DNA of 64,000 bases, taken from positions 663,709 to 727,708 of the forward strand of contig ML976989.1 of the NCBI GenBank assembly GCA_010015675.1, written 5' to 3'. Within the stretch, counting starts at the first letter, position 1; each line of letters starts with the position of its first letter. The stretch is from Byssothecium circinans. Lineage: Eukaryota; Ascomycota; Dothideomycetes; Pleosporales; Massarinaceae. Shown piece after piece: positions 1-64,000 of this stretch. Made by a program: the position numbers and the translations under genes. The notes beneath the pieces were generated by a model. The model saw only the letters and a list, made by a program, of their open reading frames with translations. It was not told the origin of the DNA and searched no databases.

Positions 1-1112
1 TAGATAGATAGGAAGTCTACTTTGTCGACGTGGAAGACATGTTGGCGAGCGAGCTGCTGGATAGCTTGGCCGTACGCGCGCTTCAGAGGCGAGAAGCAGC
101 CCACATCTAGTGGCTGTAGTAGATGCGAGCTATAAGGTGGCATACAGAGGGTGATTATTCGATTCTCTGTACAGTACTAATCGAATTCAGGTGTAGCGTG
201 GCTGCTATGGCCGTCAACGATAAGCAGCCGGTAGGTGCCTATAGCGCGCTGCTTGGTACAGCTATCAAAGTGCTTCAGCCAGGTAAAGCCTAGCTGATTG
301 GTCGTCCAGCCATTATCGCTGACAGCGAGGATCTAGTTGGCAGGTATATCACGATACCAGGCTGCTTGGTGGAGCTTTCCAGCTAGGATAATAAACGGTG
401 GGATAGACTAGCCAGCAGCGCTCACCCCCTCAATCGCGGTAACCCACTGCTGGTTACCTGGCTGAATAGCGACTGCTTTGCCAATTGTGTCAGAGCTAGT
501 GACTACCTTTGACGTCGCAGCGATACCCATAGCGAAGCCAGTCTCATCAAAGTTGTAGGTATCCTGATCTAGTATCCCATAGTGGTGACGCGTGTCCTCA
601 ACGAGCTTAAACCAGGCCTGTATAGCTCTAGGATCTTCCGCTTTCGCGCGCTGTACGTCGCGCTTCCTATTCCACTTTGTCTGAAGCTCTGACTGAGCCT
701 GGATAAAGCGCGTTGCCTAGAGCTTGCCTAGGGGAGGAGAAGGAGGAGATTCGCCACGCGCTGCAACTAGAACGTCTGCCATTTGTCGTACGTCAATAAT
801 CTGGGGTGGAAATCCTCGTCGATCAAGGTCTAGTATCCATTAAACTAGAGACTGCTCCTCAGTAGGCGATAGCTTTCGGTTTGGTGGTCTAGTCTCATTC
901 TTTGGCTGTACACCTTGAAGGCGCCTCCGTAGAGTAGTTCTTGGTATATTATAGGCTGCTGCTAGCTTGCGCACAGATAATAGAGGGTTTGATTGAAAAG
1001 AGGCAACTGCAAGGCCTAATCGGCCTTCTTTTGAGAGCTTTTGGGCTTGTGGTTGTGGCGGCATGGTTGATGGGAGAGATGACTTTAGACGCGTCTTGGT
1101 GGGGTGGGCCAC
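1..1112 (-). pseudogene. Fot1/Pogo-type transposase, RIP-damaged and truncated at window edge
   Basis: The minus strand reads as one frame from about 1,112 down to position 1. The N-terminal piece (840-1112) has a psq/CENP-B-like helix-turn-helix (NPLLSVRKLAAAYNIPRTTL). Downstream is a DDE endonuclease: NFDETGF (about 534-558), LIVDGHSSH (about 206-222) and LLQPLDVG (about 95-115). The last two aspartates are 35 residues apart, the DD35D spacing of Fot1/Pogo elements. The frame has no indels but carries five in-frame stops, at 840-842, 717-719, 408-410, 333-335 and 177-179. Each is explained by a C-to-T change at a CpA site on one strand, the pattern of repeat-induced point mutation. The protein cannot be made. 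The 3' end of the element lies outside the window. Confidence 0.9.
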
Positions 1113-1136
1113 TTGCTGAGGCGGGCCACTTGCTGA
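1106..1136. repeat. 14-bp direct repeat next to the transposase start
   Basis: The motif gggccacttgctga occurs at 1106-1119 and again at 1123-1136, three bases apart. It lies just upstream of the transposase reading frame, so it may be a subterminal repeat of the Fot1-like element. The terminal inverted repeat could not be confirmed because the other end is outside the window. Confidence 0.55.
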
Positions 1137-1272
1137 TAAAACACGTTAGCACGTGCTATGACTAAGCGAGCAGTCTTGGCGCACACAAGCGAAAATTGTC
1201 GGCTAGTTCTTCCCATTTCCCACTGCAACGACAACCACATCCGACATCTCGACGACAGCACAAACCGTCACG

Positions 1273-1573
1273 ATGCCGGTAAGCACCTCGAAATACTTCA
1301 CGTTGCTTTTAATCGCTAATCCCAAACAGAGCCACAAGTCCTTCCGAACCAAGCAAAAGCTTGCCAAAGCTCAGAAGCAGAATCGCCCGATTCCCCAGTG
1401 GATCCGCCTGCGAACTGGCAACACCATCAGGTACGACGCTTCGCCCTAGCTCATCGTCTATTACGGACCTTGCGCTTTTTCATGCTGCAAGATGGGGAAC
1501 CTTGGGACTGACACGATACTTCAGGTACAACGCCAAGCGACGACATTGGCGCAAGACTCGCATCGGCATCTAA
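1273..1573 (+). CDS. RPL39: 60S ribosomal protein L39 (eL39)
   Basis: Three exons, 1273-1278, 1330-1430 and 1525-1573, encode a 51-aa basic protein. It starts [20 protein letters not shown] and ends [11 protein letters not shown], the full eL39 sequence and its usual length. eL39 lines the exit tunnel of the large ribosomal subunit. The first exon is only ATGCCG, followed by a gtaagc donor. The second intron (1431-1524) splits the isoleucine-arginine pair of the NTIRYNAKRR segment. This early, tiny first exon is typical of fungal ribosomal protein genes. The gene begins about 130 bp beyond the transposon remnant, so the decayed element sits in its upstream region. Confidence 0.97.
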
Positions 1574-2050
1574 ACGCCTCACCCCAACTTCCACTTTACC
1601 TTCCCTTCTTCTACGATTCCCGACCCCAGTACCACATGCTACGAACGAACAAACGAGCAACGTCACCTCGGGAACCGAAAATTTCAATCATGGCAAGCTA
1701 GTGGACGGTTAGCGGAGTGGCATCGATGGCGAGAGGGGAAATCAATGGGTGTATGCATGCATTTTTCACGACTTGAGGGGTGGGTCGGCGTCTTGTGTGG
1801 GCCGGACACTCTCTCTATGCTGGCGCTATGGGAAATGAAAATATGAAGGGTTAGGCAGTGAATATCATGGCACTTGCTAGTCCGAATACTACGTATATTT
1901 GTGGACTATGGTGATGTTGTGAGGGAAATAATGGTGTTTCTTTAACATATGGCCTATTGGGTGTGATTTCATGATGCTGCCTGCGGCGTCCAATGCGCCT
2001 GTGCTGGACGTTCTCCGCCTGTCGAGAACGTTCGTCTCACATGGCTGCTT
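1574..2050. other. Intergenic: convergent 3' ends of RPL39 and NTA1
   Basis: This 477-bp stretch separates two convergent genes and should hold both 3' UTRs. I see no further gene or structured element in it. Confidence 0.6.
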
Positions 2051-3192
2051 TTATGACTCCGCACCCCCGCTCTTGACCATGAACCTTGGCCTCTCGCTTA
2101 AATCCACCGTTAAACACTTCTCCTCGCTCTTCCCAGCTGTCTGAAAAAGGCTCACTGCACCCCCTTCAATCTTGATAACAGTACTACTTCCAGCATAACA
2201 CACGCCTTTCTCCATTCCGGAGCGATTTGCGAGCACCACATACGTCGCCCCTTCAACATCCTTACTTCTCTCCACCACAGGTTGAAACCGCTCAACCCAA
2301 TATGCGATTGTGGCTACATCAGGGCTAGTCGGATCTTGCACTAGTTCTTCAGGACTCAGATGGCAGAGCCAGGCCATAGATACGCAGATGAGCGGTGGCA
2401 AGGTACCGGGAGGGATATGTGGAGAATTGAGGGCTGCATTGGCGAATTCGTAGGCGGACCAAGGAGCGAGAAAACGATGGGGATTGATATCCATACATAT
2501 ACCATGTGTGACGGGGCCGAGGGTGCCGAGCATTCCGGTGTAGAATGTTGAGGTAGGTTCGGAGGACCATGTTTCGTCTGTGTAGTAGAGGAATGTTTTG
2601 CGATAGTTTGTAAGGATTGTGCCAGCAGGGGAGACTGTCACTGTGGAATTGTCTGCTCAAGTCAGTACGTACTGACTGGTAGAAGAGGAGATGTATATTG
2701 AACTTACACTGAGTCTTCGGTTCGGTAGTGGTGACCTCAGGGTAGCCGATCGTGACGTGACAAGCGTAGTGCTTTGCTACTTGGATGGCCCATTGGGTGC
2801 TTATGCCTGCTGTTGTGGGCTCGAGAAATGGCTGTATTTCTTCTAGGGAGTGGAAGTTGTAGCCTGAGTTTTATTAGCAGAGACCTTCTGGCTTTTATGC
2901 AATGTTTATAAGGCACAGTCTTCCAGATGTCAACAGGGTTGGCATCGACAACTCCACGTGATCAAGATAGGTCCACGGGGTTCGAAATCCAGAAATTCCT
3001 CGTTCTTCTTGAACACAGCAAACGAAGCGTCACAAAATTAGATGGAAACTTACCCGAGAAGGCCATTTCAGGAAGAACAAGCCATTCCAGATCTGTCGGT
3101 ATTCGGGTCTTCCGAAGTAGCTCATCCGCCCGGCGAATATTGTCTCCCACCTTGCCCACTTCTGGGGCGAATTGAAGGAGTGCAACCTTCAT
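2051..3192 (-). CDS. NTA1: Protein N-terminal asparagine/glutamine amidohydrolase
   Basis: Three exons (3054-3192, 2708-2863, 2051-2652) give a 298-aa carbon-nitrogen hydrolase. The nitrilase catalytic triad is visible: Glu in LPEMAFSG, Lys in NYRKTFLYYTDE and Cys in HGICMDINPHRF. The GICMDINP..F..PW..YEFA block is characteristic of Nta1 rather than of other nitrilases. Nta1 deamidates N-terminal Asn and Gln to Asp and Glu, the first step of the tertiary branch of the Arg/N-degron pathway. The first intron directly follows the catalytic-Glu motif. Both junctions keep phase and use gtaag donors. The gene is divergent from COQ8 with about 430 bp between start codons. Confidence 0.9.
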
Positions 3193-3623
3193 GATGTAAA
3201 CCAGGCGCTTTGTCCAGGCTGGGAGTATAATTAGACGTTGCTGTTCTGATCGCTCGCAAAGTTTGCCAAGGTAGGTAGTTGTGCTGGGTGTGCAGCAGGT
3301 TATGCCCAGTTGTACGCAAACGGCACAGATTGGGCAAACGAAGGCCGAGAGACGTGAAAAACTGAATGGAAATTGACCCCCAATCGAACCAAAATCCCCC
3401 TCTCTATCGTGCCAAAGAGTGAATGAAGTGGGTGTCCTTGCCCGGTCTAAAAGGGCTTGGAATAGGTGTGCCCAATCATGTGTAACTTCAGATTAAGCTT
3501 AACTGCAATAAGCTATGACGCTATCGGCTTTTCAAAGACTCCGATGTCTTCACATCTCGTTCTAGGTTACTCGAGACTTCTACAACCGTCAATTCGATGC
3601 GATAATCTTTGCTTCTTGGTGCA
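3193..3623. promoter_or_regulatory. Divergent promoter region, NTA1 / COQ8
   Basis: The 431-bp interval between two divergently oriented start codons must hold both promoters. No clear TATA box or other motif was picked out. Confidence 0.5.
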
Positions 3624-6377
3624 ATGGCAGGCCGACGGCTGATCGATGCCGCGAAGCTGTTCAATGCCTCCAAATCTATCGCCCAGCAGCACATCAAGGT
3701 GCGCTCGCAGCAACTCGATGTCTACAGCAAGACCTCGACCCTTGCCAAAGCGGCGAAGAAGCAGACGGATCGCATAACGCTTACGCTGGAAGCTGTGCTC
3801 GCGCTGTCGAAACGGTTGAACGAGGAAGCCCCGAAATACGCTTCCGCTGCTGCGCAACGAGCTGCCACCGGTTTCCAGAATGGCGACGTACCGCGGACGG
3901 ATACCGTGAAGGCAGAAGAGGCTGAGCAGGGCACAAAAAAGCGGTCAGAGCAAGATCATCACGATACTCAGCCGTACAGTAACACACAGGCTGGAAGAGT
4001 GGAGGAAGGAGAGCTGGGGATAAGGCAAGAAAAGGCGAAGCAGTCCCCTCTGCCAGATGGGACGATACCTTCTCCTAGAGTCACTTTGGAGGATGATGCG
4101 AAGGGACAGGACACATTCTCGGAGCGGCCGGTTCCGGAGGCTCCAAAAGAACCATTGGCACAAGATGGCATACGGCCTGTCGCATCGAAGGCTTCGACAA
4201 TACCGCTACCGGGACAGCCGGCCGGCTCGCCTATAACAAAAGCCGAAGGATACTCAGCGAGCATTCCATCCCACGCGGACGAGCCTGATAGACCACCTCC
4301 GTCTCCTCGAGACCGAAAGCTGCGGGAAGGGCACGATAGTGATGTCTTTTACACGAGGTCTGTAGAATCTAAGCCAACTGAATCGTCATCGCCGCAGTCG
4401 CAAATACCCCAGTACACAGAAAGCAGACAAGAAAGTGATGATCACGTACGGGATGGGCAACTGAATCAGGAGGTATACTATGCGGTTCCAGAGCCTACGC
4501 CAGAACAGCTCCAGAGAGAGGAACTGCCACACAAAGTCGCCGTGCCTGAAAAAGGAGATTTACCTAAAGGCATCAATACGGACATCTTTCATTCCCCGCG
4601 GATAGCGAAGATGCTGGGAGGTAATCCGTACAAGAGGAAAGGTCACTTAAACATGGAGCGCGCTGCACAAACGCCGATTGATCACACAAAGACTGCACAG
4701 GGCCATGATCAGGACACCTTCAACGTACGAAGAAGCGAGCAAAGCAAGGCATCGGTTTCAGAGGAGCCTGTGCAGCCTATACGGCCAACCCAGTCAGAAC
4801 AAGCTGCCACAACTGAAAAGGAAATGCACGACTTCGCTTCTGAGCTCGCAAAGGATGCGGAGTCGGCTTCCTCTCCAATCTCGGAAGTGGGTAGTCTCCC
4901 TCACATCAGTGTTGGAGTATGCTGATATACTGACAGTACACGCGCAGATTTCCGGAGAGATAAGCACCGAGCCCACAAACGCACGATACGAGCTACGAGA
5001 GTCACGAGTACCATCATCACGCTTCGGGCGACTATGGCAATACGCTGGACTTGGCACCAGCATGGCTTTCGGAGCTGTTGGAGAGAGCCTTCGACGAGTG
5101 ACTGGCAGTGCAGCGGCATCCGGTGGTTCGCTGATGCTGAGTCCTGGAAATATGGAGATTTTGGTGGTGAAATTATCCCGGATGCGCGGGGCTGCCCTCA
5201 AGCTGGGGCAGATTATCAGCTTCCAAGGTCAGTCATCTCTGGGGCTCTATAAGGCGTGCTTTGACCCTGTGTAGACATTAAGATGCTACCTCCAGCCATA
5301 CATGAAGTCCTGCAGCGAGTGCAAGATAGTGCAGACTACATGCCCGCATCACAGCGAAACAAAGTGCTTGCAAGTAACCTTGGCTCGGACTGGAGAGACC
5401 TCTTCGATTCATTCGGCGAAGTGCCCATCGCAGCTGCCTCTATCGGCCAAGTTCACAAGGCCGTCCTAAAGTCGACCAAACAGACTGTCGCTGTCAAGGT
5501 GCAGTACCCCGGAGTCGCGAATTCAATCGATTCCGACTTGAACAACCTCTCTATCTTGCTCACTGCATCACGTCTTTTGCCCAAAGGTCTCTTCCTTGAT
5601 AAGACCATCGCTAATGCTCGAACCGAGCTAGCCTGGGAATGTGACTACCTGCGTGAAGCAGAATGGCAAACACGTTTCCGAGAGGCTCTTGCCGACGACA
5701 CAGACGCCTTCGTGGTGCCCAAAGTCTTTCCCGAAGCCAGCGGTCGCGAAGTCCTCACTGCCGACTTTGTATCAGGAACGGGTGTCGCAAAGCTCCCGTC
5801 ACTTAGCCAAGAGAAGCGCGACTGGATCGGGACACAGATCTTGCGTCTTTCATTACGCGAGATCGTAGAATTCAAGTTCATGCAAACCGATCCTAATTGG
5901 ACAAACTTCCTCTACAACGAGGAAGACAACAAAATCGAGCTCCTGGACTTTGGTGCTTCTCGCGCCTACCCAGATGAATTCGTAGAACCGTACATCAAAG
6001 TTCTCATCGCGGCTTCCAAAAACGACAAGAGCGCTATTCGCGATCTCTCCATCCAGCTCGGTTACTTGACTGGCGCCGAATCGTCCGCTATGCTCGAGGC
6101 ACATATTCAATCCGTTCTCACGCTCGCTGAACCCTTCTCTGGCAACGGCCCCGATATCTACGATTTCAGAGATCAGACAATCACAGATAGAGTGAGAAGC
6201 TTGATCCCTGTCATGGTGAAGGAAAGACTTGCGCCTCCACCTGAGGAGACATACAGCTTGCACAGAAAGTTGAGTGGAGCTTTCTTGCTTTGCGCTCGAT
6301 TAGGTAGTCGAGTGCCTTGCAAGGAGCTGTTTGAGAAAGCTGTTGAAGTCTATCGCTCTGGTGGAAAGGTAAAATAA
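3624..6377 (+). CDS. COQ8: Mitochondrial atypical kinase COQ8 (ABC1/ADCK family)
   Basis: Three exons (3624-4886, 4948-5227, 5275-6377) encode 881 aa. COQ8 is a UbiB-family atypical kinase/ATPase of the inner mitochondrial membrane that supports the coenzyme Q biosynthetic complex. Visible hallmarks are the KxGQ motif (ALKLGQIISFQ, about residue 505), the Ala-rich loop IAAASIGQVHKA, the ion-pair lysine in VAVKVQYPG, the DPNWTNFLYN loop and LLDFGASR (DFG). The N-terminus, MAGRRLIDAAKLFNASKS, suits a mitochondrial helix. The start chosen is the first ATG in frame. The protein is long for COQ8: roughly residues 80-420 are hydrophilic and disordered, with a recurring Asp-x-Phe motif. The second intron falls inside the conserved FQD..MLPP segment. 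Confidence 0.95.
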
Positions 6378-6831
6378 TGGAGGTAGAAGGTAGGGCCAAG
6401 GTAACGAGGAATGTAAGTTATATATTGTATCATAGTGTACATACCTTATCGATCACATGAACATTCCAATGCTGCACCTGGAAACTGGTAAGGCATTGGA
6501 ATGCGTTCCCACTACCCCCACGTATTCATACTGCTGTCCTATTACACCGTCTTGTTTCTGCGTTTCGTTGTCCGCAAACATCATTGTCGCCTGAGAGCCA
6601 CACCTCTTCACACGTTTTCTTTGTTCAAGACATACTACCAATCGACCGGCTTCCACAATGGCGCCGACGTCTTTCGCTTCTGCCCTCTCACACCTGCTTC
6701 TGCACCCCTGTTGCAACACTTCGGATATTTCGCCACGCTCATCAGCCGTGGGTCGGAACAACAGAGCGGCGTTACATGTTCAGCAGACGGTGTATGATCA
6801 GTACGAGAGGAGATTATTTCTGCGACCAATC
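6378..6831. promoter_or_regulatory. COQ8 3' region and promoter of the Rpb12-like gene
   Basis: About 450 bp between two genes in the same direction. An in-frame ATG at 6658 would lengthen the next protein by 58 aa. That extension is Cys/Ser-rich and unlike the acidic body of the protein, so I treat it as 5' leader. Confidence 0.4.
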
Positions 6832-7617
6832 ATGCCGCCCACTACTCGGAGACAGAGTCGTTTGGGGAGTGTTGAGGAGGCGGTAGAAGTAAGACAAGGT
6901 CTTATTGCTCCAGTTGATCCACATGAGAGGGGAGATGTCAAGATGGATGAAGTTGAGGTGATGGAAGAGGAGATGGAAAGGAGAGAAGCGACGGGGGAGG
7001 AACCCATACTGGAAACAGAGGACGGAGATGAGGACGATGCGTATGAGAGGGAGATGATTGAGGCGCTGAATCGGAGCGATGATGATGCTGAAGGTACACT
7101 GCGTTTGCGAGATGGACATGAAAGATCGCACTGCTAACTAGGTGCAGAAGCTCATAATGATACAACGGAAGAAGAGGCAGACGAGGAAAGCACCGTAGCC
7201 GACGAAGATGAAGATTCTGCCCCATCAATCTCGTCTCGAGATCACGACTCTGGTCTCGAAGAAATAAGAAACGACACATCGACCACGACCAACGCCGCTC
7301 TAACTTCCATACCCGCAGTCGCTCCCGGCACTAACCCTTTCAACGATGGAGCTTATCCACGCGCCGACGCCTGGGGAGTGGAACCCAGACCCCCCACGGC
7401 ACCCACAACTACATTGGTTCAAAATTCTTATGCAACGGATTTCCAGACTCCACGCCAATCTTACCGGATGTTATACAAGTGTGCGGGGTTCGGCGAGAAA
7501 GGGTGTGAGGCCGAATTCGAGTTGACGGATAAGGACGAACTAAGGTGTGTGGTATGTAGGGGCAGGGGTGTCCTAAAGGTGAGGACGAAGAGAATGGTGC
7601 AGTTTGAAGCTAGGTAG
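6832..7617 (+). CDS. Rpb12/RPABC4-like zinc-ribbon protein with acidic N-terminal extension
   Basis: Two exons (6832-7093 and 7148-7617) encode 243 aa. The last ~50 residues match Rpb12, the smallest shared subunit of RNA polymerases I, II and III, with the family ending RTKRMVQFEAR preceded by RCVVC. The rest, about 190 aa, is Glu/Asp-rich and disordered, whereas Rpb12 is normally about 70 aa. The first zinc half-site is also odd: instead of CxxC there is C-x7-C (KCAGFGEKGC). It may therefore be a divergent paralogue rather than the core subunit. An upstream in-frame ATG at 6658 would give 301 aa. Splicing of the 54-bp intron keeps the frame (gtacac donor, gtgcag acceptor). Confidence 0.75.
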
Positions 7618-8218
7618 GTTTAGGGAAGAGAAATGGGGATACTGCAGAGCTCAGTTCATTAACGATTTCAAGTATGTTTTAGAGTATGTTTCCATGCATG
7701 TGATGTGTAGTAACTGGGGACTTTTGATACTGACTCAATAGAAGGTCGTCCACTCTGTCGGTAATGTGACGAACTTGCACTTGCTGTGTGATACAGCACG
7801 GATGATAAAAGGGATGCCCTTGTTTATAACGACAGTGGGGAATGCCAAGACCCTTTGGGAAGTATTTAGATATAGTGTTTGCCAGCCTCAAGCTCACCCC
7901 AATGATAGTTGACTCTTCGGATCTCCATCGGATGGCAGTAAAGGGTTCGGGTTCGCCCTTGTAGGCAATTGGACAATCCATTCCCCCGCAAGATCCCCGT
8001 CGGCGAGGGAGCTTGGGCCAATAACAGCAGGGATTAGACAAGATTGTCCCGAGAAACACTGGACATCTCGGCGCACCTACTAATGTCTCTGGCCGAGTCC
8101 ACATAATAATGTCCCTCACGGGGTCCTCAAGCGCAATGTGATAGTAAACTCCAGTCAAACCCATTTCTTTTCTTTCAATCCTCTTGCGACCTCTTTTTTC
8201 GAAGAAAGAAGCGTCAAA
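7618..8218. other. Intergenic between Rpb12-like gene and CDF transporter
   Basis: This 600-bp interval holds the Rpb12-like 3' UTR and the CDF transporter promoter. A 189-codon open frame on the opposite strand (7679-8248) runs through it and over the CDF start. It shows no recognisable family, so I do not call it a gene. Confidence 0.5.
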
Positions 8219-10172
8219 ATGGTCGATAATCCGCGCTCGCCGGGCCATTCGCCCTCGTGCACCATTCCTCGATCAGCAAGCACGCCGCGCCTAGGCAGCT
8301 TCAAGAACTCAATGTTGATTCCTCTGGGTGGCGATTCCAGCGCACTCACCACGCGCGGGCAGAACCTACCCAATCTCCTCTCGAGGCGGCCGTCCACGTT
8401 GAGGAGTTCCGAGAGAAGAGGGAGTATGGAGAGTGACGACGATATAGAGAGTTTTCGGCACGGGTTGATGATGGGGTTTGAGAGGGATAAGGAGGCAGAG
8501 AGGCGCATGAGCTTGGGTGCTGCAGCACTGAATACGCCGCAGATGCGCAGTATGAGGTTGATTGGGAGCTCGAATCCGAGGTACAAGTGGGAGCGGTATT
8601 ACAAAACGGAGGAGGAACTGAAGAGGATGAAGAAACCCATGTGAGTTAGTACGCCTGATCCAAAGAGGCTTGTGCTGATCAGAGAAGACAACAGTACTAC
8701 GAGCGAAACAACTATCTCCTCCAACATTACATGTACATCGACCGCGTCCTCGATTCCTCACTCCCCCACCACCTTATCCAAGAATACAGCTCCCTCGAAT
8801 CCGGCCATGTAAAAATCCCCTCCACCATCGCCGAAGAATCACAATCGCAGTCGCAAGTCTCCACCGCGGGTGGCCTCACACCAGGCGGAAGCAGCAATAC
8901 GAGCAGTACACCCGTCAGCGGAACCTCGTCGGGCAGCAACGGCACCCACGTCAAGGTCAAACGCACACCCAAGAACCTCTACAAAGTCCCTGAGGAGGAT
9001 GAGAACACCCCTCTCCTGCGACAAGACAGTTCGGACGATGAAGAAGAGAGCATTGAGTCGCCGCGCATCAATCCACCGTACTGGGAGCCAGAAGAGGAAG
9101 AAAACACCGAGAGTCCGATTGTGAAACTCGCCATCTACGTCAACCTCGCCGCCAATACCGCCCTCCTCATCCTCAAAGTCATCGCCGCAGTGATGACTTC
9201 TTCACTCTCCGTCATCGCTTCTCTCGTCGACGCAGCCCTCGATTTCCTCTCAACAGCAATCGTGTGGTTTACGTCTTGGATGATCGCGCGTCAGGATCGC
9301 TACTCATATCCTGTCGGACGGCGGCGTCTCGAGCCCATCGGTGTTCTCGTATTCTCGGTGATTATGATCACTAGTTTCTTCCAAGTGGCGATCGAGGCCT
9401 TTAGTAGACTGAACGGAAACGATCGGACGGTTGTGCAGTTGACGGTGCCAGCAGTTGCAATTATGGGCAGTACAGTCGTCATCAAGGGCCTTTGTTGGCT
9501 TTGGTGTAGGCTGATTAGGAATTCGAGCGTGCAGGCTCTGGCACAGGATGCGCAGACTGATGTTGTTTTCAACACCTTCAGTATCATCTTTCCTCTCGGT
9601 GAGTCTCTTCTTCTAAACCCATTTCCGACCTCTCGCAGCGCTTTCCAATATGTAAATTTTGTGAAGTGCCGCAAGACTAAGCCCTGTGCTTCTCTGAAGT
9701 ACGGGCACTAACATTTTACAGTGGGATATTTTGCACACGTATGGTGGCTCGATCCCCTCGGTGGTCTTCTCCTCTCCCTCTACGTCATCATCAACTGGTC
9801 CTCAACATCAGCAACGCATATTCGCAACCTCACTGGCGCAGCCTCCACCGCCGATGAACGGAACATCTTGCTCTACCTTACAATGCGATTCGCCAAGACG
9901 ATCAAGCAGATCCAGGGTATCGAGGCATACCATGCTGGTGACAAGCTCAACGTGGAAGTCGATATTGTAGTGGACGAAAATATCAGTCTCAGAGATAGTC
10001 ATGACCTGGGCGAGTCTCTGCAATACGTTCTAGGTAAGCTAGTGAAGTGGGGAGAGTGGTAAGGGCCAGAAGCTAACAGTGAACAGAAAGCGTACCGTAT
10101 GTTGATCGAGCGTTTGTACATATTGATTACACGGGGTATAATCTGCCAACGCATATGTCGCAGCAAGAATAG
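8219..10172 (+). CDS. Cation diffusion facilitator (CDF) metal transporter, Mn-type motifs
   Basis: Four exons (8219-8640, 8685-9598, 9722-10033, 10087-10172) encode 577 aa. A long Ser-rich cytosolic N-terminus (about 280 aa) precedes the CDF membrane domain. The metal sites are DxxxD in both relevant helices: SLVDAALDFLS and LAQDAQTDVVFN. DxxxD in both positions is the Mn-CDF signature, versus HxxxD in Zn-CDFs. The VGRRRLEPIGVLVFS loop and GGLLLSLYVI helix follow, then a C-terminal ferredoxin-like domain (VEVDIVVDENISLRDSHDLGE). The first intron's acceptor is the least certain: 8684 is chosen because the nearer-consensus 8694 breaks the frame. I infer manganese export or Golgi/vacuolar loading. 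Confidence 0.88.
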
Positions 10173-10634
10173 GCAAGGGGGAATCAGTCATAGAGTTTGG
10201 GTGGATGGCGGTGTCAAAAAGTTCAAGGTAGCCATTGTTGTATTCTGTAATTCAATGGAGCCTCGCTGCAGCGTTTTGCCAGCAATACAGTCTTCGTGGC
10301 TTTTGCATGTCCTTGTTGTTCAATGCTGATAGACCGGACGTACAGGTGATCAGGAGGCCATGCTGTCCAAGGATGGGAGTGGGTAGACGCGTGAATCAAG
10401 TATCATGGCAGACTTCGTACAACTTGTACGCAGTATTCACAAGACCTGCTGCCCTGACTATCAATACTAGACAACACACATCCATTACCCACCATCAAGA
10501 GAACCCTACTGGCCCCTTACTATCCACACATACTCCCATCAACCACACAATCCGAAACGCCAGTCCAACACTACCTACGCACTTACCCGCATCTCTTCCC
10601 CAACCAAGTTCCCCTTCCACCCACACAAAGAGCC
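10173..10634. other. Intergenic, C-rich toward the P-loop gene
   Basis: About 460 bp holding the CDF 3' UTR and the promoter of the next gene. From about 10,480 the plus strand becomes strongly C/A-rich, continuing into the coding region. No gene is seen. Confidence 0.5.
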
Positions 10635-11318
10635 ATGACTACACCCCACCCCCACCCCCACCCCCACCCCCCCAGCCGCATAATCTTCCTCAACGGCTTC
10701 CCGGGCGTCGGCAAACTCACCATCGCCCGAGCCCTCCAAACCAAGCTCCAAGCCCTCAACATCCCCACCCGCCTCATAGATAACCACGTCCTAATCGACA
10801 CTGCACAAGCCGTAATCCCTGGCCGCAGCCCAGACCATAAAGCCCTGCGTAGTAAGATCCGCTTCCTCGTCTTCGAAGCGCTAGCGCGCGAGTTCGAGAA
10901 GATGCACGAGAGTCAAACACCCACGGACGACGAAGCAACGAGCCCGGGACTAACAGTAATAATGACACGCTGCCTCACCCGCACCGCTCCCGACATTTCC
11001 GTATTCCACGAAACGCTAAACCTCGCGAGAGTCGCAAAGGTGCCGATTTTCTTTTTCAATTTGGTGTGTGGGGAGGAGGAACACAGGAAGAGGTTTTTAG
11101 ATCCCGAGCGGGTGAGGGGCGGAAAGAGTAAGTGCTGTAGGTTGGAAAGATTAGGGGAGCATTTGAGCGGGGAGAGGCTTTTGAGGATGGGGGACTTGGA
11201 GGGGGGACTTGGGGGTGTGGTGGTTAGGGAGTGGGAGGTTGATGTTGGGGGGTTGTGTGTGGGGGCGAGTGTTGGGGTGGTGTTGAGGTTGGTAGATGGA
11301 CCTGGTGAGGAGGGATAA
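10635..11318 (+). CDS. P-loop NTPase, putative kinase-like, unassigned
   Basis: A single exon encodes 227 aa. After a His-Pro repeat leader (HPHPHPHPP) comes a Walker A motif, FLNGFPGVGKLTIARAL, then a possible lid and base-contact region (DNHVLIDTAQAV). This resembles the AAA_33 / small-molecule kinase class, including chloramphenicol phosphotransferase-like folds. No substrate is evident. The last ~50 residues are Gly/Val-rich and come from very G-rich DNA, while the first half is C-rich. The true C-terminus may differ if an intron was missed. The P-loop assignment is sure and the function is unknown. Confidence 0.7.
   Translation: MTTPHPHPHPHPPSRIIFLNGFPGVGKLTIARALQTKLQALNIPTRLIDNHVLIDTAQAVIPGRSPDHKALRSKIRFLVFEALAREFEKMHESQTPTDDEATSPGLTVIMTRCLTRTAPDISVFHETLNLARVAKVPIFFFNLVCGEEEHRKRFLDPERVRGGKSKCCRLERLGEHLSGERLLRMGDLEGGLGGVVVREWEVDVGGLCVGASVGVVLRLVDGPGEEG
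10641..10672 (+). repeat. CCCCCA tandem tract encoding His-Pro repeats
   Basis: Four to five copies of a CCCCCA-like hexamer lie directly after the start codon of the P-loop gene and encode alternating His and Pro. Such tracts vary in length by slippage. Confidence 0.8.
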
Positions 11319-14226
11319 AGAGGGGAGATGGGAGGGAGTGGGGCTGTGAGAAGTGTACTGGAGGAGCTGTGTATTTATGTAGTTTGAAAGAGGGAGTGGT
11401 TGGACGTCCGCTTGCGATGGTGGGGAGGATTGGGCTGGAGGCGTTGTTAGGAGATGATTGATGTGGTATGCCTTTATGTAGCGACTGCCGAGTTTTGTCA
11501 GTAATCGCGAGAGTTTGTGCGAGTTCGTAGTAGACACGTAAAAGAACACTTTCTATTCACTTTCTAGGCTTCGCCACTTCACATATCGTAAGTTCCAAAC
11601 CCCCTTAAATCTTATCGCCCCTCAATCTCACCTAGTGAATATTTATTTCCAAAAAGATCATCTGAAGCGTGCCCGCAAGAACTTGGGGGTTTCTCTATGG
11701 AAGTATAGATACATACATATACGTCATCCAACACATCTCCCCATTGAAGCTTCCCGCACCCCTCATCCCACAGACCACCAGTTCCCCCACACCACCAACC
11801 CGCCCCTTCCGCCAATCGACCTCAAAGGAACGCCTTACACCAAGACCTCAAACGGCCCAGAGTCCGCACACATTACCCGCAATCCCACCAGCAATCCCAT
11901 CTCCGTACGATCCAGCACACCTTCCCAATTCATCTTCCCTACCTCTGGTACCTTGGGTAAAGCCAAGATATCTTACTGGGAGATAGGATTACCGGCTCCA
12001 ACACCAACACCAGCACCAGCACCAACCCAGCGTCTTCATACCTGAAACAGAGGAAGATAGTCTCCTAGCCTGACTGCTGTAAGCTTACTTGTTGCTTGTT
12101 ATACTTTTCGACCGAGGACCGCATTTCCGTGGACGTCGATTGTACTGTACTGTACTTACATACCGATGATGAGTAAATGCCCTCGATCCGCCTTACCCGT
12201 CCAAACTAACTAAACTACACCACGCGCGTGCAACGTTAAGAGTCCAGACCCTTGCTTGTAACGGTGCGCTGGAAGGCCGTTGGATATGATATGACAGGTA
12301 TGGGTGCGCCGAGGAGGTCTGGAGGTTAATTACTGTGCCTATATGGGGACATCATCTGTACTTGGTACCTATAGGTGATGCGTACAACGTAACGGCACTT
12401 GCATTGGAGAAAGCTGCTTTACAGTACAATGGTGAACGGTCGACTTGCTTGTTGAGGACCCTGGAAAGTACACTGATCAACTTCAACTTCCCGTCCTCTT
12501 TCGTCGAGTTGGGTATAGGTACGAGTATCTATCTAGCCTCTGGGTAGGGTGCGTGAGTGTGGGTATATCAAATACTGAAGGAAACTATCATCATCATCCC
12601 AAGCTATCACTCCATCACCACACCCCACGCGCTCACCCCCCAACCCCCAACCTCTTCCTCGCGCCCCGTGGGTTGGCTGATTGGTTGGGTTAGGTTGCGC
12701 AATCCAACCGTCAGTCAACGGACTTCACGGACCTTATCCAGTCCACTCACCTACCGCCTTGCCAAGTTGGCATGCATGCCTGCCCTCACCCTACCTTCCC
12801 TCCCCTTCCCTTAACTTACCTTACCCTTGGGGGCCCGGACCCCGCGTAAGATTACTCACAATCTGAACCTAGACCTAGACTCAAGAATCCGCTCTGCGCG
12901 GTGTGTGCACTGCGCGCGCGCAACGAACAAGTGAGACGGACTACGGGACGGTATGATCGACCGGCCGGCCGGGCTGCACGAGGGCCGCATTGGTCGTTGG
13001 TCGTGCGGTGATGTGCGGTCAGCCAACGGGTGGTCTTATCTTACTCGCAGCTGCATTATATCATATCATATCCGACATGTCGTAACGCAACGCAACGCAA
13101 CGGAACGGGGGTGGTTGGATTATGGGTCCGGGCGGGTTTACACCGGGGTACGATGATGATGGTGAGATGAAGAGATGGGTGGCTGGGAGATCGGGCGGGA
13201 AGGGAAGGAAGGTTTTAGATGAATGGGCAGAGTCGACCTCGACTTCGTATGTATGTTGTGGTAAGCGCGCAGGGCGGATTGTTGTCCGTACAACGTCTAG
13301 CGTACTGCGTATACGGATGTCCAAGCTGGGATACCGTCGCGAAGTGGACTCCATACCGTATTTTGGGGGAGGCTGGGAGAATGAGTGATGATGACGGCGC
13401 TAATGGCGTTGAAGACACTTTCACGATGGCAAAGGGAGAGTTGGAAGTAGTTTGACCAAGGTATTTCAGACTATAATACAATTGTGCCTTCAACAATCCA
13501 CAAGAGACAGACAAATACCAACACCCCGCTCGCAAGCGCGCGGTTGCAATGTGTAAGACTCAAGTAGGTTCTTTTTCCGACCGACAAAAAGATTTGCGAC
13601 AACGCCTGCGTAAAACAGACGTGTCCGACACGTGTTTTGTTTCCCTCGCAGCGAGTCCGGGTCCATGCCAAGCTGCTGCAGACCCCAAAGACAAAATGGG
13701 CGCGCGCTTTGTGACACTGGGATCCCAGTCTTTCCTCTGACTGACCAGCCTCGCCTCGTCGACAACTGAAATGAAAGGAGAATAAGAGAGCACGGGAACG
13801 CGAATCAAACAAGAAGCAAAGGAGAAATAAGTAATGAAGGAAAGATGAAAAAAGGGTACTCATGATCATCATAAGCTGTCCCGAAACCAAAAGAGTTACT
13901 TCGGGATCATAAAACCAGCCTGTACCAGTCAACCCCAATGACTTGTGACCGCCACCCCCGCAAGTAAGCAAGAACATGAAAAGAGAAGAAGAAAGGGGCG
14001 CATGCAATGCTACATACATCTATAAGATGATGTTTTGTGAAGAAACGAAAAAACGACCATCGGGAAAGAAGTGTTCTAAAAAGGGAATTAAACAGTCAGT
14101 AGGGACACAAAAGAAAAGGAAACGGTGTAACACGTCTATGTGCGCCTTCTGCGCCGAGGTATGCGCCGGAGAAGCAGTGTGCTTGTTTTGGAGCAAAGTG
14201 GTACTGCACTGCATTGACAGACTAGT
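11319..14226. other. 2.9-kb gene-free interval between convergent genes
   Basis: The P-loop gene and steA both end facing this interval. About 13,500-14,226 is A-rich on the plus strand and probably includes the steA 3' UTR. Short direct repeats occur near 11,998-12,026 (ccaaca/ccagca hexamers) and near 13,083-13,107 (acgca pentamers). Open frames here, for example on the minus strand at 13,471-14,019, overlap on both strands and show no family features. No RNA gene was recognised. Confidence 0.5.
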
Positions 14227-16571
<2,345 letters not shown>

Positions 16572-19500
16572 GCTGCGCTGCAACACGACGTCCTGTTTGT
16601 TTGCTCGCGTTTGGCCGTCGTCGATGTCAGACGACGCTGCGTGGAGTAATGGCGAAATGAGACGGATAAGGCTCTCGCAAAGGTCCTGCCAGGTGCAAAA
16701 TAATATAATGTGAAGCGTAAAGCGAAGGAAAGGCCTGCGTTGGTTTGAGGTCCGTTCAGAGAAGATAAAACGTATCCGAGGGCCTGCCTCTGAAGCCTTA
16801 GCAGTCTCGATGACAAGCGGACTGGGCAGCGTGGAAGTTGGGGCTTTAGGACACACGAAACGCAAATCTGAGGGGGGAGTGGCAGAGCTTTAGGTGTCGG
16901 AGGGCTGGTGAAACAGGAGTTGGTCGTTTTGGAATGATCTATTTCGGGGCCCGTCCTCAAGCCAGCTCGCCCCGGTCCTGGCAGAGGGCGGGCGGGCGCC
17001 TGAGCGACCAGAGCGCGCGATGGAGCCAGACGGAGCGAATGGGAGGACCTGCAGCGGGCGCCCCTGCTAGCGCGCCGTGGTCGACTCGCGGGCTGCCTGT
17101 GCAGTGCAATAATGTATGTGCGTGCGGTCAGTCACCACAGGACGGTGCTGCGTTGGCCGGTGGGCTGCCGTGACCGTGACCGTGACCGCGACCGTGAGGA
17201 CTCATGGGCGCCATCGCTACGCTGCCATCATGCCATGCAGTGCGGGCCATGGCCAGTGGCACCGGCAGTCTTGCCAGAGTCAAGACGTCTTCAAGGACCA
17301 CCGCCGGTGCCGTCGTGCCGCTATCATCTATGTACTGTACATACTCTTCGCCGCTCCGTCGCTGTCTTATAACTGGTACGCCACAGTACGACACCAGCAT
17401 CGCCTGCCACTGCTGCCACTGCCGGTGCTCGCATCCCTCTCCCTCCCCGCGAGTCGGCGCGCGACGGGGGGCACGGCGCAACTGTCGCATGCGGCTAGCC
17501 ACTCGAACAGACACTCCCCTCCCATCCCACCACCACGCGGCGGCGGCAGGCGAGCGCCCGGCACATGCTTTGTTCACAGCGGCGAGCACATCGAGTATCG
17601 ATCGGCCTCTCTCCGCTGGGACGGTCCGCATCATCCATCATCGTCGACTTCCTCTCCATCAGCAGACCCTGCCTTGCATTGCACCCAGGCCAGAGAGCCG
17701 CCGAGAGACGAAAATCCCAGGATGCCCTCGCCCACACGTCGATAATGCAGCTTGACGGGCGGACACCGCGACCACTCAGCGCTCGCTCCTCGCTGACTGA
17801 CGACAAGACTCCCGACACTGATCTTCTTACCGCCGCTGTTATTATCGCCCTGGTGGCCCATACTCGCTGCCTGCGTATTGGCCTTCCCATCGACTGCGCT
17901 CCTCCCTGAGAAAAGCACATCCAATATCATAAAGGTAAGGCTCGCCCGCTAACTGTTCCTCCCCCAAACTCGGGCTGCTCTGCACGACGCAGGAACATCA
18001 CATTCCCGTCAGCGCTGGCTGCATCTCAGTGCGGATCCAGCAGCGTAATCACGCGAACGGTGGAACGCCATTCTGTTCCTGACTTGACGTCCTGTGGCGG
18101 ATCAACGAACTGTGAAGTGCAAGAGCACGGTGCGGCCAGATGCAGGAACCAGCAAAAGAGGCACTCGGCGCCAGGTTTGATCTCCGTCCTGAAACGCCAT
18201 CCACTTGTCCCTTGTGGGGATACTGAAGGGTTTTTGGCTATCCAATAACGCAATTAGGCTCCACCGTCCCTCTTCTCTGAATCTCGGTTTGTAGGAAGCA
18301 AGCCCAGCGCCTGTCTTTGACTCTGATGGAGGTGCAGCGTGCGCATATAGCCCAACAGTGTCGCCGTGTCTCTCAGCGTGACGCTCTCGCGAGGCTGGCT
18401 GGTTGGCTGGCCAGTAAGCGCATCCATGAGTCGTTTCAGAGTTTCTTTTGCCTAGGGTCCCATTCCTCTAACCGTTTTCAACCGCTTTCTAGACCCACTT
18501 CCTACGGCGAGTCAGCGAATGAGCGCCGGTTTTGCCGGGTGCACGCAAGCGCTCGAGCAGATGTCAAAGGTGCATCCCCACCATCACCTGCCACCTTGAT
18601 GCAGCCGATAGCACTGGTTAACACAACCGTAATTTTATCCTCCTAGCCCTGAGCTATCGCAGAATGCGCGATCCACTCGTCCTGGCTAGAGTGCGTTGAG
18701 AGTGTAGATCTGAAAAGTTTTCTGTAAGAGAGCAACCGCGCCGTTGAACATCGATGCACAGATGATCATGGGGCATTGTAAGCCGACGAGACGAGGCGGG
18801 CTGGTGTGGTGGTCGAGCCATCTGGCTTACCTCAGGCCGACCTTCGATCCACAAATGCCATGTTCACACGAACTTGCATGTGCGAAATCCCTTTTGGCAG
18901 AAACCTGGACTTCGAGTCTTTACCGAGAGATTCGTGTGTGACCAGCCTGTGAAACACTTCGCATACAGCCTCGCCCTCTGCCCTCGGATACCGCTGTTCA
19001 CAAACCAAAACGCTTTTGGTCTGCTATATTTGTGATGCTGGGACACCATCGGAGGAAACATCGTTTTGGGAGAAGTACGCCTGTACCTGCGTTAGTGAAC
19101 TTCTGAAACCCACCCCAGAGTATCGTCTCCTTCTTGATCGGGACGCAAAGGTGGGCTCCAGTAGAGCGCAGGAGGTTGTTCGATCCGTCTCCACTGCATA
19201 CGGCCATGTAGACCGAAGAGCTGTCAGAATTTAGGGTGATTGCTCCCTTTTCGTTGTATGACATCCAAAAACCAACATCGAACGAAAGGTGTCATCGAAG
19301 CGAAGAATATTGCCAATCTCGGAGGCAACCTAGCCGTTAGTGGCGGAGACGACGAAGTTGTTTCGCTACGCCCGTGGCTAAAAAGCCCAGAACAGACGAG
19401 GCAAGTCGATATTGTGCCTCTGCTTGAATCGTTGAGGTGCAAATGGCGGCCACCATTGGATAATGAATATGGTCGAATACTCCTTAGCCAGGGAAGGTTT

Positions 19501-20044
19501 AGGCCACGGGACTAACAAGCCGACCGCTCATGTCAGCACGTGTTGTTGTTACTCAGGTCTCCGGAGACATGTCAAAGAGAAAAAAGCCGTCTATCAGCAA
19601 CCGCTTCGAGGGTGTTGTCGTGATGCGGAAGCCCTCTATCAACAAGTCACAGCCGTGAAGACACTGCGCTGACTCTTCCGTGAGACCATCGACAAACCTT
19701 CCAGCGCTGGCGGTTTACATTGAGCCCACCGGATAATGACGCTCACAATGGGGGCGAGAGATCTTCTTGATGTATCAGATCTCAAGTCTGTGTATCAGAG
19801 TGGCGGGAGTTTCAGGTTGATAGCTCGCTGCAGGGACGATGACCTCCATCAACACCAAGGCGGATAAGCCTTTAGCACACTATTACGCAACTAAGTACAG
19901 ATGTGGATGTTTTCGAGCAGTTGGAGTTTGTTTGGTGATTACCAAATCATCGGAGGAGTTCGAGCTTTCTCTGAAAGTGGTAACGTAGGTATGGACGCTT
20001 CGAAGGTTCGGATGAGGACAGACGTTGGAGTCGTCTTTCAAAGC

Positions 20045-20236
20045 TTACTCAACAACTTCGAGTTGTATTCCTTGTTCCTGGGCTAGCTTTTGGGCCGTAT
20101 TAAAACGGCTATCCAATCGCACGCCATAAGCTATCCAGTCCCTACGAAATGCTGGTAAATAAAATTCCCTCAGCCAAAACCTGTTCCACCAGGCAAACCC
20201 CACTCCGTAACCTTCCGGACGATCATCCAGCCTCAA
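20045..20236 (-). pseudogene. Short protein-like relic, C-terminal fragment of unknown enzyme
   Basis: A 63-codon minus-strand frame ends in a natural-looking C-terminus (QKLAQEQGIQLEVVE then TAA). It is rich in aromatic and charged residues (FAWWNRFWLREFYLPAFRRD), unlike random open frames nearby. The frame is closed by TGA immediately upstream, and no continuation with the same character was found in the other frames. It may be the tail of a decayed gene. I cannot name the family. Confidence 0.3.
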
Positions 20237-20354
20237 GGCTCAATGCACGAAATGCATTCAAAATTTTAGTGGATGCCGAAAGGGAAGAACCATAAAGGCG
20301 CGGCTTAAGTTGCAATTCTGCGTGGTACAATAGCTCTCATGAGACGCCAGTATA

Positions 20355-20390
20355 GCCGTCTCCCCGGCCATCTCTCCGGCCGTCTCTCCG
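20355..20390. repeat. Three tandem 12-bp units
   Basis: Three near-identical copies of gccgtctctccg (20355-20366, 20367-20378, 20379-20390) occur in the gene-poor interval upstream of CRD1. Confidence 0.75.
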
Positions 20391-21780
20391 GCTTGAAGGC
20401 GCGAATCGGCACTTCTTAACGTATGCAGTGGCTTCATTCCTAGTATCAACCTAGTATCGAGGCGGAAATCGCAAATCGAGGCGTTCTCGAAGAAGGCTTC
20501 AGAGCATTGACGCGGGCTTTTGATCAATAGCGTCGTTCAAGCACGGGCAAACCAATAACCATATCTTGGCCGTCGCCGGGTACTATTCATGCCATTCGGT
20601 ATTCTCGCCTGATCCGTCTAGGACGAGCTTTCTGTGTCTGGCCGCGGAGCGCCGAGTTTCCAAAAAGGGACGGGTTTGCTCATAGTACTAGACCCTGAAA
20701 GTTTAACTGTGTCTTACATGGAACCCCTCGGCTGCCAGAGGCGCAATTGACGATGCATGAAATCTTTCGAGATCTAGAGCTGCGGGAGTTGACCTCTGCT
20801 GAAGTCGTGGCGGGTCTCTGGGGTTCTCGACGGCTCACCTGCCTTCGGTCACCGGATTGGTGATAAGATTGATTTTGAGCGGGACATTGGTAATAGCATG
20901 CAGATTTCGTTGAAAACCTCTGTACAGTATGTTTCGCCTCGACTTGAGCATCGAGACAACCGTGCTTAACACATTGCAGGTCGAACGAGACCTGCACTGA
21001 GACGATTCTCGGATCTGTTCGGCTTGAAAGCCATACGCTTTGTATGCAGGGTCCTTGTGGATTGGAATAATGCCTGCGGGGTGGCGTAAATCTTGAACAT
21101 AGAGTTCGGCCGATTTCCAAAGTTCAGCATCTCGTGATGATGCTATGCATCGTTAGCCAAGTGTTAAACGTTAATCAACGACTCCCTGGCAGTGCCAAGG
21201 TGGAACTCGTTATTCCGAAAGCCAGTTTGAGATGAAAAAGGCGATGGGAAAGGACAAAATCTCATCATTGAAATCGGTTCAACCTCCAATTCTAGGGCTC
21301 AGATGCGGAGTATGTCCCGGAGCCTCACATCCTCAGTCTCTACGAGCCGGCATGACCACTATTGTCCTGATTAGATTTGAAACAACATTAGCTGGAGTCT
21401 AGTAATCGTCCAAAGCCGGCCAAGTTCAACACTCACCTCCCAGACGGCATCTTGTCACCCAGAATGACGTCCGCTATTATAACCGCCGACTATATCGCCA
21501 CGGGCCTGCGGGGCGCGTGATATGACCCGCTTCTTCATGGTCAAATCCAAATCCTGCGATGATCCTGAGGTGTTTGAAACGAGAGGGACTGAGCATGACG
21601 TTTGATGAGCCGTGAGACCTGCTCGAAAGTCGTACCTGGCGCTATCCAAAGTTGGCGCTAGCGGGCTTGGCACCAAACATCGCAAACAATCAATCCTTCA
21701 CAGACGTCAATTGACTTGTTGATGACGAGAACAACATCACATGCAGCATCGAAAACGATAGCGAAATAGCTTGAAGCGTG

Positions 21781-23100
21781 ATGGCTTCATCCACTTTGAT
21801 ATTCGTTCCGTTGTCAAGACCCCAGTCACGAGTCTTGCAGCAGTTCCCGCGGGTCCGGCAAATCATCCCTCCTGGACACTCACGTGCCTCGTGCTTCTGG
21901 TCGCGTATTCGTCTTTCACAGCGTGCATCAACACGCACACACCCATTAGGCTCTCATAGAAGAGATATTACACAGAGAAGCTCGTTCAGCACGTCAGCTA
22001 TCTGCCTTTTAGACCATGAGAACAAGCAAGCGCCAAGGCGTACACCTTCTATCAAGGATCAACAAGTAGGTTCATGACTTCTCTACTCTCTCTTTTGCTC
22101 ACATGGGCTTGTTAATCTGATAGAGTTGGTCTTTCGAACTCTTTTAAACTAAACCAACCCATTCAATCAAAACTGCTTCCTCAAGTCCAACCACTAACAT
22201 ACCAAACAGGACCCCCAACCAACCCCCCTAACCCAAACTCTCAAAGCCAAACTCCCCCTCAAGCTCCCCCTCACCCACGAAAAAATCTACAACATCCCCA
22301 ACCTCCTAACCTTCTCGCGGCTCCTCTCCACCCCCGTCCTCGGCTACCTAATCCTGAACAACCACCCGCTCTACGCCTTCACCCTCTTCGTCTACGCCGG
22401 CACCTCGGACCTCCTCGACGGCTGGATCGCGCGGAAATGGAATCTCCAGACCGTCGTCGGCAGCGTCGTCGACCCCATGGCCGACAAAGCCCTCATGACC
22501 ACGCTCGTAACCTGCCTCGCGCTAAACGGGAGCCTGAGCCTCCCCCTTGCGACGCTGATTCTAGGCCGCGATGTCAGTCTCGCGCTCGCCGCGATTTATT
22601 TCCGCTACGCGTCGTTGCCGCCGCCGAAGACGGTGGCGAGGTATTGGGATTTCTCGCTGCCGAGTGCCGAGGTTCATCCTACGACTATTTCTAAACTGAA
22701 CACTTTTTTGCAACTTGTGCTCATTGGGACGACCATGTGTGTGTCGCTTTTGCATGACCCGGCTGCGATTTCTTCGGCCGCGAATTTGCTTTCTGCGCCG
22801 CTTCTTTCGGTCCAGGAGGCGCTGGGGGGCCCGGAGGGCGTGGATAGGCTGGTTAAGGGTATGAGCGGTGTTGTGGCGGGAACGACTGTGTATTCGGGAT
22901 TGAGTTATGCGTGGATGAAAGATGCGGTTAAGATTTTGGGAGAGGATGAGGCGTTGAAGAAGAAGCAGGGGTTTAGGGGACGGATGATTATTGGGGGCAC
23001 GTTTGGAAGTGTGATATTACTTGCTGCGGGGCTGTGGTGGAGGGAGCTACAGAAAAGGGATGCAGAGGAAGAGGAAGAGGACGAGAAGAGTGAGAAGTAA
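21781..23100 (+). CDS. CRD1: Mitochondrial cardiolipin synthase (CDP-alcohol phosphatidyltransferase)
   Basis: Two exons (21781-22065 and 22210-23100) encode 391 aa. The CDP-alcohol phosphatidyltransferase motif D-x2-DG-x2-AR-x8-G-x3-D-x3-D is present without fault: SDLLDGWIARKW followed by GSVVDPMADKAL. The enzyme joins CDP-diacylglycerol and phosphatidylglycerol into cardiolipin in the inner mitochondrial membrane. Exon 1 is a basic, Ser/Arg-rich leader (RRDITQRSSFSTSAI) fitting a mitochondrial transit peptide. The 144-bp intron (phase 0) separates the leader from the enzyme. Several hydrophobic helices follow and the C-terminus is strongly acidic. It is convergent with MTO1, with 173 bp between stop codons. 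Confidence 0.93.
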
Positions 23101-23273
23101 AGTATTGTGTATCTCTTTAAAGCTGTCTGCATTATACTCTAGAGACATGGTGTCTGATACCTACCTACATTGCCGGGGTCTTCGTACATGTATTCTACAT
23201 TTCTTTCTTACATCCTACACAGTTCAAACGCCACCGAATGCAATATAATAGTACACACCTTGGAACTATGCGT

Positions 23274-25439
23274 TCATGCAACTTGTCCCGCCGCATCCAT
23301 AAATATCCTCTTCCGCTCCTCTATCTCTTCCCTAACCCTCTTCTCCCTCTCACCCTTACCCACTCCCCTAACAAACTGCAAAAGCCTCAAAGCCCCCGTA
23401 GGCGTGACCCCCTCCACACGTCTCGCCATGCCCACGCTCTCCGGTCTCGCCAGCTTCAATGCGGCTTTCTCCTCGAAACTCAATCCAAAGATGTCCTCGT
23501 AGTTTAGATCCTCGGGCAATTTTAGTCCCTCGTCTCTGAGCCAACGTTGTTGAGCGGCCGTCTGGTGAGCGACGTAGGGTGCGTATGTGGCGTTTATCTG
23601 AACGCGCGATTGTATATGGGGGGAGTAATTGCCGATGGCGGGAAGAACGTTGAGGAGGGAGGAAGGCGTGGTAGAGGGTAGACGGAGGAGGTCATATGCT
23701 GAGCGCTTTGTGCTGTCATTGCGGATTGCGAAGCCGTGTTGGCTCCATATTGGTGATCCAAAGGTTTTCTCTTCCATTAGTCTGGTCAATTCCTCGATAT
23801 CAGCTGCCTCGCGTGAGTAAGCCTCCCAGCGTTTGTCCGTAACCACTCCAGCGGCGCGTCCCATGACTGTGAGGCGCGTGTCGGCATTATCAGCACGCGC
23901 TGACATACGATACTCGGAGCGAGATGTAAACATGCGGTATGGTTCGGAGACGCCCTTGGTGACTAGGTCGTCGATCATAATGCCAATATATCCATCCGCC
24001 CTTGTTAAAGTCATGGGAGCTTTGCCTTGGGCGGCCCGACCGGCATTTATACCAGCTACAACTCCCTGTCCTGCTGCTTCCTCATAGCCTGTCGTACCAT
24101 TGATTTGGCCTGCGAGGAAAAGACCGGAGATGTTCTTAGTTTCGAGAGAGGAGCGCAGATTTCGTGGGTCGACGTAATCGTATTCTACGCCATAACCTGC
24201 CTGGAGCATTGTCACATTTTCCAGCCCCTTTATTGACTTCAACATCTGCTGCTGTATGTCCGCCGGAAGAGTCATGGATATGCCGTTCGGGTATATGACG
24301 TCCGTGTCGAAACCCTCTGGTTCTAGCCAAATGATGTGCGAGTTCTTGTCTGTGAAGCGCATTACTTTCGACTCCACGGATGGACAGTATCGCGGTCCCT
24401 TTACTGTTTCTCGAATATGTATTGACTTGGAGAGATTCTGGCGGACGATATCGTGTGTCGTTTCGTTCGTCCTCGTCTCAAAGTTCAATAGCTGATCTTC
24501 TACTTGTACCCGATCGTTCAAGTAGCTAAACGGCATAGGCGGATTATCTCCCTCTTGCGCTTCTAATATATCGTAATTGATCGTTTTTTTATCCAGTCGA
24601 GGCGGTGTTCCAGTCTTTAATCGTCCCAACGTAAATCCTGCTTCTCGTAGTGACTTGCTCAACCCAAAAGTTGCAGCTTCACCCATACGTCCTGAGGGAT
24701 ACGCTTCAAGACCTATCCACAGTCAGTCTCCTTTTCTTCGCCACCAATCCTTCCTAAACATACCAATATGTATCTCTCCGCCCAAAAACGTCCCAGTAGT
24801 AATAACCACGCTCCCCGCGCCAACAACCTCTCCACTCTCCAACCTCACCCCCTTAATCCTCCCATACCCTTCTTCCCCGCTGTTCTCTCTGTCCACCACA
24901 ATATCAGCGACTTTTCCCTCCACCACACTCAACCCTGTATATCCCACCATTTCCTCTCTCATATATTTCTGATACAGCTTCCTATCAATCTGCGCCCGCG
25001 GTCCCCACACAGCAGGCCCCTTCTTGCGGTTCAACACGCGGAATTGCACACCCGCTTTATCCACGATTCTACCTACGACGCCGTCTAGAGCGTCGATCTC
25101 GCGGAGCATAGTGCCCTTGCCAATGCCCCCGAAGGAAGGATTGCAGGAGCAGACGCCGAGGTTCGTGACGGAGGGTGTTATAAGGGCAGTTCGGGCGCCA
25201 GATCGTGCAGCAGCGGCAGAGGCTTCACAGCCTGCATGACCGCCGCCGATTACTATCACATCAAAGTGCCTATGGCCCTGTTAGATATCAATAGCCGGGA
25301 GACTGAAAGGGTAGGGGCTACAGTACCGTTGAGAGTCGGACACTGTCGCGAAAGTTCTTCGAGCGCGATCGTTGAAGGACCGGACGCGAGGCGCATGGCC
25401 CCAGAGCTGGCGTGCTTTCATGGGGACTGTGCGATACAT
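23274..25439 (-). CDS. MTO1: Mitochondrial tRNA wobble-uridine modification enzyme MTO1 (GidA/MnmG family)
   Basis: Three exons (25327-25439, 24764-25269, 23274-24712) encode 685 aa. After an Arg-rich transit leader comes the FAD-binding dinucleotide motif [14 protein letters not shown]. The MnmG signatures [48 protein letters not shown] and [13 protein letters not shown] follow in order. MTO1 acts with MSS1 to add the carboxymethylaminomethyl-type group at C5 of the wobble uridine in mitochondrial tRNAs. The length agrees with the family. Exon 1 carries only the targeting peptide, and the first intron ends just before the FAD motif. All junctions keep phase. Confidence 0.96.
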
Positions 25440-26011
25440 TGTGAGGATGTATGCGCTGTCGATTGGACCTGTAGCGTAGTGAATAAAAAGTTGGGATGGC
25501 CGCGCTCGGAGGTGCCGTTCGCCGCAAAATGATCACGTGCGAAAGCGTGCTCCAGGGCTCAAGTCTGCCGCTCCAGACTATCGACATTTGGATACTAGTA
25601 ATGGAGAGATGACAATCCAATCCAATCCGTGATCTGCAAGTTCAATATATAGCACAAGCACATCGGGCAGTACATCAATCACTACCTTCCAGCGGATCAC
25701 AAATTGTCAAGATCGCAAAGGGCATGGTATCAATTAACAACGCGCCGAACGCACTGATCCTATACCGAACTGCCAGAGCAGAGAGAATACATACGAGAAT
25801 GTATAAAGTAGTGTACACGTGATTTCCTACAAAGCTTCTTCCAAAACCAAGTCCCTTGATGTCCCTGACATATTACAGTACCGCGCTCCGCACTATAACC
25901 GACCCATTCTCCTCCAAACCGCGGCCCATCGCCTACGGAACAAAAGCCTTCAATTACATCGCATGTAGTGACAGGTATAGCGACGAATCTTGTCGAAAGG
26001 GAGAGCATCGT
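25440..26011. other. MTO1 promoter and RIM1 3' region
   Basis: This 572-bp interval lies between the MTO1 start and the RIM1 stop, both minus strand. No gene or clear element is seen. Confidence 0.5.
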
Positions 26012-26510
26012 CTAGCCGGAAGCTTCCTGTACCAGACCCTCATCGTTGACCTCGCCGGTGTCCTCAACGCGCGGTTTCGAAATGACATCGAAGTTCTCTG
26101 CGCAGACATTAGCACTTAATCCAATCCACCATCGCTTCCCGTCCAGGGCACTCACTGGCAATCAAGCTCAAATTGCTCCTCTTGTTGCCCTCCTGGTCCT
26201 GAAACACATCCATCCTCGCATCCGCGTCCACATATAACAAGCTCCCCTTGGGCAGGCTCAGCAAGTAGTCTTTCTGCGGTCCAGACGCAAAGCTCGCGAC
26301 TCGGAACCAGCTCGTCTTCCTGTCGTCGCCCTTGCCGAAGCTGGATCCCAGCGAGTAGCGCACGAGTGTGCGGTCGTTGGCGATGCTGACTTCTTCGGGA
26401 GCGGCACCGAGACGGCCGACGATGGACATGCGGGCGAGGTTGGCGCGAGCGGAGCTGCTGAAGGCGCGGGTGGAGATGCGCGGGGCGGCGCGGAAGGTTG
26501 GGGCGAACAT
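26012..26510 (-). CDS. RIM1: Mitochondrial single-stranded DNA-binding protein (Rim1/SSB family)
   Basis: Two exons (26156-26510 and 26012-26097) encode 146 aa. An Arg/Ser/Ala-rich mitochondrial leader (RISTRAFSSSARANLARMS) precedes an OB-fold of the SSB type: MSIVGRLGAAPEEVS, SWFRVASFASGPQKDYLLSL and KGSLLYVDADARMDVFQDQE. The protein would coat single-stranded mitochondrial DNA during replication. The last intron (26098-26155) has a gtgagt donor. Without it the frame ends in an unrelated tail. The start is the ATG directly before the leader. Confidence 0.88.
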
Positions 26511-26886
26511 CTTAATGATTGGGGTGGTTTGGAGGCTGGTGAGAGACGATTGGGATCGGAGGTGGAGGTGAAAGTCGTGGGTGAATTGTGGGGCGACGAT
26601 GAGTTCTCGCGTTGAACTTTTGGTGTTTGTGAGAGCTTGGATTGCTGTTTTGGGATGTGCACCCCTTATCGCGTTACCAGTGTGCCAGTGCGCGCCGCGC
26701 CAAGATTTTGACAACTACAACACCCAAGCTGAAGACGGAGGAGACTCCGGACGAATGGCGAATGTATAAAGAATGATTTGATAGGCAGATAATGTAGTGA
26801 AGCTTCTGAGCTCCCATTTCATTAACTATGGGTATAAATTCCCTTCTCCCAATTAAGCGCCAATAAGTCCATTGATCAGTGTTCTC
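26511..26886. promoter_or_regulatory. RIM1 promoter and WDR70-like 3' region
   Basis: A 376-bp interval between two minus-strand genes. No specific motif was identified. Confidence 0.4.
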
Positions 26887-28593
26887 TCACCTTTTTGTCC
26901 TCTTCGCACCCGGCTCATCCTCCTCACTATCATAATCCTTGAAGATAGCCTTGGGCTGCGTCTTCTCCCAAGCCCCCGTAAACACAGCCTTCTCTCCCTC
27001 TTTGGGCGCATACTTCAACAGCGCTTCTCTCGGATCCTCATCCCGCATATCACTTCCCTCAATCTGTTCCATGACATACTTCTGGTCCGGCGTGTTTTTA
27101 GCAAAAGGCGTGGTCTGCGGCATATGCGGTCTTCTTGGGTCTCTACTTCGTCCTGAAGCTGTGAGGCCGACGGTTGGGTGTCGAGCAGCAAAGGAACCGG
27201 CTGCTGGTCCGCCACCACCTGAGGTTACTGCGTCGCCGGCCATGCCGAGAGGATCCATGTCGGTAGTGAAGTTGGGGTCGTCATCGAGATGCCGCTTCTT
27301 AGGGGCTTTAGAGAGGATTGTCAAGGCGCCAGAGGTGGAGAGGGTGGGATTGAAAAGGATGGTTGTTTGGCCGTTTGCGGAGCCGGTAAAGATTTGATTG
27401 AGCTTGGGATGCCAGTTGACTGTTATCAGGGGTGAGCCTGGCGTGACTGGCGTCACCAGTTCGGGACGGAGAGTCGCAGGATTGAAGATGTGCAGGTGAC
27501 CCGTCTCGGAGCCAGTGATGACGCTCGAGGCATTAGGCGAAAACTTGATGTTGGACGTCGGGTATTGGAACGATGTTGAGGGATGTGATGTCGTGTTGAC
27601 GGGAGTCTTGAACTTCCTTGTGTCCCATAACTTGATGGTGTCATCGCCTCCTCGTGTGATGACGAGCCTGCCGTCTGGACTGATATCCAGCCCACTGGTC
27701 CAAGTATCATTCGTGTGCGCGTCGCGGATCTCTCCGGCTGGTCGATGCCACGGCCCATCTCCACCCCACATCACTAGACTCCCATCTAGCGCCGCCGATA
27801 CTATCATACTGCTGTTCCCCTCAGCCGTAGCGCCCCAAGCAATAGCAGTCATGCGTGTCATGCCTGCCGATCCAGCAGCTTTTGATTTGTGCACCACGAC
27901 CTGCTCCTGCTTCATCCTCTTGTTCACGTCCCATACTCGAACCGTACTATCCGTGCCCGCTGTCACGAACCGCTCTCGATTTGTAGGATGCCATGCTGCA
28001 CTTGTAACCTCCGATGTGTGTCCCTTTGTATTCAGCTTGTCCCTCAAATACATATCCCCCTTCACATACTCTGCTATCATGTCGCCATCTCTGCTGAACA
28101 GTCGCGCCTGCGGATTCGCCGTGATAACGAGGAACTGGCTGCCCGAGTGCGGGCTGAAGAGAACATGATGTATGGCATGCGACGTCGCGTCCGCCGAGGG
28201 TTTTGTCACAAAGGGATCGACCGTCTTGAAAGCGCGTATCGTCGTCGGTGTCAGTGAAGACAAATCGTGTATCTTCAGTGTGCAATCCGTCGACCCCGTC
28301 ACCACGCGTGTTCCCGACGGATCCAGCGTGATGGACGTAACGGGCTTCTCATGCGTCTTCACCAGCAATTCATGTGAGACAGGGAACTCGTCCTCCTCAT
28401 CCTCATCGTCGCTGTCATCATCTGAGTCCTTGTCGCTTTCCTCCTTCTTTGGCGCAGCTTGCTTGCTCTCGTCGACAATTTTCCTGCGACACCGTTCAAT
28501 TTGCGCCGCGACGTCTACGCCCGAGTCCTTCTTGCCGAAGCCCGTGGGCATGAACTCGCGCATCGCCTCTTCATCTTCCGCGGAGAAATCCAT
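26887..28593 (-). CDS. WDR70: WD40-repeat protein, WDR70 orthologue
   Basis: A single exon encodes 568 aa, starting MDFSAEDEEAMREFMPTGFG. This acidic N-terminus, then a Ser/Asp/Glu run, then seven-bladed WD40 repeats, matches the WDR70 / gastrulation-defective family. Visible blades include VTSITLDPSGTRVVTGSTDC, VTSAAWHPTNRERFVTAGTD, TSGLDISPDGRLVITRGGDD and IKFSPNASSVITGSETGH. The C-terminal tail holds KYAPKEGE and ends KDYDSEEDE with a basic KRTKR close. WDR70 is reported as a CUL4-DDB1 partner with roles in histone H2B ubiquitination and DNA-break resection. An upstream in-frame ATG at 28722 is judged to be 5' leader because its translation lacks family similarity. Confidence 0.88.
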   Translation of the reverse strand: MDFSAEDEEAMREFMPTGFGKKDSGVDVAAQIERCRRKIVDESKQAAPKKEESDKDSDDDSDDEDEEDEFPVSHELLVKTHEKPVTSITLDPSGTRVVTGSTDCTLKIHDLSSLTPTTIRAFKTVDPFVTKPSADATSHAIHHVLFSPHSGSQFLVITANPQARLFSRDGDMIAEYVKGDMYLRDKLNTKGHTSEVTSAAWHPTNRERFVTAGTDSTVRVWDVNKRMKQEQVVVHKSKAAGSAGMTRMTAIAWGATAEGNSSMIVSAALDGSLVMWGGDGPWHRPAGEIRDAHTNDTWTSGLDISPDGRLVITRGGDDTIKLWDTRKFKTPVNTTSHPSTSFQYPTSNIKFSPNASSVITGSETGHLHIFNPATLRPELVTPVTPGSPLITVNWHPKLNQIFTGSANGQTTILFNPTLSTSGALTILSKAPKKRHLDDDPNFTTDMDPLGMAGDAVTSGGGGPAAGSFAARHPTVGLTASGRSRDPRRPHMPQTTPFAKNTPDQKYVMEQIEGSDMRDEDPREALLKYAPKEGEKAVFTGAWEKTQPKAIFKDYDSEEDEPGAKRTKR

Positions 28594-29080
28594 AACTTGT
28601 GCTGGGGTAGGGCGTGGGTTACAAACCAAGTTGTTGCACGACGTTGCTGCCATCATGAGGATGACATATGCGATGGAGCGCGCTAGTGCTCCGATTGGCC
28701 AGGCTCTTTTCACCACCACCACTGCACCGCACTATCATATTTTTGGATATAACTTATTACCGCTTTGGGACAATGTCTGCCTTCGATACGCCAATATTCG
28801 GGTCTCTCTCGCATGAAAGATTTTTAAACTTTGGGTAAGCTGACCTTTGCTTGTCTGAATTAATCTAAGCTGGCTGGGCGGCTGTTCTAGGTCCCGACCC
28901 CACCTCTACCAGTAGAGGGGTTTGAAAGAAGTATAAAACTAAGGCTTTTTCTCCCTAAGTCTGAATAAACTCAATTCACTCCAATCTCTCAAGTTTTCAA
29001 GATTTGCCCACATCTTTCCACCTCATTCCTCATACACATCCCCACATTTGTAGCTCATCCCACCAAATCGTCTCCCAACT
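28594..29080. promoter_or_regulatory. Divergent promoter, WDR70-like / SDR, with TATA box for the SDR
   Basis: A 487-bp divergent interval. A TATAAAA box is visible at 28932-28938, about 150 bp ahead of the SDR start, followed by a CT-rich tract typical of fungal core promoters. Confidence 0.5.
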
Positions 29081-29846
29081 ATGTCTCCCCACCGCACCAT
29101 TATAGCTTTCGGCACCGGGCCCGGCATTGGAAATCACATTGTCTCCAAATTCGCATCCCAAGGCTTCACCCACGTCATCCTGCTTGCACGCAACACAGCT
29201 CGTCTCGAAAACGAAGACGCTCCCTTCGTTTCCCAGACCAACCCCAATGTCAAACTCGACACCCTGCGACTCGATCTCTCGGATCTCGGATCAATTCCAG
29301 GCGTTTTGAAGAAAATTGACGAGTTGACTGAAGGCGATGATGTCGAAGTGGTTTTCTTCAACGCGGCGAGGATCAAGACCAGTGAAGTGTTGGAGGTCAG
29401 TGTTGAAGAGATCGAAGAAGACTTCAGAGTATGTACTCCCCCTTTCCATCCGAAATCTCGGCTTTGATAGGTGCTGACATCAGTGAACAAAGACGACGAA
29501 TCTCGCTCTCTACATCATAGCCCAGCACTACATCCCCAAGCTCCAGACTCTCGCCAAATCCAACGCTTCCAGTAAACCCAGTTTTCTCGTAACCAACAGC
29601 CATCTGCCTTGGGATCCAGTTCCCCAGCTTCTCTCTCTTTCCCTTGTCAAGGCTTCTCAGCGTAACATGGTGCTCAGTTTCAACCGCGCGTTCAGTGAAA
29701 GCGGTGTCCATGTTGGATTGATCAGTGTTGAGGGCGTTGTTGCGCCTGAGAAGAAGCATTTGAATCCGAATAACATTGCCGAGAAGACGTGGGGATTCTA
29801 TAATGCGGGCCTTGGTGGTGGACTTGAAGTCAACATCAGGGAGTAG
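29081..29846 (+). CDS. Short-chain dehydrogenase/reductase-like protein lacking the catalytic tyrosine
   Basis: Two exons (29081-29428 and 29493-29846) encode 233 aa. The Rossmann nucleotide motif is clear: AFGTGPGIGNHIVSKFASQG, with VILLARN as the second strand and FFNAARI in place of the usual NNAG. At the active site, where SDRs carry YxxxK, the sequence reads LLSLSLVKASQRN: the lysine is kept but the tyrosine is not. It may bind NAD(P) without classical dehydrogenase activity, or use another residue. The intron has a gtatgt donor and keeps phase 0. The substrate is unknown. Confidence 0.8.
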
Positions 29847-30008
29847 ATGGTAGCTAGGTCTGGATCTGTAGGACTGCTCAAAGCTAGCAGCACAACCAAC
29901 ATTATCAAAATTGGCAAAAGCAACAACAAAAAAGATAGCTCATTTACCAAAAGCTGTTTAGCTAACGCACTGTACTGTACATACAACTAGCATATCATTA
30001 TGTCATTA
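29847..30008. other. Short convergent interval
   Basis: 162 bp between the stop codons of the SDR and the macro-domain gene, probably overlapping 3' UTRs. Confidence 0.5.
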
Positions 30009-33000
30009 TCAAGGATCCTCATAATCCAACTGTCCGTCAAACAAATCCGTGACGACCTTCGTCATTGGCTCAGACAGAGTTGCTTCATCGTCAACCTCAC
30101 CACCAAACATCCTTAGCCACTGGGCCCGCAGCGCTCTCTCATGAGCGTCTTTTTGTTGTTGTTGCGCCTCGGATTCCGAAAGCTCTTTGACACGTGGTGC
30201 AGGCGGAGGTGGAGGAGGTACCTTAGTGTCGGTGCCAGGTTGTGAAAAATAGGCGTCTTCCTGTGCTTCGTTGACCTTCGCTTCATTGACCTTGTCTTTT
30301 CCCTTCTTGTCACGTCTCCTAATCTCAGCCGTCCTCTCCGCTAACCTCCTCACCTCTTTACTCGTCAACTGCTGATGCTTCACGAAAACGGTATCTTTAC
30401 CCCTCTCCTCATAATTTTCCGTGATCTCCGCGACAGCCTCCGGGCTAACAAGTCTCCGGTCGATCATCGTATACCCCGCAGATTGACCAAGAATATCGCG
30501 GTAGGTGAAGTAGTCGTCAACATTAATCTCGTCAAGGTTGATGACAGCTTCAAATGGCGACGAAGGACGGGAAGTAGGCGTATTCGCTCTCGGTCTCGTT
30601 GGGGTAGGAGCTTGCGCAAGGTCGACGGACGATAGTGTTGTGCGCAGGTTATCAAGTTCTGATGTCGATGGAGGAAGTTGTGTGTCCGGCACGGATTCCT
30701 TTCCAACCAGTTTCCAGGCTTCTTCCGTCGCAACCCACAAACCATACTTATACCTGCCTTCAACTTGGTGTACCAGACCCAAAGTCTGGAGTTTCATGAG
30801 AGCTCCAATTACTGTGGAAGTCTCCACGCCAAGTGCCACAGCTAGCGCATGCTCACGAAGGGCATGCTCCTGGGGGAGGTGATGCGCCTCCAACCCGGTT
30901 CTGACGCTTGGAGCGAATTGGCCAACATAGGAGCGCGCCAAAGACGCGCTCTGTGCCTGTGCCATTGCGGAAGACATAGATGGACGCCTCGGGCCGAAGG
31001 CCATTGTACTCGCTGCAGGTGTACTAGAGGTAACAGATTGAGGCGTCAATGATATGAGATTGGTGAGAATCATCGACTCCAATTCCGATATCGATTCTTT
31101 CGGAGGTGCCATTGTGCCCGCAACATCGTCTCTCCCAGGTGCCAAGACCCACCTACCCTTACTCCCCTCGATTCTTCTCACGGAACCGGAAACCTCTAGC
31201 ACAGATAATGCTGTTTTCAAGGACTCTGGGGCGAGTGCAAGTCCCTGAGCAAGAATATCCTCGTGTATTCCATTTGTTTCCCAAGGAAGACCTCGCATGA
31301 CGTCAAGTACGCGGGTTGCTGGATCCAAATTCGATGTCGCCGTTGCGCGCCAAATCCCATCGCTACCAGTCACACGCCTGATCAAGTACCCTTTCTGGAG
31401 TTCCGTGATGACGCTCGTCATGGCTGCAATGGACACATGGAACCTTTCCATGAGTGTTTTCTCATGAACTCCATCACGATTGGATGGGTTTCGTAGATAG
31501 GAGAGGACTTGTGAGGCCAAGTTGGAAATGTCGTCACGAGCATTCTCTGGATATTGTTGACCCGGGCCAAAGTCGGTGGCATTTCTTGCATGGCCGCACA
31601 CAGAGCATCGCATATCGGTGAGATCTGTGCCTTGGTGGCAGACTCCGCAAATCCACATGTCGTTGGGAACGGTCAATGTGTCTTCTGTGGAGCTCGGGGG
31701 GTGGCTTTGTTTGTCATCTTCCCCTGGTTTCGATTGCTTGGAGGCAGAGATGTCTCCCTGTTGCGGGTCGCTTGTCGGGGCTGAAGGCAGATTAAGCCAA
31801 TGTGACACTCCGCTTTTGGATGATAAGGTCGCAGGGTCGTCTTGTGTACTGCCCATTGCACTACTCTTGGCAGAGTGCCTAAGCCTCTCTATCAGTATAT
31901 CCCGGGTTATCTGACTCCTGCACCTCAACAACACCTTCCCATCAGGTCTAAAAGCCGACTCATCTAGAGTCTCCGCTTCGTCAATGACAAGTTCCGTACC
32001 GATACGTTCCTCGATAGACACCTCAGGTGTAAGTCCCAGGGCGAGAAGCGGGTTCTGAGTCTCCGTCTGACGTTCATTGACGAAGGCAAAGAGTTTACCG
32101 GGGTATATGTGTAGCGAAGCTTCATGTCGTTGGAGAGCTCTCCATTCCTCAAGTATGTCGCTCCAAGTGCACACATACGCGAGAGCCTTTTCAGGTTCCT
32201 CGGGGAGGGTCATTGAAGGGCGTATCATGCCTAGAAGCGGCGTATCTTTCTGGTGTTCTGCTAGGCCGCGCCATGGCAGATCCGGACTGACAAATGGCGT
32301 CTTACTCCCTTCAGCCCTGGAACTCATTTCAACCGTGGAGAGAAGTTCCAAGCCCAGCAAATAGACGTTCGGGACCTCAACTCGATCCCTCCTAGCTTCC
32401 ACACCCTGAGGGACCGAAAACACCGTTTGATCAGCATCCATATGAAGCAGTTGCAGAACACGTTGAGCGGCCGTATATCCGTTTTCACAGAGACTTCCAC
32501 CTTCCGTATACACGCCATTAACACTGGCACAAGTTGTGCAACTCTGAGCGTGGCTTTCGAAGATTTCCAAAGCAACTTCCTCTTCCTGACTGAGGGGGCG
32601 TTTGGCTAAATTGGCTGGTTGTTTACCGGATCGGAAGGCTTCGCCGACGGAGCCGAAGAGATCAGCGGGCAGCGCTTTGTTGACATTGTTGTCGACGGGC
32701 GGGAAGTAGACTGGGAGAACGGATTTGTATGTGAGTTCGTCACTTGATCCGAAGACGCAGAAGACAATCTTCTCAATGGGGCTGCTAGAGTCCATGGATT
32801 CTAAGAAACGTTTGACCTCTTCCATTGCCAACGAGGCACAGTCGCGTCTTGGATCTATCATATATTAGCAAAGCGTGTGTTTAGCGGAAGTGGTTGATTT
32901 GGACTCACAGTTCAGCATACCGGTGCCAATACTAGGTATCGCTATTGAAGTTGCCTTGAGTGAGACGGCTTTCTGTAGAATCTCTCGGTAGATCTGGCGC

Positions 33001-36000
33001 AACACATCCTTGCTGGTTTTACGATATGTGTCCGGTGGAACAGCGTGCAACACGTGTTTGGCTGGAAGCTGATATGCTCCGGTGAGCTTAACATCGCCCT
33101 CATTACACATGCCGAATGCTGTGAACTCCTCTTGCATGCCAAGGCCGGCTTTCCTGAAAACAGTATGATCAAGCCAGCCCATGCCTGAGAACCCGATGTC
33201 TGTAGAGTTGACGATTCTGCGCTGTCGTTAGGAAAATCCTGTTTGCATCGTGAAGTACGTACACATCTACTTCGACTTGGGTGATATCGTTCCTTAGAAG
33301 ACACACGATATGATTGAATCGAGTTGAAGGAATTGAGTTTGTGGGTTTTTGCTCGAGCTCTCGTAGTTGGTATAGTCGCGAAACAGACGGTATTTGATGA
33401 AGCTTGACGACTTCAGTACGCCCAGGTGCCGGTGTGTCACGTTGAAATTCTCTCGTGTACATGACTTCTTCAAAGTGATCGCGAACCCCTTGCTCTCCTC
33501 TGCCAGTGGTTTTGACGAGCCAGCTTCCGAGACGGACGGATATTGTGGTCATTTCGTGAGGTACGTCAAAATTCCTGGAATTCAGTCAGTGATTTGGACC
33601 TCATGCATATCAAGATATCCTAATGAGTGGGACTAGATATGCTTACCGGACGATAACATTCTCCAAGCTCTGCGCAAACTCCTGGCAAAGGCTCAAGAGG
33701 CCTTCAACATGTATACCTTGGCTCGTCCGCATGTAGCTATTGTATTTGTCCCAGATAGCTTGATTGCTCTGCTGACCCAAAGCTGCTTTGCCCTCTGCTA
33801 CGTCCGTGATTTCCGCGATACTGCCCGTGACGGCTTGCATGACTGTACACAGCAAATTGAGATGCTCGACAGCCTGTTTGTCCAAGATGGCTCTCGGCGA
33901 GAGAAGCATTATTCCAAGAGATCCTAGTATGCGTTTTGTTCCATTGAGATATTCTATGACTTTACCTGGGAAAGCTGCTGCATGCCTCCGAAATTCAGCG
34001 AGCTCTGCAGCTACTTTACCAAGCTGGTTGGAAGTATCCGACACTTGTTTGCTTAGGGCTGCATTGTTCGTGCCTGATTCGTCTGCGGCGGCACTCTCAA
34101 GGTCTCCATCTACTGGAGGAAAGTAGATCGGGAGGAGGTTCCTGTAGGCCTCTTCGTCGACGCTGCTGAACACGCAAAACACAATCTTGTGGAAAAGGTG
34201 CGACGGGTGCGCATCGAGGAAGCCACGGGTTTCTCGGAGAGCGATCCGTGCCGCTTCCCACGTGGGGAAGCCACAGCCTCCAGAACCAAGTGATGGAAAT
34301 GCCACAGTGCGGAAACTACGCTCCAGGGCCAGTTTGAGAGCACTTCTGTAACATTCGGCTAGCATTTTGAACTGGTGGGTTGCTTGACTTCGGCTGTAGT
34401 TTGGCCTCGCAGTATGTATGACCCACCTACAAGGGAGTTTATAGCCAGCAGTGACAATTGCCTGACCAGTGCCAATTTTAGGGTGAGCTCGGCATTCCCT
34501 TCGCATGTCTGGTCCAGCGGCTTTATGTATGATATTGTTGAGAGTGAAGTCAGGTTGGGAAACCTCGAGGGAGCGATTCGCGCTATTGACAATGGCATCC
34601 ACGTCAAGTCGAGTAATATCGTGGTTGTAGAATGCAATACAATCATTGTAGGCACTTTTGGGAGCGTAGGTCGCGTCTTGTCGCAACAAATGCCCAGTTT
34701 TGTAAAGCGAGCGAAGTGTTGGGAGCGCGAAAGCCGTATATATTGGCCACAAGTGATCAGCTTCTCTTCCTCTAGATCCATAGAAGATGGTTGATGATGT
34801 GTCGCTGTTGGCACCCTCATCCTCCGAGACAGGGTCACTTGGAGAGCTCGAAGCCCTGTTGGTTTTCCTCGGTTGGCGAAAACTGAAGTTTAGCTTGGTT
34901 CCGTATTCTTCATCTCGAATCAAGTCGACGTCCGGGTACCGGGTTCTGTCAAATATGTTGATTGCATTGAGAACAGATGCCTCCTCTTTGAAACTTACGT
35001 TGCCTACCCATCGGCCATTCGCTTCAGCGTAACAAGTCACTGCACCAGCATTGGGCAGTGACCTGAGGTACACCACGAATGAATCCACTGCAGCTGGATC
35101 ATATTTGTCTTCAGATACGATGTCTTCCGAGGCAGGTCCAGTGATCGCACTCGCCGTTACTGGTGGCTGTGCAAACAACATTTCAAGCCTTTCCTGAGTG
35201 GCATTAGGGACCTCGCTCAAAAGCTCCGCCGATAAGTTGTGCTCTGCATTAGACTGGTGACTTCTAGCAAGGTCCGCAGGCAGGCCCTCTGTTGCTTCTA
35301 GTGATGTTGTGTTTTTTATTACTGAGCGCTGGAGGTCCTCGTGTATGTCGTCATCGAAATCACTAATGAATGACACACCGCTCAAGTTTTGCGAACCAGT
35401 CCTGTCAGTGCTCCCTCTTGATGCTTGCGAACTTGCTCCATCTGAGTCGTTGTGCGAACTCGTAGGCAAAGCGAAGGCGGCAATCCTTTCTAGATGATTG
35501 GCGATGTGGTTCCCGATCTTGTGAATATCGGAAGGAGCGTGGCAGATGGGGCAAGTGCGCAAGTCTACGGTGGTGGTTTCGCCGACTTTGACGATGCTGT
35601 CCAGTTGGCTTTCGGGAAAGCTGTCACTATGTTCTCGGCGAAAATGGTCACGTAGACCTGCTGCTGAGGTGAAAATAGCCTCAGAGTGTTCGGGACATCT
35701 CCAAACTTTGCGATGACTAGCTTCGTGCTCAGTCCATTGGCGACGGCTTGTAAAAAGTTGGTCCGGCATGTCACAATCCAGATACGTGCAGACATATGGT
35801 TGCAGGTCTTGAAGTACGTGTGTTCTACACAAGTGTTAGCAAGGTATTTAGAGAACCAAGGCTCAGACAGTGATGTCACTTGAAGAACCTACTTCCATGA
35901 TCGTTGATTAGCATATCTACTAGGGCAAATGATGTAGCAAATGGGACACTCAAAGTCTTTCTCACCATCTGCAGCTTTGGGAGGAGGCGGGAGTTGGATT

Positions 36001-37034
36001 GAGCGTCCAGATGCATCGCGCACAGTCGTTGCATAACTGGTCACTGACTTGGAGTCGACAATATCATCCAATGATTGATGGTGATACGTCACTTCTGTAC
36101 CGGAAAGCATCGTCTTGCCCGTTTTTTGACTTGGTGCCTCCTTGATAATAACTTGTTCTGTTACTCCTGGCTGCACTTCGAGAGTATCGTGTAGGTTCAT
36201 CTGTTCAGGACGTTCGACCTGTGGCTGAATGGGCGCGTCTTCTGGAATGGTTGACACGCCTAGCTTGTCTCGATGTCGTTTCCAATATTTGAATTGGCGT
36301 CTTCGAAGGGTGACTGCACGAGCAAGGCGGTGGATAAGAGCCTCATCTTTCTCAATGTCATTAGCACCGGCATACGGTGTGCGGAGATGTCGAACAAGCT
36401 CCCAGGTGTGCTGGAGATCGAACGCGGCATATTGTTCCAAGATATCGATCTGAGTCTCAGGATCTTTTGGAGCGTAGGATGCTGCTTTCAGTGACCTGGA
36501 ACGGATGGTGGGTTGTCGAATTCGGACCGATAGCTTGTAGAGATTGTCAATAATATCGACGAACTCGCGAAAGCGCATCTCCAGTTCCGTCTTTGGTGCT
36601 CCAGGCTCGTCTTCGTCCTCATCTTCACTGAAGAAGTCATCATTCTCAACCTCATCCTCATCGGTCTCGTCCGGTTTCTGTTGTTTCTCATAAGGCAAGC
36701 GATTACCAGACACGATATCCAAAGCTGCGACCATGTTAACTTAAGAGCTTTTGACTTATCACGTGGTCGTACCAGCCTCGAGGTTTTCTTTTAGCTCAGC
36801 CAGAAGCTTCAGGGTATTGCTGGAAAGGAGTGGGGAGTCGCGAAGTCGGTAGTCCAGAGAAGAATGGCCTTTTTGTAACGCCCCTATATTTCCACACCAA
36901 ACTCTGAATCTGCCGATTTCATCTTGAAGAGCCTCATAGTCCAGTGCATGATCGGAGTCGCCAGTGGTGATGGCAGTGGTGAGGTTTAGGAAAGCTCGCA
37001 CATTCGCCGCCGTTGCTATCCTGATGGCCGACAT
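30009..37034 (-). CDS. Giant zinc-finger / double macro-domain / winged-helix protein, 2,245 aa
   Basis: Six exons (36773-37034, 35893-36724, 33647-35824, 33263-33574, 32909-33216, 30009-32854) join in phase through five introns of 46-72 bp. Residues 1-300 form a fungal helical region. AcuF-like zinc fingers span about 345-485 (C347, C350, C377, C382). About 612-680 is RRM-like. Macro domain 1 is about 759-935 (DITRLDVDAIVNSANRSLE, PSLGSGGCGFP). A helical linker runs 952-1091. Macro domain 2 is about 1170-1350 (DITQVEVDVIVNSTD, PSIGTGMLNYP). A Cys-rich segment is at 1387-1425. A RanBP2-type finger is at C1700, C1703, C1714 and C1717. Winged-helix-like segments lie near 1738-1802, 1809-1872 and 1940-2010. 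The C-terminus is charged. Macro domains bind ADP-ribose or remove it from proteins. No ADP-ribosyltransferase domain is seen. Individual domains are fungal-typical, but I know of no described protein with this order. Confidence 0.82.
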
Positions 37035-37426
37035 TGCAATAGCACATGATGTCTAGAATCGATGGCAGAGCGAGCTTGCCTATCCGGCTGTGTACGCTTT
37101 TATGAATGAGTCGTGTTCCTAGTCAGCTCGTCAATGTTGATGTCTGAGGCGATGGCGCTAAACCGTCCGAAGCGGGGCGGAGCGCGGGGGGCTGAGGGCC
37201 TGCCGAGCTGAGGACTTCCCAACACCCTCTACACATCATGGCCGCCGCTGCGGTTCAAAAGTCGCCTAGAGTACGCCTTACTCGCAGGCCATATGTACTC
37301 GCGAGAACGGAAGTCATTTTGAAGGCTGCCTAACAGCTCCTCCCACTTTCACCGCTCACCGACAGTTTCGATACACCCCACATATCCATCTAGTAGTCCA
37401 CGGGTGTCATCCACATTCCACACACG
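37035..37426. promoter_or_regulatory. Divergent promoter, macro-domain gene / HeLo-like gene
   Basis: A 392-bp interval between divergent start codons, with a GC-rich block near 37,160-37,210 and CA/TC-rich sequence near 37,330-37,420. Both genes could share regulatory input. No specific operator was recognised. Confidence 0.5.
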
Positions 37427-39224
37427 ATGTCTGGTGTTGAAGTTGCAGGTCTCGTTCTTGGGTGCTTGCCCATAATCATCCAAGGTATGTTGAACTGGTT
37501 CGCTCCAGCAAACACAAGCTCGAGAGCTGCGGATTGACCAAATGCCAGCGATAGAATCCTACAACGAAGGGTTGGACCCTATGAAGAGCTTCCTACGATG
37601 GGAAAGGGAGTTACCAGCACTTATTCGAAAGCTCAGAAATCAACATGTCCATTATTCGCAGACATTACGTATCCTACTCGAGCCCATCACGACCGAATTC
37701 GAGCTCGCTGAGATGCTTTCGGGGGAAAGACAACTGTGGAAGGAGAAGGACATGGAATTAAAGCTACAGGACAAGTTGCAGGACTCGTACAATGCATATC
37801 AAAGCACAATCACGGATATAGAACGGATAACGAGGAAGATTGCGAGCAAGCTGGATCTGGAGAGAGCGACTGAGCTCTCGCGGAATGATCTCGAGGCTTT
37901 GATTGTCGCCAACCCCAAGAAGAACGATAAGTTCGAATTCCGGAAACGCGTCAAATTTGGCATGTCCAAGAAGGGCATAAAGGCATTACTAGAAGAGTTG
38001 GATGATTGCAACAAGGAGCTGGAACGTTTCACGGAGAAAAGTGAAAAGATTGAAACAGTCCGCAAGTCAGTCAAGCCATCGTTTGCAAATAGACTGCAGC
38101 GTATCCAGAAGTACGCTACCGGCCTGCATGAGACACTTTCAGTTTGCTTCTCCTGTGCTTGCAAGTCCAGTCACAGTACGAATTTGCGGCTTGATCAACG
38201 AGGCACCCTGTTCGCGTCAGGGAAGAAGGCTAACCAGACTCCCAAAACTTGCTTCAATGTATCATTTTCAAGCATCTCTGATGACGATACTCACCTCTGG
38301 AACTGGCAAGCAGCCGAAATCGTTGTAGAGGAAGAGGAAGATGATTATTTCGAATTGCAGCCCGGGACCAAACCTCGAATGACAAAATCAGTCAGCTTTG
38401 GGAAACAACCGCCACCGCCTTATTCGCCGGAGGATCCCGCCATCGTCCGGACCCCATCATTAGACGAGGTCAAGGATTTATGTGCGTCAATACAGCAGCT
38501 CTACAAGAACTCAGACTGCATCGGGTTTCTTTTTGACACGAAAAGCAAACTTCGCGGCGCCTACCCGGTGAAAAATTTAAGCACCAAGCCATATGCGGCC
38601 GGTTTCGTCACTCTAGAGGAGCTTCTCAACCGACCTCCCCTCGTGAACGGACGCCCAGCGAAGCTTAGCAAGAAGGAGCGATATAGCCTGGCTCTGACCT
38701 TGGCGAGTAGTACTCTACAGCTCAATGCCACTCCATGGTTTCCGTCGGATCAATGGGGCGCAAAAGATATCATGTTCCACCGTACGTGTACAGGTCACCG
38801 TCTATTAAATATCGACCATCCCTACATCACCCCCAAGCAGGTCCACCTCTCGAAGACTCTGACAAACGGACAAATACCAAAAGCTCGCGGCTTTCAGAAT
38901 AAGAACACTGTCCTCCTCGCGCTGGCAGTCGCTCTCCTGGAACTCTACTTCGGCATGAGTGCCGAGCAGCATCGGAAACTGGAGCACTCTGAACCGTTCA
39001 CTTCAAATCCCTGGACTCTCTGCGCGATGGCTTATGATTGGGCTGAAGAAGAGCAGGAGAACCTGTCAGCGGCTTTTTCAACAGCCATCAATCACTGTCT
39101 TCGCTGCTTTTCAGATCCAAGCGCCAGCCTGAGCGATCCCGGCTTCCTCCAGGCGGCTGTTGAGTGCATTGTCCTTCCGTTACAGGACGAACTGGATCAG
39201 TTCCTCGGCAAGAATGGGCCGTAA
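37427..39224 (+). CDS. HeLo-like N-terminal / DUF7580 fungal protein
   Basis: Two exons (37427-37484 and 37549-39224) encode 577 aa. The opening, MSGVEVAGLVLGCLPIIIQ, followed by helical YNEGLDPMKSFLRWERELP, is the fungal HeLo-like/SesA-type N-terminal pattern: a hydrophobic first helix spliced to a coiled helical bundle. The middle has ACKSSHSTNLRL and an acidic, Pro-rich linker. The C-terminal half (GFVTLEELL, SKKERYSLALTLASSTLQL, ELYFGMSAEQHRKLE) is DUF7580. Related HeLo-type domains act as membrane-perturbing cell-death effectors in heterokaryon incompatibility, but that activity is not established for DUF7580 proteins. It is divergent from the macro-domain gene. Confidence 0.82.
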
Positions 39225-40846
39225 ATTCTTCGGACGGAGGGTGTTGTTTTCCGGAGACAGCATGTGTGAAAGCTGTCGCAATTGAGATGCGGCGCCATCA
39301 CCTAAGATCAGCCGGACCGGAGTACACGCTATGTCAATCCACGCTTATTCACCACTTCCGATCGTGCCTGACCCACGTGGCTTCACGATCTCAAATCTGG
39401 GGCAATTCGATTTAGCGTAAACACTTAACTGAAACAGGCTGCAATGGGTGCCCGCTATTCAACGTCATGTCCTGTCCATGACAGACGACGGTTGTATTTT
39501 GACATGGTGTGGAGAGTTTAGACGGATGAGTAGCTTGCATGCACCTTGTGTTCAATTTCGCATATGATAGTCGGGTAAGACAAGGTCGGGATTTGGTTCT
39601 GACAGGGAGAGAGGGGTGTTGAAGAAGGCATGACATGCGCAGGCCAACATTTGAAAGGCAGTCTCACAACATCATATTGTCCGTTCACGTGGTTACGGTG
39701 TCCATTTTGCAATGCCGTGCGAGTACGTTGTTTAGGGTGTGCAGTACGGCACACAACTGGAAATCGGAAATTGTGGGGGATGGTGGCGCCAATACGTAGG
39801 TCATGATTAGCAATTGGCGAGGCAGAAAGCCACATGCAGCCTCGAAGAGATTGGCCGCATTACGTCCTATCGCCGTGGCAACGTACCGCTCTTCAATGAT
39901 CTATCTTCACGAAGCTACAGTTCACAGTGACAGGGATCCGCTGGTCTAGTGGACATAAAATGGCCTTTTGTCGCTCCGTCTTTATCAGAGCGCAGGAAAT
40001 TGTAGCATGAAGCTGATATCAGAGCTTAAATATAGATATCTTGCCATCCACAATTCATTATGCGCGCTCTCAAGAAAAGGAGGCTGTTGTGGCTTAACGG
40101 CGCAGACACGACGGGAGCACAACGGCTGGCGGCGCTTGGAAACATCAGTCCGAAACATAGCGTAGGGGAGGCTGATAGGCTGATAGGCTGATAGGCTGGC
40201 ACATCGCAGCATATTGCCTCCCGCTCCCAATCCACGCCGCAAGCAAACATCATACCTTGCAAATAGTGCGTCGCTGGCACGGAAGGCGTGGCGAGGAAGA
40301 TGGGGAAGATGGTTATCGATGCGGTTGCCGCTATTAATATCCGTAGACTTTTGGTCGGGAATGGGTTGTGAGTCCGACGGTGGTCCGCTGCGGTGAGAGG
40401 GTGAGAGGGTGAGGATGCGCACAGCAGCCGCGGCGCGGACTTGTATACTTTTGGTACGGTCAGGGACAGGGGACAACAGAGCATGGCGCACATGTAGTCT
40501 CACAGCTTTCATTCACACTTCACGTAGTTCTTCACTCTTCTCGCCACGCAGACACTTGCCTGGTTGCTGCGCCGGACAAGCATATCAAGCTGCTGTCGTG
40601 GGCTTGGCGACAACTTAATTGCACTCCTTTTCACGGTGACGCAGTGCTAGCGCGCTATAGGAGACACCTTCTTGCAGGGATTCTGCCCGGCCAAAACCCT
40701 CTCTTCACCTCCAACCTCGACAGACCACACACACACGACACTGCGAGCAAGCCTCCTCTATTCCACCCTCTCTTCTTTTCTTCCCTTCTGCCACAAACAC
40801 AGCAATTCGCCTGCGCCCGCTGCAATACCCGCGGTAGTTTGTGGAC
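39225..40846. other. 1.6-kb interval: 3' region of HeLo-like gene and SMI1 promoter
   Basis: No gene was found. An 8-bp tandem repeat lies at 40169-40198. The part close to SMI1 (40,680-40,846) is CA/CT-rich, as in fungal promoters and leaders. Long minus-strand frames at 39,985-40,512 overlap one another and have no recognisable family. Confidence 0.5.
40169..40198. repeat. Tandem aggctgat, 3.75 copies
   Basis: An 8-bp unit is repeated at 40169-40176, 40177-40184 and 40185-40192, with a partial fourth copy. It lies in the SMI1 upstream region. Confidence 0.85.
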
Positions 40847-42515
40847 ATGGCTCAATTGTAAGCTCCTCCCCAGTCTCCTATCTAGCCAGCGCCTGACAAT
40901 CCGCAGCATTGGAGAGCAATGGAAGACCTTCTGGCACACCATGACCTCGAATGACCGCCACGCCTCGCACGACTCGCCCTATCGCACCGGTCGCCATATC
41001 CCCCTTCCCCAGAGCCGCCATGCCCCCCTCACATCCGTCGCAACGAGCGGCCAAGAATCACGCGTCGATCTGTCCTCCGCATACTCACACGACGAGCCCG
41101 CGACAAGTAATGGCTTCATTGGCTCGCCGCAGGGCCCGCTGTCACCCAGCTCGCCGTACTCCCCTGGAATGCGTTCGTCTTTGAGCCGCCAGGCGACCGC
41201 GGACTCGGACGCCTTTGCTAAGACCGCCAATGGCGAGATCCCGATGCAGAACTTTGCCGATGGCCTGCCGCCGGCACCTCCAGTCATGCATTCGTGGAGG
41301 CGCATAGACCGGTGGGTCGAGGACCACTACGAGGAGCTTCTGGACAATCTGTGTGAGGGTTGCACCTCCAACGACGTGAATGAGCTCGAGCACGAGCTGG
41401 ATGCGACACTACCTATGGATGTTCGCGAGTCATTGCAGGTTCACGATGGCCAGGAGCGCGGCGGTTTGCCCACGGGTATCATCTTTGGCTGCATGCTGCT
41501 CGACTGCGAGGAGATTGTCATGGAGTGGCAGAACTGGCGCAAGGTTGCCGACGAGTACCTGCAGCCCAAACCTGACTACCACAAGACGCCCCAAATACCT
41601 GTCAAGGCTTTCGCCGGTGCGTCGACCGCGGCCCCGGTAGCTCAAGTTCAGCAGACCAGCAATCCGCTCTGGCGGCAAGATTTGCAGGCGAAGCAGGACT
41701 CGCAACCTCCGAATGCCGTGCAAAAGGCATATGCACACCCCGCATGGATTCCTCTCGCACGCGACTGGGGAGGCAACTACCTTGCCACAGATCTTGCTCC
41801 TGGTCCCACAGGTACCTGGGGTCAAATCATCATCTTCGGCCGCGACTACGACTGCAAATATGTGGTTGCAAGATCATGGGGCGCGATGCTCGCCATGGTC
41901 GCTGATGATATCGCATCCGACAAAGTGCACATTGACGAGGAGAGCGGCGAGCTGAAGCTCCTGGAGTTCAAGAAGAAGCAGAATCTGGAGCCCCCGTACC
42001 TGGAAATCCTCCGTTGGCGCTGCGACCAAAAGTACGGACGCAAGCCGCCCAAGAAGAGGCCGCAGAGCACACTACGAGTGAATCCAAATGCCCCAGGCTC
42101 CACAGGTGGACCGAGCAGCAGTGCTGGCAGCAGTCCTTACGGCAGTCCCGTGCTAGGACCTGAAGACCGAGGACGCAGTCCCCACCGGTTATCGCAGAAA
42201 GGCAAAGGCGTCAGCCCACGTGCCCACATATCAAGTCCTCTAGCTAGAGTTGCTGAAGAGACACCACAACCGATCCGTGTGCACACTGACCTCGACCCCA
42301 AAGCCGGCGCCCTGGAGAAGCTGATTTCCGTCGACACACCCCGACCAAGTGACGAGTTCCCCGCGAGGCAGAGCATCGGCAGCGACAAGGAGAACAAGAA
42401 GGAGAGGAAGGAGTCGTCTCTAAAGAGTCCGGTGACCAAGAGTAGCCCCGCCACAGCTGCGCCCGAGAAGAGCCTCGTCAGCGACTCGTCCGAGCTCAAG
42501 ACAGTTGAGATATAG
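40847..42515 (+). CDS. SMI1: Cell wall assembly regulator SMI1/KNR4
   Basis: Two exons encode 539 aa. Exon 1 is only 11 nt (40847-40857, MAQ plus two bases). Exon 2 (40907-42515) carries the rest, beginning IGEQWKTFWHTMTSNDRHAS. The central SUKH/SMI1_KNR4 domain is visible: HSWRRIDRWVEDHYEELLDN, GLPTGIIFGCMLLDCEEIV, AWIPLARDWGGNYLATDLAP and GTWGQIIIFGRDYDCKYVVA. Smi1/Knr4 is a scaffold linked to the cell-wall-integrity MAP kinase Slt2 and to control of glucan and chitin synthase genes. The N- and C-termini are Ser/Pro-rich and disordered, as in other fungal members. A longer upstream frame from 40644 was rejected because it lacks the WKTFW-preceding start seen in the family. Confidence 0.93.
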
Positions 42516-43050
42516 AAAGAAACCCGCCCTACTACTTTTGTGCGCTTTCTTCCTCTCTCCCTTCCCAGAGCGCGTTCCACGAACGAAAGCGAAACTCCTT
42601 TTTCCCAAGACCATCTATTTCCCTTCGGAGCCGCTGGATACAGGCAAGTGCGCAATCAAACTTAAAACATAGTATTGGCACGTTAATTGTTCTACACACT
42701 ATACCAACGATGACAACCTTTTTTTTCTTCCTCTTCCGCCTCTTCTTCTTCTCGTTTTGGGGGGAATGGATGCTTCAGGGGCCGGAACAAACATGGCGGG
42801 AGAAACAACGGCGTCAAATTCCAATTACTTCACAAACTTGGGGGGTCTTTGGTTTTATTTGGTGTGTGTGTTTTTTACTTTTTGGCGGTATTGACAACAA
42901 CAAATGTTACACTTAACTTTCTATGAAGTGTTATGGTGACCATTCACCCCCGTTTTTTTGTTCTTGTCTTCTGGCGGCATGTCGGGGCTTGCGCTGCATG
43001 TGGCGATATACACTGGTACAACTGGTTGTTCGAGTATAGTATAATATGGA

Positions 43051-43058
<8 letters not shown>

Positions 43059-43088
<30 letters not shown>
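43059..43088. repeat. (TG)n microsatellite
   Basis: About 15 uninterrupted TG dinucleotides, followed by a short CG-interrupted end. Confidence 0.95.
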
Positions 43089-43092
<4 letters not shown>

Positions 43093-43537
43093 TGTTTTTT
43101 TGGGCGGGGCGGGTCTGCGGATCTGGCTTCTTTTTAGGGAGGCAATTCCCTTTTTTTTGTTACAGTTTTGTGTTGTGTTGTGTTGTTGTTGTACTACCTT
43201 CTCTCGTGTGCTTTTATGCGGGGGAACTTGTAACCTGTGTCGTTTATCGCGTTTTTGGGTTTTTGTGTGAAGATCGGATTGTTCAAGGAGTGAATGTTGT
43301 TTTGTTCAAGGTCTCTGTCATCGCTGTAGGTAGGTTTGTCTTCACGTTCACGTTTACGCTTTCAACCTGAGGATTGAGTGGGGAAGTGGAAGTGGTGATT
43401 AGAGGGGTGCCTTCCTTCCTTCCTTTGTTAGGACGCAGCTTCTAGATATCTGCGTTGGCGGAGTGGAGGGAAGCGCTTTCCCCGTGGAATAGAACGGAAT
43501 ACGTCATGCGTCTGTATAGAAAGTGTTTGGCACTGTC

Positions 43538-43539
<2 letters not shown>

Positions 43540-43587
<48 letters not shown>
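43540..43587. repeat. (CT)n microsatellite
   Basis: About 24 uninterrupted CT dinucleotides. Confidence 0.95.
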
Positions 43588-43590
<3 letters not shown>

Positions 43591-44196
43591 CCACGAATGC
43601 AATATTTCTTCTCCTCATGTTTTCTCTGCGCAGTACCAGGCGTCGGCTTTTCAGCTTCGGCGCTGTCCGCTGTTTGAATGGCGAGTATGAGTACAGGTAC
43701 ATTTTAGCTTTGGAAGGCCTTGCGGGAGGTAGTGAGAGAGACGTCATTGAGGATATACCACCGTACTGCCTGGCTTCCTTTTATATCACTTCGTCTGTGT
43801 GAGGCCTGTGATCCTGGCAGCGTTGATCCCGCCCGAAACTCAGCTAGACAACGCACTGTGCATATACGAATATTGGGCGCTAGGTATGACTTCAGACCAC
43901 CTATATGGAATATTGATTGTCAACCAATCGAATTGAATCGACGCTCACAGCCTCTTACAGGTACCTGAACGATTGGTGAGATGGAGGTGCTGGATGGGTG
44001 CATGACAGGAAGGCTGAAGTCGTGGTTTAGAAACCCTCGCCATACTTCTACGCGCGCAGCCTCCTCTCCTCTTCTCTTCTACTCTTCATATAATATCAAG
44101 TTTCCCGTTTCATAAAGAAACTTGATCCTCTCGGTTACCCTACATCCCTCACGACTTCAAATTCGAGAACCGGACCTGTAAACGACTAGTGTTATA

Positions 44197-45457
44197 ATGC
44201 TTAATGCCACAGACCAGACTGTCGGGTGGACTGCTGAGCCTGAGGGGCGTGGGACTCTCGGGTTACTATGGAGTTGCTTCGCGACCATTTTCCTCTGCAC
44301 GTGGAGCGCTATACACCCCGATCTGCCAGCCCTGGAGGGCTCGAAACGGAAAACCTTTGTGAACAAATTGGGTCTTATGCTTCTTGGTGTGATTTCTCCA
44401 GAGCTTTTTTCTGCCATAGCTATAGGCTCTCTATATCGTGTGCATCGTATGAAACTTCACGTAAGTCCGACGCGGTTGTTCGCCTCACATTCAGCTTACA
44501 ACAAACGCGCCATTGAGATGTTTCGCTCCAGTAGTGAGCTTCTCAGCGCGAGAGAACTGTTAGTGAACATATCAAGCTAACTTACCACAGTACAATTTCA
44601 AACATCCTGGCTCGGGGAAACCCTGGGGGTTAGAGCAGTACTACTTTCTCGACATGGGCGGCTATGTTATTGAACACCCCGAAGATTTTACCCCGGACTA
44701 CGCGAGCCGCCCAGTCTCCTCTACAACTACACGTTTTTATGTCTCCAACGAGAATCTCACTGAATTGACATACCGTAAAATCATCGATCATCCTAATCTC
44801 GACGATGACGACATCGACGACAGGAGCAAAGTAGATGTTCTTGCTAAAACACTTTCACTACTCCAAGTCATCTACTCCATTGTACAGCTCATTGGCCGCG
44901 CCGCTCAAAAAATAGCCTCGACAACACTGGAACTATTCACCTTGAGCATTGTTCTCTGCGCAGTCATCACATACGCAGCGTGGTGGCAGAAGCCTTTTGA
45001 TGTGCAGAGGCCCGTGGTGCTTCAATCTCGAGCGCGAACGCTCCGTGAACACAGAATGATTTTTTCCAACCGGCGGTCGCGAGCAATCCCTCTGTACTAG
45101 GGCGGCCTCGGTGACAAAACGACGTTAATGGCACTGATACCCGTAATCTTTCTCTTCTCTGCTGCGCACCTCATCGGGTGGAATTTCCACTTCCCTTCTG
45201 TTGGAGAGAAATGGCTTTGGCGATCTGGTAGTATACTCTGTGCCGTGATTCCCCTTCTTATCATCCTATCAAGGCAAGTTGCGGGGGGGAAATTGGTGTA
45301 CGGATTGTCAGATGATGTTTTCTATCAATGCCTGACTGTGCTCTATTTACTTACACGCACCGCTTTATTGATCGAGGTTTTCATTGCTTTGAGACGGGTT
45401 CCGGGGAGTGTGTATCAGACTCCTAAATGGTCACAGTACTTTCCTTCCTTTGGCTGA
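44197..45457 (+). pseudogene. Fungal polytopic membrane protein gene with in-frame TAG (or weak third intron)
   Basis: Exon 1 (44197-44460) and exon 2 (from 44591) join in phase, giving a family I recognise only as uncharacterised fungal membrane proteins. Signatures are TAEPEGRGTLGLLWSCFATI, FLCTWSAIHPD, DMGGYVIEH, DDRSKVDVLAKTLSLLQVIY and WWQKPFDVQRPVV. The frame is closed by TAG at 45098-45100 yet continues in the same frame to 45457 with matching membrane helices (IPVIFLFSAAHLIGWNFHFP). Either the gene is interrupted by a nonsense change, or an 84-bp phase-0 intron (45017-45100, with a poor gtgctt donor) removes the stop. Without that intron the intact upstream part is 257 aa. The function of the family is unknown. 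Confidence 0.7.
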
Positions 45458-45960
45458 GGGAGAAGGCGGCGTGTGAGTAGAAGATCTGTGGGCATGATGA
45501 GTCAGTGTGTGTATACCTCTTTATATCCCGTATCTTGGTCTGTTTCCGAACGAAGAATTAGACCTTAGTGGACCATTGTCATATACAGGGTTCTCAGCTA
45601 TGTCAGTTCTTAGGGGAAGAGAAGAAAAGCATCCCAAGGTTCAGATGGAGTTTGGAAAGAATCGATTTGAAAGTATTGAGAAGTCATTTCGCGTGAGGTA
45701 TCCACACCATCTTCTCCGCAGACCAAAGTGCCTTTCCATCCCGTACCAGCTGGTATACCCGCGTCCCAGTTCCAAAACTCCAATCCAGCCCATCAAGAAT
45801 AGGGAAGTAATAACCAAACAATACCACTCAATCCACGCTGACCTCAACTCGTCACCTAATCATCCAACAGCCACCACCTTCACTCCTTCAACCAATGCCC
45901 ATCACCAACCTCCCACCAATGCCCCCGCAAACCCCCAAACCCCCAAACCCTTCTCTCCAT
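45458..45960. other. Convergent 3' interval
   Basis: About 500 bp between the membrane-protein gene and the MGCGSS gene. A 185-codon plus-strand frame (45507-46064) is low-complexity His/Pro/Thr on the antisense of the glycine-rich gene and is not called. Confidence 0.5.
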
Positions 45961-46242
45961 CTAACACCCACCCCCTCCACCACCACCATCACCGCCACCG
46001 CCACCACCACCGCCTCCATCCCCTCCACCATAGCCGCTACCACCTCCACCTACGCATCTGTTAGCTCGGCTCCTCCTTCATACCAAAGAAAATGACTTAC
46101 CATCACCGCCGCTGAAGAAACCACCACCACCTGCACCATACCCGTAACCACCATGACTGTAGCGCTGACCGCGACGGCCTTTGCGCGTCTGCCGCATCGG
46201 GGGCGGGTAGTGGTTTTTCGGTTTCGAGGAGCCGCAACCCAT
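45961..46242 (-). CDS. Small glycine-rich protein with MGCGSS lipidation motif
   Basis: Two exons (46101-46242 and 45961-46049) join in phase across a 51-bp intron with a gtaagt donor and gcgtag acceptor, giving 76 aa. The N-terminus MGCGSSKPKN fits N-myristoylation at Gly2 with palmitoylation at Cys3, a dual membrane anchor. A basic patch (RQTRKGRRGQR) follows, which could bind acidic lipids. The rest is Gly-rich (YGYGAGGGGFFSGGD) and ends in Cys. The gene is too short and spliced to stand out as an open frame. The function is unknown. The specific start motif, intron and complete stop support a real gene. Confidence 0.68.
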
Positions 46243-47646
46243 CGTGTCTGTGGTTGAGGCTGAGAACTAGGACAAGTTGGTATATGCGAGGGGTGTCGTT
46301 GTGGTGGGTCGAGGATAGGATGGGAGGTCGTGAATTATATTATACGGTTAAGAGCGAGGACGAATGGTACAGTATGTGTACGGGTAAGGATGAAGGTAGT
46401 TGTTTTGTTGATTTGTGTGGTAGGTAAGTTGTACCTTTCGTGTTTTAATCCCCAGCTTTAAAAGGTACTTATCTTTGACTAGAGTGGGAAACGACTGCCC
46501 TATATATAATACCATGGTACGTCCTCGTTACTTCCCCATCTCACCCGTACACCGGCGTTCTGCCTCACGGCTCTTACCTGCATCATCAGGCGCACCACGC
46601 AACGTCACCTTCCTCGCTACCATAGTACCACATGTCGGCACTGCCCACTGCGCACCTAGTCTAAAGACAACCAGACCCTGACCTAACAACTGTCCCGCGG
46701 AAGAAGAACGTCAATTCCGCATTTCCATTTCCACTTCCACACATACATGCCGCTCCGCAGTCTCCCGCCTTGGAAATCATAATGCCGCGCTGGGGGGCTG
46801 TAAACCCCCCCAGTAAGTGCAAAAATGCGAGTACGAGGCTATCTGGGTAGGAGAGTAAGGTAGGCTGACTTTGGATACGGGGTGAGGTGACGTACTACTG
46901 ATAGTACCAGGGTTGGGACCGATACGGTGAATGCATTGGGGTTAGCGAGATGTGGTGGTACGGAAGGGATGGGTTGAGCCTCATTGGGGCTGTACTTAGA
47001 CACCATGGCTACATAGGGAACTAAACTGGGTGGCGGAGTCGTCACGTGGTGACTTGAATGCCTCAATTGCTCGTATAGATGGTTACTAGTAGGTACGGGG
47101 ACAGGCGAATGGCTGACTAATTGCAGTAGGAGAAAGCCAGTCTTGGTGTTGCTTGTTAAATCATGTAGACGGGGCCCGAAGGAGCCGGGGTCGTTTTGGG
47201 TGTGCGTGTGGTATTAATCTTGTTCCGAGCAGTATGCTCTGGTGCCCTTTAGCATTAAGTTCAACATCTACAACATCCGAAGAGAGCGGTATGGGAGACG
47301 GGGGGAATATTTGAAAAGAGATACGACGGGATACGACACCCACCCATGTCGTCCATACAAAACGAAAGAAAAAGGAAGGGAACTGCCATCTCAACAGGCC
47401 AGATTATTAACGTTAGCCCAAAGGAAGAAACGCCGTGAGTAATGCAACAAGATGGAGACGAAAAAGGAAAAGACGACGTCTCTCTTTCACATGATCGTAA
47501 TAGTAGAGAACCCATCACCATTACTGGACAAGAAAAAAGATAAAAACAAGAAAGAAAAAGCCCAGCGACACAACACCAACACCCGCCCAATGCTCATGCC
47601 CGTACGCTTTAAAAAACCAACTACGATTCCCAATCCCCACACGTAT
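46243..47646. other. 1.4-kb interval, no gene seen
   Basis: Holds the promoter of the MGCGSS gene and the 3' region of the SLC35-type transporter. Short frames on both strands have no recognisable features. Confidence 0.5.
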
Positions 47647-48834
47647 CTACTTCCTCTGCTTCGCTCTCATGGCAAGATGCGAGTACACCCAGCCACCCCC
47701 AAGCGCCAACAACACGCCCAGCCACTCCTTCCCATTCAGCACCTTTCCCTCGCTATACCACCCAATGCTCAAAATCAAGATAGTCTTGATATGACTCACG
47801 ATATTGAAAGTCAGAGCCGAAGTACGCCCAATGATCAAAAACTGCGACAAATTGACCATCGAAGCCATGACACCCGAGCCCACGACACTCCAGAGGATAT
47901 TTGTCGGTACCGTGGTGATATTGGGTATAGTATCGAAGATGGGGACAAAGGGAATGAGCATGAGGACGGAGATAGGGGCTTGGTTGAGGAGGAGTTGTGG
48001 GCCAGAGACGGCGAAATCTTCGATTTTCTTGCCGATCCAGATCTGGTAGAGGGCTGTGGAGCAGAAGGCCAGGGTAGCGATGATTACGCCGAAGAGCTGT
48101 GTCTTGACGGCTTCATTCATAGTGAAAGAGACGCCGAGGCAGGTCGTGAGGATCGAGGCGAGCATCCATCTTGTGACGGTTTTGCGGAAGAGCACAAAGT
48201 TAATGAGGACTACGGTTGGGGTTGTCATTACTTTGGCGAGCTGGTAGAATCCCACGTCGTTGTAGGTTAGGCTGAGGTTGCCGAGCACGACGTAGCCGGC
48301 GAAGAAGGCGCAGACGGGGAGCATGTCCCATGGGTTTAACCGCACGGCTTTGAAGGCGCGGAAGGGGGCTCGCGAGGCGACGAAGAGGACGACGGCGGTG
48401 GTTGCGAAGTGCCACATGACGACCATGAGCTGGCAGGTTTTGAGTTGCGCATCGCTGAATACTCTGCGCACTGTGTCAGCGATTCCAGTTCTCTTTTCTC
48501 CTTATCCGCGGCGTAGTTCAGCTTATCGCGGGGTGGTTGATGCCTGTGGTATCCATACAGTTTTGTGAAGAAAATAAGACCGAGCGTAGAGATGGTGTTG
48601 AGCGCAATGCACAAGCAGGTTATCAGCTTCTCCCGTAGTGGTATCGGCGTGGGCTCGTCTGGCGTCTCGTATTTGGGGAGTTCCCTCGATTCGCTGGAGT
48701 CGCGGGGGCCGTCGATGTTGTCGACGAGGCCGTCGGTGGAGGGGCGCTTCTCTGCTATATGGCTGTCAGCTGAATGCCTATATATCTAGCATACACATTT
48801 ATGCGCAAGCAGCAAGGACTGTGAGCGTACCCAT
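47647..48834 (-). CDS. DMT-superfamily nucleotide-sugar / triose-phosphate-type transporter (SLC35E3-like)
   Basis: Three exons (48831-48834, 48559-48751, 47647-48463) encode 337 aa with about ten hydrophobic helices. Family landmarks are CIALNTISTLGLIFFTKLVF, GYVVLGNLSLTYNDVGFYQL, AKVMTTPTVVLINFVLFRKT, ALYQIWIGKKI and FNIVSHIKTILILSIGWYSE. These match the TPT/SLC35E3-type transporters of the Golgi or ER, whose substrates are nucleotide sugars or related phosphates. The exact substrate is not predictable. Exon 1 is only ATGG, with a gtacgc donor. It is needed because exon 2 lacks an in-frame ATG before conserved sequence, and it keeps phase (G + AG = Glu). The start is therefore less certain than the rest. 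Confidence 0.85.
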
Positions 48835-50128
48835 CGGAGCGGCGCGGGAGTTGTCGGGCGTGGACGAAGAGAAAACGAGCGACTGGACGGCGATGAGACA
48901 CCTTCTGCTATGCGATCATACTAGATAACTGGAGAAGGGCGGGTGGGTATGTCGCGGGGAGGAGAATAGAAAGAGAGACGAAGTGTCTGTGGATAGGGCG
49001 GAGTGGAGAGAAGACGCAGTGCGCCACCCTTAAATGCCAAGGCCTCGCGTCCAGAAGCGGGTTGGGCTTGGGGCGGGCAATGTATCAGTATTCGCGCCGC
49101 CGACCGGTATGGACAAGCGTTAAACAACGTCAGGTCCGTCTGACTTGCCTGGCTGATCCATTTGTATATTGAAGGTGTAATTCGCGGTGTTGCGGACAAG
49201 AACTGCCATGACCTCTGAGGCTTACCCACGACGACTATTCTATTCTTAGTCCTCCGCGTCTAATCTTCAACAAAATCTTAAATCTCCTTAGAGCATAAGA
49301 CAGCAGTCCTAGCGCTGTACGGCTATACCACACATTCTCGTTCTGCCACCATCAAGCATGTTCCCCGCGCTCATGGTGCGACGGCAAACGTTACTTATTA
49401 TCATCGAAAGCAAAAGTTCCCTGGCCGTTGATGCAGATTCATCGGATCAGCGCAGGGGTAGTGTGGCCGTGTTCGCCCGCTTCCGGACCGAAGATTGAAC
49501 CACTTTTTGAACCACCATCGCGCTGCTTCTCCGCCTTGGCTGTGGAGGAGAAGTGAATAAGAGCTCAAAGGTGCCATCGTTGCTCTGGATGAAGAATCAA
49601 GGGACATCGCTCTCTTCGTCAGCCATGGCCTCTTCAAATTGAGTCTGGGCACTGCAAATTCGTGTATTACTCCGATTCGATTCGGGTTGTAAATGACATG
49701 GTCAGTGTAGTAGCCTCGAGAATCCCCATGTGTTTTTATTGGCCAAAGTATTGTTTGGTGATGAAGAAGAGCGTAGACATCGCGGTCCAGGCGGCCGGCA
49801 TCCACATGTCATCATTGTTTGATCATTTGTTCGAACGATACCAAGAATGTCAGTTCTAGACAACCCTGCTGTCCATTGTGTTTCGAGAACGGACTCAATG
49901 CAGAATGAAGAATTGAATGCTACAAACACAACTGGAAATCAATAAAAAACTCTCACTCTGCTTTCCATAGTCTGTCCCAGGTAATCTGTTGCAAAAGTTG
50001 TTGCACTGATACGACACACATCTCTCTAAATTCTATACCTTGAAAGGTAGGACTATGTATACTCCATACCACGCTCCCCAATGAACAAGCAACAAAACAT
50101 CTATCCTTCGAAAAGAAAACAACCACAC
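48835..50128. other. 1.3-kb interval, no gene seen
   Basis: Holds the transporter promoter and the F-box gene 3' region. No tRNA or other element was recognised. Open frames are short and overlap on both strands. Confidence 0.5.
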
Positions 50129-51202
50129 TCACACCGCAACCCCAATCTCGCCATCCGCAAGCGCACCCATGAACTCGGCAACATCCTCACCACGCTCGTC
50201 AAGAACCCATTCCAACGTCTGCACCCACGTCTCGCCATTGTTCTCGAACCAGTCACCCAGCCCTCGAACGTAACCCTCCACCATACCCTTCAGCGGTGCG
50301 TTCTCCTTGAGCCACATGATCTGCTCGGGATCGAGCTTCAGCATGTCTTCCACAACGTAGTAGTGCGGTATGTCGTCGCCCCAGCCCTCGGCACCAACAT
50401 CGTGGTGTGGGTGAAGGCTGTATTTGGAGGCGTTGCGTGTGTTGTAAGTCTGCGTGCTGTGGAAATGGCTTGAAAGCGGGTTGGGCGTGGTCTGGTAATG
50501 CGCCGTAAAGGGATTGTATGCGGGCGTTGGAGGAGTTGGTGGTGGGTAATTTAAATGGATGTTGAATAGCAGCGAGTGCTCGTTATCCGGGTATCGTTTC
50601 TTGAACTTGCGAGCAATCGTCCCATTCGACGGGCAGATATTGCCATGCACCACCTCTCTGAGAACATTATGAACGTCCGCGATCTCGGCCAGCTCCTCAG
50701 TACTCCAATTATGCAGCAGCCCAGCCCGTTTCTGTATTACTAGCCTCGACGCGCGAAGCTCCCGCGGATGCTCGCGATTATGGAATGCACGCGAATACAA
50801 CCATAAACGGTAAACGGCCCGTCGCAAACGATACCGTTCTTCACTCGTCACAAGCCGTCGCAGCTCGAAATTATACTTCCATTTCTTGAATGGATAGATA
50901 TCGCACCATTTCTCGGCCGTTCGGCCGGCGCGCACAATTTGCTTGAGTAGAGCAAGCGAGAAAGGGACAGTACGTATGATATGTGCGGGCTGGCTGGCGT
51001 TGTGGGTGAGGACCTGAGTTAGGTCTTGAAGAGGTCCAAATTGGGCTTCGGCAGCCTTTTCAAGGATAGTGAGTTTTTGGGAGGACGTGTATATGTTGCG
51101 GAAACGGCGGCAGGTGGAGGAGAGGGCCAGGACATCGGTAACGGAGGTACACGATCGGAACACGTGCGTAATGAGCTCGGTGGCGAGATCTTCGAACAAC
51201 AT
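50129..51202 (-). CDS. F-box protein
   Basis: A single exon encodes 357 aa. The N-terminus, MLFEDLATELITHVFRSCTS followed by VLALSSTCRRFRNIY, is an F-box: a short helical motif that binds Skp1 and makes the protein an SCF ubiquitin-ligase adaptor. The remainder has Arg-rich helices (RRAVYRLWLYSRAF) typical of fungus-specific F-box proteins. No leucine-rich or WD repeats are seen, so the substrate is unknown. A Pro/His-rich linker precedes a Trp-rich acidic C-terminus. It is divergent from a 2EXR gene. Confidence 0.85.
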   Translation of the reverse strand: MLFEDLATELITHVFRSCTSVTDVLALSSTCRRFRNIYTSSQKLTILEKAAEAQFGPLQDLTQVLTHNASQPAHIIRTVPFSLALLKQIVRAGRTAEKWCDIYPFKKWKYNFELRRLVTSEERYRLRRAVYRLWLYSRAFHNREHPRELRASRLVIQKRAGLLHNWSTEELAEIADVHNVLREVVHGNICPSNGTIARKFKKRYPDNEHSLLFNIHLNYPPPTPPTPAYNPFTAHYQTTPNPLSSHFHSTQTYNTRNASKYSLHPHHDVGAEGWGDDIPHYYVVEDMLKLDPEQIMWLKENAPLKGMVEGYVRGLGDWFENNGETWVQTLEWVLDERGEDVAEFMGALADGEIGVAV

Positions 51203-51805
51203 TTTGGTGGGTATAGCTCGATCTGAATGGGTTCAGGTGTAGTTGTCAAATTTGGAAACTGTATTGCAAAGGAAATCGTCGACTTCTTCCTCTTGCGTCT
51301 TCACGTCTTTCACTTCTCTTTTTGGGTCTTTTTCTCAAATTGGTATGTCGTATAGTTTGAAACTGGGTCGGCGAGAAGCACAGAGCACTCTTCGTGAGTC
51401 CCTGTTCGCGATTGCGCTGCTTCGTCGCCGAAAGGAAAGGAAGGGCCTCAAATGATACGGACCCCTCCGTTGGGGCTATAGAAAGGGGGTGAGGCATGCT
51501 CGGTGGAGTTGCTGGTAGCGACTGTAGCCATTGCCAGCCCAGAGGGACTGGAAACGTTGGTCGATGTCATAGTTGGGATGGATGGGAAAGGAGTCATCGA
51601 GTAACTGGAGCGCGACCAGATTATGTATCGCCAAGTCCGACCTACATGTTACAAGAAGGCGTTTGGGCCAGGCCTCGGCTCGTGCGTCCCCACTCCGATG
51701 TCGTTGATAACGAGCTCATGCTTTGGAACGGTGCAGGGTAGTGAATATGATAAGTAAGTGCTCATAAATACGATCTTTTTATCGATCTGAAGCATCTTTT
51801 CGAAT
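51203..51805. promoter_or_regulatory. Divergent promoter, F-box / 2EXR genes
   Basis: A 603-bp interval between divergent start codons. No specific motif was recognised. Confidence 0.45.
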
Positions 51806-52645
51806 ATGCGATCTTTGTACTCTTCGCCAAGCAAGTCATCGCCTTTCCTAAAACTTCCAGTCGAGCTACGACTGCGAATCTACACCTACATCCTCCCCCA
51901 CACTTCTACCTTCGACGTCAGCCTCCAGCGCGGCAATGGCGAGCCCGAACGTAGCGAGTACAATCTCACGCTTGTACGCGAGAGCGAGAGCACCGAAAAT
52001 GGGGTATGGAAGATGCAAAAGACACTCCCACGCTCTAGTCGCGAAATGGGCAACGAGATAGTCTGGCGTCGTGGCTGTACCGCAATCCTAGCTGCGAACC
52101 ACCAGATCCACGACGAGTGCGTGGATGTTATTTACGGGGGAAATACATTTGTGATCGACGTCACATTTGATTCTATCAAGTTCCGTCAACGCTGGCGCAC
52201 GGCAAATAACTTGACACCAAGTCGGTCGTATGCCTTCCTGGACCATTTTTCGCAGCGCAATCTCATGCGGATCAAGGACTACGTCATCAATGTCGAGCAT
52301 GTCGATGATTATACGGGCATGATAAAGTACAATTGTGGGGGTAAGGGTTTGACGGCTGGTATACGAGGAATGGTGCAAGAACTGGTGGAGCTGTTGACTT
52401 TGGTGCCGCATTTGCGGAGGCTGCATGTGCACCTGATTGATGGGGCTATCAGTAGAGTGAAGTTTCCGAGCGGTCGAGTTCATCGTGTCCAGGATTGGCA
52501 GAACTATTCGAACTCGCAAACTGTCTTAGAGCCGTTCAGGAGACTTTATGGGGTGAGGATGGCAGGCGTAACGGGTGTTAGCCCGGCATATAGAGAAGAG
52601 CTGGAAAAGAGTCTGACAGAGTTGAGAGGCGTGCCTCAATGCTGA
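51806..52645 (+). CDS. 2EXR-domain (F-box-like) fungal protein
   Basis: A single exon encodes 279 aa. The N-terminal FLKLPVELRLRIYTYILP followed by a conserved helix (ILAANHQIHDECVDVIYGGN) is the fungal 2EXR / DUF7730-like pattern, an F-box-related fold abundant in Dothideomycetes and Leotiomycetes. The middle strand-rich region has LVPHLRRLHVHLIDG. The function is unknown. The domain resembles an F-box, but Skp1 binding is not shown for it. Confidence 0.83.
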   Translation: MRSLYSSPSKSSPFLKLPVELRLRIYTYILPHTSTFDVSLQRGNGEPERSEYNLTLVRESESTENGVWKMQKTLPRSSREMGNEIVWRRGCTAILAANHQIHDECVDVIYGGNTFVIDVTFDSIKFRQRWRTANNLTPSRSYAFLDHFSQRNLMRIKDYVINVEHVDDYTGMIKYNCGGKGLTAGIRGMVQELVELLTLVPHLRRLHVHLIDGAISRVKFPSGRVHRVQDWQNYSNSQTVLEPFRRLYGVRMAGVTGVSPAYREELEKSLTELRGVPQC

Positions 52646-52830
52646 TTTCCGGGCTCTCAGCGAATAAGCAAAAGTTTCGATGCTTCGAGCACAGTACATT
52701 CATGTATCAAAAGTCTAGGCACAGATAAGTGTCACCGAACTTTTGCTCTGGTTCTGTTGCGCCAAACGCCCCCATGCAGTGATACAAAACCGATCTTGAT
52801 CCTCAACGCCTCCTCAGCGCATTCGCTCGC
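52646..52830. other. Convergent 3' interval
   Basis: 185 bp between the stop codons of the 2EXR gene and BRX1. Nothing else is seen. Confidence 0.5.
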
Positions 52831-53908
52831 CTAAGCAAAAAGCACTGAGTCGCTCAGCGGGTCCTTCTCTTTCTTGCGACCACCATGGGTTGTCAGCCCG
52901 AGGTCCCCGCGCTTGATCTTGTTTTCCTTGATTGCTTCGGTCCTCCTGTTGTACTTGCCAGCCTTTCCTCTCCTCAGGTCAGATCGGATCTGGTTGGGGG
53001 ACACAAACTCCTTGTTCTCGTAGATGATGGGGCCTCCGAAGCCTGCTTCCTGGATGACGATTGGTGTCAAGACAAATCGAGGACCAATCTCAACAAGGCT
53101 GACGTCGAGCTCCGTCTTTCCACCTTTCTTCTTCGGCGCCGGGTCGACGTCCATCTCGTCTCCGTCTACAGGCTTCTTCTTGCCTGGTTCGGATTCGTTG
53201 ATTTGGTAGACACGGATCCAGATCTTCCCATCGGCGACGGTGAAAGCCATGACGTGGTCGACAAAGGGCTTGACTTTCCGTGATGTCTTTGGCACGCCGA
53301 AGATCTGGGTGAACAGCTCCTTCATGACCCGGAGATGGGCTTGCTTCTCGAATGCGGCATCGAATGAGAGAACGGGCCGAGATCCCTTTAAGCAGTTGCC
53401 GATGAAATTGAGCTCGTCCATGGTGTGCACTTTGCATTGTCAGTATATATTCTGGGGCTCGTATGTTATGCTTACGGTTCTGGAGATGCATCTTCACTGT
53501 GGGGCCGTTCGGGACCTTGCTCATCCACGCGTACAGATCCTTTCCTTTCCTCGCTTCGAAGAAGAGCACATTGTTGCAGTTGTACAACTCAGCCAATTCA
53601 TTCAGTTGGTACAGTTTGGTCTTCGTGTCCAGCTTCGCCTCTTTCCGGCTGTGAGGCCTTGAAATTGTCAGAATCTATTTTCGATTTTTCTCCGTGTCGA
53701 CCTACATCAGAGAGTACAAGTCTTGCAGAAGGTGTCGGTGTCGGTAAGTCACGCCTCGCGAGCTCTACCTTCTGTCAGCATGTGCACATGGTGTCGGAGG
53801 TTGAGAATATTTGCGTACCAGCACGAGCACGCGCTGCTTGTTTCGCCGCTCTTTTGACCTCTTCTCCTGCTCAGACGGCGCCGAGAGCGTCTTGTACACA
53901 GCAGCCAT
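52831..53908 (-). CDS. BRX1: Ribosome biogenesis protein BRX1 (Brix domain)
   Basis: Four exons (53819-53908, 53706-53764, 53476-53648, 52831-53429) encode 306 aa. The Brix domain begins SSRGVTYRHRHLLQDLYSL and continues with ELYNCNNVLFFEARKGKDLY, MSKVPNGPTVKMHLQNLHTM, GNCLKGSRPVLSFDAAFEK and KVKPFVDHVMAFTVADGKIW. Brx1 acts in the nucleolus in early assembly of the 60S subunit, with Ebp2. An acidic insert (DGDEMDVDP) precedes the last conserved block, and the C-terminus is Lys/Arg-rich. All three introns keep phase. It is divergent from INO80 across 330 bp. Confidence 0.95.
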
Positions 53909-54238
53909 GGTGATTTTTATGTGGGCGTTATTGTGAAAGTCGGTGATATCAGAAAAGCTGTTCGAGAACTTCCAGGCGAGATTTCCTAGAATTTTAGCGG
54001 GCCACGCACAGACCAGGACAGGGGTGGCTTGGGTGCTGCTTCCATCACCGTCCCCAGTTGAGGTCTAGCCCATGATCAAACGAATCGCTCCAGTGCTAGA
54101 AGAGGTGAATGACTACCAGCATCACGCACAACCCAGCCGTCGCCGTCGCCGTCGCTATCGCCATCGCCATATCTGCACACGCCCACCCATGGATCCGCCC
54201 AGAGAGACGCCTTGAAGCTGTCTCCCCCGTCCGTTGCA
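53909..54238. promoter_or_regulatory. Divergent promoter, BRX1 / INO80
   Basis: 330 bp between divergent start codons. A run of GTCGCC-like hexamers lies near 54,137-54,170. No TATA box was recognised. Confidence 0.5.
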
Positions 54239-57200
54239 ATGCTCCGCGATCCGGTGTTGCAGCAATCGATTGACGAGCAGGACCCAGCTTACCACCAAAC
54301 AACTCAAAGCGGCTCCTCCACGACACCCGGTGCCGCCCCTAACTCGCGTCTACACCACCGCTCGCCCACCTCCCCACACTCCACCGAGCTGCCTCCGCGC
54401 TACAACCGCGACAGCGGCGACGGCGCGCCCTCGAAATTATTCTACGATCCGGTCTCTGACCATGGCCACCGCAACCTAAGTCAGCATAGCGCGCGATACG
54501 AGAGCAGTTATAACTATCCACCACCGGTACGTCTTCTTCTCGTCCATCATTGGCCCAGTGGCGCTTCCCTCAGGAAGCTGCATACCGAGACGTGTGCTAA
54601 CGCCAACCTTCGCAGACTCGAGACGCGCACGCCGCCTACCCCGACACTCGTCCGCCGGAGAGTCCATTTAACAATCCGTACCGGTCGCCCATCGCGACTA
54701 CCTTCGCCCATCAGTCGCCGCTTCAGCGTCCACCCTCCCACGGCCATACCACGGCTGGCATGGAAGCCATGTCGCATTCGCCGGTGTCCCCGAGCGTCTA
54801 CCAGTCGATAAATCGCGGAGCTGTGCAGCCACCACCGCCCCACTATGAGCGCAGGCCGTCGGTCAAGGAGGAGGTGAGTGAATGCCTCTCCCAAGTTACT
54901 GCTCGTTTGCTGACAATGACTACAACAGGCTGCACCGCCGCCGCCCAAGCGCGACCCCATGTCGCTCTCCAGCATCATGTCCTCCGGTGCAGATCCCGAT
55001 CCTCCCTCTAAACCCCAACAACCCCCACCCTTCAACCACTCCGAACCGCGTCGGTCATCCAAGTCATCCATCAACCAGCTCCTCGTCAAACAAGAGGTCA
55101 TGCCGTCCCTAGCATCCGCCGACCATCCCTTGCTGCACGGAGGAGCTACACAACGCGACATCTACGAAAGCATGCCTCCGGTTGCCAGCGTGCCGCTACT
55201 ACAGCCTGCCCCTCGGGAACTCCCCATACCCGACGAAGCCGCAGTCGAGGCCGCATTGGCTCACATCGAGACTAGCGAGATGAACGACATCAGCGGGATT
55301 GGCTTTGAGTATGACAAAGCGGAGTATCTTTCACAAAGTCACAAACGCGGGTTGGATGTAGAAGCTCTTGAGGCCTCCAAACGCAAGGTAAGAGACGCTT
55401 CCAACTACCCACTTGTCCATTCTAACATGGCACAGCGACGTCGCACAGTCGTCATTGCCCGTCATGCCGATGTCCTCGCCGCTCACCGCGACGCCGCGAA
55501 GCAAGCCTACAGTATGGACCATGAAGGTGCAGCCTGGCAGCAAGTTCAAGACCAGGAGATCGCCGAAGAAAAGGAGCGCAAGAAGGACATGCAGCGCAAG
55601 CGACGACGAGAGAAGACAATCCAGAACGAAGAAGCCAAGCGCGCCGAAGCACTAGCTCGAGCAGGCCAAGCCGAGAATGAAGAAGAGAAGGAGAAGCATT
55701 TGCGCGAAGCTCAAAAGGCCGAACGAAAGGCCAAGACAACAAGCCAGCTGCTGCAAGGAAACGCACCCAGCAAGGACTTCCGCGAACTCACTCCTCATGC
55801 ACCAAACTTTGAAGGCGGCACCATGAGCTCATTCCAAGCGTCTGATGATGTACTCGGTAGCAAGAGGAAGGGCGGACGTGCGGGTGGACGCCTCAAGAAG
55901 AGCAAGGAGCAGAAGCAGGCCGAGAAAGATGCTGCCGCCGCTGGACAAGCTGCCCTTGATCGTGGCGATGAGCTTCCACCTATTGCTCCTAGAGAAGAGG
56001 CTCGTCTTGGGTTATTACGGGATAGGAGCGCGACCGAGGACCTGGGTCCCCTGGTGCTGACGTCCTACAACTCAAAAGTCTACGAGAACCTATTGAGCCA
56101 AATCTGGAAGGATATCGCCAAGAAGGACATCCCCAAGGTCGCTCGCTTGAAGGAGAACTCGCTTTCTACGAAACAGTCGAACCTTCGCAAGACTGCGCAA
56201 CTGGCGTCCAAAGAGGCGCGCCGATGGCAAATGCGGACCAACAAGAGCATGAAGGATGTACAGGCTCGCGCCAAGCGGAGTATGCGAGAGATGCTTGGTT
56301 TCTGGAAGCGGAACGAACGTGACGAGCGCGACCAGCGAAAGATGGCCGAGCGTCAAGAATTGGAGAATGCAAAGAAAGCTGAAGCTGACCGTGAAGCCAA
56401 TCGCCAAAAGCGGAAGCTCAACTTCCTCATTTCTCAGACTGAGCTCTACTCTCACTTTATCGGTAAGAAGGCCAGAACCGACGAAATCGAAAGGTCGACA
56501 GACGATGCGGATGCCGCAGCTGCGGATACCCCTGGGCCTGCTGGACCTTCTGTCGATATGACAGATGCTCCTGACCAACCTGGTGCGAGGGTGACCAATT
56601 TCGAAGACCTCGATTTCGACAACGATGATGAGAGCGCACTCAAGGCGGCCGCCATGGCAAATGCTCAGCACGCCGTGCAAGAAGCACAGGACCGGGCTCG
56701 CGCATTCAACAACGCTGGAGGCGACGATGATGGCGAATTGAACTTCCAGAATCCTTCCGGTCTTCAGGACGCAAAAGACTTCATTCCCCAGCCGAAATTG
56801 CTCGACTGCACACTCAAGGAGTACCAACTCAAGGGTCTCAATTGGCTGGTCAACCTCTACGAACAAGGTATCAACGGTATCTTGGCGGACGAGATGGGTC
56901 TTGGAAAGACAGTGCAGTCCATTTCTGTGATGGCTTACCTGGTTGAGAAGTACAATATCTGGGGTCCTTACTTGGTCATTGCTCCGGCATCCACTCTGCA
57001 CAACTGGCAACAAGAAATCACAAGGTTTGTGCCGACACTCAAAGTTCTACCATACTGGGGCAACGCAAAGGACCGCAAGATCCTTCGAAAGTTCTGGGAT
57101 CGGAAGCACGTTACCTACACGAAGGACTCGCCTTTCCACGTCCTCGTCACTTCTTACCAGCTAGTTGTGCAAGACGCGCAATACTTCCAGAAGATCCGCT

Positions 57201-59403
57201 GGCAGTATATGATCCTCGACGAGGCCCAGGCCATCAAATCATCTCAGAGTTCTCGATGGAAGAGTTTGCTAGGTTTCCACTCGCGCAATCGTCTGTTGCT
57301 CACTGGTACGCCTATTCAGAACAACATGCAGGAACTTTGGGCTCTTCTGCATTTCATCATGCCAAGCTTGTTCGACTCCCATGACGAGTTCAGCGACTGG
57401 TTCTCCAAGGACATTGAAAGCCACGCCCAGAGCAACACGAAGCTCAATGAAGATCAGCTAAAGCGCCTGCACATGATCCTCAAACCTTTCATGTTGCGAC
57501 GTGTCAAGAAACATGTGCAGAAAGAGCTTGGGGACAAGATCGAGTTGGATGTCTTCTGCGACTTGACGTATCGACAGCGAGCGTACTACACCAGCCTGCG
57601 AAACAAGATCAGCTTCATGGACTTGATCGAGAAGGCTATTGGTGACGAGCAAGACAGTGCTACCCTGATGAACCTAGTCATGCAGTTCCGAAAGGTCTGC
57701 AATCACCCAGATTTGTTCGAGCGAGCCGATACCTGGTCACCCTTCTCGTTCGCATACTTCGCTGAGACTGCATCCTTTATGCGCGAAGGACGGGATGTCA
57801 TCGTTGGATACTCCACTCGCAATATGATCGAATACCGCCTGCCACGACTTGTATGCCGCAATGGTGGTCGCCTCGACATTCCTGGTCCAGAGAATCCAAA
57901 GGCCGGGTTCAAAGGCCACTATCTTGACAATTTGATGAACGTCTGGAGTCGAGATCATGTGCATGAGTCTTCCAAGCGCAGTGGAGCCTTCAACTGGCTA
58001 CGCCTAGCAGATGTCTCCGCCAACGAGGCTTCCACGATCGCCAAGAAGGATCTTTTCCAGCGCGCTGTCGACCTATGCGGCAAGCCTGAACGCCTAGCTC
58101 GCTTCAACATCCTATACGATGGTGAGGATGGTATATATGCTCCGGAACATTCCATGCTAAACATCGTCGAGCGTCAAAAGCGTAGTCCGCTAGCTGAAGT
58201 TACCACGGAGGGTTACATGCAGAATCTCCTCAATGTTTCCCAGACAGCTTTTGAGGCAACTGGCCTGGATACGATTGAGCGGTGCGCTAAGCCTGCGGCT
58301 TCCGCGCCTCCCATTGAGTTGGATTGTTCTAGCCAAGGTGTGATCGCGGAAAAGCAGCGCACATTCTTCAACTTACAGATGCGGGCTACCCTCTTCGGTA
58401 CTTCCGAGAAGAACGAACAAGCACTCTTGGAGTCGAAGGTGGACACTTCGACCATCGTGCGCGATAGGCTGCCTCCCCCGACGAACACCCGAGCACGTTA
58501 CACCCATGTCCAGGTGCCTTCAATGCAACGCTTCGTCACCGACTCTGGAAAGCTTGCTCGTTTGGACGCTCTGTTGAAGGAGCTCAAGAAGAACGATCAT
58601 CGTGTCTTGCTCTACTTCCAGATGACCAAGATGATCGACCTGATGGAGGAATACCTTACCCATCGAAACTACAAGTTTGTCCGTCTGGATGGTTCGACCA
58701 AGCTCGAGGATCGCCGGGATACCGTTTCGGACTTCCAAAACGATCGATCGATTTTCGTCTTCCTACTGTCGACTCGTGCTGGTGGTTTGGGTATCAACTT
58801 GACGTCGGCTGACACTGTTATCTTCTACGACTCCGATTGGAATCCAACAATCGACTCTCAGGCCATGGACCGTGCCCATCGTCTGGGACAGACTCGGCAG
58901 GTCACCGTGTACCGTCTCATTACCCGCGGCACCATCGAAGAGCGTATCCGCAAGCGTGCGCTTCAGAAAGAAGAAGTGCAGCGTGTCGTCATCTCCGGCG
59001 GTTCCGGCGCTGGTGTCGACTTCAACACCCGGTCTCGTGAGAACCGCACCAAGGACATTGCCATGTGGCTCGCAGACGATGATCAAGCCGCAGAGATCGA
59101 GAAGAAGGAAGCCGAGCTGGCCGAGCAAGAGAAGAATGCTCCGCAGAGCAAGAAGCGCAAGCGAAAGAAGGTCGAGGCCAGCTTGGACGACATGTACCAT
59201 GAAGGTGAGTCCCCAGTATTCAATTATGCCTATGACATGTATTAATCATGGACACAGGCGAAGGTCATTTCGATGAGTCGGCCAAGCCTAGCGGCACCGC
59301 TACCCCCGTCCCCGAAGCCCCTGTCGGCAAGCGCAAGAAGGGCATGAGCAAGAAGGCAAAGACGGCCAAGCAGCGTCTAGCCGTCGCTGATGGCCAGGTC
59401 TAG
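54239..59403 (+). CDS. INO80: Chromatin-remodelling ATPase INO80
   Basis: Four exons (54239-54526, 54616-54873, 54929-59204, 59258-59403) encode 1,655 aa. A Pro/Ser-rich N-terminus leads to a basic coiled stretch and the DBINO region ([40 protein letters not shown]). The Snf2 ATPase then has [19 protein letters not shown] (motif I), [17 protein letters not shown] (motif II), [19 protein letters not shown] (motif III), the long INO80-class insertion, and [20 protein letters not shown] with [19 protein letters not shown] (motifs V-VI). INO80 slides nucleosomes and exchanges H2A.Z in transcription and DNA repair. The last intron splits a basic tail that ends RLAVADGQV. The start is the first ATG in the frame of exon 1. 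Confidence 0.96.
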
Positions 59404-60711
59404 ACCACATTCGTATTCAGATATCCTTGGCCCACATTTTCTCCCCCCCCCCCAATTTCCCTGTACCACCACATCATATCCTTGGGCATTTTTAGCACCA
59501 TCTTTTGCGCACACAGGGCGTCTTTATTTTGCGGAAAAGCTGCATATTGTCTGGGCTCAATACGTTTTTTCTTTATACGGACCTTTTGAGAAAGACTTGC
59601 GGATACGAGGGGGGTTAGGGTCTAGGAGCAGGAGTGGATCAGGAGTAGAGTAGGAAGGGGAAGTCTGGCAAGCAAGGGTTGTTCTCTGGGAGGCTTTTGT
59701 AACACTACCTACACCACATATTCATCTGCCACTTTCTCTTCTGGGGTTTCTGGGTGTACCTAAGGTCTTTTTGTGGGCCGTGGGGGGTGCTAAAATGAGA
59801 TGGAGCTTGTCGACGTGTGAGGCTGTGTGGGGTTGGGGGTGCGTGTTCTGGCTGAGTAGACGGGGTAGGGGAGGTTGGGGGGAGATAGAAGAATATAGAG
59901 TCGTTTTAATTATGTGACTTGTGTGGATTGGCTTTGTGAGCTGCGCTTTTTGTTGGCACATTGTTGTTTTCGTGCTCATGCTCATGCTCTTCCCGATGGT
60001 GTGTTTGTTGGAGGTTTGCGTAATATAACTTGTGCGCAGCTCAACTTTGGCGCCGTCTACTTTTATTGCTGAACGACATCAGCACTGTATATACCTCAGC
60101 ACTGCTTTCATACTTACCCTTCTTATCTTTAGCTCTTTTTACCTCTGCATAATGAAGTAACGGATAAGTATGGCAGTGATTGAGTGCGGCCATGACAGTC
60201 AGTCGCCTGTGTAAGTCTAATGATAGGAGAATAGCAGCGGTACTGACAGAGATGGCAAAAGTCTACATACGTTTCCCATAGTTTAGGTAGTGAAAAGTGT
60301 TCTTGAATGTTTTTCGCTCTAGCTAGTACTGCGATTGAAGATGTAAATCTACATACCCTGCAAGGTGATAGATAGACGGATGTTTCAAGACTTCAATGAT
60401 GCTTAGAATTACTAGATAAATAAAACGCAGAGAAAGAGGGGGTTAAAGCAAGGCGTAACGTAATATAATATATCCAATGTTTACCTCTAACGTTCCCCCC
60501 TACGTGACAGAAAACCCATAGTGCTGACATGGAAATACCACGAGAGCAATCTATTATCTAACCTACGGTGTTTCCATTCTATAATTTGTGAAGGGAACAC
60601 GCCAGCTAATTCGTCTAACTGATACCGGAACGATTGTCTGTCCCCCAACGTGTATCCAGGGATCGCGGTTGAGCTTGCTTACGGCCTACATCTCCAAGAT
60701 CCCTGAATGTA
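59404..60711. other. 1.3-kb interval downstream of INO80
   Basis: A C-run (59443-59453) and a T/G-rich tract are likely INO80 3' UTR. About 60,100-60,700 is AT-rich. No gene is seen. Confidence 0.5.
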
Positions 60712-61167
60712 CTAGATTAAAGCCGAATTAGCCGACGTAATAATTAAGGTTAGGACAAACCGAACGTACAATGGCTCGTTTTTGGAAACTTGGAAAATTT
60801 GAAGTTCCAGCTCGCTGAGGTTGATATCTGAGATTGTTTTGTAGTGGAGATCGAGGACAAAGAACAAATGGGAAGGTGAAGACGGCTCAAACAATATATG
60901 TACATAGAGATCCTTGTCTAGAAGTTCGAGGTCGAGACCTTGTGAATCGAAGAAGGCTTTGAGCATCTCATTCTGAGTCTTGAAATGTCGCTCGGGACAT
61001 TTAAGAACGATGCGTTTCGGAGCGGCCTGGATCATTGTAGTGGGGACAATTTGCTGCTGCCGAAGGCGAGAATCGCTGGTGTGATGAATTTGATGGAATG
61101 TTGAGCCAGGGGAGAACGACTGGTCGCTGCTTTGAGCTCCGTGTTGCCTCAAATAAGTGATGACCAA
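60712..61167 (-). CDS. Weak hypothetical small protein
   Basis: A single open frame of 151 codons. Starting at the internal ATG (61035), it would give 107 aa beginning MIQAAPKRIVLKCPERHF. The later start is preferred because the upstream part is Gln/Ser-rich and featureless. The core reads like a folded domain (NEMLKAFFDSQGLDLELLDK, HLFFVLDLHYKTISDINL) but matches no family I know. It lies in an AT-rich, gene-poor pocket. It may be a real orphan gene or chance. Confidence 0.35.
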   Translation of the reverse strand: MVITYLRQHGAQSSDQSFSPGSTFHQIHHTSDSRLRQQQIVPTTMIQAAPKRIVLKCPERHFKTQNEMLKAFFDSQGLDLELLDKDLYVHILFEPSSPSHLFFVLDLHYKTISDINLSELELQIFQVSKNEPLYVRFVLTLIITSANSALI

Positions 61168-61609
61168 TCATGCTGACATAAGCGTGTAAAACCTCGCTCT
61201 AACTGCATTCAGAAATCGCCTCTTCGGAAGGTACCGCCGACCATGGCGACTGGTCCTGAGTCTGCTCGCCACAACGCTGCTATGTACCTGGTAAGATATA
61301 TTATCAAATGCTGAGGCTTCAAAGACTGACTTGATAAGATGTTTCTCTGTAATTAAGGATTGTTGACTCGTTAGACGCAATTTAAGCAGTGCACGCTATT
61401 AAGCTCCGCAAGAAGCGGACATAAAAAAGATAGTCACGCACAGGTAATTTATGTATACGAAGTGTTTTCTATAATGCAAGAGCTACAGCACACGAATAAT
61501 ACCGAGGATTTAATTATTTTACCATATACATGACTCTATAGTTGCTTGAAGCTGAGGTACCTTGCTTAATTTCCCATATAGTGCGCTTTCCTAATCTACG
61601 GGACAGACG
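61168..61609. other. AT-rich interval
   Basis: 442 bp upstream of the weak small gene and downstream of the large acidic gene. No element is seen. Confidence 0.45.
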
Positions 61610-63706
61610 TTAGTCAGTCGAATCCATATCAGAGTCCCCGTAATCAACATCATCCTCGACCTCAGAAACCCCCTCGTAGTCTTCAAGCTCGAACTCAGGC
61701 TCCGGCACGAATTCATCCTCAGGTGCAATCTCAACACACTTAGGCTCAAGCTCAGATAGAACTTGCTCCTGCACTATTTCAAAAATCTCCTCCATCACTC
61801 CAACCATCTTCTCTACCTCAACCTTCTCCTCCTCCACCTCAACCACCTCCCGCACAACCTCAAAACCCTCCTCCCCACCATCCTCACCCCCCACAACCGG
61901 ACTCAACAACCCCCCATCAACACCCACAGGCACATACTCCGGCGACATGATCCTCGCCCGCTCACACCCAATATTAGTATCGACATCCTCAGCCCACCTA
62001 ACCGTCTTCTTCGCCTTCTTCGCCGGCCGTTGCTGCTGCTGCTGCTCTTGAGCAAGCTCACCGCCTGAAGCAGTGCGGGAGCGCTTGCGTCTGTAGACGG
62101 GAGAGCTAGCGGGGACGAACTCGGGGATCGGCGTGCTTGGCTGCGAGGGCGACGAGGACGATGGATCCTGCTGGGGCGGTGGCGTGGGGGATGGGGAGGG
62201 AAAGGCGGGTGAGGTGTTGATTTTGAGGGGGCGGGGGGGAAGTGTGGGTTCAGGGGTGGGACAGCGGTGAGGAGACGAGATATCGTTGTTGTTGTCGGGC
62301 TCGGGAGTAGTGTCTTTGGCGACGACGATGTCCTTGTGAATAAGGGCCTCGGTTTCTGAACACTGTTCGATAGTCTCGATAACTTCGCCCTCGTCCACAC
62401 TGGTGAGAGGTTGGATGGGAGAAGCAGGTTCGGGAGTCTTGCAGACGTGAGGCGAGGAGATGTTGGCGTCAGTTTCGGGCGTAGTGTCTTTGACGACGAC
62501 GAGGTCCTCATGAACAGAGATCTCGATCTCTTCACTCTGTTCGATTATCTCAACGACTTCATCCTCCTCCTCCACCCTAGGGAATAGTTGGGAAGGAGAA
62601 GTAGGTTCAGGAGTCTCGCAGCGATGCGGTTCAGTTCCATCGTCCTCAGACACGGGTGCATTGCCCTTAACAACAACGACCTCAACATCCTCACCCTGCT
62701 CCACACTCTCAACAACCTCCCCATCCTCCGCACTCCCCCTTCTCTTCCTCTCCGCCTCCTCCGCCAACCTCCTCAACTCATCCACCAACTCCCTCTGCCT
62801 CGTCACCTCCTCCTCCCTCACACTCTCCGCCCTCTTCAACGCCCCAAGTAGCGCAAAAATCTCCCTAGCAACCCTCCTAACACTCCCTCTCAACACCCCC
62901 CTCTCCCTCGCAAAATCCTCCACCACGCGCTCCGCAAGCACGCCCACCCGAAACTCCGCCTTTTCAACCACACATCTCCCATGCTCCTGTCTGAGTCTCC
63001 TCTCCTCAACCTCAGCAACGGGATCGTAGCAATCCCATCCCATCTTCCCCTGTACTTGCTTTTTCGCTGAGAGGTATTCTTTGATTTCAAGTTTCCAGCT
63101 GCCCTTGTCGTTGTTAGGATCGTTGACTGCCCAGTAGAGATTCAGTCGTGTATGCGGACACAGCGAGACGGAGGTTTGCTGCTCATAGATTGTTTTGCCA
63201 CGGTGCGTGGGGCACTTACGGCGGGATGTGCAGCGGCGGCAGAAGGAGCGGGTGTAGGGTGCTCCGGCGATCATATGCGAGAGTAACAACTCGTTGTGCA
63301 CGTACTTTACCGTCGACTCCCGCGTCTCTTTATACTTCTGATACGTGGCTATTTGGGCTAGTAATTCGTTGATCGAGGCTGCGGCTCCGAGATGCGGGTT
63401 CGCGGGATCGTAGGTTTCTTTCACATCTGACTTCTCGTCGCGATGCGTTTCTTGCTCGAGATGCTGGAGGATCGATCGGGCGGTCTCGGCGTCGCCGAAC
63501 CCGGCTTCCTTGAGGAGGGCCTCGAGATCGAGCTCGTAGAGCTGTTTCTTGGGGGGTGCGTGGGTGCTGGGCGCGTCAGTGTCGGCGAAGGTCTCGTGTC
63601 TGAATTCGGCGGATGGGTAGTCGGGTCTGGAGCCTTGGAGAACCATCATGCCGGCTCTGCCGGCTGTGCGTTTGAGGATCTCACGGATTTGCCATTGTTG
63701 AACCAT
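61610..63706 (-). CDS. Acidic repeat-containing protein with N-terminal Cys cluster, unassigned
   Basis: A single exon encodes 698 aa. The N-terminal third is the most conserved-looking. It has a helical region, then a Cys/His cluster (FCRRCTSRRKCPTHRGKTIY, later LCPHTRLNLYW) that could bind zinc, and a Trp/Glu-rich segment with a coiled coil (about residues 230-320). Residues about 325-490 hold three tandem acidic repeats, each with a Val-rich block, then P-H-x-C-x-TPEP. Pro/Ser-rich sequence, a Gln run with basic KKAKKTVRWAEDVD (possible nuclear signal) and a very acidic C-terminus follow. The plus strand over the C-terminal half is strongly C-rich. No function can be given. A nuclear role is an inference from the basic patch. 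Confidence 0.72.
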   Translation of the reverse strand: MVQQWQIREILKRTAGRAGMMVLQGSRPDYPSAEFRHETFADTDAPSTHAPPKKQLYELDLEALLKEAGFGDAETARSILQHLEQETHRDEKSDVKETYDPANPHLGAAASINELLAQIATYQKYKETRESTVKYVHNELLLSHMIAGAPYTRSFCRRCTSRRKCPTHRGKTIYEQQTSVSLCPHTRLNLYWAVNDPNNDKGSWKLEIKEYLSAKKQVQGKMGWDCYDPVAEVEERRLRQEHGRCVVEKAEFRVGVLAERVVEDFARERGVLRGSVRRVAREIFALLGALKRAESVREEEVTRQRELVDELRRLAEEAERKRRGSAEDGEVVESVEQGEDVEVVVVKGNAPVSEDDGTEPHRCETPEPTSPSQLFPRVEEEDEVVEIIEQSEEIEISVHEDLVVVKDTTPETDANISSPHVCKTPEPASPIQPLTSVDEGEVIETIEQCSETEALIHKDIVVAKDTTPEPDNNNDISSPHRCPTPEPTLPPRPLKINTSPAFPSPSPTPPPQQDPSSSSPSQPSTPIPEFVPASSPVYRRKRSRTASGGELAQEQQQQQRPAKKAKKTVRWAEDVDTNIGCERARIMSPEYVPVGVDGGLLSPVVGGEDGGEEGFEVVREVVEVEEEKVEVEKMVGVMEEIFEIVQEQVLSELEPKCVEIAPEDEFVPEPEFELEDYEGVSEVEDDVDYGDSDMDSTD

Positions 63707-64000
63707 CTTGCGTGTAGGTGGTCGTGGTCGTGGTCGTTGTTGTGGTGTGGATTAGGTAGGGTGATGTGTATGGATATCAAGCCGTGTTGGGAGATTTCGA
63801 CTTGGTGAAAGTGTAAAGTGTAAAATAATCTTAAGCTTGGGGATCGTTTGACAGAGGAAAAGATGCAAAATATGACAAGATTGTGGGTTTTCTTGACTCA
63901 GAGCGAGAGACACACATACTTGCTTTAAGGCGTAGGCAAGGCGCACAATGCTCTTTGTGCCCGTCTTGGTCTTAACACAATGATATTGTGACCAGAGCTA
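63707..64000. promoter_or_regulatory. Promoter region of the acidic repeat gene
   Basis: 294 bp upstream of the start codon, running to the window end. A short GTGGTC repeat occurs at about 63,718-63,745. No other motif is seen. Confidence 0.4.

Follow-up and report, generated by a model that had tools for sequence, protein, structure and literature searches.

The protein CC80DRAFT_443757 of Byssothecium circinans is a tandem-macrodomain protein of a conserved family, it is encoded by a real gene, and we found no published description of it. Judging from its sequence, it could act as a scaffold that reads ADP-ribose, lacks a transferase of its own and is probably nuclear or associated with nucleoprotein, a reading to which we give slightly less than an even chance. 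Under this proposal, the second macrodomain (macro2) would bind ADP-ribose written by a separate PARP, while the first (macro1) would perhaps do so weakly or serve as a site for a partner. Contacts to nucleic acid would come from the zinc fingers and winged helices, and an EVH1/RanBD-like domain would take a proline-rich or similar partner. ADP-ribose binding, nucleic-acid binding, a nuclear place and the absence of hydrolysis are thus properties that we infer.

A single six-exon gene

The window, i.e. the whole stretch of DNA analysed, comprises 64,000 nt (C13:663709-727708) of the 48.4-Mb assembly of B. circinans (Pleosporales, Massarinaceae); no structured RNAs or tRNAs were reported within it. 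The exons lie on the minus strand at 37034-36773, 36724-35893, 35824-33647, 33574-33263, 33216-32909 and 32854-30009, and are separated by five GT..AG introns of 48, 68, 72, 46 and 54 nt. A first-pass annotation had joined these six exons in phase into one frame, and this joining is confirmed as a genuine single gene in the sense of a predicted model that matches the public record. Indeed, the spliced frame holds 2,245 codons and a stop with no internal stop, and its product is letter for letter the public hypothetical protein CC80DRAFT_443757 (P0001). The five introns are predicted ones, as would also be the case if two or more separate genes had been wrongly joined by the frame. We nevertheless reject this very improbable alternative, because the public gene model is identical and the domain order is conserved: macro1 stands before macro2 within one protein in all 121 members where both were resolved, and many members align from residue 1 through macro2. 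The features of the gene are collected in Table 1.

Table 1. Features of the CC80DRAFT_443757 gene (positions in the window; residues of the protein).
Feature	Position	Strand	Evidence
Six-exon gene, 2,245-aa protein	30009..37034	-	Splicing; identical public protein
N-terminal helical region, residues 1-245	36252..37034	-	Family identity
AcuF-type zinc fingers, residues 340-485	35464..35969	-	PF26082, precomputed for P0001
Small alpha/beta domain, residues 606-682	34873..35103	-	AlphaFold2 model, block pLDDT 84-97
Macro1, residues 731-940; MacroD fold, Gly-rich loop and Asp lost	34099..34728	-	Sequence; fold
Helical region, residues 950-1090; five predicted helices	33649..34071	-	AlphaFold2 model; 31% identity where aligned in family
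Macro2, residues 1165-1350; crosses introns 4 and 5	32697..33354	-	Sequence matches; residue counts
Unnamed H-x3-C-x2-C...C domain, residues 1380-1497	32256..32609	-	Alignment; model
EVH1/RanBD-like (PH_24) domain, residues 1514-1632	31851..32207	-	Profile; fold
RanBP2-like zinc finger, residues 1695-1722	31581..31664	-	Cys spacing
Winged helix 1, residues 1738-1801	31344..31535	-	RPA_C, 31.2 bits (cut-off 22.6); model
Winged helix 2, residues 1809-1868	31143..31322	-	DprA_WH, 24.2 bits (cut-off 22.9); model
Winged helix 3, residues 1886-2013	30708..31091	-	GntR at residues 1949-1997, 22.5 bits (below cut-off 27); model
176-bp in-frame copy from a PHO85-type cyclin gene, from residue 1900	30874..31049	-	Nucleotide alignment to L018 1504-1679
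Conserved C-terminal domain, residues 2061-2165	30252..30566	-	BLAST, 45/125; precomputed PF26118 presence/absence
C-terminal tail, residues 2203-2245	30009..30140	-	74% aa identity over 43 residues and 71% nt identity to a small protein on contig C21

Two macrodomains with different pockets

Both macro domains proposed in the first pass are borne out by sequence, the macro domain profile matching two stretches of the protein (3.2e-49), and for macro1 the macrodomain fold is seen in a structural match of the model as well. The two differ in conservation, with identities across 22 relatives of 51% for macro1 and 64% for macro2.

The GGGGVD stretch of MacroD1 has no counterpart in macro1, where GGGG is replaced. 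According to the family counts, Gly is the commonest residue at none of positions 785-796. For the counts at the MacroD Asp position we removed four of the 125 rows that were macro2 matches, and the 121 true macro1 rows have Asn in 78, His in 38, Asp in 2 and other residues in 3. We read macro1 as a degenerate site. The loss of the Asp is, however, no proof of inactivity, since the accessible text of PMC7050489 describes hydrolases from which the Asp of the MacroD His/Asp dyad is missing and reports active viral MacroD homologues without it. The macro1 loop is three residues longer than that of MacroD1, and the family counts reveal no conserved Cys/His set; a zinc-dependent (SirTM-linked) macrodomain was rejected, as the extended loop lacks a zinc-binding motif.

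Of the two macrodomains, macro2 is conserved more strongly. It retains most residues expected of an ADP-ribose pocket, and we read it as an ADP-ribose binder. Across 125 rows, D1187 is kept in 124, G1206 in 121, G1208 in 124, D1211 in 118, G1292 in 124 and G1294 in 123, and with the GMG-x-LD motif the loop glycines and the Asp of a MacroD-type hydrolase are present. Loss of this Asp, as suggested by P0004 alone, was dropped as an idea because the family count shows it to be kept. The second Asn position holds Asp in 121 of the 125 and Asn in 4; by our own reading of the alignment it equates with Asn92 of MacroD2, which together with a loop glycine orients the substrate, as stated in the accessible text of PMC7050489. 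The GTG phosphate loop is also kept and is followed by Leu-Asn (L in 108/125, N in 107/125), so that GTGMLNYP in macro2 stands against GTGNLGFP in the second macrodomain (MD2) of PARP14 and STG-x-Y/F-G in MacroD. Taken alone, macro2 has MACROD1 as its best match (1.5e-29). A tree gives neither support for nor a rejection of kinship with the PARP14 macrodomains, a joint clade of macro2 and the PARP14 types having a p-AU of 0.53, and it gave a support of 45/19 for mutual kinship of macro1 and macro2.

Modules on either side of the macrodomains

The N-terminal region, called helical in the first pass, is 67% identical across 22 relatives in residues 1-100 and 69% in residues 132-245, and part of it is common to AcuF-type paralogues of the same genome. 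Behind it, the AcuF-type zinc fingers (68% identity, 22 relatives) hold up: PF26082, the AcuF model, is a precomputed match, and none of the Cys/His ligand positions varies among the 23 aligned members. The segment previously described as RRM-like is a small alpha/beta domain in the AlphaFold2 model, with a weak case for an RRM. Its predicted order is alpha-beta-beta-alpha-beta-beta, without the first RRM strand, and no Pfam RRM or KH match was found in 23 members (E<=0.01), so that profiles do not support an RRM. Because the fold-match lists were filled by macro1, residues 606-682 and 950-1090 were barely sampled.

Three domains had been overlooked, namely those at residues 1380-1497, 1514-1632 and about 2061-2165. 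In the first of these, H1399, C1403, C1406 and C1420 are invariant in the 23-member alignment. Its blocks have pLDDT values of 83-98, it is 39% identical across 22 relatives, BLAST matches it in 112/125 proteins, and a small paralogue lies on contig C29. Both the PH_24 profile and the fold identify the EVH1-like domain (28% identity, 22 relatives), which BLAST finds in 60/125 proteins and Pfam PH_24 in 18/23 (E<=0.01). Identity to PH_24/EVH1-like and Ran-binding domains is 6-15% in the listed rows, and Ran binding is not implied. The C-terminal domain is probably PF26118.

Among the tail modules, the RanBP2 finger claimed earlier has the Cys spacing (C-x2-C-x10-C-x2-C) with a W in front, but a Pfam zf-RanBP match is not listed up to E 1. 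BLAST found it in CC80DRAFT_443757 and P0007 (Periconia) only, 2/125, and it resembles a small protein on contig C12. As for the three winged helices of the first-pass annotation, the first two are above the Pfam cut-offs and form two clear H-H-H-E-E units in the model (block pLDDT mostly 87-95). The third falls below its cut-off and is less certain, with blocks at pLDDT 74-87 and a first helix at about 32. BLAST, in counts that include CC80DRAFT_443757 itself and miss diverged copies, finds winged helix 1 in 9/125 and winged helix 2 in 5/125; these counts understate how common winged helices of one sort or another are, because Pfam finds RPA_C in 13/23 members (E<=0.01). Identity over the winged helices is 15-19% where aligned (22 relatives), a low value that speaks against a conserved nucleic-acid target in this part. 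Their top Foldseek match, RNA polymerase III chain 8iue_P (1.2e-5), was left unused in view of a target TM of 0.25 and an rmsd of 16.6. The C-terminal tail is found by BLAST in 1/125 family proteins.

A family of Pleosporales and close relatives

The orthologues for which the first-pass annotation had proposed a search do exist: 125 proteins of the family, CC80DRAFT_443757 counted, were collected, several of them incomplete. A first search returned 101 proteins from 7,987 scored candidates, i.e. CC80DRAFT_443757 with 99 relatives, plus a PARP14-like protein from a mollusc. The second, run with a profile of 13 members, gave 136 matches from 7,996 scored, of which 120 were listed, and added 25 proteins. 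Among the matches listed, the named sources are Pleosporales or close Dothideomycetes. A taxonomy look-up placed Delitschia and Byssothecium in Pleosporales and Zopfia in Dothideomycetes incertae sedis. Apart from the mollusc protein, no member beyond Dothideomycetes was recognised among the named matches listed, with about 8,000 candidates scored per search. Lophium mytilinum (Mytilinidiales) is present in the database and absent among the macro matches listed, the sensitivity of the search being limited.

The conserved core has the order N-terminal helices, AcuF-type zinc fingers, macro1, helices, macro2, H-C-C-C domain and EVH1/RanBD-like domain. In the four of 125 members where the macrodomains were not resolved apart, the macro1 match fell on macro2. 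Behind residue 1640, identity to CC80DRAFT_443757 is 13-28% (22 relatives), a range at which the alignment is hardly meaningful. Given this poor conservation and the rarity of the RanBP2 finger, the full domain order first noted is not a constant of the family. Single members have Myb or MIT (Pfam, E<=0.01, 23 members), P0003 has additional EVH1-like stretches, and the precomputed domain lists hold TPR in P0011 and PF00172, presumably Zn2Cys6, in P0060.

Among the titles listed by literature searches on macrodomains, ADP-ribosylation, zinc fingers and fungi, none concerned this tandem-macrodomain family. PMC4245714 covers fungal PARPs, PARGs and MacroDs, and its accessible text does not treat this architecture.

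Genome setting

A PARP catalytic domain is found in two stretches on contig C6, beside a BRCT-like region, and C5 holds another PARP match, a shorter one. On C23 lies a stand-alone MacroD whose GGGGVD loop is intact. By sequence, the PARPs on C6 and C5 are likely writers and the C23 MacroD a likely eraser. Another macro protein, on C17, we take by resemblance to be of the ADP-ribose-1''-phosphatase type. For PARG, PF05028 was unmatched in this genome, yet equally so in the control genomes.

AcuF-type paralogue matches occur on ten contigs, C13 included. Four paralogues were fetched and searched for domains in the same open frame: that on C5 has PAH and PHD, which are chromatin-type modules, that on C49 has SH3, that on C43 has C2H2, and that on C7 has no Pfam match at E<=0.001. 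CC80DRAFT_443757 is the only protein found in this genome in which an AcuF-type front is joined to macrodomains. Such differing rear modules suggest that AcuF-headed proteins share a front platform with exchangeable rear modules. Head-to-head with the gene lies a DUF7580 protein (37497-39221, plus strand).

Reading or erasing of ADP-ribose

The claim that no ADP-ribosyltransferase is present holds, as PF00644 is absent from CC80DRAFT_443757 up to E 1 and from 23 members at E<=0.01. Of the two roles first offered, reader or eraser, a reader beside nucleic-acid-type modules fits, and erasing is less likely since the macro1 loop is lost and hydrolase features of macro2 are partly missing. A reader is also favoured by the nearness of GTG-M-L-N-Y in macro2 to GTG-N-L-G-F in PARP14 MD2, by the likely presence of a separate MacroD eraser and PARP writers, and by the AcuF paralogue with PHD and PAH. 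Against it, macro2 retains the Asp and two loop glycines, which makes hydrolysis possible, and winged-helix and EVH1-like folds also mediate protein contacts.

These retained residues, kept in most macro2 members, together with MACROD1 as best match, would equally suit an eraser. In that case macro2 would work as a mono-ADP-ribosyl hydrolase, the other domains would bring it to its targets, and macro1 would serve for docking. We consider this unlikely: the position we align with Asn92 of MacroD2, the Asn that shields the 2''-OH according to the accessible text of PMC7050489, is almost always Asp, the phosphate loop is unlike that of MacroD, and a canonical MacroD is present elsewhere in the genome. 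Less probable again is an immune or allorecognition-type role, with the conserved front as signalling platform and the fast-changing tail under conflict. The mosaic, poorly conserved tail and the DUF7580 neighbour would agree with it, but the full architecture is found in one copy in this genome, the front is 67-69% identical across 22 relatives, a nucleotide-switch domain is absent among the Pfam matches, and the link of DUF7580 to NLR-like proteins is a presumed one. Lowest among these functional readings we place a metabolite sensor, in which the macrodomains would bind free ADP-ribose or sirtuin O-acetyl-ADP-ribose and adjust a transcription complex. MacroH2A may work as such a sensor.

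The reader scaffold may also be set beside known proteins. MacroD1/MacroD2 and GDAP2 differ in their surrounding domains, macro1 here being without the catalytic loop and Asp and macro2 having Asp for the conserved Asn. Like PARP14 and PARP9, CC80DRAFT_443757 is very large and joins tandem macrodomains to nucleic-acid-type modules; unlike them, it has no ART domain and, by profile, no RRM or KH. In the accessible text of PMC10499325, PARP14 MD1 showed hydrolase activity whereas MD2 and MD3 did not, and that of PMC13224862 likewise has MD2 and MD3 as binders without hydrolase activity. The macroPARP likeness noted in the first pass hence stands by analogy: the protein may cover a portion of what a macroPARP does and is not itself one, there being no PARP domain in 23 members. 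It shares its front part with AcuF-type fungal proteins (PF26082), with macrodomains in place of PHD and PAH, SH3 or C2H2.

A bolder possibility, which we hold to be rather doubtful, is that Pleosporales evolved a PARP-less counterpart of animal macroPARP readers, i.e. an AcuF-headed chromatin or nucleoprotein platform with tandem macrodomains, an EVH1-like site and a module-changing tail, in this species with a captured in-frame cyclin piece at a winged helix. In its accessible parts, the literature that we found on fungal ADP-ribose deals mainly with PARPs, PARGs and hydrolases that stand alone, and a conserved large tandem-macrodomain protein without a transferase would be a handle on readers of the mark in fungi. 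Through the AcuF series (macro, PHD and PAH, SH3), what the common front part does becomes open to testing.

A fragment of a cyclin gene in the tail

Within the tail, 162 of 176 nt (92%) are identical to a PHO85-type cyclin gene on contig C64; the match ends sharply on both sides, and the two genes read it in one and the same frame. The stretch comprises 58 codons and 2 bases; 14 codons differ, 8 of them with the amino acid replaced. It is found in 120/120 cyclins listed (the best 120 of 2,117 matches) as opposed to 1/125 family proteins, and copying was therefore most likely from the cyclin gene into CC80DRAFT_443757. No paper turned up in a literature search for domain shuffling and partial duplication. 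The sharp-edged, in-frame piece shows clearly, and with a likely direction, how coding sequence can move into a gene unrelated to its source. It lies at the front of winged helix 3 and likely splits this module between the first helix and the rest. This is not certain, because the first helix and the insert have low confidence in the model and the GntR match starts within the last residues of the insert.

Shared segments and related loci

A 176-bp in-frame segment at the third winged helix of CC80DRAFT_443757 duplicates part of a PHO85-type cyclin gene, with 92% identity, and was detected in none of the remaining 124 family proteins. The unnamed H-x3-C-x2-C...C domain, which is confidently predicted, had no Pfam match in the library searched; it also occurs in a small protein encoded on contig C29 (L028). 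At its tail, CC80DRAFT_443757 is similar to the C terminus of a small C21 protein, and both proteins end in DYEDP-stop. A DUF7580 gene lies head-to-head with the CC80DRAFT_443757 gene, and the two may possibly share a promoter. Several consecutive EVH1-like stretches were seen in one relative, P0003 (about residues 1540-2308).

Coordinates of the segments, paralogues and neighbouring gene
Feature	Position	Strand	Note
Tail	window 30009-30140		
Small C21 protein	L026 1168-1641		
Cyclin-derived copy	window 30874-31049		
PHO85-type cyclin gene, probable source	L018 1504-1679		
H-x3-C-x2-C...C domain	window 32256-32609		
DUF7580 gene	window 37497-39221	+	
AcuF-headed paralogue	L032 1-4332	-	PHD + PAH repeats; single open frame
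AcuF-headed paralogue	L030 743-5368	-	SH3 domains; single open frame
PARP catalytic domain match	G000:C5:1323586-1323855		second in genome, shorter
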